NCBI RefSeq assembly: GCF_036322705.1
Contig: NZ_AP027270.1
Location: 1,241,501 to 1,305,500, forward strand
Reading direction: 5' to 3'
DNA from: Maricaulis maris
GTDB lineage: Bacteria > Pseudomonadota > Alphaproteobacteria > Caulobacterales > Maricaulaceae
Length of the DNA stretch: 64,000 nt
Shown here: in pieces, positions 1 through 64,000 of the stretch
Layout of the letters: each line of letters opens with the position of its first letter
How positions within the stretch are numbered: the stretch's first letter is position 1
Position numbers and translations under genes: made by a program
The notes under the pieces: model-generated
Databases searched by the model: none
Seen by the model: the letters and a program-made list of their open reading frames with translations, nothing else
Told to the model about the DNA's origin: nothing

Positions 1-910
1 CGCCAATCCGGCCAAAGCCGCCATTGCCAAAAGCCCGCAGCAGGCCGTCAGCATAGCCGGCAGCAACGGTTGCGACCCGGCGCGGGCCGTCAACGGTCAG
101 GCTGGCGCCATAGCCGACCGTGTCGCCGGCGCGCAGGGTGCGGATCTGCAGGATCGGCGCCTCGATCGAGACAACCGGCTCAAACGGTGAGGGCTGACCG
201 ACCGGTGGCATGCCGCCAAAAAGCGCGAGGCCGGGCCGCAGCACGTCATAGTGATAATCCGGCCCCAACACTGTTCCGGCCGAGTTGGAGAGGCTGGCCG
301 GGATGGCGGGGAAGGCCCGGCGGATACGGTCAAAACGCTGCTGCTGACGCGCGTTGAGCGGATGGTCCGGGGCGTCAGCGCAGGCCAGATGGCTCATGAT
401 CTGGCGCAAATGGAGGCCGTCCAGACGTGTCGGATCGGCGATCAGCGCGTCGGTCTCGTCGGCATCGAGCCCGAGGCGGCTCATCCCGGTGTCGAAATGT
501 AGCGCGAAGGGCAGATCGGGTGCCTGTTGCCGCAACGCCTCGAGCTGACCGAGGTCATTGATCACCGGAAACAGTGACAGCGTGCGCAGCTCATCCAGCT
601 CGGACGGCCAGAAACCGTTGAAGACGAAGATGTCCGCCGGTCGCTCGCCGAGCGCTTCGCGGACCTCGCGGGCTTCCGATGTATGGGCCACATAGAAACA
701 GCGGCAGCCGGCATCGGCGAGGGTCGGCACGACCTCGGCCGCGGCAAGGCCATAGCCATTGGCTTTGACAACCGCTCCGACATGCGCCGTCGGGGCCAGG
801 GATTGCAGCGTGGCGTAATTGCGTCGGATGGCCCCGAGATCGATGATCAGTCGCGGAGCCGGTCGGGCAGCAGTGCCGCGGTCGGGCTGGTCAGGACGGG
901 GTGTCGTCAA
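1..910 (-). CDS. alr: Alanine racemase, 3' end outside the window
   Basis: PLP enzyme that interconverts L- and D-alanine for peptidoglycan. The minus strand encodes VVKANGYG near residue 46-53, with the PLP lysine at about K49 (family form VVKA.AYGHG), then HFDTGMSRLG, the SNSAG segment and GYGASLT, in family order. The reading frame runs off the window start after about 303 codons, against roughly 350-370 for the family, so only the C-terminus is missing. I chose a TTG start at 908-910, which overlaps the dnaB stop (891-893) by 20 bp and suggests translational coupling. No ATG lies nearby in frame, so the start is uncertain. NGYG in place of the usual DAYG is a mild variant. Confidence 0.88.
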   Translation of the reverse strand, partial: MTTPRPDQPDRGTAARPAPRLIIDLGAIRRNYATLQSLAPTAHVGAVVKANGYGLAAAEVVPTLADAGCRCFYVAHTSEAREVREALGERPADIFVFNGFWPSELDELRTLSLFPVINDLGQLEALRQQAPDLPFALHFDTGMSRLGLDADETDALIADPTRLDGLHLRQIMSHLACADAPDHPLNARQQQRFDRIRRAFPAIPASLSNSAGTVLGPDYHYDVLRPGLALFGGMPPVGQPSPFEPVVSIEAPILQIRTLRAGDTVGYGASLTVDGPRRVATVAAGYADGLLRAFGNGGFGRIG

Positions 911-2375
911 AACGCGTTTCCAGATCCGTAAATTTCGTCCGAGCGCCGTCGAACGCCATCTTTGCCGTCCCGATCGCACCGTGACGCTGCTTGCCGATGA
1001 TCACTTCGGCGAGCTTCTCGATGCGACGGAACTCTTCCTCCCAGGCGAGGTATTCCGGTGTGTCCTCGCGCGGTTTCTCGCGTTCCTTGTAATAGGCTTC
1101 ACGATAGACGAAGAGGACGACGTCGGCATCCTGCTCGATCGAGCCCGATTCCCGAAGGTCGGAGAGCTGCGGCTTCTTGTCCTCGCGGTTTTCCACCTGG
1201 CGCGAGAGCTGGGACAGGGCGATCACCGGTACCGACAATTCCTTGGCCAGGGCCTTGAGGTTCTGGGTGACCTCGGAGACCTCTTCCACGCGGCTTCCCC
1301 CCGAGCGGTTTTTCGAAGAGGTCACCAGCTGCAGATAGTCGACCACGATCAGATCAAGGCCATGCGTGCGCTTGAGACGGCGGGCGCGGGCGGCGAGGGC
1401 GGAGATAGGCAGGCCACCCGTGTCGTCGATATAGAGCGGCAGGCCCTGGATCTCGAGGCAGGCGTCGCGGATCTCCTCGTACTGGGTCGCGTCGATCGTG
1501 CCCTGGCGGATCATGTAGCCGGGAATGCCGGTGTAATCGGCGATCAGGCGGGTGGCGAGCTGTTCGGCTGACATTTCGAGCGAGTAGAAACCGACAACGC
1601 CGCCATTGATCGTCTTCTTGGTCCCGTCAGGCTGAATCTCGAACTGGTAGTTTCGCGCCACATCGAAGGCGATATTGGTGGCGAGCGCGGTTTTGCCCAT
1701 CGACGGGCGTCCGGCGAGGATGATCAGGTCAGACGGGTGCATGCCGCCCAGCTTTTCGTCGAGTGACTTGAGGCCCGAGGAAATACCCGACAGGCCGCCA
1801 TCGCGTTCATAGGCGGCCGCCGCGGTCTCGACGGATTCTGCGAGCGCCTGCTTGAAGGAGACAAAGCCGCGAGAGGCCGAGCCTTCTTCTGCCAGGTTGT
1901 AGAGCTGCTGCTCGATTTCCTGGATCAGCTCGCGCGCCTGAACCTCGACATCGGCGCTGGCGGCATTGGCGAGATCATTGCCGATCCGGATCAGCTCCCG
2001 GCGCAGCGCCAGTTCATAGATGATGCGGGCGTATTCAACCGCTGCATTCCCGGTCGCGGCGCCTTCCATGAGGACGGCGAGATAGGTGGTGCCGCCGATA
2101 TCCTTCAGGCCGTCATCGCGGTCGAAAACCGTCTTCAGGACAACGGCATCGGCCAGCGAACCGCGGCCGATCAGATCGGTCGCGCTTTCAAAGATGCGGC
2201 CATGGACCGGATCATAGAAGTGCTCGGCCTTGAGCCAGTCGGCGACCCGGTGGAACATCTCGTTGTCATAGAGAAGCGCGCCCAGGAAGGCCTGTTCGGC
2301 ATCAAGATTGTGCGGTGCCGAATCGAGCGTCTCGGTCTGGCGGTCATCTTCGTAAGGCAGGAGAGCAGTGGTCAT
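891..2375 (-). CDS. dnaB: Replicative DNA helicase DnaB
   Basis: Hexameric 5'-3' helicase of the replication fork, 494 residues, typical for the family. The N-terminal domain (about 20-125, beginning PHNLDAEQAFLGALL) is followed by the RecA-like helicase domain with Walker A GRPSMGKT at about residue 220, the LIVVDYLQL Walker B segment and the SQLSRQVE arginine-finger region. The open frame extends to 2495, but the upstream 40 codons look non-coding, so I start at the ATG giving MTTALLPYEDD. It lies between the ribosomal operon and alr, all on the same strand; the dnaB-alr pair overlaps. Confidence 0.95.
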   Translation of the reverse strand: MTTALLPYEDDRQTETLDSAPHNLDAEQAFLGALLYDNEMFHRVADWLKAEHFYDPVHGRIFESATDLIGRGSLADAVVLKTVFDRDDGLKDIGGTTYLAVLMEGAATGNAAVEYARIIYELALRRELIRIGNDLANAASADVEVQARELIQEIEQQLYNLAEEGSASRGFVSFKQALAESVETAAAAYERDGGLSGISSGLKSLDEKLGGMHPSDLIILAGRPSMGKTALATNIAFDVARNYQFEIQPDGTKKTINGGVVGFYSLEMSAEQLATRLIADYTGIPGYMIRQGTIDATQYEEIRDACLEIQGLPLYIDDTGGLPISALAARARRLKRTHGLDLIVVDYLQLVTSSKNRSGGSRVEEVSEVTQNLKALAKELSVPVIALSQLSRQVENREDKKPQLSDLRESGSIEQDADVVLFVYREAYYKEREKPREDTPEYLAWEEEFRRIEKLAEVIIGKQRHGAIGTAKMAFDGARTKFTDLETRFDDTPS

Positions 2376-2498
2376 GCCTTTGGGATACAGAAGGCACGCC
2401 GGGGATACACCCCCCTGAGACGGCCCGGGCCGTGATTGCCCACAGCTCTTTGGGCGGGCTGTGGACAAGTGTGGAAAACGGAGAGGCGGGAGCACAAA

Positions 2499-2529
2499 TG
2501 AAAACGGGCCGGTCTCGCGACCGGCCCGT
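2499..2529 (-). terminator. Rho-independent terminator of the rpsF-rpsR-rplI operon
   Basis: An 11-bp perfect stem (ACGGGCCGGTC / GACCGGCCCGT) with a 4-base loop lies just after the rplI stop. On the minus strand it is followed by TTTTC. It separates the ribosomal operon from dnaB, which therefore needs its own promoter in 2376-2498. Confidence 0.85.
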
Positions 2530-2559
2530 ATCCGTTAAAAGCTGAGAAGTTACCCGTGC

Positions 2560-3195
2560 TTACGCGTCGGTCTCTTCGCTTTCCTCTTCGCCGGCACCGG
2601 CGTCTTCGGCAGCTTCGCGCTGGGCAGCCAGTTCCTGGCCTTCCTCGCTGGCTTCGAAGAGTTCGGCAGCCTGGGCGTCCGCGATGGCGCGATCTTCGTC
2701 AGCCTGGGCTGCGATCACGTCTTCGCCGGCGGCCTGGCGTTCGGCTTCGTCCTGCGAACGTGCGATGTTGATCGTCACGGTCACGGAAACGTCGGCGTGC
2801 AGCTTGATCTTCAGCTCGTGCAGGCCGAGCGTCTTGATCGGCGCGTTGAGGGCGATCTGCGAGCGGACAACCTTGGTGCCGCCTTCAGACACGATCTCGG
2901 CAATGTCACGCGAGGTGACCGAACCATAGAGCTGACCGCTTTCACCGGCCTGACGGATCATGACGAAGCTTTCGCCATCGATCGTCTTGCCAGCTTCAGC
3001 CGCTTCCGCTGCGCGTTCGGCATTGCGCTTCTCGAGGAGCTCACGCTCCACTTCAAAGCGCGCCATGTTGGCTTCGGTTGCACGCAGGGCCTTGCCTTGC
3101 GGCAGAAGGAAGTTGCGGGCAAAGCCGGGGCGCACGGACACGACGTCACCGATGACGCCGAGGTTTTCTACGCGTTCCAAGAGAACCAGTTTCAT
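2560..3195 (-). CDS. rplI: 50S ribosomal protein bL9 with long acidic C-terminal tail
   Basis: Large-subunit protein bound near the L1 stalk. The N-terminal domain opens [19 protein letters not shown] and continues [13 protein letters not shown], the family signature, followed by the long connecting helix and C-terminal domain. The protein is 211 residues, about 60 more than the usual ~150. The extra tail (from about residue 150) is rich in Glu, Asp, Ala and Gln and ends EESEETDA. Third gene of the rpsF-rpsR-rplI operon, 12 bp after rpsR, with a strong terminator behind it. Confidence 0.95.
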
Positions 3196-3207
3196 TGTCA
3201 GTTCTCC

Positions 3208-3462
3208 TTAATCGACCACATAGGGGAGCAGGGCCAGCTGGCGGGCGCGTTTGATCGCACGAGCCAGTTCACGCTGCTTTTTAGCCGAAACCGCGGTGAT
3301 GCGGGACGGAACGATCTTGCCACGCTCGGACATGTAGCGAAGCAGGAGCTTGGGGTCCTTGAAATCGATCGCCGGTGCATTTTCACCGGAGAACGGGCAG
3401 ACCTTGCGGCGACGCATGAACGGACGGCGCGCCGGCAGATTTGAAATATTGCCTGATGACAT
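3208..3462 (-). CDS. rpsR: 30S ribosomal protein bS18
   Basis: Small-subunit platform protein that pairs with bS6. At 84 residues it is the usual length. It shows RRRKVCPF, the [18 protein letters not shown] core and the basic [15 protein letters not shown]-terminus that are diagnostic of bS18. It lies 11 bp downstream of rpsF and 12 bp upstream of rplI, the standard bacterial order rpsF-rpsR-rplI. Confidence 0.96.
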
Positions 3463-3473
3463 CGTACGTTCTC

Positions 3474-3827
3474 CTAGTTCCGCTCGCGACGACCGCGGCG
3501 ATCATCCTTTTTGGTGAGGATGGCCGACGGCTCTTCGGTGTGGGCTTCAACGCGCAGGGTCATGTAGCGGATGACGTCTTCGGACAGACGCTGCAGACGC
3601 TCGAGTTCGTTGATCACGTCAGCTTCGGCATCAATGTCGATCAGGCCGTAATGACCCTTGCGCGACTTGTTGATGCGGTAGGCCAGGTTGCGAAGACCCC
3701 AGTATTCGATCTTGCCGGTCTTGCCGCCCTTTTCTTCGATCAGGGCTTTGGTCTCTTCAAGAAGAGATTCCATCTGCGCCGGAGAAACGTCCGGGCGCAC
3801 GATGAAGATGTGCTCGTAAAGTGCCAT
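3474..3827 (-). CDS. rpsF: 30S ribosomal protein bS6
   Basis: First gene of the ribosomal operon, 117 residues. It begins [20 protein letters not shown] and contains the [20 protein letters not shown] strand-loop and the [11 protein letters not shown] segment of the bS6 ferredoxin-like fold. A short charged tail ([12 protein letters not shown]) follows. The 243-bp gap to fabD on the other strand must hold divergent promoters for the two operons. Confidence 0.95.
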
Positions 3828-4070
3828 GAAGGCTCCCTTCGATTACGGTTGCGGCGCATACCATGCCGAAGGGTCGGGCAGGTCTGCGGCGGCTCTTCAA
3901 TCCAAGCCGGAACACCATGTCCCAACATCACGAACGGAAGACCGCAACCAAGCGAAGCGCGGGCATTACCGGAAACGGCCTGCATGTGCAAGCCGCATCC
4001 CCTCTTGCGCACGGGTAGGGACAGGGGCTAGTCAGCCAACACTTCAAATCTTCATGGGGGAGGGATCACC

Positions 4071-5024
4071 ATGAAATTCGCTTTTGTCTTTCCCGGACAA
4101 GGCAGCCAGGCCGTCGGCATGGCGCAGGAACTGGCCGGAGAGTTCGCGGCGGCCAAGGCTGTGCTTGACGAAGTCGACGCCGCGCTCGGCCAGGACCTGT
4201 CCGGCCTGATGGCCAACGGCCCGATCGAAGAGCTTACCCTGACAGAGAATGCACAGCCGGCGCTGATGGCCGCCAGCCTCGCGGTCATGGCCGTCCTCAG
4301 GAGCGAATTTGACGTAGACGTCAACGCAGCCCAATTCGTCGCCGGACACAGTCTTGGTGAGTATTCGGCCCTGGCCGCAGCCGGCGCGCTGTCGATTTCG
4401 GATGCCGCAAAGCTGCTCAAACTGCGCGGCCTTGCCATGCAGAAGGCGGTCCCGGTCGGTGAGGGTACCATGGCGGCGCTTCTGGGCGCTGACGAGGAAC
4501 TCGCTGCTGCCGCGGTCGCCGCCGGAGCCGCCGCCGGCGTGTGTGCGATTGCCAACGACAATGCGCCGGGCCAGATCGTGATCTCCGGCTCCACCGCGGC
4601 CATCGACGCCGCCATCGCAAAGGCCGCCGAGCTGGGCCTCAAGAAGGCCATGAAACTCCCTGTCTCCGCGCCCTTCCATTGTCCGATGATGCAGGCGGCC
4701 GCCGACGCCATGGCCGAGGCCCTCGGCGCCGCGACGATCAACACCCCGTCGGTCCCGGTCGTCGCCAATGTCAGCGCGCGCCCGACCGACGATGTCGAGA
4801 CGATCCGCAAACAGCTCGTCGAGCAGGTCACCGGCCGGGTTCGCTGGCGCGAGAGCGTTCTGTGGATGGTCGAGGAGGCGGGCATCACCACCCTTGCCGA
4901 AGCGGGTTCAGGCAAGGTGCTGACGACCATGCTCAAGCGCACGACCAAGGACGCGTCCGGCGTGGCGCTCAATGCCGCGGCGGACATGGAAGCGTTCGCG
5001 GCCTCCCTGAAAGCGGAAGGCTAG
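4071..5024 (+). CDS. fabD: Malonyl-CoA:ACP transacylase FabD
   Basis: Loads malonate from CoA onto acyl carrier protein, the entry step of type II fatty acid synthesis. At 317 residues it is normal length. The oxyanion motif GQGSQ is at 9-13, the catalytic Ser at about 94 in GHSLGEYS and the catalytic His at about 203 in APFHCPMM. A GGGGAGGG ribosome-binding site precedes the ATG. It is the first gene of a plus-strand run with a small membrane protein, fabG, acpP and fabF. Confidence 0.96.
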   Translation: MKFAFVFPGQGSQAVGMAQELAGEFAAAKAVLDEVDAALGQDLSGLMANGPIEELTLTENAQPALMAASLAVMAVLRSEFDVDVNAAQFVAGHSLGEYSALAAAGALSISDAAKLLKLRGLAMQKAVPVGEGTMAALLGADEELAAAAVAAGAAAGVCAIANDNAPGQIVISGSTAAIDAAIAKAAELGLKKAMKLPVSAPFHCPMMQAAADAMAEALGAATINTPSVPVVANVSARPTDDVETIRKQLVEQVTGRVRWRESVLWMVEEAGITTLAEAGSGKVLTTMLKRTTKDASGVALNAAADMEAFAASLKAEG

Positions 5025-5028
5025 AACC

Positions 5029-5313
5029 GTGAGCGAGGACGAGCCCCGGACCTATTCCAAGGAGGCGGTACTGAACCGTTTCCGGGCCGCGCGGAAGACG
5101 CGCGAGCGGGAATTGCTCTGGCTGGCCTATGCGCTGGATGTGGCAGCCCTGTTTGTCCTGATCGCGATGGGCTGGACCCTGGTCTCTATCCTCGTTTTCG
5201 TGGCTGCGCGGTTTGCCTCGAAGGTCCCCACACTGATCGGTTGGGGCTTCCTCGCTGCCTTGGCGGGTTTCATTCTGGCGCCGATGCTCTTTCAATTCAT
5301 AGCGACTATCTAA
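5029..5313 (+). CDS. Small membrane protein between fabD and fabG, function unknown
   Basis: A 94-residue protein starting at GTG four bases after the fabD stop and ending 15 bp before fabG, so it is almost certainly co-transcribed with them. The first ~27 residues are charged (SEDEPRTYSKEAVLNRFRAARK). The rest is hydrophobic, with two or three membrane segments at about 29-47, 49-63 and 68-92. I do not recognise a family. Codon use matches the neighbours, which supports a real gene. A link to lipid synthesis is only suggested by position. Confidence 0.7.
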   Translation: MSEDEPRTYSKEAVLNRFRAARKTRERELLWLAYALDVAALFVLIAMGWTLVSILVFVAARFASKVPTLIGWGFLAALAGFILAPMLFQFIATI

Positions 5314-5328
5314 CCGGAGGGAATTCGG

Positions 5329-6066
5329 ATGTTCGATCTCACAGGCAAGAATGCCCTCGTTACCGGTGCGACCGGTGGCCTTGGCAATGCGATTGCCCGC
5401 AAGCTGCACGCCCAGGGCGCCACGGTGGCGCTGTCGGGGACGCGGGAAAATGTGCTGCAGGAGCTGGCCGACGCGCTGGGCGAGCGCGCCCACGTCCTGC
5501 CTTGCAACCTGTCCGACGGCCCGGCGGTCGACGCCTTGCCCAAGCAGGCGGCGGAAGCCATGGGCTCGCTCGATATCCTCATCGCCAATGCCGGCATCAC
5601 CAAGGACCAGCTCCTGATGCGCATGAAGGATGAGGACTGGGATACCGTTCTGAAGGTCAATCTGGAGAGCTATTTCCGCCTCTCGCGCGCCGCCCTGCGG
5701 GGCATGATGAAGGCGCGATGGGGCCGGATCGTTGGCATCACGTCCGTCGTCGGTGTGATGGGCAATCCCGGCCAGACCAATTACTGCGCCTCCAAGGCCG
5801 GCATGATCGGCTTTTCCAAATCGCTGGCCCAGGAAGTCGCAGCACGCGGTGTCACCGTGAACTGTGTCGCTCCGGGCTTCATCGCCTCGCCGATGACCGA
5901 TGTCCTCACCGAGGACCAGCGCGCCACCATTCTGGCCAAGATTCCGGCCGGAGACCTGGGCAGTGGCGATGATATCGCCAACGCCGTCGTTTATCTCGCC
6001 AGTGCAGAAGCCGGGTATGTCACCGGGCAGACGCTGCACGTGAATGGCGGCATGGCGATGATTTAA
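5329..6066 (+). CDS. fabG: 3-oxoacyl-ACP reductase FabG
   Basis: NADPH-dependent reduction of 3-ketoacyl-ACP in fatty acid elongation. The 245-residue short-chain dehydrogenase has the cofactor loop TGATGGLG at 12-19, the NAG motif at about 87-89, and the catalytic residues Ser139, Tyr152 and Lys156 (YCASK). The C-terminal GYVTGQTLHVNGGMAMI is typical of FabG. A GGAGGGAA ribosome-binding site stands in front of the ATG. Confidence 0.96.
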   Translation: MFDLTGKNALVTGATGGLGNAIARKLHAQGATVALSGTRENVLQELADALGERAHVLPCNLSDGPAVDALPKQAAEAMGSLDILIANAGITKDQLLMRMKDEDWDTVLKVNLESYFRLSRAALRGMMKARWGRIVGITSVVGVMGNPGQTNYCASKAGMIGFSKSLAQEVAARGVTVNCVAPGFIASPMTDVLTEDQRATILAKIPAGDLGSGDDIANAVVYLASAEAGYVTGQTLHVNGGMAMI

Positions 6067-6224
6067 CGAGCAAACTTCCACCTGTGGGCAGCGTTTCCCA
6101 TTCTGGTCTTGCCGGAGGAAACATGCTAACTGCCCGCGCATCTTGGGAATGGCTAATGTTTCGCCGCTTCCCGTCTTCTCCTGCACCGCTATATTGGCGC
6201 GGTGAATCACTATGAGGGTCTGAA

Positions 6225-6461
6225 ATGTCTGACGTTCTCGAGCGCGTTACCAAAATTGTCATTGAACATCTCGATGTCGAGGCCGAAAAGGTCACCGACA
6301 AGGCGAGCTTTATCGACGATCTGGGCGCCGACTCCCTGGATAATGTCGAACTCGTTATGGCGTTCGAAGAAGAATTCGACATCGAAATTCCGGATGACGC
6401 CGCCGAGCACATCCAGACGGTCGGTGACGCCGTGAAGTTCATCTCCGAGAAGGTGGGCTAA
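6225..6461 (+). CDS. acpP: Acyl carrier protein
   Basis: Carrier of growing acyl chains as phosphopantetheine thioesters. It is 78 residues and strongly acidic, with the DSL motif at Ser37 ([18 protein letters not shown]) where phosphopantetheine attaches. It follows fabG after a 158-bp gap, longer than the other spacings here, so it may have its own promoter for the high expression usual for ACP. It precedes fabF by 9 bp. Confidence 0.97.
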
Positions 6462-6470
6462 CACCCCCTG

Positions 6471-7754
6471 ATGCGCCGCGTTGTCGTCACCGGTATCGGG
6501 CTCGTCACGCCGCTGGGCTGCGGGCGGGAAGTCGTTTGGGAACGTCTTCTCGCCGGTCAGTCCGGGCTCGGCTTGATCGAGCATTTCGATACGTCGGACC
6601 TGTCCTGCCGTGTGGCCGGTCTGGTTCCACGCAAGGACGGACGTGGCGGAGGACGCGAGGGCGAGGCCGGGGTATTTGACCCCGACACCGTGATGAGCGT
6701 CCGTGATCAGCGCCGGATCGATGATTTCATCCTGTACGGGATAGCAGCCGCCGACGAGGCGATTGCGGACTCGGGATGGCAGCCCAGCTCCGAAGAGGAC
6801 AGGCATCGCGCCGGCGTCATGATCGGATCGGGCATTGGTGGCCTTGAAACCACCTATGAGGCCTCGATCCTGTTGCACGAAAAGGGCCCCAGGCGGCTCT
6901 CCCCCTTTGTCATTCCCGGCATGCTGATCAACCTCGCCTCGGGCCAGGTCTCGATCCGCCATGGTCTGAAAGGCCCCAACCACGCGGTGGTGACGGCCTG
7001 TTCGACCGGCGCCCATGCCATTGGCGATGCGGCCCGACTGATTTCGCGCGGTGATGCCGACCTGATGGTCGCCGGCGGTGCGGAAGCGACGGTCTGCCGT
7101 CTCGGCATCGCCTCCTTCATCGCCTGCAAGGCGTTGTCCACGGCTTTCAATGACGCGCCGGAAAAGGCTTCCCGTCCCTATGACAGCGACCGCGATGGAT
7201 TCGTCATGGGCGAGGGCGCCGGCGTTGTGGTGCTGGAAGAATACGAGCAAGCCAAGGCCCGCGGTGCGACGATCTATGCCGAGGTCAAAGGCTACGGCCT
7301 GTCCGGCGACGCCTATCACATCACCGCCCCGGCCGAGGACGGCGATGGCGGGTTCCGCTCGATGTCGGCGGCACTCAAGGATGCCGGCCTGACCCCGGCG
7401 GATATCGATTACGTCAATGCGCACGGAACCTCGACACCGCTCGGTGACGAGATCGAGCTGCGGGCCGTCGAGCGCCTGTTCGGCGATCACGCCAACGAGG
7501 TCGTCATGTCCTCAACGAAATCGGCCATTGGCCATCTGCTCGGAGCGGCAGGTGCGGTCGAGGCAATTTTCTCGATCCTCACCATCCGTGACGGGGTCTG
7601 TCCGCCAACGCTCAACCTTGACAATCCGTCGGTCGAGACGGCGATCGATTTGGCGCCGCACACGGCTGTAAAGCGGCCGGTGAGGGCAGCGCTGTCGAAC
7701 TCCTTCGGATTCGGCGGCACCAATGCGTCCGTGGTATTTGTCGCGGCCGAGTAA
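6471..7754 (+). CDS. fabF: 3-oxoacyl-ACP synthase II FabF
   Basis: Condensing enzyme of fatty acid elongation, 427 residues. The nucleophile is Cys177 in TACSTGAHAIG; the two histidines are in NAHGTSTPLGD and the GHLLGAAGAVEA segment, and the GFGGTNAS loop is near the C-terminus. A short Gly/Arg/Glu-rich insertion (about residues 56-67, DGRGGGREGEAG) makes the loop before FDPDTVMS a little longer than in the enterobacterial enzyme. It lies directly downstream of acpP. Confidence 0.95.
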   Translation: MRRVVVTGIGLVTPLGCGREVVWERLLAGQSGLGLIEHFDTSDLSCRVAGLVPRKDGRGGGREGEAGVFDPDTVMSVRDQRRIDDFILYGIAAADEAIADSGWQPSSEEDRHRAGVMIGSGIGGLETTYEASILLHEKGPRRLSPFVIPGMLINLASGQVSIRHGLKGPNHAVVTACSTGAHAIGDAARLISRGDADLMVAGGAEATVCRLGIASFIACKALSTAFNDAPEKASRPYDSDRDGFVMGEGAGVVVLEEYEQAKARGATIYAEVKGYGLSGDAYHITAPAEDGDGGFRSMSAALKDAGLTPADIDYVNAHGTSTPLGDEIELRAVERLFGDHANEVVMSSTKSAIGHLLGAAGAVEAIFSILTIRDGVCPPTLNLDNPSVETAIDLAPHTAVKRPVRAALSNSFGFGGTNASVVFVAAE

Positions 7755-7775
7755 CGCGTTTTCGGGGATCAAGAC

Positions 7776-8816
7776 ATGAGTGACGCCGCTGCGCCCAAGG
7801 CCAAATCCGGTCTGGTCAAAATCCTTCTTTGGACCGTTGTTGTGCTGTTCGTGCTCGCGCTTGCCGCAGCGGGAGCGGTGTATGGTGGCTACAAGTGGAT
7901 GCAGGCCGAGTTCGCGGCGCCGGGCCCTTCGGCTGAGGAGACCATCATTCTTCTGCCGCGCGGCGCCGGGCTGATCACGATTGCCAATCAGCTCGAGACC
8001 GAAGGCTTGATCCGCGATCGCCGGATCTTCCGGGCGGCGGTGACGCTGGACGGTGGCGAAGGCGTCCTGCGGGCCGGCGAATACCGGATTCCGGCTGGTG
8101 CCTCGATGGCCGAGATCTATGACCAATTGCGGGTCGGCCAGACGGTCCAGTACCCCGTCACCTTCGCCGAAGGCCTGACCAGCGCGATGATCGTCGACAC
8201 GCTCGCCGCGTCCGACGTGCTGACCGGCGAGATCACTGAAATTCCCGCCGAGGGGACGCTTCTGCCGGAGACATACCTGGTCACGCGCGGGACGTCGCGT
8301 CAGGAGGTCCTTGATCGGATGGCGGCTGCCCAGACGGCGTTGCTGGATCGTTTGTGGGACGACCGCGCCGAGAACCTGCCCTTCGACACCCGCGAGGAAG
8401 CCATCATCCTGGCCTCTGTCGTCGAGAAGGAGACGGGCGTTGGTGCCGAACGTCCGGAAGTGGCGTCGGTCTTCGTCAACCGCCTGCGTCGCGGGATGCG
8501 GCTTGAGAGCGACCCGACCATCATCTACGGCATCAGCCGCGGTGTGGCGCTTGGGCGGGGGCTGCGTCGGTCTGAAATCGATAATGCCGAGAACGCCTGG
8601 AACACCTACCAGATCCCGCGCCTGCCACCGACGCCGATCGCCAACCCGGGAACCGAATCAATCGCTGCGGTGCTTAATCCGGCGGAGGGCACGGCGCTCT
8701 TCTTCGTGGCCGACGGCACGGGCGGGCATGCCTTCGCCGACACCTATGCCGAGCATCAGCGCAATGTTGCCAACTGGCGCCGGATTGAACGCCAGCGCCG
8801 CAACGGGGGCAATTGA
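7776..8816 (+). CDS. mltG: Endolytic murein transglycosylase MltG
   Basis: Inner-membrane enzyme that cuts nascent glycan strands and helps set their length. It is 346 residues. A short cytoplasmic N-terminus is followed by one membrane segment at about 15-38, then a LysM-like region (LPRGAGLITIANQLETEGLI) and the YceG domain. VVEKETG carries the probable catalytic Glu and the segment ends RLPPTPIANPG. It lies 21 bp after fabF and 1 bp before the YicC gene, the common fabF-mltG-yicC-gmk order of Alphaproteobacteria. Confidence 0.93.
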   Translation: MSDAAAPKAKSGLVKILLWTVVVLFVLALAAAGAVYGGYKWMQAEFAAPGPSAEETIILLPRGAGLITIANQLETEGLIRDRRIFRAAVTLDGGEGVLRAGEYRIPAGASMAEIYDQLRVGQTVQYPVTFAEGLTSAMIVDTLAASDVLTGEITEIPAEGTLLPETYLVTRGTSRQEVLDRMAAAQTALLDRLWDDRAENLPFDTREEAIILASVVEKETGVGAERPEVASVFVNRLRRGMRLESDPTIIYGISRGVALGRGLRRSEIDNAENAWNTYQIPRLPPTPIANPGTESIAAVLNPAEGTALFFVADGTGGHAFADTYAEHQRNVANWRRIERQRRNGGN

Positions 8817-8817
8817 G

Positions 8818-9699
8818 ATGGGCGTCCTGTCAGGGATGACCGGATTCGCGCGTGTCGATGGGCGATCACCCGGCTGGACCTGGACCTGGGAGGCGCGCAG
8901 CGTCAACGGCAAGGGTCTGGAGGCGCGCTACCGCCTGCCGAATGGTTTCGAGCGTCTCGAGCCCAAGGCGCGGGACCTCGCCAAGGCGCGCTTCGCACGC
9001 GGCAATGTCAACGCCACCCTCAATCTGCGCCGTGAGAGCGAGGCATCGGGTGCTCAGATCGATATGGCGCGATTGCGCAGCCTGCTCGACCAGGCCGCGC
9101 CCTTGCTGGAGAGCGGTCAGGTCGCGCGACCGAGCCTCGATGGCCTGCTGGCGCTGCCGGGCATGATCGACAGCGAGCAGGTTGGCATCAGTGACGACAT
9201 GACTGCGCTCGATACGGCCCTGCTGACGAGCCTTGGCGAGGCTCTGGATGCCCTGGTGTCGGCCCGCCGGGAAGAGGGCGCTGCTCTGTCCGCCGTTCTG
9301 ACCGGCCATGTCGAGGACATCACCCGCCTGATCGGTGAGGCGGCCAGCCATTCTGCGACACGGACCGACGCCATCAAGGATCGCCTGTCTGCCAAATTTG
9401 CCGAATTGCTGCCCGAGGGGTTGGACGAGGATCGCCTGGCGACCGAAGCCGCCGTGCTGGCGGTGAAGATGGATGTCCGCGAGGAACTCGACCGGCTGCA
9501 GGCCCACATCGTCTCGGCGCGTGACCTGCTTGCCCAAGGCTCTCCGGTGGGCCGCAAGCTGGATTTCCTGTCACAGGAGTTTAATCGCGAGGCGAACACA
9601 CTATGCTCGAAGTCCTCCGATTCTTCGCTGACCGCCATCGGGCTTTCGCTGAAGAACACGGTCGACCAGTTCAGGGAGCAAATACAGAATGTCGAGTGA
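8818..9699 (+). CDS. yicC: YicC family endoribonuclease-like protein
   Basis: A 293-residue protein of the YicC/YloC family, reported as an endoribonuclease in E. coli. The start MGVLSGMTGFAR and the WEARSVNGKGLEARYRLP segment are family hallmarks at the N-terminus. The C-terminal KLDFLSQEFNREANTLCSKSSD matches the conserved DUF1732 end. The ATG is two bases after the mltG stop codon, and its 3' end overlaps gmk by 11 bp. MTGFAR six codons later is an alternative start. Confidence 0.92.
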   Translation: MGVLSGMTGFARVDGRSPGWTWTWEARSVNGKGLEARYRLPNGFERLEPKARDLAKARFARGNVNATLNLRRESEASGAQIDMARLRSLLDQAAPLLESGQVARPSLDGLLALPGMIDSEQVGISDDMTALDTALLTSLGEALDALVSARREEGAALSAVLTGHVEDITRLIGEAASHSATRTDAIKDRLSAKFAELLPEGLDEDRLATEAAVLAVKMDVREELDRLQAHIVSARDLLAQGSPVGRKLDFLSQEFNREANTLCSKSSDSSLTAIGLSLKNTVDQFREQIQNVE

Positions 9700-10345
9700 C
9701 GGCTATTCCGGAGCGATCTTTCGTGGTCGCCGCCGCGGCGTTCTGCTCGCGCTGTCCAGTCCTTCCGGTGCTGGCAAGACGACCCTGTCCAAACGCCTTC
9801 TGAGTCAGAACCCCGACGTGGTGCTCTCGGTCTCGGCCACGACGCGCAAGCCGCGCCCGGGCGAGGTCGATGGTCAGGACTACCACTTCATCTCGGTCGA
9901 CGAATTCAAGAAGAAGATCGAGGACGACGAGTTCTTCGAGTGGGCCGAGGTTTTTGGTCGCTATTACGGGACGCCCAAAACACCGGTCATGGAGGCCGTC
10001 GAGGACGGTCGGGACGTGGTCTTCGACATCGACTGGCAAGGCGCCCAGGCGCTGGCGGCCGCGGCGCCGGACGATACCGTTCGGGTCTTCATCCTTCCGC
10101 CATCCATCGCGCTACTGGAAGACCGCCTGCGCAAGCGCGGCCAGGATACGCCGGAGATCATCAAGGGCCGCATGGCCCGCGCCAAGGACGAGATCTCGCA
10201 CTGGCACGAATACGACTATGTGATCGTCAATGACGACTTCGCGCGCGCGCTGGAAAAGCTCAATGAGATACTCCACGCCGAGCGACTCAAGCGCTTGCGT
10301 CATCCATGGCTGGAAGAGTTTGTCGACGCGATCATGGATCAGTAG
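9689..10345 (+). CDS. gmk: Guanylate kinase
   Basis: Phosphorylates GMP to GDP. The 218-residue protein carries the P-loop SSPSGAGKTTLS with Lys30, the GMP-binding TTRKPRPGEVDGQDYHF segment, EWAEVFGRYYGTPK and the DIDWQGA Walker B-like strand. The start overlaps yicC by 11 bp. It ends the plus-strand run and converges on rsmA, whose stop lies 18 bp further on. Confidence 0.95.
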   Translation: MSSDGYSGAIFRGRRRGVLLALSSPSGAGKTTLSKRLLSQNPDVVLSVSATTRKPRPGEVDGQDYHFISVDEFKKKIEDDEFFEWAEVFGRYYGTPKTPVMEAVEDGRDVVFDIDWQGAQALAAAAPDDTVRVFILPPSIALLEDRLRKRGQDTPEIIKGRMARAKDEISHWHEYDYVIVNDDFARALEKLNEILHAERLKRLRHPWLEEFVDAIMDQ

Positions 10346-10363
10346 GGCTGATCGCGTGATAGC

Positions 10364-11233
10364 CTAGCTGCGGCTGGCCTCATAGGCCGCACGCCAAGTG
10401 CGGGCGAGTGTCTGAAATCCCTCGATATCAATCACCTCGGCCCGTGCGCCCGGATCGATCCTAGCTGCCTCAAGCAGCGCATCCGCGCTGGTGCCGGCTT
10501 GCCCGGCGGCCTGCGACAGACTGCGGCGCAGCGTCTTGCGACGTTGTCCGAAAGCCGAGGCGGTGATCCGCTCGAGCGCCACGACATCCTTGAACTGCTG
10601 CGCCTCGGGCAGGGGGTCGAGCACGACGACCGCCGATTCGACCTTGGGCGGCGGGGTGAAGGCGCGGGCCGGAATCTTCAGCGCCAGCCGGGCCGAGCAC
10701 CGTGACTGCGAAATCACGGCGAGGCGGCCATAGGCCTTGTCACCCGGCGCAGCGACGACCCGGTCCGCTACCTCGCGCTGGAACATCAAGACCGCGCGGC
10801 GCCACCAGATCGGCTCGGCCTGCAACCATTTGATCAGCAATTGCGTGCCGACATTATAAGGCAGGTTGGACAGGATGACCTTGTCGCCCGGCCCGGTCAG
10901 CAGGGTCCGTTCATCGACAGCAAGCGCGTCGCCCCGTTCGACGGTCAGCCGGCCACCCGAGGCCAGATTGATTTCCTCCAGCGCGCCGAGGAATCGGGCG
11001 TCCATCTCCACAGCCAGCAGGGACGCTGCTCCCTCGGCCAGGATGGCCCGGGTCAGTCCGCCTGGCCCGGGGCCGACCTCGATCGCCTGGTCCCGACTCA
11101 TGTCACCGGCCAGGCGGGCGATCTTGGCGGTCAGGTTGAGGTCGAGCAGGAAGTGCTGACCGAACGCCTTCTTGGCCCCGAGATCATGGCTGGTGATGAC
11201 ATCACGAAGCGGCGGCAGGTCGTCGAGGCTCAT
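10364..11233 (-). CDS. rsmA: 16S rRNA A1518/A1519 dimethyltransferase
   Basis: SAM-dependent enzyme (KsgA) that dimethylates two adjacent adenines of the 3' hairpin of 16S rRNA late in small-subunit assembly. The N-terminus has KKAFGQHFLLD and motif I EVGPGPGGLTRAIL; the catalytic NLPY follows in LSNLPYNVGT. I start at the ATG giving MSLDDLPPL because it overlaps the pdxA stop as ATGA; an ATG three codons upstream is possible. Last gene of the lptF-lptG-lptD-surA-pdxA-rsmA run. Confidence 0.94.
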   Translation of the reverse strand: MSLDDLPPLRDVITSHDLGAKKAFGQHFLLDLNLTAKIARLAGDMSRDQAIEVGPGPGGLTRAILAEGAASLLAVEMDARFLGALEEINLASGGRLTVERGDALAVDERTLLTGPGDKVILSNLPYNVGTQLLIKWLQAEPIWWRRAVLMFQREVADRVVAAPGDKAYGRLAVISQSRCSARLALKIPARAFTPPPKVESAVVVLDPLPEAQQFKDVVALERITASAFGQRRKTLRRSLSQAAGQAGTSADALLEAARIDPGARAEVIDIEGFQTLARTWRAAYEASRS

Positions 11234-12252
11234 CGGCGGCACGCTGCGATCCGTGTGGCCTGATTGAGCGCGGCGAGCAGGCTGTCAGCCCTGGCGATAC
11301 CCTGTCCGGCAATATTGAAGGCGGTGCCATGATCCGGCGAGGTGCGGACGATGGGCAGGCCGAGCGTGATGTTCACGCCGCCATGAAAATCGAGTGTCTT
11401 CACCGGGATCAGTCCCTGGTCATGATAGAGGCAGATGGCCGCATCATAGCCAGCCCGTGCCTCGGCATGGAAGAGCGTGTCGGGGGGCTGGGCATCGGTG
11501 ATGTCGATCCCGTCCGCGCGCAGCCGTGCGGCGAGGGGGTTGAGCAGGGTCAGCTCCTCATCACCCAGCGCCCCGCCTTCGCCCGCATGCGGGTTGAGAC
11601 CGGCGAGGGCCAGTCGCGGCCGGGCGATCCCGAAATCGCGGCGCAAGGCCGCGTCTGTCAGTCGCGCAATGGCGTCCACGCGGTCTGGCGTAATCAGGGT
11701 CAGCGCGCGGGCCAGCGGCTCATGGATGGTCACGAGAACCACGCGCAGTCCGCCACCGGCGAGCATCATGGCCGGACCTCGCGGACCGATGACCGGATGA
11801 CCGGCGCACAGCTCAGCGAGAAATTCGGTATGGCCGGGAAAGCTGAAACCGGCCGCATACATCACCGATTTGGCGATTGGGGCGGTCACCAGAGCGCTGG
11901 CCTGCCCGTCGAGGCAAAGGCGGACACCGGTCTCTATGGCGGCCTTGATGCAGGCAGCGTGCGCGGCATCAGCTTGACCGGGGATACAATCAGAGCCGAG
12001 CGACACGCCGACGTCCAGGACGGGCAGACCCCGGGGCATCACGTCATCGGCGTCGGAGAGCGTTGCCAACTGCCGGGGCGGCGGTAGATCCTGTTGCTTG
12101 GCCGTGGTTGCAAAGGCTGCGACATCTCCCAGCGCCACAAAGGTACCGGCATCTGGCGCGGTACGCCAACTCTGCCAGGCCTTGAGGATGATCTCGGGGC
12201 CGATCCCGGCCGGATCACCCATCGACACGACGACGGGTGATGGACGGCTCAT
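11230..12252 (-). CDS. pdxA: 4-hydroxythreonine-4-phosphate dehydrogenase PdxA
   Basis: NAD-dependent, metal-requiring step of pyridoxal phosphate synthesis. The 340-residue protein shows SMGDPAGIGPEI at the N-terminus, GHTEFLAELC with a metal-binding His, and YHDQGLIPVKTLDF followed by the GLPIVRTSPDHGTAF C-terminal signature. The start codon overlaps the surA stop by one base and the end overlaps rsmA by four, so the three genes are translationally coupled. The surA-pdxA-ksgA order is widely conserved in proteobacteria. Confidence 0.95.
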   Translation of the reverse strand: MSRPSPVVVSMGDPAGIGPEIILKAWQSWRTAPDAGTFVALGDVAAFATTAKQQDLPPPRQLATLSDADDVMPRGLPVLDVGVSLGSDCIPGQADAAHAACIKAAIETGVRLCLDGQASALVTAPIAKSVMYAAGFSFPGHTEFLAELCAGHPVIGPRGPAMMLAGGGLRVVLVTIHEPLARALTLITPDRVDAIARLTDAALRRDFGIARPRLALAGLNPHAGEGGALGDEELTLLNPLAARLRADGIDITDAQPPDTLFHAEARAGYDAAICLYHDQGLIPVKTLDFHGGVNITLGLPIVRTSPDHGTAFNIAGQGIARADSLLAALNQATRIAACRR

Positions 12253-13532
12253 CAGTTTCGGATCTCGACCGTCGAGTCGCGGCGCAGGTCGCGCAGCCAG
12301 CGACGCGAGAGCAGCGACAATTGCTGGCCGCGAAGCTGGCCTTCCAGATCGTCACGTGTCGGAACGCCGGGGCCGGCGATGGCACGGTCACAGACGATCA
12401 GCGCCTGCAGGCCGACCGCCGATTGCAGGACGCCCGTATTCTCACCCTCATCGAGCGGCTGCAGGGCATCGCGGATGGCCGGAAGAACAGCGTCCGCGGC
12501 GATGCTGCCGAGCGGGGTATAGATTGCGCCGGCGATGCGACCGGACACGGCTTCCGCCTGGCTACAGGTCGGGTCGGCGGCCAGTTCGCGCGTCAGGTTG
12601 GCGCGCGTCGCGTCGGTGACGGCGCTGGTCGGGACCGTGATCTGGACAAGGTCATATTGCAGGGTCGTCGTGCCATCACGAGCGCCGACAAGGGCGATAA
12701 CCATGAAGCCACCGGGAACCTCGATCGGGTTCGACAGGGCACCGCGGCCCCCGCTTTGCTCGTACTGGCCGCGCATCTGGGGCATGATCGCCGCGACTTC
12801 GGGCTGAAGCTGGCTAGCCGTAATCCAGCCGATATCACCACCATTGGCAGCCGAGGGCGCATCCGAGAACTGGCGCGCCAGCTCCGGGAAAGTCGCGCCT
12901 TGCTGCAGCTGGTTCATCACCGTGATGACGCGCTGGATGGTTTGCTCTTCCTGGCCCGGCCCGGCGACCTCGAACAGCATCTCGAAAATGCGATATTGCG
13001 GCTGCGACGCGCTGGCTGCGAGACGTTCGAGCGCCAGCTCAATCTGCTGCTCGGAGATCCGGATGCGCGAGCCATAGCGGCCATTGACGATGATCTGCCA
13101 GGCGATTTCCGCTTCCAGCTGGTGACGCAGGGTCGAAACATCGACACCGGAATTCTGCAGGTCCTGGATGATGACATCGACCGTGGTGCCGTTGCGATCA
13201 GCCAGATCAAGCAGCGAGTTTGTGATCTCGCCATCGGAGACTTCGATATCATACTCGGACGCGGCCTGGAGCTGCAGGTGTTCGTCGATCAGTCCCCGCA
13301 GGGCCTGGTCCTGGATCCGCGCCAGTGTTCCTTCATCAATCTGCGACATGCCGGTCGAAGCGATGATCAGGCGCATGCGGTTGCGCACATCGACCGTCGT
13401 GATCGGCTCGTCATTGACCAAGGCTGCAACGCCTTCTGTCGTCTGCGCGTGCGCACAGGCGCCCCACAACAGGGTGGCGGAGGCAAGCAGGGAAAGAACA
13501 ATTCGTTTGGCGCAGGTCATCAGCAATCGCAT
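12252..13532 (-). CDS. surA: SurA-like periplasmic peptidyl-prolyl isomerase/chaperone
   Basis: Periplasmic chaperone for outer-membrane proteins. I start at MRLLMTCAKR, which gives a signal peptide (hydrophobic LSLLASATLLWGACAHA, cleavage after AHA) and 426 residues; 26 upstream codons look non-coding. A SurA N-terminal domain (VNDEPITTVDVRNRMRLI...) is followed by a single parvulin domain at about 170-280 with FPELARQFSDAPSAANGGDIGW. E. coli SurA has two parvulin domains, so this is the shorter alphaproteobacterial form. It lies directly downstream of lptD, whose product is a classical SurA client. Confidence 0.88.
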   Translation of the reverse strand: MRLLMTCAKRIVLSLLASATLLWGACAHAQTTEGVAALVNDEPITTVDVRNRMRLIIASTGMSQIDEGTLARIQDQALRGLIDEHLQLQAASEYDIEVSDGEITNSLLDLADRNGTTVDVIIQDLQNSGVDVSTLRHQLEAEIAWQIIVNGRYGSRIRISEQQIELALERLAASASQPQYRIFEMLFEVAGPGQEEQTIQRVITVMNQLQQGATFPELARQFSDAPSAANGGDIGWITASQLQPEVAAIMPQMRGQYEQSGGRGALSNPIEVPGGFMVIALVGARDGTTTLQYDLVQITVPTSAVTDATRANLTRELAADPTCSQAEAVSGRIAGAIYTPLGSIAADAVLPAIRDALQPLDEGENTGVLQSAVGLQALIVCDRAIAGPGVPTRDDLEGQLRGQQLSLLSRRWLRDLRRDSTVEIRN

Positions 13533-13606
13533 GTTGGTTCGGCGCGGAACATTACCCAAACTCGGTCCCGGCGCAATCGCCGGACACTGTTGCGCGCGGG
13601 GTTGGA

Positions 13607-15802
13607 TCAATCCGGTCCGAAACTTCCGAGCGTGAACAGGGTGATGCGGAACTGGATCGATTCCGACGGCCCGAGCTCGGATATTCCGAGATCCTCACGC
13701 TGGTAGACGATATCGAATTGCGAACAGTCGTCGCCATAGCGAAGACCCAGTTCCTGGCGACGCGTGATCTCGCGGTCGAGATCACGGGTTATCTCCCCGA
13801 TGGCGCTCCAGTGCTGGGTCAGACCCACTTCGAAATCGCCGCGCAGCTCACGCTGTGCCCCGATGCGGGTCCCGGCATCATCACTGATATCGAGATAACG
13901 CACGGTTCCGCTGAACCGCTCGCCGGCATATCCGAAAGAGACGTCGAGCCGATTGGTATCGAGGCTGTCCGGATCGACCCGCGCCTGGACTTCGGCACTG
14001 AAACCGGCCAGGTCGATCTCACCGGCCACAACGTAATCGGAACTGTCTTCGGTCAGACCACTGGCCGGATTGAAGACGGCGACCCCATCAAGGCGTTCGC
14101 TCTGACCGACGAACAGGCGCGCGCGACCGTCATCGCCCCACATCGCCGTTGTTCGCAGGCCGTAGCTGATGCGCTCGCCCTCTTCCCAGATGTCATAGCC
14201 GGGCGCCCGGACGGGTTGGAACAGCAGGCTCTCGTCGAGATCAATGGCGAGGCTGTCCTCGTTGACGATGCGACCGGCATTGCGATTGTCGCTGGCCGAG
14301 ATCACCGAGATGACCGGCTCCACAATCCAGTCCGTGGTCTCTCCACCGCGATAAAAGGGCCAGCTGATTTCCGTGCCGACGAGGCCGAGTGTCCGGGAGA
14401 GCCTGTCTGATACCGGGTCTGTCAGTGGATCAACAACCGGCAGGTCATCGAAGCTGTAGCTGTCGGCGCGTGCCAGCGCGAAGGGTTCGACCACGATCCC
14501 CGGTGAAGTGACCCAGCGTGTTCGCCAGTCGAGTTGGGCCGTCACGCGGTCATAGTCGGTCCCGACCTCGCGCCGCAGGACGGCTGCGCTCGCCTCGACA
14601 TTGAGCCGGCCCCAGCCCTCGGGTGCATTGAACACGCGTTGATAATTCAGGACCGGAGCGAGCACGGGAATGATGTCGTCATCGGCATTGGTGCGCAGCG
14701 ACTGGTAGGAGGCCGCCACGATCGATCCCGTCGAGTTTCGCGTCCGCCCGTCGAGGTAAATCTGGCTGACCAGCTGGCGGCTCAGCGAATTGAGCGGGGC
14801 GCCACGATCCTTGTCCGCCTCCGAGAAGTCGTACCGGCGCAGGTGCAGGTCGTCGGAGGTGCGCTGAACGCCGAAGCCCCAACGCCAATCCGGATTGATC
14901 GCCCATTCGCCACCGCCGAACAGATGCCAGCGCGCGTCCCGCTCGCCATAGCGTTCGCCATCGCTGTCGATCTCGAACTCGTCGGTATAGCTGCCTTCCA
15001 GCTCCATGAAGCCGGACCAGAAACGCTTGCGATACTCGCCATAGATCAACGGGTTGACGTTGGTCATCACGCGCGGCGCAATCACCATGTCCTGAGACGG
15101 CGAAATCGACCAGTAATAGGGTTGCTGGTAGACAAAGCCGAGGCGTGAGGACGCGCCGACCTTGGGGAAAAGGAAACCGGAATGGCGCTCGGATGACGGG
15201 TCTGCATGGGCAAAGACCGGTGAGTAGAGAACCGGGACACCGCCGATCTCCAGCCGTGCATCACGGTAGTAGATCATCTGCTCGTCGGCATCCTGCACGA
15301 TTTCACGGGCGCGCAGGCGCCAGGTCGGCTCATGCGCGCCGTCTTCGCAGAGTTCGCAGGCGGTATAGTAGGCGTCATTGAGCTGGAGCGAGCCGTCTGC
15401 GCTGCGGATTGCGGCGGCAGCGGCCACTTGGCCATTGTTTTCCAGGAGGCTGGCAAAGCCGATGGCAACGCCGGCAGCGAGCTGGCTGTCGAGTTCAACC
15501 TCGTCGGCGTATTGCGGAAACGGGCCCTGACCCAGAATGATGACATGGCCGCGGGCGACAACGCGATTCTCGTCGGGGTGGTACTCGATCTCGTCGGCAA
15601 GCAGGGTGCGCGGGTCCTGGCGGACGCGCACATTGCCGCGGGCGATATAACCGGTCCCTCCGGCGATATCCTCGACGTGGTCGGCTTCCAGATAGATCGG
15701 CGCCTCGTCGACTTCAGCCCCCTGAGCGAGAACCGGTGCCGTGAAGGCGAGTGCTGATGTGCTCAGCAATACTGCCGCTAGGCGGCGTACATGCGACGCC
15801 AT
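13607..15802 (-). CDS. lptD: LPS-assembly protein LptD
   Basis: Outer-membrane barrel that inserts lipopolysaccharide into the outer leaflet. I start at MASHVRRLAAVLL, preceded by GAGGGAG, giving 731 residues with a signal peptide ending near APVLAQ. The OstA-like periplasmic domain (about 30-150) contains YLEADHVEDIAGGTGYIARG and ARGHVIILGQG. The rest is a beta-barrel with alternating aromatic strands (for example FWSGFMELEGSYTDEF) and ends with a terminal Phe-containing strand. Downstream of lptF and lptG, upstream of surA: a complete LPS export and chaperone cluster. Confidence 0.94.
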   Translation of the reverse strand: MASHVRRLAAVLLSTSALAFTAPVLAQGAEVDEAPIYLEADHVEDIAGGTGYIARGNVRVRQDPRTLLADEIEYHPDENRVVARGHVIILGQGPFPQYADEVELDSQLAAGVAIGFASLLENNGQVAAAAAIRSADGSLQLNDAYYTACELCEDGAHEPTWRLRAREIVQDADEQMIYYRDARLEIGGVPVLYSPVFAHADPSSERHSGFLFPKVGASSRLGFVYQQPYYWSISPSQDMVIAPRVMTNVNPLIYGEYRKRFWSGFMELEGSYTDEFEIDSDGERYGERDARWHLFGGGEWAINPDWRWGFGVQRTSDDLHLRRYDFSEADKDRGAPLNSLSRQLVSQIYLDGRTRNSTGSIVAASYQSLRTNADDDIIPVLAPVLNYQRVFNAPEGWGRLNVEASAAVLRREVGTDYDRVTAQLDWRTRWVTSPGIVVEPFALARADSYSFDDLPVVDPLTDPVSDRLSRTLGLVGTEISWPFYRGGETTDWIVEPVISVISASDNRNAGRIVNEDSLAIDLDESLLFQPVRAPGYDIWEEGERISYGLRTTAMWGDDGRARLFVGQSERLDGVAVFNPASGLTEDSSDYVVAGEIDLAGFSAEVQARVDPDSLDTNRLDVSFGYAGERFSGTVRYLDISDDAGTRIGAQRELRGDFEVGLTQHWSAIGEITRDLDREITRRQELGLRYGDDCSQFDIVYQREDLGISELGPSESIQFRITLFTLGSFGPD

Positions 15803-15885
15803 GCGCGTCACTCCCTCTGGTATCCCGGCCCCCGCAGGCGGGTCTTGATCATGACTAGCCGATGCCGGGGGCATCGTCCACGTCG

Positions 15886-16983
15886 TCAACCGTCTTCGGT
15901 CGAGGCAATATAGATCAGGGCGAGCAGGGCGGTCAGTGCCGGTGCCGACCAGGCCGCGGTGGCGGGCGGCAGGGCGCCGGAAACCCCGAATGAGCTCAGC
16001 ATTTCCTGAAAGAAGAACATCACAAAGCCGGCAATGCCGCCTGCCATCGCAAAGGCGGCGGCGCCGCCCAACCTGTGCAGGCGCAAGGTCGCCGCCGCCG
16101 CAATCAGGGTTGAGGCCAACAAGGTGAGCGGAAGGGCCAGCAGGGCATGCAGGCGTAATTCATAACGCTGGGTCGCAAGTCCGGCTTCTCGGGCCGAGCT
16201 GATCAATCGCGGCAGATCCCAGAACGCCACGCCCTCGGCCGACCGGGCGCGTTCGAACAGGGCCTGCCGATTGATCGAGGTCGGCATGGTGATATCGCCG
16301 AGGTCGAGGCGTGAGGGGGTCGGCGTGCGTTCGACGGCGCCGGTCACCTCCCAGAAGCCGGACCGCAACTCCGCCGATTCGGCATCAATCCGGCGCTCCA
16401 GGCTGGGCGTGCCATCAGCAGCCTCGGCGAACTGGAAGAAGACCGGGTCCTGCAGCACCTGGCGGTCTTCCTCAAGCTGGGTCGCCGCAATCACGGTGAA
16501 GCCGTCGATATTGGTCTCGCGCAGCCAGACCGGCTGGGCTGCGCCCTCGACGCGTCGGACATTCATCAGGCTGTCGCGGCGTGCCTCGAATTCGGCATTC
16601 ATATTGGCGGCCAACGGGTTGAGACCTGCCGCACCGATGATGCCAACCACGACCGCCAGCACCATGGGCGCCGTCAGGATGCGCCAGGCCGACATGCCGG
16701 ATGCTCGCATCACGATCAGCTCGCTTGACCGGTTGAGGCGAAACAGCGAGGTCAGCGTGCCGAACAGGAAAACGAAGGGCAGGGTGCTCTCGAGCAGGGA
16801 CGGTGCGCGCAGCATCGTCAGACCGAGAAGGTCAAGGGTCGAGACATCGACCCGCGTCCCGACCGCCCGCGACTGTTCGACGAAGTCGACCAGGATGATG
16901 ACGGTGGCGATGGTCGCGAAGGCCAGCGCCAGTCCGCCAGCGGTCTGGCTTGCCATGTAACGATTGAGACGGCCGCCGATCAT
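15886..16983 (-). CDS. lptG: LPS export ABC transporter permease LptG
   Basis: Inner-membrane permease that, with LptF and the LptB ATPase, extracts LPS for transport to LptD. The 365-residue YjgP/YjgQ protein starts MIGGRLNRYMASQTAGGLALAF. It has three N-terminal membrane segments, a periplasmic beta-jellyroll region at about 135-265 and three C-terminal segments. The coupling-helix region SSELIVMRASGMSAWRI is conserved. It overlaps lptF by 4 bp. lptB and lptA/C are not in the window. Confidence 0.93.
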   Translation of the reverse strand: MIGGRLNRYMASQTAGGLALAFATIATVIILVDFVEQSRAVGTRVDVSTLDLLGLTMLRAPSLLESTLPFVFLFGTLTSLFRLNRSSELIVMRASGMSAWRILTAPMVLAVVVGIIGAAGLNPLAANMNAEFEARRDSLMNVRRVEGAAQPVWLRETNIDGFTVIAATQLEEDRQVLQDPVFFQFAEAADGTPSLERRIDAESAELRSGFWEVTGAVERTPTPSRLDLGDITMPTSINRQALFERARSAEGVAFWDLPRLISSAREAGLATQRYELRLHALLALPLTLLASTLIAAAATLRLHRLGGAAAFAMAGGIAGFVMFFFQEMLSSFGVSGALPPATAAWSAPALTALLALIYIASTEDG

Positions 16984-18101
16984 GCGCTCGCCCCGCTCGC
17001 CTTGATCTGCCGTGGTCGCGTACGGGCAGGCCAGTAGATGACAGCGATCGCGCCGATCATGCCGGCAATCGGGATAAGGTATTGGGCGACGTTCATCGCG
17101 GCATCATCGGCACTGGCCGACTGCATCGCGAAGCCGATCAGGCGCAGGGTGAGGCCGGCGCCGACCGCGATCATGACCCGGCGGCCATAGCCCATGCGGG
17201 AATGGTCACCGGCTAGAAAACAGGCGGCCGCGATCAGCGCAAAGGCAAGATTGTAGAGCGGCCCCGAGAGGCGATAATGCGCTTCCGCCCAGGCCCGTTC
17301 CGGCCCGCCGGTGCGGGCGATTTCGGCGGCTGACGGCCACAGGAGCTCGTGCAGGAAGCGGTCTGATTCCTTGAAGAACATAGCATCGGCCGGTCCGACA
17401 AACTCTCCGAGGTCGAACTCATAGCGATCGAAATTGGCGTAGTAGAGCTCGCCGGCGGCATCGATCTGCTGGAGATTGCCGTCGATAAGGACCATGGCGG
17501 AGCGATCACCCGAGCGGACCACCACGCCTTCGCGGGCCGAGTAGGTCGAGGCCCCGTCCTCGCCACGACTGTCGTGGATCAGGATGTCCTGCATGCGGCC
17601 GTCACGGCTGCGATCACGGGCATAAATAGTCACGCCCTGGCCGAGCTGGGAGAAGGCACCTGGCGTGACCAGGCTGGCAGCAACGTCGGATCTCAGCGTG
17701 TGCAATTCACGGCGCATCTCGCGGTAGGCGATCGGCTGGGCCAGCAGGTTCACCACAAGATTGGCCAGCAGCACATAGATGCCCAGCCGGATAACCGGTG
17801 AAAGCAGGCCGAACCGGCTCAGCCCGGCAGCCGAGGCAATCACCAGCTCGCTGTCCGAGGTCAACCGGTTGAGCGTGGACAGGACGGCGACAAAGAGCGC
17901 GATCGGAACCAGCAGCGCTGTCAGTTGGGGCAGGGCCAGCGCCGTTACCTTGACGAAGGTCAGCGCGGTCTCCGAATAGCCCGAAACAAGGTCGACATTC
18001 GACAGGCTCTGCGTCAGCAGCGCCAACCCGGCAAAGGCGGCGATGGCCGTGATGAACGGCCAGAGCAACTGATTGAAGAAATACCGTTGAAGGAGAATCA
18101 T
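16980..18101 (-). CDS. lptF: LPS export ABC transporter permease LptF
   Basis: Partner permease of LptG, 373 residues, first gene of the run. It starts MILLQRYFFNQLLWPFITAI, typical of LptF, with membrane segments at about 10-32, 53-75 and 95-120. The conserved LTSDSELVIASAAGLSR coupling region, a periplasmic domain (about 140-250) and C-terminal membrane helices follow. The promoter must lie in the 141 bp shared with divergent pepA. Confidence 0.93.
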   Translation of the reverse strand: MILLQRYFFNQLLWPFITAIAAFAGLALLTQSLSNVDLVSGYSETALTFVKVTALALPQLTALLVPIALFVAVLSTLNRLTSDSELVIASAAGLSRFGLLSPVIRLGIYVLLANLVVNLLAQPIAYREMRRELHTLRSDVAASLVTPGAFSQLGQGVTIYARDRSRDGRMQDILIHDSRGEDGASTYSAREGVVVRSGDRSAMVLIDGNLQQIDAAGELYYANFDRYEFDLGEFVGPADAMFFKESDRFLHELLWPSAAEIARTGGPERAWAEAHYRLSGPLYNLAFALIAAACFLAGDHSRMGYGRRVMIAVGAGLTLRLIGFAMQSASADDAAMNVAQYLIPIAGMIGAIAVIYWPARTRPRQIKASGASA

Positions 18102-18242
18102 GGACCGGCTTGTGCTGCGCGTTCAGCCTTCTATCTCACGTCGTGATCGGATACCACTTCCGCGACACAAGTTTTCGGCGTCGGCTTCAGGCCCGTGACG
18201 CCGCGCACCACCAACCCACGCGACTGGATGAGAGGGAATACC

Positions 18243-19727
18243 ATGAAAATCGAATTCGCTGCCGCTCCGAACGCTGCCGGCGCGATCGCCGTACCGGTCT
18301 ATGAAGACGCCACGCTGTCGCCGGCTGCCGCCGCGCTCGACGCGGCATCCGGCGGCGCTGTAAAGCGCGCCATTGCGGCCTCGCGCTTTACCGGAAAACC
18401 CTCCCAGACCCTGGAAATCATGGCGCCGGCCGGCAGCGAAGCCAGCCGCGTTGTCCTGTTTGGTCTGGGTGCCAAGGACAAGCGCACCGCTTCGACACTG
18501 GAAAAGGCGGGCGCAGCCGTCGTTGCCAAGCTTCTGCTCAGCGGCGAGACACGCCTGTCGATCCAGTTTGACGGTGAAACCGATGCCGAGGGCGCAGCCC
18601 GGGCCGGTCTTGGCGCGCGTCTGGCGGCCTATCGTTATGACCAGTTCCGGACCAAGCTGAAAGACGACCAGAAGCCGTCCCTGAGCGAGCTCACTATTGC
18701 CGTCTCCGATGTTGACGGCGCGCGCAAGGCCTGGGCCGGCTGGGGTGCCGTGGCTGACGGTGTCGACCTCGCCCGCGAAGTGACCAACCTGCCGCCGAAC
18801 ATCCTCAACCCGGAAACCTATGCCAAGAAGATCGAGGGCATGGCCGAGTTCGGACTCGAGATCGAAGTCCTCGACGAGGTCCAGATGACCGAGTTGGGCA
18901 TGGGCGCCCTTCTGGGTGTCGGCCAAGCGTCGGAATTCGAGAGCAAGATCGCCATCATGAAATGGAATGGCGGCAAGGCGGGCGAGAAGCCGCTCCTGTT
19001 CGTCGGCAAGGGCCTGACCTTTGACAGTGGTGGCATTTCGCTCAAGCCGGGTGCCGGCATGGACGAAATGCGGGGCGACATGGGTGGTTCGGCCGCTGTG
19101 GTCGGCCTGATGCGCGCACTCGCCGGTCGCAAGGCCAATGTCAATGCCATCGGTATTGTCGGCCTGGTCGAGAACATGCCCGACGGCAATGCCCAGCGTC
19201 CCGGCGACATCGTTACGGCGATGTCCGGCACGACGATCGAAATCCTCAACACCGATGCCGAAGGCCGTCTCGTTCTCGCTGACGTGCTCTGGTACGCGCA
19301 GGACCGGTTCGACCCCAAGCTGATCATCGACCTGGCGACCCTCACCGGCGCCATCCTGATCGGTCTCGGCAATACCCGCGCCGGCATTTTCTCGAACTCG
19401 GACGAGATCGCGGCCCAGCTGTCCTCGGCCGGTGACGCGTCCGACGAGCCGGTCTGGCGCCTGCCGCTCGGCCCGGATTACGAAAAGCACATCGAGACCA
19501 AGAATGCCGACATCAAGAATGTCGGTGAGGGTCGTCTCGCCGGCTCGATCTCGGCGGCCGAGTTCCTCAAATGCTTCGTCAATGACAAGCCCTGGTGCCA
19601 TATCGACATCGCCGGTACGGCGATGGGCGGCATGAGCATGAAGGACGATCCGCGCCAGCCGAGCTGGGGCACGGGCTGGGGTGTGCGCATCCTCGACCGC
19701 TTCGTGCGCGACAATTACGAGGGCTAG
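18243..19727 (+). CDS. pepA: Leucyl aminopeptidase (M17 family)
   Basis: Cytoplasmic dizinc/dimanganese aminopeptidase, 494 residues, usually hexameric. The metal and catalytic motifs are intact: VGKGLTFDSGGISLKPG (catalytic Lys and metal Asp), MRGDMGGSA and NTDAEGRLVLADVL (metal ligands and bicarbonate-binding Arg). The ATG giving MKIEFAAAPNAAG follows GAGAGGG; 16 upstream in-frame codons are not needed. It is followed by a strong terminator and then holC. Confidence 0.95.
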   Translation: MKIEFAAAPNAAGAIAVPVYEDATLSPAAAALDAASGGAVKRAIAASRFTGKPSQTLEIMAPAGSEASRVVLFGLGAKDKRTASTLEKAGAAVVAKLLLSGETRLSIQFDGETDAEGAARAGLGARLAAYRYDQFRTKLKDDQKPSLSELTIAVSDVDGARKAWAGWGAVADGVDLAREVTNLPPNILNPETYAKKIEGMAEFGLEIEVLDEVQMTELGMGALLGVGQASEFESKIAIMKWNGGKAGEKPLLFVGKGLTFDSGGISLKPGAGMDEMRGDMGGSAAVVGLMRALAGRKANVNAIGIVGLVENMPDGNAQRPGDIVTAMSGTTIEILNTDAEGRLVLADVLWYAQDRFDPKLIIDLATLTGAILIGLGNTRAGIFSNSDEIAAQLSSAGDASDEPVWRLPLGPDYEKHIETKNADIKNVGEGRLAGSISAAEFLKCFVNDKPWCHIDIAGTAMGGMSMKDDPRQPSWGTGWGVRILDRFVRDNYEG

Positions 19728-19742
19728 GCCCTTGGCGTGATC

Positions 19743-19770
19743 AGGGCGGCCCCGAGTGGCCGCCCTTTTC
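19743..19770 (+). terminator. Rho-independent terminator after pepA
   Basis: A 9-bp stem (AGGGCGGCC / GGCCGCCCT) followed by TTTTC lies 15 bp past the pepA stop and 38 bp before holC. holC therefore probably depends on read-through or a very short promoter region. Confidence 0.82.
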
Positions 19771-19807
19771 ATGTCGGGATAGGGTTTGGCGATGCGGGGG
19801 AGCAGGC

Positions 19808-20260
19808 ATGAGCGGCGATCTCTGGTTTTACCATCTCGAGCGCTCCTCGCTGGACGAGGTTCTGCCCGAGCTTCTGGAAAAGACGCTGGCGCGTGGCTGG
19901 CGGGCCCTTGTTCGCTCGCCCGATGCCAAGCGTCGCGAGGCCATCGACCAGCTTTTGTGGACCTGGCGTGACGACAGCTTCCTGCCGCATGGCCAGGTGG
20001 AGGCCGGGTCGCCCGAGCGTCAGCCGGTGCTGATCGCCGAGGACGAAGCCAATCCGAACGGCGCGCAATGCCTCTTCCTGCTGGATGGCGCCGAGCCCGA
20101 AAAACCGTCATCCTTTGACCGCATGATCGTCATGTTTGACGGGCAGGACGAGGTGGCTGTGCAGGACGCACGGGCCTTGTGGAAGAAAGCCTCGGGGCGG
20201 GGCTGTACGGTCTCATACTGGCGCCAGTCGCCGGAAGGCCGATGGGAGAAGAAGGCATGA
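19808..20260 (+). CDS. holC: DNA polymerase III subunit chi
   Basis: Clamp-loader accessory subunit that links the replisome to single-strand binding protein. It is 150 residues. The N-terminus LWFYHLERSSLDEVLPELLEKTLARGWRA matches the family, and LWTWRDDSFLPHG followed by PVLIAEDEANPNGAQCLFLLDG is the conserved core. The pepA-holC order is common in proteobacteria. The stop overlaps the start of the next lipoprotein gene by 3 bp. Confidence 0.93.
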   Translation: MSGDLWFYHLERSSLDEVLPELLEKTLARGWRALVRSPDAKRREAIDQLLWTWRDDSFLPHGQVEAGSPERQPVLIAEDEANPNGAQCLFLLDGAEPEKPSSFDRMIVMFDGQDEVAVQDARALWKKASGRGCTVSYWRQSPEGRWEKKA

Positions 20261-20610
20261 CACGATTTTTGTTGATCGCTCTGGCGGGCCTCTCGGTCAC
20301 CGCCTGTTCGACCGCCGGTCAGCTGATGGATGGCGGGCATCCCATCGATGGCGGCGACACGATGATGCCGGCGCCCGACTTTGCCGAGGACGGCATCGGG
20401 GACAACTCGGTTGATCCCGACGCGTTCTGCGGGGCCAATGCCATGGGGTATCTGGTCGGCCAGCGGGTCGGTGAGGTCGATCTGGACAGTCTGCATGGCC
20501 AGATCCGCCTGATCTATCCCGACACGCCGGTGACCCGCGACTATCGCCGCGAACGGCTCAATCTTGACCTCTCGGACGCCGGTGTCATCCTGCGCCCCTG
20601 GTGCGGTTGA
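20257..20610 (+). CDS. Lipoprotein with peptidase inhibitor I78-like domain (first of two)
   Basis: A 117-residue predicted lipoprotein. The signal peptide ends in the lipobox VTAC (LIALAGLSVTAC), with Cys at about 17. The C-terminal ~60 residues (CGANAMGYLVGQRVGEVD... TRDYRRERLNLDLSDAGVI...PWCG) have the layout of the I78 inhibitor family: Cys, VGQ, a central DYR..RLN and a terminal Cys-Gly. I infer a cell-envelope location; inhibition of a protease is not shown. The ATG overlaps the holC stop, so it is coupled to holC. The next gene is a same-length relative. Confidence 0.8.
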   Translation: MTRFLLIALAGLSVTACSTAGQLMDGGHPIDGGDTMMPAPDFAEDGIGDNSVDPDAFCGANAMGYLVGQRVGEVDLDSLHGQIRLIYPDTPVTRDYRRERLNLDLSDAGVILRPWCG

Positions 20611-20623
20611 GCGAGGCTGGTCA

Positions 20624-20977
20624 ATGAATGTGCGTGTGATCCTTCTGGGCAGTGTCGTCCTCCTCGTCGCGGGCTGCGCCCTGACAAGCCGCGGTGGCCC
20701 GGCCTCCGGACCACAGGCCGCTGGTGAGCTGCCGCCGCTCGGCGCGGCCGAGGATGTCGCGGACAGTGCCGTGCGCGCGCCCATCACCGGCACGTGTGGC
20801 ATGGAGAACCTGCAGCACTATGTCGGCCAGCCGCGCGTCAACGTCCCGCGCGGGGCAATGCCGGACGTCTATCGTGTCGTGGGGCCGAATTCGGCCGTGA
20901 CAATGGATTACCGGGCCGAGCGGCTCACCATCCGGGTCAATGAGAGCGACATCGTCGAAAGCCTCGCCTGCGGCTGA
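20624..20977 (+). CDS. Lipoprotein with peptidase inhibitor I78-like domain (second of two)
   Basis: Also 117 residues, 13 bp after the previous gene. The signal peptide ends in lipobox VAGC (LLGSVVLLVAGC). The C-terminal domain reads CGMENLQHYVGQPRVNVP...TMDYRAERLTIRVN...LACG and aligns along its length with the preceding protein and with the I78 consensus (TMDYR.DRLN). The regions between the lipid anchor and the domain differ between the two, so they are old paralogues. Target unknown. Confidence 0.82.
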   Translation: MNVRVILLGSVVLLVAGCALTSRGGPASGPQAAGELPPLGAAEDVADSAVRAPITGTCGMENLQHYVGQPRVNVPRGAMPDVYRVVGPNSAVTMDYRAERLTIRVNESDIVESLACG

Positions 20978-20987
20978 GCCGGCGAGC

Positions 20988-21302
20988 TCAGCCCGCGAAC
21001 AGGTGCTGTAGTCGCCCGACATGATGACGGGTGAGCGAGAGCGAGTGCGCGGCGAGCCAGTCGCTGACCGCGTGGGCGGTGCGGATCGCCGCCTCCGGAC
21101 TCAGGATCGCCTCCTGATCGCCAGCCTCGAAGTCCGGGCTCTGGTGCGTGTCCGGGTCGGCCGGCATGACCCCGTCGACACGCAATCTGTCCGGGCTGTG
21201 AAAGCTGTTGTCATGACGCGAGGCCGATGGCTGCGGCGCGTGCGTCGCGCCGGCCTTGCGCACGGCGGGGGTGCGAGGCGCGGATGTCGGTTCGATCTTC
21301 AT
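20988..21302 (-). CDS. Hypothetical protein
   Basis: A 104-residue frame starting MKIEPTSAPRTPAVRKAG, convergent with the second I78 lipoprotein. The first half is Pro/Ser/His-rich and probably disordered. The second half (LSPEAAIRTAHAVSDWLAAHSLSLTRHHVGRLQHLF) could form two amphipathic helices. No signal peptide or membrane segment, and I recognise no family. A 9-bp perfect hairpin lies about 40 bp upstream of the start. Composition matches the chromosome; coding status is likely but unproven. Confidence 0.5.
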   Translation of the reverse strand: MKIEPTSAPRTPAVRKAGATHAPQPSASRHDNSFHSPDRLRVDGVMPADPDTHQSPDFEAGDQEAILSPEAAIRTAHAVSDWLAAHSLSLTRHHVGRLQHLFAG

Positions 21303-21342
21303 GATCGTGGACCGTTGTGCGGGACTTCCGAAACAAGGAAAT

Positions 21343-21365
21343 TGCCGGACCACAAGGGTCCGGCA
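21343..21365. other. Perfect 9-bp inverted repeat in a gene-poor gap
   Basis: TGCCGGACC and GGTCCGGCA are separated by five bases in the ~280-bp space between the hypothetical gene and the ABC-F gene. No convincing T-tract follows on either strand, so a terminator is not clear. It lies in the leader of the minus-strand gene at 20988-21302. Otherwise I see nothing firm between 21366 and 21580. Confidence 0.5.
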
Positions 21366-21580
21366 GGGGCCATGTCAGCCAGTTTGTGTGCCACCGGGCC
21401 AGCATCCATGTGGTGAATGACGCCCGGCAGCGCGCCTTCGGATCTCATTGATCCATCCACCTTGTTCCAGGATGCTCATATTATATGACCATAAGTGCGA
21501 AGGGTTTCTTAATGGGACGAACGGCAGGCGATTGTGCCGCAAGCCATTGAAACCTTGTCCGGTTAGCTCCGCTTCTGGCG

Positions 21581-23461
21581 CTACCCCGCCTGCGCCGCTT
21601 CCAGCTTTTCCTCGGCTTCCAGCCAATTCATCTCGGCCGTGTCGAGCAACTCCACCGCCTTGGCGCGCTTGATCTGGAGGTCGGTCGCGGTCTTGGGGTC
21701 TTTCTGGTAAAGGCCGGGGGCGGCGAGGGCGGTGTCGATGACGTTGATGACGCCGCGCAGGCGATCGGCTTCCTTTTCCCAGCGGGCAATCGTATCGCGC
21801 AGCGGTTTGAGGGCCTTGCGCTGATCGGCGGCGGAGCGGCGGGCAGCGGTCTTTTCGTCGGTGGCGGCGGTCTTCTTTTTCGTCCCGTCTTTCGGGGCAC
21901 GGCCGAGCAGGGACTGGCGATAGGTCTCGATATCCTCGTCATAGGGTTTGACCGTGCCGTCGGCGACGACCCAGAGCCGGTCGACACAGCTCTCGATCAA
22001 ATGCCGGTCGTGCGAGATCAGGACGACGGCGCCTTCATACTCATTGATCGCCTGGATGAGGGCGGCGCGGCTGTCCATGTCGAGGTGGTTGGTCGGCTCG
22101 TCGAGGATCAAGAGGTGCGGGCCTTCAAACGTGATCAGGTTGAAAAGCAGCCGCGCCTTCTCACCGCCTGACAGCGTGTCTGCGGGTGTCTCCTGGCGGT
22201 CACCGGGCAGGCCGAATGTGGCCAGCCGGGCCCGGCGCTGGGCCTCGGTCGCATCCGGCATCAGCTCGATGATGTGCTGGTAGGCCGACATGTCCGGCGA
22301 CAGGCTGTCGATCTGGTGCTGCGCGAAATAGGCGATCTGCATCTTCTTGTGCTTGCGCAGATGCCCCTCGAGTGGATCGAGCCGGTCGCACAGCAGCTTG
22401 GCCATGGTCGACTTGCCGGCGCCATTGCGGCCGAGAATGCCGATCCGGTCCTCGGTATCGATATTGAGAGTGACGTCGCGCAGCACCGGCTTGCCGGGCG
22501 CATAGCCGGCCTGCAGGTCGACCATGCGCACAATGGGCGGTGCCATGCGGCGCTGCGGGCTGGGGAAGTTGAAGGGCGCCACCGGGTCCTCGACCTGGGT
22601 CGCCACGATCTGCATTTTCTCCAGCCGTTTGACCCGGGACTGGGCCTGTTTGGCCTTGGAGGCCTTGGCCTTGAAGCGGTCGACGAAGGATTGCAGGTGT
22701 CGTCGCTCGACCTCCTGCTTCTCGACCATCTTCATCTGCAGGCGCTGTTTTTCCGCCAGCGCCTTCTCGAAATCATCATAGCCGCCGTCCCAGACGGTCA
22801 GCTTGCCGTTCTTGAGGTGGGCAATCTTCTGCATGGCCCCGTTCAGCAGGTCGCGATCGTGGGAGATCACCAGCACGGCGCCGGGGAAGGTCTTGAGATA
22901 GCTCTGCAGCCACATCACGCCTTCCAGGTCGAGATAATTGGTCGGCTCGTCGAGCAGCAGCAGGTCGGGCCGGGCAAACAGGGTTGCTGCGAGGGCAACG
23001 CGCATGCGCCAGCCGCCGGAGAATTCCCGGCACGGACGGCGCTGTTCCTCGCCGGTAAAGCCCAGCCCGGCCAGGATAGAGCCGGCGCGGGCTTCCGCGG
23101 TATGGCTGTCGATGTCGGCGAGCCGGGTCTGGATCTCGGCAATGCGGTTGGGCTCGGTCGCGGTCTCCGCTTCCGCCAGCAGGGCGGCGCGTTCGTGATC
23201 GGCAGCCATGACGACATCAATCAGCGCGTCATCTCCGCCCGGCGCTTCCTGGGCGACCGATCCGACACGAACGCCTTTTTGCACGCGCGCCTCACCGCCT
23301 TCCGAAGCGATCTCGCCGCGGATCAGGCGGAACAGCGTCGATTTGCCGGTCCCGTTCCGTCCCACCAGACCCATCTTGGTCTTGGCCGGCAGGAAGAGGG
23401 TCGCCTGATCGAAGAGCATCCGCCCTTCAATGCGATAGGTGAGGTCATTGATGTGCAACAT
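21581..23461 (-). CDS. ABC-F family ATPase
   Basis: A soluble protein of 626 residues with two ABC ATPase domains and no membrane segments. Domain 1 has Walker [13 protein letters not shown] and signature FSGGWRMR; domain 2 has [12 protein letters not shown] and LSGGEKARL. Both have [13 protein letters not shown] / [13 protein letters not shown] and an H-loop SHDR. The inter-domain linker (about 240-300) is Lys/Gln-rich, as in factors that bind the ribosomal E site. A charged C-terminal coiled coil (about 530-626) resembles the Uup/YheS type. Role in translation is inferred from the family. Divergent from ndk. Confidence 0.93.
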
Positions 23462-23578
23462 GGGAGAAGCCGCGTAGCGCGGCTTGTGGTGCCGCGCAAG
23501 CGCCGCTATAAGCCGCGCGAATCCACAGGCCGGGTGTGTGCCCGGACAATCACAGTTTCAGTCTCAAGGACTTCTCTC

Positions 23579-24001
23579 ATGGCGATCCAACGCACCTTCT
23601 CCATCATCAAGCCTGACGCCACTGCCCGTAACCTCACCGGCGCCATCAACGCCAAGATCGAGGAAGCCGGTCTGCGCATCATCGCCCAGAAGCGCATCCA
23701 TCTGTCGCGCGAGCAGGCCGAAGGTTTCTATGGCGTCCACAAGGAGCGTCCCTTCTTCAACGACCTCGTCACCTTCATGATTTCCGGCCCGGTCGTGGTC
23801 CAGGTTCTCGAAGGCGAAGATGCGATCGCCACCTACCGCAAGGTGATGGGTGCGACCAATCCGGAGCAGGCTGATGCCGGCACGATCCGCAAGGAATTCG
23901 CCGAGTCGATCGAAGCCAATTCGGTGCACGGTTCCGACGCGCCGGAAACCGCTGCCGAAGAAATCCCCTTCTTCTTCTCGGACGACGAAATCGTCGGCTA
24001 A
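23579..24001 (+). CDS. ndk: Nucleoside diphosphate kinase
   Basis: Transfers the gamma phosphate between nucleoside triphosphates and diphosphates. The 140-residue protein is standard. It has [11 protein letters not shown] at the N-terminus, the [11 protein letters not shown] loop, and the phospho-accepting His117 in [11 protein letters not shown] longer open frame reaches in from upstream, but that part is antisense to the ABC-F gene; the ATG at 23579 gives the canonical start [13 protein letters not shown]. Confidence 0.97.
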
Positions 24002-24024
24002 ACCGGGCGCGATACCAAGACAGG

Positions 24025-24054
24025 AAGGCCCGGCGCTTGCGTCGGGCCTTTTTC
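24025..24054 (+). terminator. Rho-independent terminator after ndk
   Basis: Stem AAGGCCCG / CGGGCCTT (8 bp) with a 10-base loop followed by TTTTTC, 24 bp past the ndk stop. The ~150 bp from here to the DJ-1 gene show no recognised gene. Confidence 0.88.
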
Positions 24055-24207
24055 TTTGCCGGTTGTCCAAGTGGATCGGACTCAGGTCGGGCCCTTGAAC
24101 TGCACCGAGGTCAGGCGCACCTGCAAGCCATGGCCGACGCGCCCGATAATCGCGGCGCCGCCGCGCCGGGCGAACGCTAATTCCCAAACCCCAATGGAGA
24201 CGATGTG

Positions 24208-24882
24208 ATGAAAATCCTGATGGTGCTGACCTCGCACGACAAGCTCGGTGACACGGGCGAGAAAACCGGCTTCTGGCTGGAAGAGTTTGCGGCGCCCTAT
24301 TACGTCTTCAAGGATGCCGGTGCCGAGATCGTGCTGGCCTCGCCGGCCGGCGGCCAGCCACCGCTCGATCCCAAGAGCGACGCCGAGGACTCCCAGACCG
24401 AAGCCACCAAGCGCTTCAAGGCCGATGAGGCGTCCAACAAGGCCCTCGCCACGACCCACAAGCTGGCCGATATCACCACGGACGGGATTGACGCCATTTT
24501 CTACCCCGGTGGCCATGGGCCGCTCTGGGACCTCGCCGAGAACGCGGACAGCAAGCGCCTGATCGAGGCCTTTGCCGCTGCCGACCGTCCGGTCGGCGCG
24601 GTCTGTCATGCCCCCGCCGTCTTCCGGCACACCAAGGGCAGCGACGGCAAGCCGCTGGTCAGCGGCAAGCGGGTCACCGGCTTCACCAATAGCGAGGAAG
24701 CCGCGGTCGGACTGACCGATGTTGTCCCCTTCCTGGTCGAGGACATGCTCACCGAGAATGGCGGCCATTACGAAAAGGGCGATGACTGGGCCAGCTTCGT
24801 GCTTGTCGACGGCAAGCTGGTGACCGGCCAGAACCCGGCATCATCCGAAGCGGCCGCCGAAAAACTTCTCGGCCTGCTTTAG
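24208..24882 (+). CDS. DJ-1/PfpI family protein (type 1 glutamine amidotransferase-like)
   Basis: A 224-residue class I glutamine-amidotransferase-fold protein (225 from the adjacent ATG at 24205). It resembles Hsp31-type glyoxalase/deglycase proteins: KTGFWLEEFAAPYYVFKDAG near the N-terminus, YPGGHGPLWDL, and the nucleophilic Cys in VGAVCHAPAVF. Glyoxalase-type activity is inferred from the family. Its TAG stop (24880-24882) straddles the left boundary of the insertion sequence: T-A belongs to the duplicated target and G is the first base of the element. The hairpin that would have followed it now lies beyond the element. Confidence 0.9.
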   Translation: MKILMVLTSHDKLGDTGEKTGFWLEEFAAPYYVFKDAGAEIVLASPAGGQPPLDPKSDAEDSQTEATKRFKADEASNKALATTHKLADITTDGIDAIFYPGGHGPLWDLAENADSKRLIEAFAAADRPVGAVCHAPAVFRHTKGSDGKPLVSGKRVTGFTNSEEAAVGLTDVVPFLVEDMLTENGGHYEKGDDWASFVLVDGKLVTGQNPASSEAAAEKLLGLL

Positions 24883-24897
24883 GTCATAAACTCATAA
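24882..24897 (+). repeat. Left terminal inverted repeat of the IS
   Basis: GGTCATAAACTCATAA, matching the right end (reversed GGTCACCGACTCATAA) except at positions 6-8. Confidence 0.9.
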
Positions 24898-24954
24898 ACG
24901 GGATTCCGTTTTTTGCCGAAGCCTGATTCAACCTCCTTGAGGAGGATTTGGATC

Positions 24955-27327
<2,373 letters not shown>

Positions 27328-27344
27328 GACCCCGCCCCATCCCG

Positions 27345-27995
27345 TCAGTCGTGCGGGTTCATCAGGAGTTCGGCGCCGAATTCGCGCACTTGCAGGCGGA
27401 CCCGTTCTCCGGCGACGCGAGCCTTGCCGGAGCAGGCGAGGGCGACGCATTGGGCGTAGAGGGCGTGTTCGGCCTGCAGGACCCGGTTCGACAGCGTCTC
27501 CGCCGTGTCGCCCGGCAGCACCGGGACCGCGGCCTGGCCGATGATGGGCCCGTCATCCATCTCCGGACGGACATAGTGCACCGTGCAGCCGTGGATGCGC
27601 ACACCGGCTTCAAGGGCCCGCTCATGCGTGTGCAGCCCCTTGAAGGCCGGCAGCAGGGACGGGTGGATATTGATCAGCAGGTCGCGCCAGCGTTCGGTAA
27701 ACCAGGGCGTCAGAATGCGCATGAAGCCGGCGAGGCAGACGATTCGGGCGCCATACAGCTTGATCGTGGAATCGAGGGCTTCCTCGAAGGCCTCGCGATC
27801 GTCGAAATCACGATGATTGACGACCTCGGTCTCGATCCCGGCCGCACGGGCGATGTCGAGGCCGGCTGCATCGGGGTTATTGGACGCCACCAGCACGATC
27901 TCGGCCGGGAAGTCCTCGTCCTTCGCCGCCTCGATCAGGGCCTGCATGTTGGAGCCGCGCCCGGAGATGAGCACGGCGATCTTGGTCTTCGCCAT
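27345..27995 (-). CDS. purN: Phosphoribosylglycinamide formyltransferase
   Basis: Third step of purine synthesis, using 10-formyl-tetrahydrofolate to formylate GAR. The 216-residue protein has KIAVLISGRGSNMQALIEA at the N-terminus, the folate-site FMRILTPWF, and the catalytic INIHPSLLPAFKGLHTHERAL with Asn, His and a later Asp in RPEMDDGPIIGQA. It follows purM by 16 bp in a purMN operon. Confidence 0.95.
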   Translation of the reverse strand: MAKTKIAVLISGRGSNMQALIEAAKDEDFPAEIVLVASNNPDAAGLDIARAAGIETEVVNHRDFDDREAFEEALDSTIKLYGARIVCLAGFMRILTPWFTERWRDLLINIHPSLLPAFKGLHTHERALEAGVRIHGCTVHYVRPEMDDGPIIGQAAVPVLPGDTAETLSNRVLQAEHALYAQCVALACSGKARVAGERVRLQVREFGAELLMNPHD

Positions 27996-28011
27996 CTGTG
28001 TGCCCCTCGCG

Positions 28012-29052
28012 TCAGGCCGGTTTGAGTTCGCCGATGATCATGGCGGTCTCACCGGTCAGCGCAAGCGCTTCCATCGCCGCATCGACATTGGCCGGCGCCA
28101 CGGCGAGCAGCATGCCGATGCCGCAATTGAAGGTACGGTGCATCTCGTGCGCCTCGATCCCGCCGGTTTCGGCGAGCCACTGGAAGACCGGTGGCAGCGT
28201 CCAGGCGCTGTAGTCGATATGCGGGACCAGATGGTCCGGGGTCATGCGCGGCGGGTTTTCAACCAGTCCGCCGCCCGTGATGTGAGCGAGGCCGGTGAGC
28301 AAGTTGGACTTGATGAGCGGCAGGCAGGCCCGGACGTAGAGGCGCGTCGGCGCGAGGAAGGCCTCGCCGAGCGTCAGGCCCGGGGCGAAGGGGGCTTCAT
28401 CCGACCAGTCCAGACCGGCCAGCTCGACAACTTTGCGGACCAGCGAAAACCCGTTCGAGTGGACACCGGAGGAGGCGAGGCCGATCAGGACATCGCCGGC
28501 GGCCATCTTGTCGTGGTCCGGCAGGAGGCGTCCGCGCTCGGCGGCACCAACGACGAAGCCGGCCAGGTCGAAGTCATCGCCCTCATACATGCCCGGCATT
28601 TCCGCCGTTTCGCCGCCGATCAGGGCACAGCCGCTGTCCTTGCAGCCGGCGGCAATGCCCGAAACGATGGCTTCGCCGCGCGCCGGGTCGAGTTTGGAGC
28701 AGGCCAGATAATCGAGGAAAAAGAGCGGCTCGGCGCCCTGGGCGAGGACGTCATTGACGCACATGGCGACCAGGTCGATGCCGACCGTGTCGACCTTGCC
28801 GGTCGCAATCGCCAGCTTGAGCTTGGTACCGACACCATCGGTCCCCGAGATCAGGATCGGATCCGTGTATCCGGCGGCCTTGAGGTCAAAGGCGCCGCCA
28901 AACCCGCCCAGATCGGCTGCCGCACCGGCCCGGCGCGTCATCGCGGCCAGTGGCTTGATGCGATCGACCAGGGCGTCGCCGGCGTCGATGGAGACGCCGC
29001 TCTCGGCATAGGTCAGCCCGTTCGGGCGATCTTGGTTTCCGGTTCCGGACAT
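28012..29052 (-). CDS. purM: Phosphoribosylformylglycinamidine cyclo-ligase
   Basis: AIR synthetase, ATP-dependent ring closure in purine synthesis, 346 residues. The N-terminus shows [20 protein letters not shown] and [18 protein letters not shown]; the [11 protein letters not shown] motif and the [11 protein letters not shown] loop confirm the family. It forms an operon with purN and is divergent from the DUF2066 gene, sharing a ~145-bp intergenic region. Confidence 0.95.
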
Positions 29053-29197
29053 GCCGTTTCCTTACCTCTGTCAAAACAGGTCTGTAAAAACAGGCGCGGT
29101 GTATGTCGAAACACGCCCCGGACGCAAGCCGCGGGCTTCACGCCCGGCAGCGTGTGGTTATAGTGCGGGCCAAGACAAAGTTACAGGAGTCGTCCCC

Positions 29198-30301
29198 GTG
29201 CGTTTCATTCTCGCCGCGCTCTGCCTGAGCCTCGCCTGCCTGCCCGCAGCCCGGGCCGACGATCCCTATACGATCACCGGTGTCGCCATCGACGCCACGG
29301 CGGACAATGCGCTGCAAGCCCAGACGGCGGCCATGCGGCGCGGCCAGGCCGCCGCGGTCCGGCGCCTGATCGAACGCCTGACCCTAGCCGAGGACCGTGC
29401 CGGCACAGCACTCGAGCTGGAAGCCCACATGTCGGAGACCGGCGAAATGGTGTCCGGTCTGGGCCTCGATCCGGCGATTATCGCCGAGATGATCGCCGGC
29501 CTCGAAATTTCCGACGAGCAGCGCAGCGCGACCCGTTACCTCGCCCAGCTGGAGGTGACCTTCGATCCCCGTGCCGTCCGTCGCGTGATGGCGGCCTATG
29601 GCGTGCCTTATGTCGAATCGCAGTCGCGCCCGCTCCTGGTGCTTCCCGTGTTCGAGGGCGAGACCGGTTTCAGCCTGTGGGAGAACAATCCCTGGCGTGC
29701 CGCGTGGTCCGGACAGGAGTTTGGTCATTCTCTGACGCCGGTCATCGTGCCGAGCCGACGCGGCAATAGCGCACCGGTACCGATTACCGCGCGTCAGGCC
29801 CTGCAACTCGACCCGGAAGCCCTCACCAATACGGCGCTGATGTATGGCATCAACCGGATCGTGGTGTTGCGGGCTGGCGAGCGCGATGGTGTCCGCCGGC
29901 TTGGTGGCTATCTGGTGGAAATCGATCCGTCCGGTGAAATCCTGACCGATACCTGGGGCCCCGAGGTCGTTTATGGCGGCTGGAGCGATGCCGCGCAGAT
30001 GTTTGTCACCGATCGCGAGGACGACTGGAAGCGGCGCTCGGTTGTGCGCGATCTGGAAACCCGCTCGCTGCGCGTAACCGTGCTGTATGGCGGTCTGGCG
30101 GAATGGCACAGTCTGCAGGAAGCCCTCAGCCGGGCCTCGCTGGTCGAGAGCGCCCAGCTCGATGCGCTGTCTCGCGACGGGGCCCGCATGACCGTGGATT
30201 ATCGCGGTGCGTTCGAACAGCTGGTCTCCGAGCTTGCCGAACGGGGAGCGACGCTGGAAGAACACCCGCGACTGGGGTGGGTGGTCCTGTCCGCCCGCTG
30301 A
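29198..30301 (+). CDS. DUF2066 domain protein, exported
   Basis: A 367-residue protein starting at a GTG after TTACAGGAG. It has a signal peptide (FILAALCLSLACLPAARA, cleavage after ARA) and a DUF2066 region, visible as TITGVAIDATADNALQAQTAA near 22-42 and YLAQLEVTFDPRAVRRVMAAYGVPYVE near 115-140. Function unknown. It stands directly upstream of hdaA (17-bp gap) and is probably co-transcribed with hdaA, ppk and ppx. The open frame extends further upstream without coding character. Confidence 0.83.
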   Translation: MRFILAALCLSLACLPAARADDPYTITGVAIDATADNALQAQTAAMRRGQAAAVRRLIERLTLAEDRAGTALELEAHMSETGEMVSGLGLDPAIIAEMIAGLEISDEQRSATRYLAQLEVTFDPRAVRRVMAAYGVPYVESQSRPLLVLPVFEGETGFSLWENNPWRAAWSGQEFGHSLTPVIVPSRRGNSAPVPITARQALQLDPEALTNTALMYGINRIVVLRAGERDGVRRLGGYLVEIDPSGEILTDTWGPEVVYGGWSDAAQMFVTDREDDWKRRSVVRDLETRSLRVTVLYGGLAEWHSLQEALSRASLVESAQLDALSRDGARMTVDYRGAFEQLVSELAERGATLEEHPRLGWVVLSAR

Positions 30302-30318
30302 GACGCGCGACAGCAAAC

Positions 30319-31008
30319 ATGATGGCAATGACACCGCAAATGGCGCTGGACCTGCCGGCGCGTCGGGATTTCAGCGAGGCCGCCTTTATTGCCGGCGCGT
30401 CGAATGCGGCGGCGCGTGAGCTGTTGGCCCGGCCCTCTGAATGGCCGCGCAATGTCATGGCGCTGATCGGACCGGAAGGCGTCGGCAAGTCGCATCTCGC
30501 CGCGATCTGGGCCGAGCGGAGCCACGCCGTCACCATTCCCGCGCTGGTGCTGGCCAGCCACCTCGCGGCGCTCGGTCCGAACCAGGCGCTGGTCATCGAG
30601 GATGTCGATCAGGGTGTCGATGAAGACGCCCTGTTTCATGTCTTCAACCGGGCCGCCGAGGGCGATATTTCGGCCCTGCTCCTGACCGCCCGGACCTTGC
30701 CGGCGCAATGGTCGGTCAGCCTGCCGGATCTGGTGTCCCGATTGCGCGCGCTCGAGCATGTGGACCTGCACGAAGCCGATGACGGGCTGCTGACCCGGAT
30801 CATGGAAAAACAATTGGCAGACCGGGGCGCACCGGTCCGTCCGGGCGTGATAGACTATCTTCTGCCGCGCATGGAGCGATCCGTCGCCGCGGTGCGCCTG
30901 CTCGCCGAACGCATGGACAAGCTGGCGCTTGTGAAAAAGACCCCGATCACCCGCGCGGTCGCGCGCGAGGTGCTGGACAGCTGGACTGAAACCGGAGACG
31001 CCGCATGA
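30319..31008 (+). CDS. hdaA: HdaA, regulator of DnaA activity
   Basis: DnaA-related AAA+ protein without a DNA-binding domain. It works with the replication sliding clamp to convert DnaA-ATP to the inactive ADP form. The 229-residue protein has a beta-clamp-binding motif near the N-terminus (QMALDLP, residues 7-13), Walker [12 protein letters not shown], Walker B-like ALVIEDVD and sensor II-type [11 protein letters not shown]. Three ATGs stand close together (30319, 30322, 30328); any could be used. The stop overlaps ppk by 4 bp. Confidence 0.9.
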
Positions 31009-33179
31009 ATGCCCCCGTCGGCGAATTTGCCGAAACCGAGACGCTGATGGACTCGCCCAAGCGCTTCCTCAATCGTGAGCTGTCCTGGGTGCGCTTCAAC
31101 CTGCGTGTGCTGGCGGAAGCCGCGAACCCGAACCATCCGGTGTTCGAGCGCCTGCGTTTCCTGTCAATCTCGGCCAGCAATCTCGACGAGTTCTACATGG
31201 TCCGCGTCGCCGGCCTGCGGGCCCAGATGCACAATGGCGTGACCGCGACCAGCATTGACGGGCTGACCCCGGCCGAGCAGCTCGAGCAGATCCATGCGCT
31301 CGCTGGCGAATTGATGCTCAGGCAGCAGACGCTGTGGCGCGCCCTGCGCACCGAGATCGGCAAGGCGGGGGTCAAGGTTCTTGAACCCAAGCAGGTCTCC
31401 CAGACCGACGAGGCCTGGTTGCGCGGTGACTTCCTCAAGCACACACTCCCGGTGATCACGCCGCTGGCGATTGACCCGGCTCACCCCTTTCCCTTCATCC
31501 CCAATCTCGGCTTTGCGCTCGCCCTGCAGCTGCGCCGGAAGGGGACAGGCAAGCTGATGAATGCACTCATACCGCTGCCCAGCGGCGTGAAACGCTTCGT
31601 CGAATTGCCGGCGCGACCGGCGCGCGGCGGCGGCCGCCCGGACCGACGTTTCATGACGCTGGAGAGTGTCCTGACCATGTTCGTCGATACGCTCTTTCCC
31701 GGGCACGAAGTGGTCGGCAAGGGCAGTTTCCGGGTCATCCGCGACAGCGATATCGAGGTCGAGGAAGAATCCGAAGACCTGATGCTGGAGTTCGAGAACC
31801 TGCTCAAGCAGCGCCGTCGCGGTGTCGTGGTGCGCCTGACGATGGATGACGGCATGTCGCCGGCCTTGCGCGACCTGATCGTCCAGCACCTGCATGCGGG
31901 GCCGGAGGACACGGTACCGGTCAATGGGATTCTCGGCCTGGCGCAGGTCAGCCAGCTGATCCCGGACGACCGCGCAGAGCACAAGTTCACGCCTTATGAG
32001 CCGCGCTATCCCGAGCGTATTCGCGAGCACCGGGGTGATTGTTTCGCGGCGATCCGCGAGAAGGACATCATCGTCCACCACCCCTATGAGAGTTTTGATG
32101 TGGTGGTCGAGTTCCTGCGCCAGGCCGCTGCCGATCCGGACGTCGTCGCGATCAAGCAGACGCTTTACCGGACCTCCAAGGACAGCCCGATTGTCGCGGC
32201 GCTGATCGAGGCCGCCGAGAGCGGCAAGAACGTGACCGCGCTGGTCGAGCTGAAAGCGCGCTTTGACGAGGAGGCCAACCTGAAATGGGCCCGCGACCTC
32301 GAGCGCGCCGGCGTCCAGGTCGTTTATGGCTTCATTGAATACAAGACCCACGCGAAGATCTCTTTGATCGTCCGTCGCGAAGGCGCCGAACTGCGGACCT
32401 ATGCGCATTTCGGGACCGGCAATTACCATCCGATCACGGCACGGATTTATACCGACCTCTCGCTCTTCACTGCGGACCCGGCTTTCGGACGCGACGCCGG
32501 ACGCGTGTTCAACTACGTCACCGGCTACGCCCGGCCGGACAATCTGGAACGTCTGGCGGTCTCGCCGATCGGCATGAAGGAAGCCATCCTCGCCCATATC
32601 GAGCAGGAGATCTCCAATGCCCGCGAGGGCTTGCCGGCAGCGGTCTGGGCCAAGCTCAATTCCCTGGTCCATCCCGAGATCATCGACGCGCTCTATCGCG
32701 CCAGCCAGGCTGGCGTTCGGGTCGAACTCGTCGTGCGCGGCATCTGCTGCCTGCGTCCGGGCATTCCCGGCCTGTCGGACAATATCCGGGTGAAATCGAT
32801 CGTCGGGCGCTTCCTCGAGCATTCGCGCATTGTCTGTTTTGCCAATGGCAAGGCGATGCCGTCGCCTGCAGCCAAGGTCTATATCTCGTCGGCCGACTGG
32901 ATGCCGCGCAATCTCGACCGCCGGGTCGAGCATCTCTGCCCGATCCAGAATCCGACCGTGCACCGTCAGGTGCTCGACCAGATCATGGTCGCCAACCTCA
33001 ATGATACCGACCAGTCCTGGTACATGGACGGCGAGGGCGATTATCGCCGCGTGGACACGGCCAATGTCGACAAGCCGTTCAGCGCGCATGCCTATTTCAT
33101 GACCAATCCCTCATTGTCAGGGCGCGGTCATGCGTTGAAGAACGACCAGCCGCCCGTCCTCACCGACAGTACAGGCTGA
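31005..33179 (+). CDS. ppk1: Polyphosphate kinase 1
   Basis: Makes inorganic polyphosphate from ATP, 724 residues. The N-terminal domain has [19 protein letters not shown]; the two phospholipase-D-like catalytic domains contain the autophosphorylated His region [19 protein letters not shown] and the second His motif near [11 protein letters not shown]. The final ~40 residues are low in conservation. Its ATG overlaps the hdaA stop, and ppx follows 6 bp later, so synthesis and breakdown of polyphosphate are encoded together. Confidence 0.95.
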
Positions 33180-33185
33180 TCTGGA

Positions 33186-34721
33186 TTGACCCATCCGCTG
33201 ACATCCTCCGACTTCCTGGCCGAACAGGCCATCCACCGCGATATCGCGGTCATTGATGTCGGCTCGAACTCGGTCCGTCTGGTGCATTTCCGGGTCGAGG
33301 GTCGCTCGCTCTGGCCGATCTTCAACGAGAAGGTGATGGCCGGTCTGGGGCGCGGCGTGCATGACACCGGCAAGCTGCACCCCGAGGGCCGCGAGATCGC
33401 CTTGCGCGCGCTCAAGCGTTTCCAGCGACTGCTCGACGCCAAGGGGGTGAGCGACCGCCATGTCGTGGCCACCGCTGCGGTCCGCAATGCCAGTGACGGG
33501 CCGGACTTCATCGAGGCTGTCGCCGAGCGAACCGGTCTCGTGGTCCGTGTGCTGTCGGGGGCGGACGAAGCGCGCCTGTCGGCGATGGGTGTCGGCGCCG
33601 GCATCCCCGACGCGGACGGGCTGATGGGGGATCTCGGTGGCTCCAGCCTCGAGCTGACCGGGCTGGATGGCGGCTTGCCGGCGCGCGGCGTCTCGACCTC
33701 CCTCGGCCCGCAGGAAATGCTGGGCGATGGTCCGATGGATGAGGCCAGCCTGGTCGCATCGATCGACGCCCAGCTCCTCGCGACCGGCCAGCTGACCGGG
33801 CAGGGCGGCCGCTTCTACGCCGTCGGCGGCGCCTGGCGGGCACTCGGCCAGCTCGCCTTCGCGCGCTTTGGCTATCCCTTGAATGTGGTGCACGAATTTG
33901 CCCTGACTGCAGCCCGCGCCGATGAGTTGGCCCGGCTTGCCCAAAGGCTCAGCCCGGCCTCGCTGCGCGGAACGGCGGGTGTCTCCTCGCGCCGGGTCGC
34001 GACCTTGCCCTATGCCGCACTCCTGCTCCGCCGGATCATGCATCATGGCCGCTTCGACAAGCTGGTCTTCTCGGCCTATGGGGTGCGTGAGGGGGTACTG
34101 GCCGCCGGTCTGCCGCCGGCGCTGCTGGCGCTGGATCCGTTGATTGCCGGGGCCGAGGCGATGGCCCGGCCCAATGCCCCGACGCCCGATTTCGGCCGCG
34201 CGCTTGCGCGCTGGCTGGTGCCGGCCTTCGGCGCGCTCGAGACAGCCTTCGGCGAGGCGCGTGACAGTGCCCTGCATGAAGCGGCGACGCGTCTGACCGA
34301 TCTGGGAGCGCGTCATCATCCCGATCATCGTGCCGACCTGGCCCGCGATGTCGTGCTCTACGCCCCCTTTGCCGGCATCGCCCATGCCGAACGGGTCTTC
34401 CTCGCTGCGGCCATTCATTACCGCTATGGCGGTCGCCGCGCGCGCCTGGAAGACGATCCCATCTTTCATCTGATCAGCGAGGATCAGCACAACCTCGCCC
34501 AGATGCTGGGCCTGTCACTGCGCCTCGGCGCCAAGCTCTCGGGACGCTCACCGGCCCTGCTGGACCGCTACACGCTGAGCGTCGAGGCCGATGTCATCCG
34601 GCTGGAAGTCGATGAAAGTGTGCGCGACCTCTATGTCGAGCGCTCGGTTTCGCTGCTCGACCAGCTCGCCGCCGCCGTCGGGCGGACGGGTGAGGTAGTC
34701 TATGTGACGGGGCAGAAATAG
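33186..34721 (+). CDS. ppx: Exopolyphosphatase / pppGpp phosphohydrolase
   Basis: Removes terminal phosphates from polyphosphate. The 511-residue protein of the ASKHA fold has the phosphate-1 loop IDVGSNSVRLVHF at about 21-33, and MGDLGGSSLELTGL as the phosphate-2 loop. The C-terminal HD-like region is seen in AAAIHYRYGGRR. The best start is TTG at 33186, 6 bp after ppk; no ATG is available before the conserved region. It ends a DUF2066-hdaA-ppk-ppx unit. Confidence 0.93.
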   Translation: MTHPLTSSDFLAEQAIHRDIAVIDVGSNSVRLVHFRVEGRSLWPIFNEKVMAGLGRGVHDTGKLHPEGREIALRALKRFQRLLDAKGVSDRHVVATAAVRNASDGPDFIEAVAERTGLVVRVLSGADEARLSAMGVGAGIPDADGLMGDLGGSSLELTGLDGGLPARGVSTSLGPQEMLGDGPMDEASLVASIDAQLLATGQLTGQGGRFYAVGGAWRALGQLAFARFGYPLNVVHEFALTAARADELARLAQRLSPASLRGTAGVSSRRVATLPYAALLLRRIMHHGRFDKLVFSAYGVREGVLAAGLPPALLALDPLIAGAEAMARPNAPTPDFGRALARWLVPAFGALETAFGEARDSALHEAATRLTDLGARHHPDHRADLARDVVLYAPFAGIAHAERVFLAAAIHYRYGGRRARLEDDPIFHLISEDQHNLAQMLGLSLRLGAKLSGRSPALLDRYTLSVEADVIRLEVDESVRDLYVERSVSLLDQLAAAVGRTGEVVYVTGQK

Positions 34722-34779
34722 CCGGGGCAGAGTAATAACCGAAATACCCGGGACAAAATACCCCGAAATACCCGGGACA
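34713..34779. repeat. Short tandem repeat at the end of ppx
   Basis: CCGAAATACCCGGGACA occurs exactly at 34739-34755 and 34763-34779 (24-bp period). A degenerate copy (CAGAAATAGCCGGGGCA) starts at 34713 inside the last codons of ppx. The last copy continues as GGGACAGGCACCGTTTCC, words that recur at 35791-35810 beside the Rhs remnant. Confidence 0.75.
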
Positions 34780-35283
34780 GGCACCGTTTCCGGCACGATC
34801 GGTTCGCCGCGCCTCACAGGAGCGGGCACGCCTGTTGATTGTGTCGTTTCCGCTCTTTTTTCCGCTTTATCCCCCGCTCCACAAACCTTGTCCGCATCCC
34901 CTCCACCCCACGCGATAATGCCTGCGGTCTTCGGGACGGGAGGCACTAAACGACCGACCCCATCTACCTGGCGCATTGGAAACGGGCTGGAGATAGTCCG
35001 GGAAAACTTCGCGAGCGGGATGCCGCGGACACCACACACACCGCAGACCCACCAACCGGACACCCCCGGTGTTCACCGGCATCCCGCTCCCTCCCACCCC
35101 TTCGGCGCAACAGCGTGCGGAGAGCAAAAGCCGTGGGCGCGCTGGCAGGCGGGCGAGACAAGGGTCGGGACCGGATTAATGGTTGCCGGGCCGGTCGACG
35201 CCGACCGGAGCAGGGATGTGACCCGGATACGGCGACCTCTCGGCAAGCGGTTTTTGGATAGGTGAGCGCCTGAGGCGCACGAG
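34780..35283. other. Gene-free stretch between ppx and the Rhs remnant
   Basis: About 500 bp in which I find no supported gene. The frames on either strand are rich in Pro, Thr, His and Arg, lack family resemblance and do not keep the codon pattern of neighbouring genes. The right end (35222-35281) matches a palindromic element near 43,930-43,990. The composition and the repeats suggest debris from insertion and rearrangement. Confidence 0.6.
35222..35281 (+). repeat. Dispersed repeat, partial copy
   Basis: The segment with GGATACGGC, then CTCTCGGCAAGCG, then TTTTTGGAT closely follows the right arm of the palindromic element at 43,944-43,995 (GGATGCGGC, CTCTCGGCAAGCG, TTTATGGAT). The matched block is about 38 bp, with a looser GC-rich extension. 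The plus frame through both copies encodes LGKRF(L/M)D. Confidence 0.72.
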
Positions 35284-35811
35284 TTAAGGGGCACTCGTGA
35301 AAAACGGTACGTGTCCCCGATTTTTCGGCCAGTAATAACGGGCCCGATAGTAGTAGAGCTCGCTCTCCGGGTCGTAGCGGCGGCCGGTATAGCGGAAGGG
35401 GTTGCCGGAGGTGTTGAGCGGCGCTTCGACGCCATAGGGCGTGTAGACATAGCGGTCGGTCAGGGCGCCCGCCTGGTTGGCCAGAGCGATCACCGAGCCC
35501 AGCCGGTTGGCGTGGTAGTAGAAGCGGGCCGTGGCCGCGCCGGTGGACGGATTGGTGACGATCATCGCCTCGCGCCGATCGACACCGGATCACAAAAAGG
35601 AGGGGCCGGGCACATAGCGCACCAGGTATTGCCCAGCGCTGTTGATCTCGCCGATTTCCATCCCGCCCGCATGCACGAAGCCGGTCCAGGCCGTGCCATT
35701 GTTGAGCGTTCGCGACAGGCGCCGACCGATGACGTCATAGCCATAGCTGATGGTCTGACCGGACTGGACGATCCCGGTAAGACGATTGCGCGGAAACGGC
35801 GGGACAGGCAT
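35284..35811 (-). pseudogene. Rhs-family core remnant, broken
   Basis: Minus-strand fragment of an Rhs/YD-repeat protein. The first part reads ISYGYDVIGRRLSR and LVRYVPGPSF, then an in-frame TGA at 35590-35592. The same frame resumes with RFYYHANRLGSVIALANQAG, DRYVYTPYGVEAPL, YTGRRYDPESELYYYRARYY, the Rhs-associated core motif. The sequence leaves Rhs homology right after RARYY, where the usual DP.GRF..DP should be. Upstream, the frame opens only 176 codons back after a stop. Both edges carry TGTCCC/GGGACA words. I read it as a transferred and decayed fragment, not an expressed toxin. Confidence 0.82.
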
Positions 35812-35947
35812 AATTCACCTGTCGCGGCACAAGCACACCGCGCAAGCCCCACCTTAACCGCTGGCTGACCAACGATGCCGGGGCCACTTCGCGCGCGGAG
35901 CGGCTCTTTCCGGACGGATTGCTTGACCGATCCGACGGGCCTCGGCC

Positions 35948-37108
35948 TCAGCCCTTGGTCTCGACCACTACGACCTTGCCGTCCTTCAGGGCCAGCGCCA
36001 CGTCGCCGCGCTTGAGCTTGAGCGCGGGCTCGCCAAAGACCTCCCGGCGCCAGCCTGACATCGCTTCGACATCGGCCTTGTCGTCGGCAGCGATCTTTTC
36101 CAGGTCGGCGGCGTTGGCGATCAGGCGCGGTGCCACGCCCTTTTCGTCGGCGACCAGCTTCAGGAAGACCTTGAGCAACTCGACCGTCGGGCCGAGGCCC
36201 TGGGGCGGCGGGGCCGGCTTCTCGACCTTCGGGGCGTAAGCCTCCGGATCGGCCATGGCCTCGCCCATCTTGTCGAACAGGCGACGTGCGGCGCTGGAGC
36301 GTTCGAAGCCCTTGGGCACGGCGCGCAGCCCGGTCAGCTGTTCCGGCGTGGTCGGGGCGACGCCCGCGATCTCGTAGAGCGCGTCGTCCTTCATCACCCG
36401 CTGCCGCGGCATGTCGCGCGTCTGGGCCTCGGTCTCGCGCCAGGACGCAGCAGCCCGCAGGGCGGCGACCCATTTCGGCGTGGTCTTGCGCAGCTTCAGG
36501 CGGCGCCAGCTTTCTTCCGGGTCGAGCTGGTAGGTCGACGGACTGGTGAGCGTCTTCATCTCCTCGGCCAGCCATTCGGTGCGGCCCTTCTTTTCGAGGC
36601 GCTCGACCATGATCGGATAGAGGTCCCGGAGATGGGTGACGTCGGCGATGGCGTATTTGGTCTGCGCGTCGGAGAGCGGACGGCGCGACCAGTCGGTGAA
36701 GCGCGGGCCCTTGTCGATCGGGCGGTTGAGCAAGGTGCGCACGAGGGCGTCATAGGCGATGGAATCGCCCAGACCGAGCGCCATGGCCGCGACCTGGCTG
36801 TCGAACATCGGATGCGGGATCAGGCTGTCGCCACCCTTGTGGAAGAAGATTTCCAGGTCCTGGCGCGCCGCGTGGAAGACCTTGATGATCCGCTCGTCCG
36901 CCATCAGCTCCCAGAACGGCTCCATGTCGAGGCCTTCGGCGAGCGGGTCGATGATGACCTCGGTGTCTCCGGCTGCGGCCTGGATCAGACAGAGCTGCGG
37001 CCAGTAGACCGTCTCCCGCATGAACTCGGTATCTACCGCGACATAGGGATGCTGCAGGAGGGCGTCGCAGGCCGCTTCGAGGGCCTCAGTCGTCGTAATC
37101 ATTGTCAT
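35948..37108 (-). CDS. rnd: Ribonuclease D
   Basis: 3'-5' exoribonuclease for tRNA maturation, 386 residues. The DEDD catalytic residues are seen in VAVDTEFMRE (ExoI), FHAARQDLEIF (ExoII) and TKYAIADVTHLRDLY (ExoIII, with Tyr as in DEDDy enzymes). HRDC-type helical regions follow. The C-terminal DVALALKDGKVVVVETKG is as expected. It lies alone on minus between the Rhs remnant and the MFS operon. Confidence 0.94.
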   Translation of the reverse strand: MTMITTTEALEAACDALLQHPYVAVDTEFMRETVYWPQLCLIQAAAGDTEVIIDPLAEGLDMEPFWELMADERIIKVFHAARQDLEIFFHKGGDSLIPHPMFDSQVAAMALGLGDSIAYDALVRTLLNRPIDKGPRFTDWSRRPLSDAQTKYAIADVTHLRDLYPIMVERLEKKGRTEWLAEEMKTLTSPSTYQLDPEESWRRLKLRKTTPKWVAALRAAASWRETEAQTRDMPRQRVMKDDALYEIAGVAPTTPEQLTGLRAVPKGFERSSAARRLFDKMGEAMADPEAYAPKVEKPAPPPQGLGPTVELLKVFLKLVADEKGVAPRLIANAADLEKIAADDKADVEAMSGWRREVFGEPALKLKRGDVALALKDGKVVVVETKG

Positions 37109-37152
37109 GAAGCGGCCCTTTAGCGCGGACCGCGGCCTTTGGCTATCGTTTG

Positions 37153-37183
37153 GGCCAGCCGGGCGACGCTTTCCCGGCTGGCC
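37153..37183. terminator. Strong hairpin between the MFS gene and rnd
   Basis: Stem GGCCAGCCGGG / CCCGGCTGGCC (11 bp, 9-base loop) in the 103 bp between the MFS stop and the rnd start. No T-run follows on the minus strand, so its efficiency as a terminator is uncertain. Confidence 0.5.
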
Positions 37184-37211
37184 GATGCAATCAGGGCTCA
37201 GGCCCGATGGC

Positions 37212-38519
37212 TTAGCCCTTTGCGCCGCGCCGCAGATTGAGGCGCCAGAGGATGAACAGCACGGCGAGACCCGAGACGAAGGCGATCATCAGGAAGGCCA
37301 TCTGGATCGGCAGCTGCAGCAGGGCGATCCCGGCGAGGGAGAACTGGCCCAGCGTCGCCGTTGCCGCATTCATGATCCCGCCGGCGGCCAGCAGGCGTCC
37401 GCGCAGCTCGGCCGGCGCCCGGCGCTGGGCCATGGCCTGCAGCGGCACCACGAACAGGCCGGCCGAGACTGCTGCGAGGCCGAGATCCACCAGGATTCGC
37501 CAGTTGGCCTTGTCGGCCAGGAAGACGTCTGCGGCGATCAGGGTCGCGCCCTCCGGCACCAGTGGATTGGACCAGGTGGTCAGGGCGACATCGGTCGTGA
37601 ACACGACCAGGCCGATCGCACCGGTGATCGAGAAGGGCAGGGCGTCTCCCTTGCCCGACAGGGCACCGCAGAGCAGGGCGCCGATCGCGGCGCCGATGGT
37701 GAACAGGGCGCTGAACAGCAGGACCACCGTCTCGTCCGCGCCCAGCACGGAGGCGGTGAAGACCGGCATCAGCGTGATGATGGAGGCCGCCAGCATCCAG
37801 AACCAGGCAGCGCCGAGCAGCGGCCGCAGGACCTGCGGCGCCCTGAAGGCGTAGGCGAGCACACGGAACGTCTCGCCGATGAAATTGATCGTCAGCGGCA
37901 TGTCCGGGCGGGCCGCCCTGGCCTCGGGCAATTGCCGGCTGGCGAGCCAGCCCAGGACGGCCATCACGACCAGGCCAAGGCCGACCAGTTCGGGGCCGAA
38001 GGGGCGCATCACGAGCCAGGTGCCCAGTCCGATCCCGACCAGCACCGACACGTTCAAAAGGCCCGACATCATCGCATTGGCAGGGACCAGTTCATGGTCT
38101 GCCAGAAGGGTCGGCAGGGCGGAGTTCTTGGCCGGGGTGAAGAAGGCCGACTGGGCGCCCATCAGGAAGAGCGCGACCATCAGCAGCAGCGGTTCCTCAA
38201 GGAAGAAACCAAGGGCGACGATCAGCATCAGCCAGATCTCGGCAAACTTCGCAAAGCGCATGATCCGGGTGCGGTCGAACTTGTCGGCCATGCGTCCGGC
38301 GACCGCCGAGAACAGGAAGATCGGCACGGTGAAGAGCGAGGCTGCGATCGGCACCATCATGGCGCGCTCGATATCGAACAGGGTCAGCCCGCCATAGGTC
38401 ACCAGTGTGACCAGGGAATAGCGGAAGAAGTTGTCATTGAAGGCGCCGAGCGACTGGGCGAGCAGAAGCGGCAGGAAGCGGCGCTGGGTGATCAGCTGGG
38501 CAGCAATCTTGGCACTCAT
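37212..38519 (-). CDS. MFS transporter, LplT-like
   Basis: A 435-residue membrane protein with about 12 hydrophobic segments. The start RFLPLLLAQSLGAFNDNFFRYSLV has the LGAFNDN motif of the LplT/lysophospholipid-flippase branch of the major facilitator superfamily. AGRMADKFDRTRIMR is the loop 2-3 signature. The neighbours are two 1-acyl-glycerol-phosphate-type acyltransferases, as in Aas-LplT systems, so inward movement and reacylation of lysophospholipids is a reasonable inference. It overlaps the preceding acyltransferase gene by 4 bp. Confidence 0.85.
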   Translation of the reverse strand: MSAKIAAQLITQRRFLPLLLAQSLGAFNDNFFRYSLVTLVTYGGLTLFDIERAMMVPIAASLFTVPIFLFSAVAGRMADKFDRTRIMRFAKFAEIWLMLIVALGFFLEEPLLLMVALFLMGAQSAFFTPAKNSALPTLLADHELVPANAMMSGLLNVSVLVGIGLGTWLVMRPFGPELVGLGLVVMAVLGWLASRQLPEARAARPDMPLTINFIGETFRVLAYAFRAPQVLRPLLGAAWFWMLAASIITLMPVFTASVLGADETVVLLFSALFTIGAAIGALLCGALSGKGDALPFSITGAIGLVVFTTDVALTTWSNPLVPEGATLIAADVFLADKANWRILVDLGLAAVSAGLFVVPLQAMAQRRAPAELRGRLLAAGGIMNAATATLGQFSLAGIALLQLPIQMAFLMIAFVSGLAVLFILWRLNLRRGAKG

Positions 38520-39241
38520 GACACGGTCTCCGTGGCGGCTTGGCCCTCGGCCTCGAGGGCGCGGGTCCGGGTTTCAATGGTGATTTTCAGGCGCGGCAGG
38601 AAATCATCGCGCGGCAGGCCGGGCGGGATCGGGTCGAGGAATTCGACTACGGCCGGGCCGGGGAATTTCCGCCACTGGTTCTGCGGCCAACGCAGGCCGG
38701 TATTGGTGGCGACCGGGATCACGGTCCGGCCGAGGGTCTCGTACATGAGGTGGACGCCCTTGCGGTAGCGATAGCTCTCGCCGACCGGGGGCAGGCGGCC
38801 TTCCGGGTAGATGAGGAGTGGCCGCGGATCGTCGGCGGCGCGCTCAATGGCGTCCTGAAGCGCGCCCTGGGCCCCGCTGAGGCCGGGCGAGTTGACCATG
38901 GTGGCACCGGAGGCAGCGACAATGCGTCCAACCAGCGGGAAGCTCTGGATCTCGTTGCCGATCACGAAATTGGTATCGCCGAGGATCGCCATCATCAAAA
39001 AGCCGTCGGCCCAGGATTGGTGTTTTGCCGCAATGATCACCGGCAGGCCGGTCGGGATTGTCCCGCGGACCTCGACCGGGGCGCCGAGCACGTGATGCAT
39101 CAGGCCGCGAATGGTCCTGCAGGCTGTCCGCATGACGGTGCGGACGCCGCCTTGCCAGCCGGCAAGGGCGACCAGCCAGGCGAGTACGGCGAAGAGCGCG
39201 AGAACCGGCCAGAACACCAGGTTGAAGGTAAATGAACGCAT
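38516..39241 (-). CDS. PlsC-type acyltransferase (second of the pair)
   Basis: A 241-residue membrane-associated acyltransferase. An N-terminal hydrophobic helix (about 5-29) is followed by the catalytic HxxxxD motif HQSWAD at 74-79, a block-II-like region, YPEGRLPPVG (block III) and VIPVATN (block IV). GGGGAGGATCC precedes the ATG; the longer open frame upstream is not needed. Its first 9 residues and motif positions almost match those of the next gene, so the two are paralogues. The substrate is not determinable from sequence. Confidence 0.88.
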   Translation of the reverse strand: MRSFTFNLVFWPVLALFAVLAWLVALAGWQGGVRTVMRTACRTIRGLMHHVLGAPVEVRGTIPTGLPVIIAAKHQSWADGFLMMAILGDTNFVIGNEIQSFPLVGRIVAASGATMVNSPGLSGAQGALQDAIERAADDPRPLLIYPEGRLPPVGESYRYRKGVHLMYETLGRTVIPVATNTGLRWPQNQWRKFPGPAVVEFLDPIPPGLPRDDFLPRLKITIETRTRALEAEGQAATETVS

Positions 39242-39275
39242 CGGATCCTCCCCGGATCGTGGCCCTGTCTGCGTC

Positions 39276-40037
39276 TTACGCGCAGATGACCGCTGGTCGT
39301 GTCGGACCGTGCGACGGTTTGGCGACCGGCGCAAACTCCGCTTCCAACTCCCGCGAGCGGGTTTCGACACGGGCCTCAAGCTCGCTCAGGGCTGCGTCGC
39401 GGTCCTCGCCGGGCGCGATCGGGTCAAGGAATTCGATCACGGCCGTGCCAGCGAATTTGTGCCAAGTCTGTTGCGGCCAGAAATGACCCAGATTGGTCGC
39501 CACCGGGACGATCGGCCGATCAAGCGCGCGGGCCATGTGCCAGACGCCGGAGCGATAGCGCATGCCGGTGCCGACCGCGGTGAGATGGCCTTCCGGATAA
39601 ATCAGCACCGGACGCGGGCGTCCTTCGCCCTGCGAGCGCACAATGCCGGCCATCAGGCTGTCGCGGGCCTCGCTGCCGCCCTGGTTGGACAGGACAATCG
39701 CGCCACAGCGTTTCAGAACCCAGCCAATCAGCGGGAATTTCAGCATGTGGTCGCCGCACACGAAATTGACGTCGCCGCACTTGGCCATCATCACGATGCC
39801 ATCGCCCCAGGACTGGTGCTTGGCGCCGATCACCACCGGCTGGTTCTTCGGCGGCGTGCCGCGGACCTCGACCTTGATGCCGCAGATCCAGCGCATCAGA
39901 TGGACGGTAAGCCGTGCATAGGAGCGCAGGCCATGCATCAGCACGGTGCGGCCGGGGACCAGGGCGAGGATCGCGCAGATCACGGCGTAGATGCCGGACA
40001 GGGACCAATAAGCGATATTGAAGATAAAGGAGCGCAT
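39276..40037 (-). CDS. PlsC-type acyltransferase (first of the pair)
   Basis: A 253-residue acyltransferase with the same layout as its downstream paralogue: MRSFIFNIAYW start, one or two N-terminal hydrophobic segments, HQSWGD at 74-79 as the HxxxxD motif, YPEGHLTAVG and VPVATNLGHFWPQ. The Glu/Arg-rich tail probably lies on the cytoplasmic face. It is the first gene after the TetR regulator (40-bp gap) and is followed by the second acyltransferase 34 bp on. Role in phospholipid synthesis or repair is inferred. Confidence 0.88.
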   Translation of the reverse strand: MRSFIFNIAYWSLSGIYAVICAILALVPGRTVLMHGLRSYARLTVHLMRWICGIKVEVRGTPPKNQPVVIGAKHQSWGDGIVMMAKCGDVNFVCGDHMLKFPLIGWVLKRCGAIVLSNQGGSEARDSLMAGIVRSQGEGRPRPVLIYPEGHLTAVGTGMRYRSGVWHMARALDRPIVPVATNLGHFWPQQTWHKFAGTAVIEFLDPIAPGEDRDAALSELEARVETRSRELEAEFAPVAKPSHGPTRPAVICA

Positions 40038-40077
40038 GGCGGTCTTCCTTGTCGGTTGAGAGGCTTTGTCGGTGCGT

Positions 40078-40701
40078 CTAGGAGCGCAGCACGGCCATGA
40101 TGGCGCGGGTGAACTCTGCGATATGAGCCGAGAGCGGGCACGCGATACGGCCGTAAAGGCTGTACTCGGCGGCCTGCATCACCACGCCCAGCGCCATCGC
40201 CGAGCGCAGCTCCGGATCACCGTTCGGGATATCGCCGCGCTGCATGGCCTGGGCGATACAATCCGTCATCAGGTCGGAGGGATCGGCACCACCATCACCG
40301 GACGCCGAAATGAAGGCGTTGCGGTGGGTCAGGTGGTAGGTGAATTGCGCCGGGTCCTGGTCGGCGAGGGTGCAATAGGCGGTGACCAGCGCCGTGGCGA
40401 TCTGCTCCAGCGAGGCGTCCGGCTTGAGATGGCTGGCGACCATGTCGAGGAGCTTCTTGTGAATCGCCTCGAACATCAGTCGGGCGAGGGCGTCCTTGGA
40501 TTTGAAGTGGCGGTACATGGCGCCGTCTGAAATCGTACAGGCCTCCGCGATCTGCTTGATCGAGACGCCGTCGACGCCGTGGCGGGCAAACAGCTCCAGC
40601 GCCGCGCGCTCGATCCGAGCCTTGGTCGTGCCGGTCCGGGCGGTCACGCCGATATTGGGATCAGACCCGTCAAAAATGTCGTCGCGCAGCATTCCGGTCA
40701 T
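40078..40701 (-). CDS. TetR family transcriptional repressor
   Basis: A 207-residue regulator starting at the ATG after GGAGGGG. The helix-turn-helix lies at about 20-66 (RIERAALELFARHGVDGVSIKQIAEACTISDGAMYRHFKSKDAL), with a ligand-binding C-terminal domain. It leads the operon tetR-acyltransferase-acyltransferase-MFS on minus. Two near-identical palindromic sites just upstream suggest autoregulation. The inducer may be a fatty acyl compound, judging only by the neighbours. Confidence 0.9.
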   Translation of the reverse strand: MTGMLRDDIFDGSDPNIGVTARTGTTKARIERAALELFARHGVDGVSIKQIAEACTISDGAMYRHFKSKDALARLMFEAIHKKLLDMVASHLKPDASLEQIATALVTAYCTLADQDPAQFTYHLTHRNAFISASGDGGADPSDLMTDCIAQAMQRGDIPNGDPELRSAMALGVVMQAAEYSLYGRIACPLSAHIAEFTRAIMAVLRS

Positions 40702-40724
40702 TTCTTGTCCCCTCCAGGGCGTGA

Positions 40725-40740
40725 GTGAATGGTTATTTAC
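40725..40740. promoter_or_regulatory. Candidate TetR operator, copy 1
   Basis: GTGAATGGTTATTTAC, an imperfect palindrome 24 bp upstream of the tetR start. It matches copy 2 at 14 of 16 positions, and flanking bases (A before, ATC after) also agree. Confidence 0.65.
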
Positions 40741-40773
40741 ATCTCCATTAGCGGATCGGATTGCGCGGCGCAA

Positions 40774-40789
40774 GTGAATAGTTACTTAC
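40774..40789. promoter_or_regulatory. Candidate TetR operator, copy 2
   Basis: GTGAATAGTTACTTAC, 49 bp from copy 1 (start to start). The spacing is close to five helical turns, so both sites face the same side of the DNA, which fits two cooperating TetR dimers. Confidence 0.65.
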
Positions 40790-41086
40790 ATCCGCGGGAA
40801 GTGACCGGTCGCGACATGACGACGTGCTGTCGGGGAGGAGTCTGGTCGGGTGCACGGTGGCGGATAGGCCGACGCGAAGGGGGCCGGACACGCGGCGGCA
40901 ATCGTCTGAAAACGCGTGCCGAATGCCGGTTGGCCTCGCCAGGCAGGCGAACTCGGGCCGTCATTTAGCGAATAATTTATTATTACCCGGTAGCGTCTCT
41001 GTACCGAACGGCATTCGAGATCGACCGAAAACAGGTTGGCTGCGCCGGTCCGGTGGTGGACTGCAGAAGCGTGGGGGAGCCAAGAA
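40790..41086. other. Intergenic region between the tetR operators and flagellin
   Basis: About 300 bp without a supported gene. An AT-rich patch at 40968-40988 (TTTAGCGAATAATTTATTAT) stands out and may mark a promoter for flagellin. I looked for the -24/-12 pattern of sigma-54 (TGGCAC-N5-TTGC) and found no good match. Confidence 0.5.
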
Positions 41087-41905
41087 ATGGCGACGATCAA
41101 CACCAATTCAGGTGCCATGGTGGCACTTCAAAGTCTGAACAAGACCAATCGTGACCTGGAAACGGTCCAGGCGCGGATCAATACCGGACTGGCGGTCGGG
41201 TCCGCCAAGGACAATGGCGGTGTCTTCGCCATCGCCCAGTCCATGCGCGCCGACGTCCGCGGCTATAGTGCCGTGGCGCAATCGCTCGACCTCTCGGCCT
41301 CGACAGTCGATGTCGCTCTGGCGGGCGGCGAGGCCATCTCGGACCTGCTTGTGGAGCTGAAGGAAAAGGCTTTGGCCGGCTCCGACAATTCACTCGACCA
41401 GGCGTCGCGGGATGCCCTGAACGAGGACTTCAAGGCGCTACGCGACCAGATCGGCAAGATTGTCGAAACCGCTGAGTTCAACGGCACCAACCTCATCAAC
41501 GGGTCGAAATCCCAGATCTCCGGTCTCGCCAATGCCAATGGCTCATCGACCATCACGATTGGTGCCGAGGACTTGTCCCTGGGCGGCGCGGTTGTGTCGG
41601 CGACGGCGTCCTTCGCCTCTGCCGGGGATGCCGCGACGCTGGTCGGTACGATCGAAACGGCGCTCGACAATCTCAATGCCTCTCTCGCGCGCCTCGGCAC
41701 GGGGTCAAAGGCGCTCGGCATTCACAAGGCCTTTGTCGGCAAGCTTTCCGATGCGCTGGAAAAGGGGATCGGCAATCTCGTTGATGCCGACCTCGCCAAG
41801 GAAAGCGCCAATCTCCAGGCCCTTCAGGTCAAGCAGGAGCTTGGCGTCCGCGCGCTTTCAATCGCCAATGCCTCGCCGGCAACGATATTGGGCTATTTCC
41901 GCTAG
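41087..41905 (+). CDS. Flagellin
   Basis: Filament subunit, 272 residues, the short alphaproteobacterial form with only D0/D1 domains and a small central part. The N-terminus INTNSGAMVALQSLNKTN and the ARINTGLAVGSAKDNGGVFAIAQ segment are diagnostic. The C-terminus GIGNLVDADLAKESANLQALQVKQELG is the conserved terminal coiled coil. It has no signal peptide, as expected for flagellar type III export. No other flagellar genes are nearby, so it is a solitary copy in this window. Confidence 0.95.
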   Translation: MATINTNSGAMVALQSLNKTNRDLETVQARINTGLAVGSAKDNGGVFAIAQSMRADVRGYSAVAQSLDLSASTVDVALAGGEAISDLLVELKEKALAGSDNSLDQASRDALNEDFKALRDQIGKIVETAEFNGTNLINGSKSQISGLANANGSSTITIGAEDLSLGGAVVSATASFASAGDAATLVGTIETALDNLNASLARLGTGSKALGIHKAFVGKLSDALEKGIGNLVDADLAKESANLQALQVKQELGVRALSIANASPATILGYFR

Positions 41906-41932
41906 GAAACGGGCCGGGGAATGGCGGGGTTG

Positions 41933-41972
41933 TGACCGGCGTCGGGGGTGCTGGCGGGCTCCGGTCATTTTT
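41933..41972 (+). terminator. Rho-independent terminator after flagellin
   Basis: TGACCGG pairs with CCGGTCA across a GC-rich 21-base loop, followed by TTTTT, 28 bp past the flagellin stop. Confidence 0.7.
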
Positions 41973-42028
41973 GCGTCGTTTCGCGATCAGGGCTTGCCAA
42001 GCGCCTCAAGATGGCAGACGTTTGGCTT

Positions 42029-42043
42029 GTGAACGTTGTTCAC
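42029..42043. promoter_or_regulatory. Perfect palindrome upstream of the ferritin-like gene
   Basis: GTGAACGTTGTTCAC: two 6-bp arms around GTT, 70 bp before the start codon at 42113. It is the only perfect operator-like site in this intergenic region. The binding protein is unknown. Confidence 0.5.
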
Positions 42044-42112
42044 TAAAGCGCAGCGCATAACAAGAATGCTGCACGGACACATGATTGGTCGCACCTGGGG
42101 AGGTTACGCACC

Positions 42113-43201
42113 ATGGCATCGCTTCGCGATCTCTATCCCATGCCGGATATCGACAAGCATTGGTCGATTCCGGAGCAATTCAACGCCACATTCGATTTCG
42201 AGTATGACGATGGACGGTCCACGCTCATGCACTTGTACCAGAAGGGCAAGGACATGCAGTGGGATGCGGTGAACCGCATCGACTGGTCGCTTGAGCTCGA
42301 TGCCGAGAACCCGATGCAGCTTCCCGACGAGGGGATTGCCCTGCACGGCTCGCCGATGTGGGAGAAGATGACGAAGAAGGAAAAGATCGAATTCCGTCGT
42401 CACGCCCAGGCCTGGAACATCTCGCAATTCATGCAGGGTGAGCAGGCCGCCCTGATCTGTGCCGCCAAGATCGTCGAGTCGGTGCCGGATCTGGACGCCA
42501 AATTCTACGCCGCGACCCAGGTCATGGACGAGGCCCGCCATGTCGAGGCCTACAAGAACCTGATGAAGAAGTTCGGTGTCGCCTATCCGATGACCGAACC
42601 GCTTCGCCAACTGGTCGACCAAGCGCTGCGCGACAGCCGCTGGGACTTCACCTATCTGGCCATGCAGGTCGTCATCGAAGGTCTGGCCCTGGCCGCCTTC
42701 GGCACGATCCGCGACCTTGCCCAGAACCCGCTGGCCAAGATGGTCAATGCCTATGTGATGGAAGACGAAGCGCGCCACGTTGCCTTCGGTCGCCTGTCCC
42801 TGCGTGACTATTATCCGCATCTGACCGATGCCGAGCGCGCCGAGCGCGAGGAATTCCTCGTCGAGGCCTGCTACCACATGCGCGACCGTTTCCAGGCCCG
42901 CGAAGTCTATGAAGTCATGGGCTTGCCGGTCGAGGAATGCGTCGAGTGGGCGGAAAACTCGGAAATGAACAAGCTGTTCCGCACCCTCCTGTTCCAGCGC
43001 ATCGTGCCGGTTGTGAAGGATATCGGGCTTTGGGGGCCGAAGATCCAGAAAGCCTATGCCGACATGGGCGTGCTGCACTATGCCGACCAGGATCTCGATG
43101 CCCTGGCCAAGCAGGACGAGGACATCGCCAAGGATCTCGACATGCGTCACGGTGATGTGCGGACGGCTTATGTCCACGCCGTCGCTGGCGCCGCCGAATA
43201 G
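42113..43201 (+). CDS. Ferritin-like diiron carboxylate protein
   Basis: A 362-residue helical protein with the ligand pattern of R2-like/ferritin-like diiron oxidases. GEQ (in FMQGEQAALICAAKI) is followed by DEARHVE, then IEG (VVIEGLALAAFG) and EDEARHVAFG, that is, two E...ExxH half-sites. No radical-forming or cofactor-binding domain is visible beyond this. It may be an oxygenase or oxidase; the substrate is unknown. It stands alone, with a candidate palindromic operator upstream and a strong terminator downstream. Confidence 0.85.
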   Translation: MASLRDLYPMPDIDKHWSIPEQFNATFDFEYDDGRSTLMHLYQKGKDMQWDAVNRIDWSLELDAENPMQLPDEGIALHGSPMWEKMTKKEKIEFRRHAQAWNISQFMQGEQAALICAAKIVESVPDLDAKFYAATQVMDEARHVEAYKNLMKKFGVAYPMTEPLRQLVDQALRDSRWDFTYLAMQVVIEGLALAAFGTIRDLAQNPLAKMVNAYVMEDEARHVAFGRLSLRDYYPHLTDAERAEREEFLVEACYHMRDRFQAREVYEVMGLPVEECVEWAENSEMNKLFRTLLFQRIVPVVKDIGLWGPKIQKAYADMGVLHYADQDLDALAKQDEDIAKDLDMRHGDVRTAYVHAVAGAAE

Positions 43202-43230
43202 GCGAAACGGACACAATTGATCCCGGACCA

Positions 43231-43260
43231 GGGGCTCCGCGATGCGGGGCCCCTTTTTTT
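43231..43260 (+). terminator. Rho-independent terminator after the ferritin-like gene
   Basis: A 10-bp stem (GGGGCTCCGC / GCGGGGCCCC, one G-T pair) with a 3-base loop and seven T residues. Confidence 0.9.
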
Positions 43261-43264
43261 GGGG

Positions 43265-43558
43265 TCAGGCAAAGTCGTTTAGGTCCATCGAGCCATGCAG
43301 AAAAGCGAAGATATCAACGCCGCCATCCCTCGCTCGGTAGAAAACAACATGGGCCTTGTGTTTGAATGACCGGAAGCCTGCCGCGATCTCGTCGCGTTGC
43401 CGGACCGCGTCGGGAAATTCCGCCAGCCATCGCAAGCGGGCGCCCAGACTGTGAAGATAGCTGGCGCATCGCGCCATGCCCCATCTCCGCTTAGTATAGT
43501 CTGCAATGTCCGCGAGGTCGGCGCCGACCCGCCCGCTTGATAATCGCCTCGATATCAT
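43265..43558 (-). CDS. parE: ParE-type toxin (RelE/ParE superfamily)
   Basis: A 97-residue toxin; ParE proteins typically inhibit DNA gyrase. It shows RLSSGRVGADLADIADYTKRRWG at the N-terminus, LRWLAEFPDAVRQRDEI in the middle, and GFRSFKHKAHVVFYR with DIFAFLHGSMD at the C-terminus, all as expected. It lies downstream of the antitoxin gene and overlaps it by 68 bp, much more than the usual few bases. No later start would keep the first strand. The overlap may be a natural arrangement or a small deletion. Confidence 0.85.
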   Translation of the reverse strand: MISRRLSSGRVGADLADIADYTKRRWGMARCASYLHSLGARLRWLAEFPDAVRQRDEIAAGFRSFKHKAHVVFYRARDGGVDIFAFLHGSMDLNDFA

Positions 43559-43763
43559 AGTCCTCGACGAAATCGGCGCGCTCGGCGTCGCTCATGCCTT
43601 GGCGGACATGGTTTTGCAGGGCGTCCAGTCGTTTGCCGCGATCTTCCAGCTCGCGAAGGCCAGCGCGCACGATTTCACTGACGGTTCCGTAGCGGCCGCT
43701 TTCGATTTCCTGACGGATATAGGCTTCCCAATGTGGGCCCAGTGTCAGGCTGGTGGATGCCAT
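43491..43763 (-). CDS. parD: ParD-type antitoxin
   Basis: A 90-residue ribbon-helix-helix antitoxin. The N-terminus ASTSLTLGPHWEAYIRQEIESGRYGTVSEIVRAGLRELED is the DNA-binding part; the acidic helix ADFVEDYDIEAIIKRA would bind the toxin. The last residues (GRRRPRGHCRLY) are unlike the family and are read in the region shared with parE, so the antitoxin seems extended at its C-terminus. AGGAG precedes the ATG, and a perfect palindrome lies just upstream. Confidence 0.88.
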   Translation of the reverse strand: MASTSLTLGPHWEAYIRQEIESGRYGTVSEIVRAGLRELEDRGKRLDALQNHVRQGMSDAERADFVEDYDIEAIIKRAGRRRPRGHCRLY

Positions 43764-43776
43764 AGCGACGCTCCTG

Positions 43777-43795
43777 TATATTCAAAATGAATATA
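43777..43795. promoter_or_regulatory. Operator of the parDE pair
   Basis: TATATTCAAAATGAATATA, a perfect palindrome with 8-bp arms around AAA, 14 bp upstream of the parD start. This is the expected place for autorepression by ParD or the ParDE complex. The AT-rich arms stand out from the GC-rich surroundings. Confidence 0.78.
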
Positions 43796-43829
43796 GTGAG
43801 GACGTGTCAACGCGACCCGTAAAAAGAAG

Positions 43830-44000
43830 CGCAGCGGCGCTCTTCGATCCATAAATCGCTTGTCAGCACGCGGGCCGCATCCGTTTCTTCAGGTCAAGGG
43901 CGCCGCAGGCGCGCTTCGCGGACAAGTCCCTTGAGCTGAAGAAACGGATGCGGCTTTCTCTCGGCAAGCGATTTATGGATGGCCTCGCGCGGCGCGCCCT
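43830..44000. repeat. Large imperfect palindromic element
   Basis: Left arm 43847-43900 and right arm 43928-43980 are inverted copies. ATCCATAAATCGCTTG pairs with CAAGCGATTTATGGAT; GCCGCATCCGTTTCTTCAG pairs with CTGAAGAAACGGATGCGGC; CTTGA words close the inner end around a 27-bp GC-rich centre. Looser GC-rich complementarity continues to both sides. A partial copy of the right arm is at 35222-35281. It lies in the ~300-bp space between parD and the ScfR gene, and no gene is supported here. It could be a MITE-like or REP-like element. Confidence 0.78.
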
Positions 44001-44062
44001 CAGTCGAGTTGTGTCGGCGGGCTCGCAGCAGGTATTAATCGGTCGCCACGTGGCGCTCCTCC

Positions 44063-45505
44063 TCAGCTCTCCCCGAACGCATAGGGCGATGCGCGAAGCT
44101 GGTGCGGGTCCATCGTCAGCTTGCGGTTGAGGGGCGGGAAGGCGCGCTGGGCGCAATCCTCCCGCTCACACAGGCGGCAGGCGAGCCCGATCGGTGCCGG
44201 GCTGACATCGCCCATGCCGTCGGCATGGATAATCTTGCCGGCATTGTCCCAGTCGCACCCCAGGGCGATGGCGTGCAGGACAGGCGGCTGGCCGCTCGGG
44301 CCGGGTGTCGACTGGCCGCGGGCCAGGGACAGCATGCGGGTGCCATCCGGCAGTTCGAAGGCCTGGGCGAGGATGCGGTCGGGCAGGCGCAGCGCGTCAT
44401 AGAGATTCCATTTCGGACAGCCGCCGCCGGCGCGGGCGAAGGGCATGATGCCGCCACCGAAGCGTTTGGAGACATTGCCCGCCGCATCGACCCGGATCAT
44501 GAAGAAGGGCAGGCCGCGCGCGCCCGGGCGCTGCAGCGTGGTCAGCCGGTGACAGACCTGTTCATGGCTGGCCTCGAAGCGGCGCTGAAGCAGGTCGAGA
44601 TCGTAGCGGCGGGTCTCGGCGGCCTTGAGGAAGGCGTCATAAGGCATCTGCACCGCGCCGGCGAAATAATTGGCGAGGCCGATACGCAGCAGACGGCGGC
44701 CTTCAGGACTTGGCAGATCGATCTCGTCACACAGCCTGTCCAGCAGTTCGGCCTGTTCCAGCGATGCCAGAACGACAGCCATGTGAAATCCGCGCGAGGC
44801 CGGGGCCAGCGTCTCGGACAGGAGCAGGCGCCGCCCGTGGAAGTCCAGCCGGCGGCGCGCGCCGGCCATCACATCCTCGTCCAGCACGCGGACAGTGAAG
44901 CCGTGCTGCTCCTGCAGATAGGCCGCCAGCGCCTGGTCCCGGTTGCGACTGCGCAGGCCGGCGCGCTCGCTCAGCGCGTCGGCGGCCTCCTCAAGCTCGG
45001 GGAAGTGGTTGTGATGGGCGTCGATCGCATTGCGCACCGATTCCAGCACCGCACCCGGACCGCCCGTCGTCGCGCCAGAGCCTGAGACCCGGGTCGCGAG
45101 GTCGGCCGTTGCGTTCGACATCTCGCGATAGGACTGGAACAGGCGGGTCAGGGCTTCGGCGGCGCGCGGCTGGCTGTCGGCCAGTTCATTGAGTTCCATC
45201 CGGTCCAGCTCCAGCCCGGCCAGGACCGGGTCGGCGGCCGCTTCGGTGAGGTCGGCGATCAGCTGCCGGTCGCTTTCATTGGCAAAGCTTCGCACATCGA
45301 CATCAAAGGCTTCGGCGAGTGCGAGCAATACGCGGGCCGTGACCGGCCGCTGGTTGCGTTCGAGCAGGTTGAGGTAGCTGGCGGACAGGCCGAGCGCTTC
45401 GGCCGCTTCAGACTGGGTCAGTCCGCGTTCACGACGCAGTCGGCGCAGTCGGGCACCGGCAAATATCTTTTCGAAGGCCTGATTGTCGCTCATTGTCTGT
45501 GCCAA
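44063..45505 (-). CDS. ScfR/RamB-like transcriptional regulator
   Basis: A 480-residue Cro/CI-type regulator. The helix-turn-helix is at about 17-72 (LRRLRRERGLTQSEAAEALGLSASYLNLLERNQRPVTARVLL). An IrrE-like middle domain follows, in which the HExxH zinc motif is not present (FHMAVVLASLEQ at that place). The C-terminal DUF2083 region is Cys-rich (GGCPKW, GCDWDN, CRLCEREDC). Family members (RamB, PccR, ScfR) regulate short-chain acyl-CoA and glyoxylate genes. It is divergent from aceA with ~150 bp between, so control of aceA/aceB is likely. An alternative start is four codons in. Confidence 0.87.
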   Translation of the reverse strand: MAQTMSDNQAFEKIFAGARLRRLRRERGLTQSEAAEALGLSASYLNLLERNQRPVTARVLLALAEAFDVDVRSFANESDRQLIADLTEAAADPVLAGLELDRMELNELADSQPRAAEALTRLFQSYREMSNATADLATRVSGSGATTGGPGAVLESVRNAIDAHHNHFPELEEAADALSERAGLRSRNRDQALAAYLQEQHGFTVRVLDEDVMAGARRRLDFHGRRLLLSETLAPASRGFHMAVVLASLEQAELLDRLCDEIDLPSPEGRRLLRIGLANYFAGAVQMPYDAFLKAAETRRYDLDLLQRRFEASHEQVCHRLTTLQRPGARGLPFFMIRVDAAGNVSKRFGGGIMPFARAGGGCPKWNLYDALRLPDRILAQAFELPDGTRMLSLARGQSTPGPSGQPPVLHAIALGCDWDNAGKIIHADGMGDVSPAPIGLACRLCEREDCAQRAFPPLNRKLTMDPHQLRASPYAFGES

Positions 45506-45653
45506 AATTTACAACGTGACACACATACAATGTAATTATCATACACACAAACCTCTTTATAGGAAAAGCCTGATCGACACGCTCTGTTCCGTTTGACAGT
45601 TTGGCGTCAACGCAACTCAAGCCAAACCGGCAGTGCCGGCACGGAGTAATGAC

Positions 45654-46940
45654 ATGACGACTTTCGCTGACCTGGTCCCCAACACAGCTGCTGACCGCTT
45701 CGACGGTATCAATCGCCCCTACACCCCGGAAGATGTGCTCAAGCTGCGTGGCTCGATCACGATCAGCCAGACCCTGGCCGAGCGTGGTGCGACAAAGCTG
45801 TGGGATCTGCTCAAGACCGAGCCCTACATCAATGCGCTCGGCGCGCTGTCGGGCAACCAGGCCATGCAGATGGTCCGCGCCGGTCTGAAAGCCATCTATC
45901 TCTCTGGCTGGCAGGTTGCGGCCGATGCCAATACCGCCGGAACCATGTATCCGGACCAGTCACTCTATCCGGCCAACTCGGCCCCGGAGCTGGCCAAGAA
46001 GATCAACCGCGCCCTGCAACGCGCCGACCAGATCGAAGTCAGCGAAACGGGTAAGGCCAGCCGTGACTGGTTCGCTCCGATCGTTGCCGACGCCGAGGCC
46101 GGCTTCGGTGGGACTCTGAACTGCTTCGAGATCATGAAGGCCTTTATCGAGGCAGGCGCTGCCGGCGTTCACTTCGAAGACCAGGTTGCGGCCGAGAAGA
46201 AGTGTGGTCACTTGGGCGGCAAGGTCCTGATCCCGACCAGCGGTCACATGCGCAATCTCGCTGCCGCCCGTCTGGCGGCTGACGTGATGGGTGTGTCGAC
46301 GATCACCGTCGCCCGCACCGATGCGGAATCCGCCAATCTGATCAATTCGGACATTGACGAGCGCGACCATGAGTTCATCGATTTCGAGGCCGGTCGCACC
46401 CCGGAGGGCTTCTTCCGCCTGAAGAGCGGTGTCGGGGTTGACCACTGCATCAAGCGCGGCCTGGCCTATGCCGAGATCGCCGACCTCCTGTGGTGGGAAA
46501 CCTCCAAGCCGAACCTGGACGAAGCGCGCCGCTTCGCCGAGGCGATCCAAAAGAAATATCCCGGCAAGATGATGGCCTATAACTGCTCGCCGTCCTTCAA
46601 CTGGGAAGCCAATCTCGACAAGGCGACCATCGAAACCTACCAGCGCGAGCTCGGTGCGATGGGCTACAAGTTCCAGTTCGTGACCCTGGCTGGCTTCCAC
46701 AGTCTGAACCACTCCATGTTCGAGCTGGCCCGTGGCTACAAGGCGCGTGGCATGGGAGCCTATTCCGAGTTGCAACAGGCGGAGTTCGCGTCCGAGACCG
46801 ATGGCTACACCGCCACCCGTCACCAGCGCGAAGTCGGCACCGGCTATTTCGACAAGGTCTCGCTGGCGATCTCCGGCGGCACGTCCTCTACGACCGCAAT
46901 GGGCGAGTCGACGGAATCCGCTCAGTTCGCGGCTGAATAA
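45654..46940 (+). CDS. aceA: Isocitrate lyase
   Basis: Splits isocitrate to succinate and glyoxylate, 428 residues. The catalytic Cys is in [16 protein letters not shown], with [14 protein letters not shown] and [14 protein letters not shown] also conserved. The ATG giving [10 protein letters not shown] follows CGGAG; a GTG seven codons upstream is less likely. It is the first gene of the glyoxylate pair, separated from malate synthase by a hairpin. The divergent ScfR-type gene is its probable regulator. Confidence 0.96.
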
Positions 46941-46963
46941 CACCCCATTCTCACGTTCCTTTG

Positions 46964-46997
46964 CCGGGGTGCTGTCCACCGGACGCACCCCGGTTTT
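46964..46997 (+). terminator. Hairpin between aceA and aceB
   Basis: Perfect 9-bp stem CCGGGGTGC / GCACCCCGG with a 12-base loop, followed by TTTTG. It may attenuate read-through into aceB, setting a higher lyase than synthase level. Confidence 0.78.
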
Positions 46998-47020
46998 GTC
47001 TCCATTTACAGGAGCCTTAC

Positions 47021-48664
47021 ATGTCTCTCATTGCCCCATCCGGCGTCGAAGTCCTGGGCCATCTCGAGCCCGGCTATCGCGATATCCTCAGCCACGAGGC
47101 GCTCGAATTCCTGGCCGGTCTGCACCGTCGCTTCGAAAAGCGTCGCCAGTCCCTGCTGCGCTACCGCAAGGAGCGTCAGGCCGAACTCGACCAGGGTGCG
47201 CTGCTGATGTACCCGCACGAGACCGCCGACATCCGCGCCGGTGAGTGGAAGGTCCGTCCGGCTCCCGCCGACCTGCAGGACCGCCGGGTCGAGATTACCG
47301 GTCCGGTCGACCGCAAGATGGTGGTCAACGCGCTCAATTCCGGCGCCAAATGCTTCATGGCCGACTTCGAGGACGCAACCTCGCCGCTATGGTCCAACCT
47401 GCTTGAGGGCCAGATCAATCTGCGCGATGCCAATCTGCGCCAGATCGATTTCACTGACCCGAAGAACAACAAGCGTTACCAGGTCAAGGACGCCGCCGCC
47501 GTGTTGATCGTCCGGCCGCGGGGCTGGCACCTCGATGAGCGCCATGTCCATATCAACGGGCAGGCCCTGTCGGGTTCGCTGTTCGATTTCGGCCTCTATG
47601 TCTTCCACAACCACGCATCCCTGAAGGAACGCGGCACGGCGCCGTATTTCTACCTTCCCAAGCTGGAAAGCCGTCTTGAAGCCCGTTTGTGGAGCCTGGT
47701 CTTCCAGCATGCCGAAGACGAGCTGGGCCTTGAGCGCGGCACGCTGCGCGCCACGGTGCTGATCGAAACCTTGCCGGCGGCCTTCGAGCTGGACGAGATC
47801 CTGTACGAGCTGAAAGACCATATCGTCGGTCTCAATTGCGGCCGCTGGGATTACATTTTCAGCTATATCAAACGCCTCAAGTCCCGCCCGGACCATGTTC
47901 TGCCGGATCGTTCTGCCGTGACGATGAGCGTGCCTTTCATGGCAGCCTACTCACGTCGGGTGGTGGCGGTCTGTCACCGTCGGGGCGCCCACGCCATGGG
48001 CGGCATGTCGGCCTTTATCCCGGTCAAGAATGACCCCGAAGCCAATGCTGCGGCGACCGAGAAAGTCCGTGAGGACAAGCTGCGCGAAGTGAAGAACGGC
48101 CATGACGGCACCTGGGTCGCGCACCCGGACCTGGTTCCGGTCGCGATGGAGGTCTTCAACCAGCACATGAAGGGCCCGAACCAGCTTGAGCGCCCGGCCG
48201 ATCCGCACGAGCGCCCGGTCACCACGCAGCAATTGCTGGAGGCCCCGGCGGGTGACATCACCGACGCGGGTGTCGACGACAATATCGACGTGGCCATCCG
48301 TTATATCGCCGCCTGGCTTGGTGGACGCGGGGCGGTCCCGATCCGCAATCTGATGGAAGATGCCGCGACAGCGGAAATCGCGCGGGCCCAGCTGTGGCAG
48401 TGGCGGACCTTTGACAAGTCGACAAAGGAGGGCACCGCGTTGACCGCGGCAATGCTCGGCAACCGGATCGAGGACATCTGCTCGTCCATTCAGGATGAAG
48501 TTCCTGACCAGGCCGAGCTGTGCGATCGCATCCGGGCCGCAGGCGACATTCTCGCCGAGCTGGTGCTGTCGACAGAGTTCGCGGAATTCCTGACCTTGCC
48601 GGCCTATGACCGGCTGACTGCCGACCTCACAGCACCGATGAAGCTGATGGAGTTTGAGGACTAG
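47021..48664 (+). CDS. aceB: Malate synthase A
   Basis: Condenses glyoxylate with acetyl-CoA to malate, completing the glyoxylate shunt. The protein is 547 residues, the A-isoform length. ADFEDATSPLWSNLLEGQINLRDA, the VIVRPRGWHL barrel strand and GHDGTWVAHPDLVPVAMEVF are the family signatures. GGAG lies 8 bp before the ATG. The open frame extends 20 codons upstream through the hairpin and is not used. Confidence 0.95.
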   Translation: MSLIAPSGVEVLGHLEPGYRDILSHEALEFLAGLHRRFEKRRQSLLRYRKERQAELDQGALLMYPHETADIRAGEWKVRPAPADLQDRRVEITGPVDRKMVVNALNSGAKCFMADFEDATSPLWSNLLEGQINLRDANLRQIDFTDPKNNKRYQVKDAAAVLIVRPRGWHLDERHVHINGQALSGSLFDFGLYVFHNHASLKERGTAPYFYLPKLESRLEARLWSLVFQHAEDELGLERGTLRATVLIETLPAAFELDEILYELKDHIVGLNCGRWDYIFSYIKRLKSRPDHVLPDRSAVTMSVPFMAAYSRRVVAVCHRRGAHAMGGMSAFIPVKNDPEANAAATEKVREDKLREVKNGHDGTWVAHPDLVPVAMEVFNQHMKGPNQLERPADPHERPVTTQQLLEAPAGDITDAGVDDNIDVAIRYIAAWLGGRGAVPIRNLMEDAATAEIARAQLWQWRTFDKSTKEGTALTAAMLGNRIEDICSSIQDEVPDQAELCDRIRAAGDILAELVLSTEFAEFLTLPAYDRLTADLTAPMKLMEFED

Positions 48665-48700
48665 GCAGGCTTGAGCTGATGACGGTTGGTCGTCTCAGGC

Positions 48701-48742
48701 GCGGGGCTCGGGCAAGGTCGAAACGACCGGCCCGGGCCCCGC
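48701..48742. terminator. Long hairpin between convergent aceB and lipoprotein gene
   Basis: GCGGGGC-CGGGC pairs with GCCCG-GGCCCCGC around an inner GGTCG/CGACC stem. It probably serves both converging transcripts; no long T-run is visible. Confidence 0.65.
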
Positions 48743-48749
48743 AACCATT

Positions 48750-49271
48750 CTAGCCCGTGACAGCGGGCGCGCCCGGCATCCGGTAGCCGCACAGATCGGC
48801 CAGTTTCCAGCCCGTCGCGGTCTGTTCGAAGCGGCAGGTCATGTAGTCGCCGCGATACGTGCCATAAGGCAGTGGCGCGTCGAGAAGCGGGGTTTCCGGT
48901 GCCGGCGCGACCCGGTCGTAGGCCCGCTGCGGGTAGACCAGGATCTGGCGTGACGCCTCGCTGGCCGGAAAGCCCGGATCGTCGAACACGCAAAGCGGCG
49001 GCTGGCTGAGCATGCCGATGACCGTGCCACGCGTATTGCCGTCACTGCCCCAGACATGGCTGCGCAGCATCGGGTCGCGGGAGATAAAGGCATTGCGCAG
49101 TGCGCCGGGAGCCAGTGTATCAGCGACGGCGGTCTCGTTGTGGCTGATAATGGCGGAGAAAGCCGCCATTTCGTGCGCCTGTGGAGCCCGGCACATCGGC
49201 ACGGTCTCGGTGGCGCAGGCCGATAGGCCGATCACGGATGTGGTGGCGACGAGGGCAAGGACACGTTTCAT
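48750..49271 (-). CDS. Predicted lipoprotein, function unknown
   Basis: A 173-residue exported protein. The signal peptide [19 protein letters not shown] ends in lipobox LSAC (Cys19). The mature part has [18 protein letters not shown] and [25 protein letters not shown], the latter resembling short beta-strands with paired Cys. I recognise no family. Its start overlaps the acs stop by 4 bp, so it is translated with acetyl-CoA synthetase, an unusual partner. Confidence 0.72.
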
Positions 49272-51223
49272 CGGTTTTTCCGGTTTGCGATCAGGTCGTC
49301 GACGACGCCCGGGTCGGCCAATGTAGACGTGTCGCCCAGATTGCCAAACTCGTTCTCGGCAATTTTTCGCAGGATACGGCGCATGATCTTGCCCGACCGG
49401 GTCTTGGGCAATGAGGGGGCGAACTGGATCAGGTCCGGCGTCGCAACCGGTCCGATTTCCTGGCGCACCCAGGCCTTCAGCGCAGCGACGTCTTCCTCGG
49501 CGGGATCGCGTCCCCCCATCAGGGTCACATAGCAGTAGATGCCCTGGCCCTTGACGTCATGCGGATAGCCGACGACGGCGGCCTCGGCCACATCATCATG
49601 GGCGACAAGGGCGCTTTCGATCTCGGCGGTTCCGAGGCGGTGGCCGGAGACGTTGAGCACGTCATCCACGCGTCCGGTGATCCACCAGTAGCCGTCCGCG
49701 TCCCGGCGGGCGCCGTCGCCGGTGAAGTAATAGCCGGGATAAGTCGAGAAGTAGGTCTCGAAAAAGCGCTGGTGATCGCCGTAGACCGTGCGCATCTGCC
49801 CCGGCCAGGACCGGCAGATGACGAGATTGCCGCTCTCCGGCCCGGTATCGGCAAGGCGCTGGCCCTCGGCATCCATCAGCGCCGGCTCGACCCCGAACAT
49901 CGGTGTGGTCGCCGAGCCCGGCTTGAGCGCGGTGGCACCGGGAAGGGGGGTGATCAGGGCGCCGCCGGTCTCCGTCTGCCACCAGGTATCGACGATCGGG
50001 CAGCGGCCATCGCCGACCACGGTGTGATACCAGTTCCAGGCTTCCGGATTGATCGGTTCGCCGACGCTGCCCAAAAGGCGCAGTGAGGCCCGGGAGTGCT
50101 TCTTCACTGGTTCGTCCCCTTCGCGCATCAGGGCGCGGATGGCGGTCGGGGCCGTATAGAACGTGTTGACCTGGTGCTTGTCGACAACCTGCCAGAGGCG
50201 ATCCGGACCCGGCCAGGTCGGCACCCCTTCGAACATCAGCGTGGTCGCGCCATTGGCGAGGGGTCCATAGACGATGTAGGTGTGACCGGTGACCCAGCCG
50301 ACATCGGCGGTGCACCAGTAAATCTCGCCGCGCTTGTAGTCGAAGACGTATTCATGCGTCATCGAGGCCCAGACCATATAGCCGCCCGTGGTGTGCAGCA
50401 CGCCCTTCGGCTGACCGGTCGAGCCGGACGTATAGAGGATGAAAAGCGGGTCCTCGGCTTTCATGTGCGTGGGTGGACAGTCCGGACTGGCCGCGTCGAC
50501 CAGGCTCTCATAGGCGACATCGCGGCGGTCATCCCAGCCAACATCGCCGCCGGTGCGCCGGACCATGATAACTTTCTCGACGCCGCCGACGCTGTGCACG
50601 GCCTTGTCGACATTGTCCTTGAGCGGGATCGGTTTGCCGCCGCGCAGGCCTTCATCGGCGGTGATCACGAAGCGGCTACCGCAATCGGTGATCCGGCCGG
50701 CCAGCGCGTCCGGTGAAAAGCCGCCGAACACGACCGAGTGAACGGCACCGATGCGGGCGCAGGCCAGCATCGCATAGGCGGCTTCGGGGATCATCGGCAT
50801 GTAAAGCGTGACCCGGTCGCCCTTGTTGACCCCCAGTGATTTCAGCCCGTTTGCGAGGCGGCAAACATGCTCGTGCAGCTCACCATAGGTGATCCGGGCA
50901 TCGACCGACGGATCATCGCCCTCCCAGATGATCGCGACGTCGTCGGCGCGCTCGGGCAGGTGGCGATCGATGCAATTGGCGCAGGCGTTCAGTGTGCCGT
51001 CGGCAAACCAGCGAATATGCAGATTGTCCTTCGCCCAGCTGACATCGGAGATCTCGGTGAAGGGCTCGATCCAGTCGATACGCTTGGCTTCCTCGCGCCA
51101 GAAGGCGTCCGGATCCTCGATCGATTGCCGGTACATTGCGGCGTAGCGCTCTGCATCGATGCCGGCCGCGGCAGCGCGTTCGTCGGAAACCGGGAAGATG
51201 GCATCGGGATCGGTATGAGACAT
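49268..51223 (-). CDS. acs: Acetyl-CoA synthetase
   Basis: Activates acetate to acetyl-CoA via acetyl-AMP, 651 residues. The ATP-binding [47 protein letters not shown] and the C-terminal [14 protein letters not shown] (with the Lys that is regulated by acetylation in the family) are all present. With aceA and aceB about 2.3 kb away, it forms an acetate-use block, although it is on the other strand. Confidence 0.96.
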
Positions 51224-51320
51224 GGCGGGCTCCGTGGCGTCTCGGCAGGATTTGCGTTGAACGATAACGATTCAGCTCCGTGAGGCAATCATAGCCCAAG
51301 CATCGCCTGCGCGAAGGTTC

Positions 51321-53069
51321 TTACGCCTCTGCAATCCCTTCGGCCCGCAGCGTGGTCTGTGGGTCGAGGGTGCGCATGGCGGCGTAGTGGGACAGGAAAA
51401 CCTCGCCCGTCAGTTCATCGAAGAAGCCGGCCTCGATCAGCTTGTCGGCGATCGGCCCCTTGACCTCGGAGAGATGGAGGCGGACGCCGGCATCATTGAG
51501 GCGGTCATTGATCACGCGCAGGCTGCCCAGTGCACTGGCATCGACGAAATTGACGGCCGTGAAAAGCAGCACCAGATCGGTCGGACGGCTCTCCCGCGCG
51601 ATGATCTGGCTGGCGAGGTCTTCAAGGAAGCGGGCATTCGCGAAATACAGCGCTTCATCGATCCGCAAGGCGACGACATGCGGTGAGCAGACGACCTGAT
51701 GGCGATGGATATTGCGGAAATGGTGCGAGTTGGGGACCTGCCCGACCTCGGCCCAGTGTGGGCGCATGGTGCGTTGCAGAACCAGGCCGACCGACAGCGT
51801 CACGCCGAGGGTCAGGCCGACCTCGACGCCGAGGAAGAGTACGCCGGTCAGCGTCAGGAAGGCGGCTGCACCGTCGGCATGGGAGTATTTCCACGCGTGC
51901 CAGGCATCCTGAAAATTCGCCATTCGCCAGATCGCCGCGAGAATGGTGGCAGCAAGGGCGGCCTTTGGCAGGTGATAGAAGATCGGCGTCAGGAAGGCGG
52001 CGACCAGAAGGATGATGACGGCGGTTAAAACGCCGGCGATCGGAGTCTCGGCACCCGCCGATTCATTGACGACCGAGCGCGCAAATCCGCCGGTGACGGG
52101 ATAGCCGCCGGTGAAGGCTGAGGCCGCATTGGCCGCGCCCAGCCCCAGTAGCTCACGGTTCGGGTTGATGGTCTCGCGCCGGCGCGCGGCCAGCGACTGG
52201 CCCACGGAGACACTTTCCACGAAACCGACCAGCGAGATCAGCGCTGCGGGGCCGATCAGGGCCCGCCAGATCTCCAGCGGCACAAGCGGAAAGGCGAGGG
52301 GCGGCAGGCCCGATGGCAGCGCACCGACAATAGCCAGTCCGGCCCGCTCGTGCAGGCCAAAGCCCCAGGCAGAAAGCGCGGTCACGGCGACCAGCATGGC
52401 CGGGGCGGCGCGCGTGATCGCAGTGATGCTCCCCGCGTTGAGGCCCAGTCGCTTGAGCGCCGTCGGTAGCAGCGAGCGGGCGCTGAGCAGAAAGGCGAGG
52501 CTGGCCAGTCCAACGGTCAGGGCTGTGTAATTGATACCTTCGAAATTACGGATCAGTGAGACCAGCAGTTCAGGGACGGTGGCGCCGTGCATGTCCGTGC
52601 CGATGAAATGGCGCAGCTGGCTTCCGATGATGAGGATGGTCGAGGCGGTGATGAATGCCTCGATGACCGGGCGCGAGAGGAAGTTCGCGACGCTGCCTAG
52701 CCGGAACAGGCCGAACAGCAGAAGGAAGGCGCTCGACAGCAGCGCGAGGGCGCCGGCCGCGGCCATGATCTGCGCGGTGTCGGTCAGGCCCAGCGAGCCG
52801 ATCGCTGCCGCGGTCATCAGCGAGACCACCGCAACCGGTCCCACGGCGAGCACCCGGCTCGATCCGAACAGGGCATAGGCGACAAGCGGGGCGATCGAGG
52901 CGTAAAGCCCGGCTTGCGGCGGCAATCCGGCGAGCAGGGCGTAGGCCAAGCTTTGCGGGATGAGCAGGATCGCGGTGACGAGGCTGGCCAGTCCATCCTG
53001 CGCCAGCAGTTTGCGGTTGTAGCCGTTCAGCCATTCCAGTCCAGGCAGGACGCGTTGCAGGACGTCCAT
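51321..53069 (-). CDS. SulP family anion transporter with STAS domain
   Basis: A 582-residue membrane protein, probably 14 membrane segments in the first ~420 residues. It starts LPGLEWLNGYNRKLLAQDGLASLVTAILLIPQSLAYALLAGLPPQAGLYAS, the SulP signature. The STAS regulatory domain is at about 440-555 (LRIDEALYFANARFLEDLASQII...VLLFTAVNFVDASALGSL). It lies 4 bp after the hydrolase gene, so the two are co-transcribed. Sulfate is the usual SulP substrate; here transport of oxidised sulfur products is suggested by context only. Confidence 0.9.
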   Translation of the reverse strand: MDVLQRVLPGLEWLNGYNRKLLAQDGLASLVTAILLIPQSLAYALLAGLPPQAGLYASIAPLVAYALFGSSRVLAVGPVAVVSLMTAAAIGSLGLTDTAQIMAAAGALALLSSAFLLLFGLFRLGSVANFLSRPVIEAFITASTILIIGSQLRHFIGTDMHGATVPELLVSLIRNFEGINYTALTVGLASLAFLLSARSLLPTALKRLGLNAGSITAITRAAPAMLVAVTALSAWGFGLHERAGLAIVGALPSGLPPLAFPLVPLEIWRALIGPAALISLVGFVESVSVGQSLAARRRETINPNRELLGLGAANAASAFTGGYPVTGGFARSVVNESAGAETPIAGVLTAVIILLVAAFLTPIFYHLPKAALAATILAAIWRMANFQDAWHAWKYSHADGAAAFLTLTGVLFLGVEVGLTLGVTLSVGLVLQRTMRPHWAEVGQVPNSHHFRNIHRHQVVCSPHVVALRIDEALYFANARFLEDLASQIIARESRPTDLVLLFTAVNFVDASALGSLRVINDRLNDAGVRLHLSEVKGPIADKLIEAGFFDELTGEVFLSHYAAMRTLDPQTTLRAEGIAEA

Positions 53070-53073
53070 CGGA

Positions 53074-53958
53074 TCAGATCGCGTCCAAGGGAAGCTTGAG
53101 ATAGCGGCGGCCGTTGGGGGAGGGCGGCGGCAAATTTCCGGCCCGCATATTGACCTGGACCGACGGCAGGATCAGGCGCGGCATGGACAGCTCCGCATCG
53201 CGCGCCGTTCGCATCGCTACGAACTCATCCTCGCTGATACCGTCATGGACATGGATATTGCGGGCTTTTTGTTCGCCGACCGTGGTTTCCCAGGCGAAGT
53301 GATCGCGGCCAGGCGCCTTGTAGTCGTGACACATGAAGAGGCGGGTGTCGTCGGGCAGAGCAAAAATGCGCTGGATCGAGCGGTAAAGCGTGCGCGCGTC
53401 GCCGCCGGGAAAGTCACAGCGCGCCGTGCCGAAATCCGGCATGAAAAGTGTATCGCCAACGAAGGCTGTGTCGCCGAGATGATAGACCATGCAGGCGGGG
53501 GTGTGTCCCGGCGTGTAAATCGCCTCGGCGTCTATCGATCCGATCGAGAAGCGCTCGCCATCCTCGAACAGGTGCCCGAATTGTGACCCGTCACGGGCGA
53601 AGTCCTGGCCGGCGTCGAAGAGATCGCCGAACACGGCCTGGACATGCGTGACGTGGGAACCGATCCCGATCTTGCCGCCGGTCTCGCGCGCCAGGTAAGG
53701 CGCTGCGGACAGGTGATCCGCATGGACATGGGTTTCAAGCACCCAGTCGACGCCGAGGTCCTCACGACGGACATGATCGAGCAGGATATCGGCCGACCGG
53801 GTCGAGGTCCGTCCGGAGGCGGCGTCGAAGTCGAGCACACTATCGATGATGGCGGCGCGCTTGGTTGGGGGATCCGACACGATATAGCTCACGGTGAAGG
53901 TGTCAGCGTCAAAAAAGGCCTCGATCAGGGGCGTCCGGGTCTTGGTCGTGAGGGTCAT
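53074..53958 (-). CDS. Metallo-beta-lactamase-fold hydrolase, persulfide-dioxygenase-like
   Basis: A 294-residue protein of the ETHE1/Blh group. Metal-binding LETHVHADHLSAA (HxHxDH), YTPGHTPACMVY, and the diagnostic GDTLFMPDFGTARCDFPGGDARTLYRSI are present. These enzymes oxidise glutathione persulfide to sulfite using mononuclear iron. The first gene of an operon with the SulP transporter and divergent from a rhodanese gene. One candidate SqrR/BigR-type operator lies in the shared promoter region. Confidence 0.9.
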   Translation of the reverse strand: MTLTTKTRTPLIEAFFDADTFTVSYIVSDPPTKRAAIIDSVLDFDAASGRTSTRSADILLDHVRREDLGVDWVLETHVHADHLSAAPYLARETGGKIGIGSHVTHVQAVFGDLFDAGQDFARDGSQFGHLFEDGERFSIGSIDAEAIYTPGHTPACMVYHLGDTAFVGDTLFMPDFGTARCDFPGGDARTLYRSIQRIFALPDDTRLFMCHDYKAPGRDHFAWETTVGEQKARNIHVHDGISEDEFVAMRTARDAELSMPRLILPSVQVNMRAGNLPPPSPNGRRYLKLPLDAI

Positions 53959-54014
53959 GGGATCGGCCTTTCAATTGCCCAAACAGGATCTGCCGAAACA
54001 GTCACATAATATAT

Positions 54015-54030
54015 TTGCAAAACTATGCAA
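54015..54030. promoter_or_regulatory. Candidate operator of the SqrR/BigR-like repressor, site 1
   Basis: TTGCA-N6-TGCAA (54015-54019 and 54026-54030), preceded by ATAATATAT and followed by GT, in the region between the divergent hydrolase and rhodanese genes. The same arms and spacing occur in front of the repressor gene at 54958. Confidence 0.75.
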
Positions 54031-54085
54031 GTGCGATTATATGCGTCCCGACGGCCCGGATCCGGGCATTGGCTATCAATGGAAC

Positions 54086-54619
54086 ATGACTATGACAGAG
54101 CACAAGGATTTTGACCCCGCCGAGGTACAGGCAGGCCTTGAGGCCGGACGGTATCTTCTCGTGGATGTCCGCGAACCGGGCGAGTTTGCCGAGGAACGCA
54201 TCCCCGGCGCCCTGCTGGCCCCGCTGTCGTGCTTCAGACCGGAGCATCTTCCCCGGGGCGATGATCGCGAGATCATCCTGCACTGCAAGTCCGGCGGGCG
54301 CTCTGGCCGGGCCCTGCAGATGTGTCGCGACGCCGGCGTGCCGGTCGCCGGACACGTCAAGGGCGGGATCCTCAACTGGAAGTCTGCCAAGTTGACGACC
54401 GAGCGGGCCGAGGATGCCCCGACCGGGATGACCATCCAGCAGGCGGTCATGGCCATGGCCTCGGCGCTTGTGCTGGTGTCCATCGCCCTGTCGCTGGCGT
54501 TCTCGCCGGTCTGGTTGATGCTCGGCGCCGGGGTGAGCGCCATGTTGCTGCAGGCGAGCTTCACCGGCTTCTGTCCGGCGAGTTCTGTCTTCGCCAAACT
54601 CGGCTTTCGCCCGGCCTAA
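54086..54619 (+). CDS. Rhodanese with C-terminal membrane domain (YgaP-like)
   Basis: A 177-residue sulfurtransferase. The rhodanese domain (about 8-105) has VDVREPGEFAEERIPGA and the active-site loop HCKSGGRSGR with Cys67. A DUF2892-type region with two membrane helices (about 118-160) anchors it, ending FTGFCPASSVFAKLGF, which holds a further conserved Cys. Domain order as in YgaP. A second ATG two codons in is possible. It converges with the ArsR gene with a 4-bp overlap. Confidence 0.9.
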   Translation: MTMTEHKDFDPAEVQAGLEAGRYLLVDVREPGEFAEERIPGALLAPLSCFRPEHLPRGDDREIILHCKSGGRSGRALQMCRDAGVPVAGHVKGGILNWKSAKLTTERAEDAPTGMTIQQAVMAMASALVLVSIALSLAFSPVWLMLGAGVSAMLLQASFTGFCPASSVFAKLGFRPA

Positions 54620-54942
54620 ACGCTGACCGTGGGTGTGAGCGTCTCGCCCGGCGCGCAATAGGTCGCGTAGAGGGCTGACATCACTGACTCGATCCGTCGA
54701 TCGGCCAGGCCATAATAGATGGTCTGGCCGTTTCGCCGTGTCGTCACGAGCCCCTTGTTGCGCAGGATGGCGAGTTGTTGCGACATCGCCTGGTCGCGCA
54801 TGCCCAGAGCTTCGGCGAGCTCGCCGACCGAACGCTCTTTCTCCATCATCGCGCACAGCGCCAGCAGTCGGCTGGGGTGGGCGAGGGTCTTCATGAGATC
54901 GGCGACGATCTCCGCCATCGGCTGCATGTCATCGTACTGCAT
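54616..54942 (-). CDS. ArsR-family repressor, SqrR/BigR-like persulfide sensor
   Basis: A 108-residue winged-helix repressor. The recognition helix region is SVGELAEALGMRDQAMSQQLAILRNKGLV, then a wing TRRNGQTIYYGLAD. Two cysteines, Cys30 (LLALCAMM) and Cys96 (YATYCAPGE), are 66 residues apart, the spacing of the persulfide-sensing pairs in SqrR (41/107) and BigR (42/108). No typical metal-site CxC motif is present. Starting at MQYDDMQPM avoids a 20-codon extension that would run through the operator. Neighbouring sulfur genes support the role. Confidence 0.87.
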   Translation of the reverse strand: MQYDDMQPMAEIVADLMKTLAHPSRLLALCAMMEKERSVGELAEALGMRDQAMSQQLAILRNKGLVTTRRNGQTIYYGLADRRIESVMSALYATYCAPGETLTPTVSV

Positions 54943-54957
54943 GGGGCGACCTGATAA

Positions 54958-54973
54958 TTGCAATTCTCTGCAA
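54958..54973. promoter_or_regulatory. Candidate operator of the SqrR/BigR-like repressor, site 2
   Basis: TTGCA-N6-TGCAA (54958-54962 and 54969-54973) followed by GTATAT, 16 bp upstream of the repressor start. Both arms and the 6-bp spacing are identical to site 1, as expected for autoregulation. Confidence 0.75.
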
Positions 54974-55071
54974 GTATATAGAGGTGACCGCTGAAAGCGC
55001 AATCCGGCCCGCGGGAGCCGATAGCTGGCCGCTTCCGTGCCGTTAACTGCATCTCGCCTGAATTCGGCATT

Positions 55072-55089
55072 GTGTTAGCGCGCTAACAC
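55072..55089. promoter_or_regulatory. Perfect palindrome in the promoter of the his operon
   Basis: GTGTTAGCGCGCTAACAC, 18 bp without mismatch. It sits between a -35-like TTGTGT (55070-55075, sharing the first bases) and a -10-like TATATC (55092-55097), 16-bp spacer, 30 bp before the first gene of the operon. A repressor bound here would block the promoter. The TrpR-like first gene is the obvious candidate. Confidence 0.72.
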
Positions 55090-55118
55090 GTTATATCGGC
55101 GGTCAAGGAGTTCGTGCC

Positions 55119-55436
55119 ATGACCGACACTGTCCAGACCCGCCCGGATGGGCCCACCGATCTCACCGCCCTGAGCCAGGCGCTCCTCGCCTTGCGGGATG
55201 CTGGCGAGGCGGAGCGGTTCCTGCGCGATTTGCTGACGCCGGGTGAGATGAAGACGCTGACCGAACGCTGGCGCGTCGCTGGTCTGCTCAATGAGGGCGG
55301 TCATTCCTATCGCGAGATCTCCGAAATGACCGGCGCCAGCACTACCACGGTGACCCGTGTTGCGCGCTTTCTCAGCCAGGAGCCCTGGCAGGGCTACCGT
55401 ACCATTCTCAACCGTCTCAAGGAGAACGGATCGTGA
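55119..55436 (+). CDS. YerC/YecD-type TrpR-like regulator
   Basis: A 105-residue protein of the TrpR superfamily. The helix-turn-helix runs over LTPGEMKTLTERWRVAGLLNEGGHSYREISEMTGASTTTVTRVARFL. YerC-type proteins are often next to histidine genes. It is the first gene of the his operon; its stop overlaps the hisG GTG. It could bind the perfect palindrome in front of it. Whether it senses histidine is not shown by the sequence. Confidence 0.88.
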   Translation: MTDTVQTRPDGPTDLTALSQALLALRDAGEAERFLRDLLTPGEMKTLTERWRVAGLLNEGGHSYREISEMTGASTTTVTRVARFLSQEPWQGYRTILNRLKENGS

Positions 55437-56317
55437 CAACCCGTTTGCGTATTGCCGTCCAGAGCAAGGGCCGTCTGGCCGAAGGGGGCATGGACCTCCT
55501 CAAGCGTTGTGGCCTTCGTTTCGCCTATGGCCGCGACAAGCTTCACCAGCGTGCCGAGAACATGCCGGTTGATCTGATGCTGGTGCGGGATGACGATATT
55601 CCGAACTTCGTCGGTAGCGGGGCCTGTGACTACGGCATTGTTGGCGAGAATGTTCTGGCCGAGGAGCAGGCGGCCGGTGGTCGCGCACGCGAGCTCGAAG
55701 TCGCGCTGCGTCTCGGCTTTGCGGGCTGCACGCTGAAAATGGCAGCGCCCGAGGATGGCCCGATCCGCAGTGTCGCGGATCTGGCTAGCAAGGCCATCGC
55801 GACCTCTTACCCGGCGCTGACCGCGCAATTCCTGAAGGACCGCGGCATTGAGGCCGAGATCGTCGAGATGCGCGGCTCGGTTGAAGTGGCGCCGCGCCTG
55901 CGCATCGCCGATGCGATCTGTGACCTCGTCTCCTCCGGCGCCACGCTGCAAGCCAATGGCCTGAAGGCGTTCGAGACCGTCCTCAAAAGCGAGGCGGTGC
56001 TGATCCGGCGCAAGGCCGACCGTGATCCCGGCTCCGACGGGATCGCCAATATCCTGATGCGCCGCGCCCAGGGCGTGATCGCTTCCTCGCAAACCAAATA
56101 CATCATGCTCAACGCGCCGACCGACCGGCTCGATGCGATCCGCGCGCTTTTGCCGGGAGCCGACGCCCCGACCATTGCCAAGGTCGCCGGTCGTGATGAC
56201 GTCGTCGCCGTCCATGCGGTTTGTCGGGAACGTGTGTTCTGGGAAACACTTGAAGCTCTGGAAAAGGAAGGCGCGCGCGCCATTCTTGTCCTGCCGATCG
56301 AAAAAATGCTCGCCTGA
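55433..56317 (+). CDS. hisG: ATP phosphoribosyltransferase, long form
   Basis: First committed step of histidine synthesis. The 294-residue enzyme starts at GTG after AAGGAG, overlapping the previous gene. The catalytic region has RIAVQSKGRLAEGGMDLL, VDLMLVRDDDIPNFV and the PRPP loop SGATLQANGL. The extra C-terminal ~75 residues (VVAVHAVCRERVFWETLEALEKEGARAILVLPIEKML) form the ACT-like regulatory domain of the long form, so no HisZ is needed and feedback inhibition by histidine is expected. Confidence 0.94.
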   Translation: MTTRLRIAVQSKGRLAEGGMDLLKRCGLRFAYGRDKLHQRAENMPVDLMLVRDDDIPNFVGSGACDYGIVGENVLAEEQAAGGRARELEVALRLGFAGCTLKMAAPEDGPIRSVADLASKAIATSYPALTAQFLKDRGIEAEIVEMRGSVEVAPRLRIADAICDLVSSGATLQANGLKAFETVLKSEAVLIRRKADRDPGSDGIANILMRRAQGVIASSQTKYIMLNAPTDRLDAIRALLPGADAPTIAKVAGRDDVVAVHAVCRERVFWETLEALEKEGARAILVLPIEKMLA

Positions 56318-56327
56318 GGCCAAAGCC

Positions 56328-58223
56328 ATGCTGGACATTTTCAACTGGACTGATGCGTCACCGGACGTGCGGGCAAGCGCGCTCGCGCGTCCGTCGACCT
56401 CGGGCACCGCCGACGCCGCAGCCCGCGACATTGTTGATGCCATCCGCGACCAGGGCGAGGCGGCCGTGCGGGCCTACGCCCAGCGTCTCGACGGCTATGC
56501 GCCCGCCGATTTCCGGGTGCCGGCTGCGACCATCGCCGCGGCCCGCGCCGCGCTTGATCCGGTCGACGCGGAAGCGATCAAGGCCGCTGCGGACGCTGTG
56601 CGCCGCTTTCACATTCAGCAAGGCTATCGCAATTACGCGGTTGAGACCTGGCCGGGCGTAACCGCCTCGCGGCGGGCAACGCCGGTGGACACGGCGGCGC
56701 TTTATGTTCCGGCCGGATCGGCTCCGCTGGTCTCGTCCCTGATCATGCTCGCCGTTCCCGCCCAGTTGGCCGGCGTGCCCCGGATCGTCGTGGTCGCGCC
56801 GCCGAGCGGGGCCGGCGGCGTCAACCCGGCGCTGCTCGCTGCAGCGGATCTGCTCGGTCTCGATGAGGTCTATGCAATCGGCGGCGCCCAGGCCGTGGCG
56901 GCGCTCTCGATCGGCGCGGCGGGGCTGCCCAAGGCCGACAAGATCTTTGGACCGGGCAATGCCTATGTTGCGGCGGCCAAGGCCTATGTCAGCAGTCTGC
57001 CGGGTGGTCCTGCAGTCGACCTGCCGGCCGGGCCGAGCGAAGTCATGGTGATCGCCGACGGCGAGGCCGACCCTGACCTCGTGGCCAGCGATCTGTTGAG
57101 CCAGGCGGAGCACGACCCGTCGGCCCAGGTCATGCTGGTCTGTTTCGATATTGCCACTGCCGAGCGTGTCACCGCGTCGGTCGAGCGGCTGCTGGCGGAC
57201 CTGTTGCGTGCCGACATCGCTCGCAAGGCCCTGGCGGCGTCGCGGATCCTGGTCTGCGGCTCGGTCGATGAGGCCATCGACATTGCCAATACGTACGCCG
57301 CCGAGCACCTGATCCTGCAGGCCGAGGCGGCCGATCGGCTGCTGGCAGGCGTGCGTCACGCCGGCTCGATCTTCGTCGGGGCCTGGACCCCGGAAGCCGC
57401 CGGGGATTACGCCGCGGGTCCCAACCACACCCTGCCAACCGCCGGGGCTGCGAAAGCCTATGGCGGCGTCGCGGTAGAGAGTTTCCAGAAGACAACCACC
57501 ATCCTGCGCGCCAGCCAGCAAGGCGCGGCTGCGATCGCACCGACGGTCGAGCGTCTCGCGGCGCTGGAACAGCTCGATGCGCACGCGCTGGCCATGCGTC
57601 TGCGTCGCGAGAAGGCCGAAGCGGCCGAGATCGCCGAGCAGGCCGGTCCGCGCGCAGGCAGCAAGCGTCGCAAGACCAAGGAAACGGACGTCACGGTGAC
57701 GGTCAATCTGGATCGCGACGGGCCGATCCGGATCGCCACGGGTATTGGCTATTTCGATCACATGCTTGACCAGATCGCCGGTCATGGCGGCTTTGCCCTG
57801 GATGTCGCCGTCGAGGGCGATTTGGAGATTGATGGTCACCACACCATCGAGGATGTCTGCCTGACCTTTGGCGAGGCCTTGCGCGACGCCCTCGGCGACA
57901 AGCGCGGCCTCGGCCGTTTCGGTTTCGAGCTGCCCATGGATGAGAGCAGGGCGGCGGTCTGGATCGATTTGTCGGGACGTCCCTTTGTCAAGTTCGAGGG
58001 CAAGATCCCGGGCGAGAGCGTCGGCGACTTCCCGGTCGAGATGACGGCCCACTGTTTCCGCTCGATCGCGGAGAGCCTTGGCGCGGCCATCCACGTCAAG
58101 GTCGAGGGCGAGAATGCCCACCATATGGTCGAGAGCTGCTTCAAGGCCTTCGGCCGGGCGTTGCGTCAGGCCTTGCGTGTCGAGGGCGATGCGATGCCGT
58201 CGACCAAGGGCATGCTGGCATGA
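56328..58223 (+). CDS. hisDB: Fused histidinol dehydrogenase - imidazoleglycerol-phosphate dehydratase
   Basis: One uninterrupted frame of 631 residues holding two his enzymes. Residues ~1-430 are HisD: FGPGNAYVAAAKAYVS, the zinc and catalytic region LSQAEHDPSAQ, EHLILQAEA, GPNHTLPT and VESFQKTTT. A basic ~20-residue linker follows (REKAEAAEIAEQAGPRAGSK). Residues ~448-631 are HisB dehydratase: RRKTKETDVTVTVNLD, FDHML, DGHHTIED and GENAHHMVES, ending normally. The HisB part lacks the phosphatase domain of E. coli HisB. An internal ATG at the linker (MRLRREKA) could also start a separate HisB. The start follows hisG by 10 bp; the stop overlaps hisH. Confidence 0.92.
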   Translation: MLDIFNWTDASPDVRASALARPSTSGTADAAARDIVDAIRDQGEAAVRAYAQRLDGYAPADFRVPAATIAAARAALDPVDAEAIKAAADAVRRFHIQQGYRNYAVETWPGVTASRRATPVDTAALYVPAGSAPLVSSLIMLAVPAQLAGVPRIVVVAPPSGAGGVNPALLAAADLLGLDEVYAIGGAQAVAALSIGAAGLPKADKIFGPGNAYVAAAKAYVSSLPGGPAVDLPAGPSEVMVIADGEADPDLVASDLLSQAEHDPSAQVMLVCFDIATAERVTASVERLLADLLRADIARKALAASRILVCGSVDEAIDIANTYAAEHLILQAEAADRLLAGVRHAGSIFVGAWTPEAAGDYAAGPNHTLPTAGAAKAYGGVAVESFQKTTTILRASQQGAAAIAPTVERLAALEQLDAHALAMRLRREKAEAAEIAEQAGPRAGSKRRKTKETDVTVTVNLDRDGPIRIATGIGYFDHMLDQIAGHGGFALDVAVEGDLEIDGHHTIEDVCLTFGEALRDALGDKRGLGRFGFELPMDESRAAVWIDLSGRPFVKFEGKIPGESVGDFPVEMTAHCFRSIAESLGAAIHVKVEGENAHHMVESCFKAFGRALRQALRVEGDAMPSTKGMLA

Positions 58224-58819
58224 CCATTGCGCTGATTGATACCGGCTGCGCCAACCTGGCCTCGGTCCGGTTTGCGCTGGAACGGGCCGGTCTGGACTAT
58301 CAGGTCGTTACCCGGCCGGATGAGACCGGCGGGTGTGATCGCCTGATCCTGCCCGGGGTCGGCGCCGCCGGTCCCGCCATGGCGCGCCTGCGCAAGCTGG
58401 GCTGGGATGTCGCGTTGAAAGACGAGACGCGGCCCGTGCTGGGTATTTGCCTCGGCATGCAGATGCTGTTCGAGCGCTCGGCCGAGGGCGATGTGGCGTG
58501 TCTCGGTCTGATCCCTGGCCGGATCGAAAAATTGCCGACCCCGACCGATGGTGTCTGGCCCCATATGGGTTGGAACGCACTGGAATTCGGCGATCCTGAA
58601 GACCCGCTCCTGGCCGGTCTGGAAGCGGGCGCCTACGTCTATTTCGTGCACGGGTTTTACGCCCCGCCGGGTCCGGCCACCCGCGCCAGCTCCACCTACG
58701 GAACCGGGATTTCGGCAGTGGTGCGGCATGGCAATATTGCCGGCTGCCAGTTTCACCCGGAACGCTCGGGTGCGACGGGCGCCCGTATTCTGACCAATTT
58801 TGCAAAGGGTTCGGCATGA
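58220..58819 (+). CDS. hisH: Imidazole glycerol phosphate synthase, glutaminase subunit
   Basis: Supplies ammonia to HisF, 199 residues. The glutaminase nucleophile is in LGICLGMQMLFE, the oxyanion region is LILPGVGAAGPAM and the His/Glu pair in FHPERSG. The start overlaps the hisDB stop as ATGA and the end overlaps hisA by 4 bp. Confidence 0.95.
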   Translation: MTIALIDTGCANLASVRFALERAGLDYQVVTRPDETGGCDRLILPGVGAAGPAMARLRKLGWDVALKDETRPVLGICLGMQMLFERSAEGDVACLGLIPGRIEKLPTPTDGVWPHMGWNALEFGDPEDPLLAGLEAGAYVYFVHGFYAPPGPATRASSTYGTGISAVVRHGNIAGCQFHPERSGATGARILTNFAKGSA

Positions 58820-59550
58820 TCCTTTATCCGGCGATTGACCTTCTGGACGGGCGTGTTGTGCGGCTCCACAAGGGCGAGTTTGACGCCGTCACCGATTATG
58901 GTGACGATCCGCGCGCGGTCGCAGAGCAGTTCGGCGAGGCCGGAGCCGTCTGGGTCCATGTCGTTGACCTCAGCGGGGCCCGCGACGGAGCGCGTCGCCA
59001 GGGCGAGATCATCCGCTCGATCTGCGAGACCGGACTGCGCGTGCAGACCGGTGGCGGCGTGCGTAACTCCGAAGACATCGAGGAACTGCTCGCTGCCGGC
59101 GTGGAGCGTGTCATTATCGGCTCGCTCGCCGTAACCGACCCCAAGCGCGTGTCCGGCTGGCTGCAGCATTATGGCGGTGACCACATCACCCTGGCGCTTG
59201 ATGTCCGACAGATTGCCGGTCGCTATCGTCCGGCCCTTAAGGGGTGGACCGACACCAGCGACACAACATTGGAAGACGTCATCGTCAGGTATGAGGGCAA
59301 GGGCCTAGCCCATGCCCTGGTGACCGATATTGGCCGCGATGGTGATCTGTCCGGTCCCAATATCGCGCTCTACAAACGCCTTGCGGCCGACTATCCGTCA
59401 ATCAACTGGCAGGCCTCTGGCGGGGTCTCCTCGCTCGACGACCTGCGCGCGGCCCGCGAAGCCGGCGCGGCGGGCGCGATTACGGGCAAGGCGCTTTATG
59501 AGGGCCGATTCACGATCGGGGAGGCCGTGGCATGCTTGCGCGACGCATAA
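58816..59550 (+). CDS. hisA: Phosphoribosyl-formimino-AICAR-phosphate isomerase
   Basis: Half-barrel-repeat TIM enzyme, 244 residues, opening a ribose ring (ProFAR to PRFAR). The catalytic Asp is in [14 protein letters not shown], the second Asp in [14 protein letters not shown], and phosphate sites are in [12 protein letters not shown] and [11 protein letters not shown]. The 3' end overlaps hisF by 19 bp. Confidence 0.95.
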
Positions 59551-60299
59551 TTCCCTGTCTCGACGTGCGCGACGGCCGGGTGGTCAAGGGCGTCCGCTTC
59601 CGCGATCACGAGGATGTCGGCGATATTGTCGATCTGGCCCGCCGATATGCCCGCGAGGGGGCGGATGAGCTGGTCTTCTACGACATTGCCGCCAGTGCCC
59701 GCGGGCGCACGGTCGAGCCGGAATGGGTCAGCGCCGTGGCGCGCGAGCTCGATATTCCCTTCTGCGTCGCTGGCGGTATCCGGTCGGTCGACGATGCCCG
59801 GGCGCGCCTGTTTGCGGGGGCCGACAAGATCTCGGTCAACACGCCGGCACTGGAGGATCCCGCGATCATCGACCGGCTCGCTGCCGAGTTCGGCAGTCAA
59901 TGTGTTGTCCTTGGCGTCGACAGCCGGATCATCGAAGGCGCCTGGCGGGTCCACCAGTACACCGGTGACCCGGACAAGACGGTGATCGGTCACCGGCGGA
60001 CGCTGGACTGGATTGCCGAGGGTGTCGATCGCGGCGCGGGTGAGGTCGTGCTCAACTGCATGGATCAGGACGGAGTGCGCGACGGCTATGATATCGAGCA
60101 GCTCGAAGCGGCGCGGGCGGTGTGTTCCACACCTTTGATTGCGTCGGGCGGGGCCGGACGGAAAGAGCACTTCAAATCCGTCTTCGAACTTGCCAAGGTC
60201 GATGGTGCGCTGGCCGCCAGCGTGTTTCACAAGGGGGTCATCGAGATCGGGCAATTGAAGTCCTGGCTTGGTGGTGAAGGAATCAGGGTCAGACCATGA
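59532..60299 (+). CDS. hisF: Imidazole glycerol phosphate synthase, cyclase subunit
   Basis: Works with HisH to form IGP and AICAR, 255 residues. The catalytic Asps are in [17 protein letters not shown] and [13 protein letters not shown]; phosphate loops are [14 protein letters not shown] and [13 protein letters not shown]. It starts within the end of hisA and its stop overlaps the first ATG of hisIE by 4 bp. Confidence 0.95.
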
Positions 60300-60922
60300 T
60301 GGATGCAAAAACGCTCGACTGGAAAAAGGGCGATGGCCTGATCCCGGCGATCGTCCAGGATGTGGCGACACGCCAGGTCCTGATGCTGGGCTACATGAAT
60401 GCCGAGGCATTGGCGGCGACACTCGAGACCGGCAAGGTCCACTTCTTCTCGCGCTCCAAGCAGCGCCTGTGGAAGAAGGGCGAGACCTCCGGCAATACGT
60501 TCAAGCTGGTCAATCTGTCGGCGGATTGCGACAGCGATGCGCTGCTGGTCGAGGTCAAACCAAAAGGGGCGGCCTGTCATACCGGGACGGTGAGCTGCTT
60601 TGGCGATGATCCGGGGCCGGGGCTCGGCTTTCTGGCCCATCTGCGCGCGATCATCCGCAAGCGCAAGAAGGACAAGACCAAGGGCTCCTATGTCGGCTCC
60701 CTGATGGCCAAGGCGCCGAAGCGCCCGGCCCAGAAGGTTGGCGAGGAGGGCGTTGAAGTTGCCATGGCAGCGGTGTCCGAGAGCAAGGAAGCGCTGACAG
60801 GGGAGGCCGCCGATCTATTGTTCCACCTGATGGTGCTTCTGGAGTCGCGCGATCTCAGCCTCGAGGATGTGGTCGACGTTCTGCGCAAGCGTCACGCCAT
60901 CCGCGCATCCAAGCCGGTCTGA
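60296..60922 (+). CDS. hisIE: Bifunctional phosphoribosyl-AMP cyclohydrolase / phosphoribosyl-ATP pyrophosphatase
   Basis: Fusion of the second and third steps of histidine synthesis, 208 residues. The N-terminal cyclohydrolase part has [40 protein letters not shown] and zinc-binding Cys residues ([19 protein letters not shown]). The C-terminal pyrophosphatase has [36 protein letters not shown]. Two adjacent ATGs (60296, 60299) are possible starts. The stop overlaps the next start by one base (TGATG). Confidence 0.95.
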
Positions 60923-62964
60923 TGGGGTCTCAGCTGCGCCTGTCTGCCGGCCAGGCCGCGGGGCTTGCCGTTGTCTTGCTTGGTACTCCGGCCTTGGGGG
61001 CCCAGCTCGATAGCGCCGCTGCGGACGTTGTCGTCGTCACTGGCGAGCGTTCGGGCGAAGCGGTCAGCGATACGGTGCTGCCAGTCACCCGGATCGATCA
61101 GGCCGCAATCATCGAGATCGGCGCCCAGCATCCCGCCGAGCTGCTGTCGCGGGCGCCCGGTGTCATGCTCAATCGTGGCAATGGCGCCGAGCATCTAACG
61201 GCGATCCGGTCTCCGGTCCTTGCGGGTGGTGCCGGTGCCGGGTCCTTTCTTTATCTCGAGGACGGCATCCCGCTGCGGGCGGCCGGTTTTGCCAATGTAA
61301 ACGGCCTGTTCGAGAGCTTGTCCAACCTGGCCGGCGGCATCGAAGTCGTTCGGGGGCCGGGATCGGCCCTGCAGGGTTCCAATGCGCTGCATGGCGTCAT
61401 CAACTTTCTGACCCCGGCGCCGGATCAGACCGCGACCCTTGTCGAAGCCGAGCTGGGTTCATTCGGTCGTGCCCGTGGGCAACTGCGTGCAAGTCGCGCC
61501 GGTGAGAGGACGTCAGCGCTCATCGCGATCGCGGGGCAACATGAGGATGGCTGGCGCGCCGAGGCCGGGCTGGACCGTGTCGAGGCGCTGGTCCGGCTTG
61601 ACGGTGAAACGCCCCGGTTTGACTGGCGGGCGACAGCCTCGATGGTCACGCTCAACCAGGAAACGGCCGGCTATGTCGGCGGGTTCGAGGCCTATCGGGA
61701 TCTCGCCTTGGCGCGCTCCAACAATGACCCCGAGGCTTTCCGCGATGCCATGGCCCTGCGCATGGCACTGGCATTGAGCGGGACAACCGGGAGCGGCCGC
61801 AGCTGGCAGGTGACACCTTATCTGCGCGCCAACGAGATGGACTTCCTGATGCACTTTGTGCCGTCCGAGGCACTCGAGGAAAGTAATCATGCCAGCGCGG
61901 GCATCCAGGCCTCCGTCCGGACCCTGACCGATTGGGGCAGCTATACGCTGGGCACCGACCTGGAACGCACCCGGGGCGCGCTGCGCGAGACCCAGAGCCG
62001 GCCGACGATCTTCTCCTTCGTGCAGGGCGATCACTACGACTATTCCGTCCGGTCCGATGTGGCCGCGCTCTACGGCCAGACACGCTGGCAGCTCTTGGAC
62101 AGTTTCCGCCTGCAGGCCGGCTTGCGGCTGGAACATGTGACCTATGACTATGACAATGCGCTCGCCGACAATGCTGTCGGGCGTTTCCTTCGCGTTGCCG
62201 ATCGCGAGGACAGCTATGACCTTGTGCTGCCGCATCTCGGTGCCAGCTGGCAGCTGGACGCCGACAGTGCTGTCATTGCGCGTCTCGCCCGCGGCGCGCG
62301 GGCGCCGCAGACTACAGAGCTTTACCGGCTGCAGCCCGGACAGGTTATCGAGGGCATCGAGCCGGAAACGCTCGACAGTCTGGAAATTGGTTATCGCCGC
62401 GATGCCGGAGGTCCGGTCAGCTATTCGGTGACCGCCTTTGCCATGCAAAAGCGCAATGTCTTCTTCCGCGATGCCGACGGCTTCAACGTCACCGACGGGC
62501 GAACCCGGCATCACGGGGTCGAACTGACGCTGGACTATGCGGTGTCGCCGAAGTTGACCCTCGCAGTCGCGGGCAGCTGGTCCGAGCACAGCTATGACTT
62601 TGATCAGCCGGTGACGACGCCGAGTGAGGTGATCCGCTCCGGCGCGCGCATCGATACCGCGCCGGACTGGCTCTGGAATGCCCGGCTCAACTGGGTGCCG
62701 TCGGACAGCTTCACGGGTTCGCTGGAATGGGTCTATGTCGGCAGCTATTATACCGACGCGGCAAACCTCAACCGATATGACGGACATGATCTCGTCAATC
62801 TGCGCGCTCGCTATCGTATTGCTGACGGGGTTGAAGTCTTCGGCGCGGTGCGCAACCTGCTCGATACACGCTATGCCGAGCGGGCTGATTTCGCCTTCGG
62901 AAATGATCGCTATTTTCCGGGTGAGGAGCGCGGGGTGAGTGTCGGGATACGGGTGCGCCGCTAG
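60922..62964 (+). CDS. TonB-dependent outer-membrane receptor
   Basis: A 680-residue receptor. The signal peptide is short (AAGLAVVLLGTPALGA, cleavage near residue 27). A TonB-box-like VVVVTGERS at about 36-44 precedes the plug domain (about 50-165), with LLSRAPGVMLNRGNG, FLYLEDGIPLRAAG and IEVVRGPGSALQGSNALHGVINF. A 22-strand barrel follows, ending RGVSVGIRVRR. The substrate is not evident. Its start overlaps hisIE, so it is at least partly translated with the his operon, an odd pairing. Confidence 0.9.
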   Translation: MGSQLRLSAGQAAGLAVVLLGTPALGAQLDSAAADVVVVTGERSGEAVSDTVLPVTRIDQAAIIEIGAQHPAELLSRAPGVMLNRGNGAEHLTAIRSPVLAGGAGAGSFLYLEDGIPLRAAGFANVNGLFESLSNLAGGIEVVRGPGSALQGSNALHGVINFLTPAPDQTATLVEAELGSFGRARGQLRASRAGERTSALIAIAGQHEDGWRAEAGLDRVEALVRLDGETPRFDWRATASMVTLNQETAGYVGGFEAYRDLALARSNNDPEAFRDAMALRMALALSGTTGSGRSWQVTPYLRANEMDFLMHFVPSEALEESNHASAGIQASVRTLTDWGSYTLGTDLERTRGALRETQSRPTIFSFVQGDHYDYSVRSDVAALYGQTRWQLLDSFRLQAGLRLEHVTYDYDNALADNAVGRFLRVADREDSYDLVLPHLGASWQLDADSAVIARLARGARAPQTTELYRLQPGQVIEGIEPETLDSLEIGYRRDAGGPVSYSVTAFAMQKRNVFFRDADGFNVTDGRTRHHGVELTLDYAVSPKLTLAVAGSWSEHSYDFDQPVTTPSEVIRSGARIDTAPDWLWNARLNWVPSDSFTGSLEWVYVGSYYTDAANLNRYDGHDLVNLRARYRIADGVEVFGAVRNLLDTRYAERADFAFGNDRYFPGEERGVSVGIRVRR

Positions 62965-62987
62965 GCGCTGAAAGCGGGGAGACGGGC

Positions 62988-64000
62988 ATGCTTCAGTCAA
63001 CAATGGGCCACCTGACCGGGCTGGCCGCCGCCCTTGTACTGGGCGCGGGCGCGCTGGCACAGGACTACGTCCCGGCACGCGGTGATGCGGACTGGGAGCG
63101 ACGCGAGCCGTCCAGCCTCGGCCTTGATCCAGTCGCCCTTCAATCCGCGATCAATTTCGCCATCGCCAACGAGACCGCCCCGCGTGAGGGCTGGGAAGGC
63201 GTTGATGTGCGCGACCTTTCCGTCATGGTCCCGCTGACCTGGGCCTTCGAGCCGTTTTCCAGCCCGGTCGGTGAGCTGCGCCCGCGCGGTGGACCGGCCG
63301 GCATCATCCTGCGCGATGGCTATATCGTCGCCGAGTGGGGTGATCTCGAGCGGGTCGATATGACCTTCTCGATCTCCAAGACCTTCCTGTCCCACACCGT
63401 CGGCCTTGCGGTCGAGGATGGTCTCATCGCGGATGTGAACGCGCCGGTGTCGGCCTCGGTTGAGGATCCGCTCTTCCATACCGATCACAACAGGCCGATC
63501 ACTTGGGACCAGATGCTGCGTCAGACGTCGGGCTGGTGGGGCACGCTGTGGGACAAACCGGCCTGGGCGGACCGTCCGGCGCGGGACAATCCGGCCCGCG
63601 ATCTCGTCGCCGGTCCGCCGGTTCCCGGGAGTGCCTGGGAGTATAATGATGTACGCGTGAATGCGCTGGCGCTGGCCGCGCTTCATGTCTGGCAGCGGCC
63701 GCTGCCCGAGGTTCTCGCCGAACGCATCATGGACCCGATCGGATCATCCGGGACATGGGAATGGCAGGGCTATGAGAACAGCCATGTCACGATCAATGGC
63801 GAGACCATGTGGTCAGTTTCCGGCGGTGGTCACTGGGGCGGCGGCATGATGCTGTCAGCCTACGACCAGGCGCGCTTTGGCCTGCTCGGCCTGCGTCGCG
63901 GCAATTGGTGTGGCACGCAATTGCTGTCGCAAGACTGGTATGACGCGTCGTTGACCCCGACCGATGTGATGCCGTCCTACGGCTACATGAATTTCTTTCT
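62988..64000 (+). CDS. Secreted serine hydrolase (beta-lactamase/esterase fold), cut by window end
   Basis: The frame is open from the ATG at 62988 to the window end, 337 codons so far. A signal peptide (LAAALVLGAGALA, cleavage before QDY) is followed by a class C beta-lactamase-like domain. The nucleophile motif SxxK is S128-I-S-K131 (DMTFSISKTFLSHTVGLAVEDGLI), with MLRQTSGWWG next and YND at 219-221 in the place of the usual Y-x-N. GGGHWGGGMMLSAYDQARFGLLGLR is typical of esterases of this fold. It starts 23 bp after the receptor gene and may share its transcript. Confidence 0.88.
   Translation, partial: MLQSTMGHLTGLAAALVLGAGALAQDYVPARGDADWERREPSSLGLDPVALQSAINFAIANETAPREGWEGVDVRDLSVMVPLTWAFEPFSSPVGELRPRGGPAGIILRDGYIVAEWGDLERVDMTFSISKTFLSHTVGLAVEDGLIADVNAPVSASVEDPLFHTDHNRPITWDQMLRQTSGWWGTLWDKPAWADRPARDNPARDLVAGPPVPGSAWEYNDVRVNALALAALHVWQRPLPEVLAERIMDPIGSSGTWEWQGYENSHVTINGETMWSVSGGGHWGGGMMLSAYDQARFGLLGLRRGNWCGTQLLSQDWYDASLTPTDVMPSYGYMNFF

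Follow-up and report, generated by a model that had tools for sequence, protein, structure and literature searches.

Results

The his operon of the window and its fused gene

In the current work, "window" refers to the whole stretch of DNA that was analysed, being 64,000 nucleotides in length and matching the 3.14-Mb single-contig genome at one place only. It contains a his operon with the order hisG, hisD-hisB, hisH, hisA, hisF and hisIE, the genes of which, together with the parts of the fused gene discussed below, are located as follows (window coordinates, all on the + strand):

55433-56317, +: hisG, long form with a GTG start, 10 bp ahead of hisD-hisB (TIGR00070 and TIGR03455 above cut-off)
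56328-58223, +: fused hisD-hisB gene of 631 codons and a stop (open frame; Pfam and NCBIfam matches)
56328-57611, +: HisD half, histidinol dehydrogenase, residues 1-428 (PF00815, TIGR00069)
57594-57596, +: internal ATG, Met423, inside the HisD tail (start-codon scan)
57612-57653, +: junction, residues 429-442, predicted end of the HisD helix followed by a loop of ~5 residues (AlphaFold2 model; comparison of fused junctions)
57654-58220, +: HisB half, imidazoleglycerol-phosphate dehydratase (IGPD), residues 443-631, assigned to an N-terminally fused lineage (PF00475, HisB tree)
58220-58819, +: hisH, 4-bp overlap with the fused gene (TIGR01855 above cut-off)
58816-59550, +: hisA (TIGR00007 above cut-off)
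59532-60299, +: hisF (TIGR00735 above cut-off)
60296-60922, +: hisIE (NF002747 above cut-off)

Translation of window positions 56328-58223 (+) generates 631 residues with zero internal stops, and the initial annotation, which had recognized both HisD and HisB, each complete, in this single frame, is upheld by the domain matches. PF00815 aligns with residues 27-426 (model positions 10-410 of 411, 469.5 bits, cut-off 27) and TIGR00069, the hisD model, scores 472.9 bits on the fused protein against a cut-off of 243.8, so that the HisD domain is complete and above its curated cut-off. The same applies to the IGPD domain, with PF00475 aligning to residues 471-612 (model positions 1-144 of 144, 186.7 bits, cut-off 27) and the HisB model NF002111 scoring 232.7 bits against a cut-off of 231. 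PF00815 and PF00475 are the only Pfam domains found in the fused protein, with no match to the HAD-type histidinol-phosphatase domain of HisNB.

Packing of the his genes with overlaps of 1-19 bp, as described earlier for this operon, holds for five junctions (4, 4, 19, 4 and 1 bp, in order) and not for the one preceding them, since the last base of hisG is 56317 and the first of hisD 56328, without overlap. A TonB-dependent receptor gene (window 60922-62964, +) overlaps the stop codon of hisIE by 1 bp. A hisC scoring above cut-off and a separate IMPase-type HisN (L032; TIGR02067, 294.6 versus 275.15 bits) are located elsewhere in the window genome, and the predicted histidine pathway is therefore complete.

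With E. coli HisD as a guide, we take Q259, H262, D360 and H419, and E326, H327 and H367, to be the zinc and catalytic residues of the HisD half, and all seven are invariant across 20 aligned fused proteins. Invariant in the same alignment are D477, H478 and M479, H504, H505, E508 and D509, and H598, H599 and E602, representing the motifs DHM, HHTxED and HHxxE that presumably constitute the His/Glu metal site of IGPD. The statement that all family motifs are intact is supported for these 20 proteins and does not extend to L091, a further Maricaulis bin outside the alignment, in which Asn replaces D477. Given the roles assumed for these residues, their invariance points to activity of both halves within a single chain.

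The junction and the number of polypeptides

In the AlphaFold2 model, the final HisD helix encompasses residues 417-437 and the first HisB strand residues 443-449, leaving a predicted inter-domain connection of only ~5 residues (438-442). The single-chain model has a mean pLDDT of 81.4 and a pTM of 0.54, with an unreliable relative placement of the domains, and pLDDT falls below 50 at residues 436-439. Considering that the free HisD proteins of relatives terminate ~12-26 residues past a common LDAH motif, much of the basic linker of about 20 residues that had been proposed to join the halves is native HisD tail and native HisB N-terminus.

Two proteins could be made from this gene, either through an internal HisB start or by cleavage of the chain at the junction, the latter coinciding with the low-confidence spot of the model. 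The internal ATG thought to lie near the linker is situated in the HisD tail, at 57594 and 54 codons ahead of the DHM motif of HisB, and a scan of 26 loci for start codons preceding HisB placed an ATG at 54-56 codons in most Maricaulis loci; in a few fused loci, a ribosome-site-like motif is also followed by a GTG at or close to the junction (L010, L013 and L019, at 40, 39 and 48 codons before DHM, respectively). However, the sequence scan found no ribosome-site-like motif ahead of the window ATG, and the position of Met423 is Ile in L008, so that this codon is not kept in all fused relatives. Within the stretch scanned, L008 has a single start codon, an ATG inside HisD that is preceded by a ribosome-site-like motif and lies 75 codons ahead of DHM, and in L015-L017 the interval from 61 to 22 codons ahead of DHM is devoid of ATG, GTG and TTG. 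Because several fused relatives lack a start codon before HisB, one chain is favoured over two; a separate HisB from an internal start is disfavoured, with single loci as possible exceptions, and production of two proteins by either route seems quite improbable.

Distribution of the fusion

The fused frame is present in 19 of 19 Maricaulis genomes, 18 of them at full or nearly full length and one (G580) truncated where its contig ends; M. maris DSM 4734 is 89% identical to the window over its best segment. A second occurrence was found in a genus of the Hyphomonadaceae that includes "Hyphomonadaceae bacterium ACE_PRO17" (L099), where the whole fused frame occurs in 10 of 30 genomes and three more (G936, G934 and G937) have pieces across the junction, interrupted by contig ends or frameshifts, the other 17 comprising ten with hisD and HisB in separate frames, two with HisD only, one of the free type and four without a match. 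HisD and HisB matches are separate in most relatives in an order-level sample of 200 genomes, and in a phylum-wide sample of 398 genomes, in which a fusion would be expected near the top of the ranked matches, no one-frame HisD and HisB other than that of the window itself was found among the matches listed. In one case (L184, genome G606) hisD (2083-3396, -) and a free-type hisB with a GTG start (1486-2082, -) are abutting and unfused, with no base between stop and start codon.

A sequencing or assembly error masking a stop between the halves, an objection raised by the initial annotation, is contradicted by this conservation, given that the frame is open in all 19 Maricaulis genomes, which excludes a base-calling error, and in 10 of 30 genomes of the second genus, the named fused relatives including both cultured strains and metagenome bins. 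The chance that such an error accounts for the frame is negligible, and the fusion of hisD to hisB is genuine.

A graded series of HisC domains between HisD and HisB

In the relatives examined, hisD and HisB are not adjacent, being separated by a hisC fused to HisB, and four states can be distinguished. In state (a), a full HisC of 351-364 residues is joined to HisB (15 loci of the order; L047, for instance, scores 300.0 bits with TIGR01141 against a cut-off of 276.55), and in state (b) this part is reduced to a partial HisC of 257-297 residues (10 loci; TIGR01141 scores of 99.5 bits in L058 and 71.5 bits in L040). State (c) carries on HisB a "ghost" domain of ~190-230 residues, for which Pfam and NCBIfam scans of L051, L023, L025 and L029 returned no HisC or aminotransferase match, and NCBIfam no HisC match in L022. 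In state (d), HisD is joined to HisB and the intervening domain is absent. The median distance between the HisD and HisB matches falls accordingly from 1094 bp (17 HisC-HisB loci) through 864 bp (10 partial) and 657 bp (24 ghost) to 42 bp (19 fused); for 12 HisNB-type proteobacterial operons, of which L113 only was scanned for HAD, the median is 1604 bp. The suggestion that overlap compaction of the operon led on to the fusion is not supported, considering that relatives have hisC-HisB in between and that this distance decreases stepwise.

The PLP lysine of HisC, which we assigned by motif and take to be catalytic, is retained in 24 of 25 proteobacterial full HisC-HisB proteins and in 3 of 3 from Bacteroidales (27 of 28 together), and in none of the 10 partial HisCs. 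In L062 (genome G099), where a separate HisC lies close by, Ser replaces this lysine in an almost full-length HisC of a HisC-HisB (178.9 bits), perhaps representing an early stage of HisC decay. The ghost domain (e.g. in L023), despite its lack of a match to TIGR01141 or to an aminotransferase Pfam family, is classed as derived from histidinol-phosphate aminotransferase, the confident predicted fold of L023 being aminotransferase-like, and by these features it is a remnant and not an active HisC. Its dN/dS values of 0.05-0.56, obtained from 11 usable pairs of 12 and including several with high dS, indicate that it is under purifying selection in the pairs tested.

A census of HisC in 38 genomes is consistent with a separate hisC having taken over and the fused domain having decayed: 8 of 10 genomes with an intact HisC-HisB are without another HisC above cut-off (G014 and G004 have both), whereas a separate full-length HisC is present in each of the 28 genomes in which the HisC domain is dead or missing, above the cut-off of 276.55 in 26 of them and at 275.6 and 272.1 bits in G094 and G284. 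Replacement by HisD of the HisN part of an adjacent hisNB was considered as the last step and rejected, since what intervenes in the relatives examined is HisC or a remnant of it, without a match to HisN (Pfam scans for HisN in the HisB of such relatives covered L113, L138 and L172); loss of HisN remains as an earlier step.

Number of origins and lineage of HisB

Placement of fused and split hisD/hisB on a tree, a check proposed by the initial annotation, revealed two separate fused groups. The HisD tree and the trees of six His proteins comprised 59 rows selected for spread, of which 7 are without hisA and 8 without hisF; no paired hisD and HisB were obtained for L036, L054, L069 and L071-L073. 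On the HisD tree, the Maricaulis fusions group with Maricaulaceae ghost forms, and the Hyphomonadaceae fusions with partial-HisC forms, mostly of the same genus, and with the ghost form L051. A single clade for all 16 fused rows is rejected by the AU test (p=3e-61 for HisD, p=3e-91 for the six His proteins), so that the fusion arose at least twice, and transfer of the fusion between the two genera is ruled out by the same tests. Each group as one clade is not rejected (p=0.36 for Maricaulis on the HisD tree and p=0.57 for the Hyphomonadaceae). A single clade of all eroded and fused forms is likewise rejected (p=1.4e-8), which implies two or more separate decays of HisC.

A tree of 88 HisB domains separates 13 free alphaproteobacterial HisBs from 75 with N-terminal extensions (SH-aLRT 100), a split that is partly due to selection, as the 13 rows had been picked as free. 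On this tree the Maricaulis HisB half belongs to a partner-carrying lineage that includes HisNB, as opposed to the free alphaproteobacterial HisBs sampled. In an order-level HisB sample of 200 genomes, 193 had a match and the best 150 of these were examined: among the matches listed, 74 of 75 HisBs with at least 53% identity lie in open frames of at least 404 codons, the exception (G169) starting 159 bases into its contig, and 74 of 75 with at most 48% identity lie in frames of 197-318 codons, with one of 406. An open frame alone does not prove a partner, and a partner was identified in 56 of the 75 HisBs of the upper set. A class-level sample yielded one match spanning both parts of HisC-HisB in 8 of 385 genomes.

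HisC-HisB proteins with an intact PLP lysine also occur in Bacteroidales (L121:5227-6879:+, L149:5330-7120:+ and L154:2736-4400:+); on the HisB tree they are found among Bacteroidota HisBs with shorter N-terminal extensions, and are apparently independent of the alphaproteobacterial ones. The HisB of L138 (6350-7378, +) and that of L140 carry a HisN remnant, the profile of which matches HisN (hhalign E=3.9e-11); a Pfam scan of the N-terminal domain of the L138 HisB gave no HAD match, and by this profile comparison it is a dead HisN retained on HisB.

Discussion

Our preferred reading, to which we assign a probability of roughly 85%, is that the locus encodes one bifunctional protein with a very short connection and both halves active, which would have arisen by replacement of the N-terminal partner of HisB. 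Sequence comparison provides the fusion and its conservation, the graded series of intermediates, the separate HisCs and the two independent origins; from these we infer the following order of events. The starting point would be a compact operon hisG-D-C-[NB]-H-A-F-[IE], from which the HisN part was lost, leaving HisC fused to HisB. A separate hisC would then have taken over in two lineages, one comprising Maricaulis and its Maricaulaceae relatives and the other the Hyphomonadaceae genus, allowing the fused HisC domain to lose its catalytic lysine and to shrink to a folded, dead remnant. Finally, a deletion would have removed this remnant together with the stop codon of hisD, with HisD becoming the new N-terminal partner of HisB. 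The larger find is thus a graded series of fusion-partner exchange, the surviving intermediates (active, lysine-less and ghost HisC, and HisD) displaying how one partner is exchanged stepwise for another.

What maintained a partner on HisB throughout can be accounted for in several ways. HisB may have lost its own start at the first fusion, after which deletions of a dead partner would survive only if in frame with the next gene; the partner would then be useless to HisB, and HisD-HisB a by-product of operon compaction. This neutral explanation, which we consider credible though somewhat short of an even chance, agrees with the fusions tracking gene order, each new partner being encoded by the next gene upstream (first N, then C, then D). 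HisD catalyses the last two steps of the pathway (9-10) and IGPD the sixth, and since these steps are non-consecutive, channelling between them has no obvious benefit. However, a partner-free HisB could be produced by an in-frame deletion that leaves a start from the remnant, and none so short was seen in the 74 uncut cases (with a partner identified in 56 of 75); the purifying selection and confident predicted fold of the ghost domain also argue against a useless partner.

Alternatively, the need for an N-terminal partner could be structural and not catalytic, HisB requiring a folded domain outside its 24-subunit shell, such that selection would maintain dead enzymes until they are replaced by an enzyme encoded next to them. 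Examples of such retention would be the HisC remnants in alphaproteobacteria and the HisN remnant in two proteobacterial bins, and we put this forward tentatively, as an idea with perhaps a third of the probability on its side. Plant IGPD is a 24-mer of octahedral symmetry with an N-terminal sheet on the outside, an assembly called conserved in the source (PMC10978614), and HisD is a homodimer (PMC7284861). By analogy, the fused protein would form a HisB shell with HisD outside, on which 24 HisD copies could pair as 12 dimers, and, if the structural explanation is true, the Maricaulis particle would be of ~1.6 MDa with 24 HisD halves, possibly as 12 HisD dimers on 12 two-fold axes. The intermediates make retention of dead domains for assembly directly testable. 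Selection for functional coupling, whereby attachment of HisD to the HisB shell would set the ratio of the two or hold pathway enzymes together, could have driven both fusions, the same pair having been fused twice and retained in all 19 Maricaulis genomes; this is unlikely, since recurrence is equally explained by common gene order and common HisC decay, and since the partners of HisB vary so widely (HisN, HisC, dead HisC, HisD) that no specific enzyme pairing seems favoured. Gene fusions are taken as a sign of proteins working together; here, the partner of HisB changes from an enzyme to a dead enzyme to another enzyme at constant gene order, and the fusion may therefore record operon history and not a preference for one pairing.

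Among known systems, HisNB (E. coli hisB) is similar in that HisB carries an N-terminal enzyme partner within a compact his operon, and its HisB half lies on the same side of the tree as that of Maricaulis, relative to the sampled free alphaproteobacterial HisBs; positions 145-355 of NF003937 align with residues 422-630 of the fused protein at 280.4 bits, below the cut-off of 443. The partner in HisNB is a HAD phosphatase, whereas in Maricaulis it is histidinol dehydrogenase, with a separate IMPase-type HisN. Fungal HIS4 is a multi-enzyme HisI-HisE-HisD chain (PMC1963479) in which HisD is C-terminal and joined to HisIE, in contrast to Maricaulis, where HisD precedes HisB in the chain and HisIE has a gene of its own (60296-60922). 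The heptafunctional his protein of Acanthamoeba contains HisD in a large fusion, as is the case here, but HisB (IGPD) is a separate gene there (PMC6029752).

The his fusions in the published accounts drawn upon here are HisNB, HisIE, HIS7, HIS4 and the Acanthamoeba protein, to which HisHF and HisA/F-HisIE are added for archaea (PMC11237513); in the main text of a systematic survey of fusions, HisIE is the sole histidine example (PMC4921024), and the lists of fused his genes in PMC10138114 and PMC7284861 give seven, hisC not being among them. No HisD-HisB or HisC-HisB fusion was found among the open-access papers listed, and databases or subscription papers may know them; the "hisC-hisB" of PMC6432763 was discarded as it denotes gene order in a Corynebacterium operon. 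With respect to these seven-gene lists, hisC is, on the present sequence comparisons, an addition to the fused his genes. The HisB of Balneolota has an N-terminal domain of unassigned origin which, in its lack of similarity to HisN (PMC8305728), resembles the alphaproteobacterial ghost domain.
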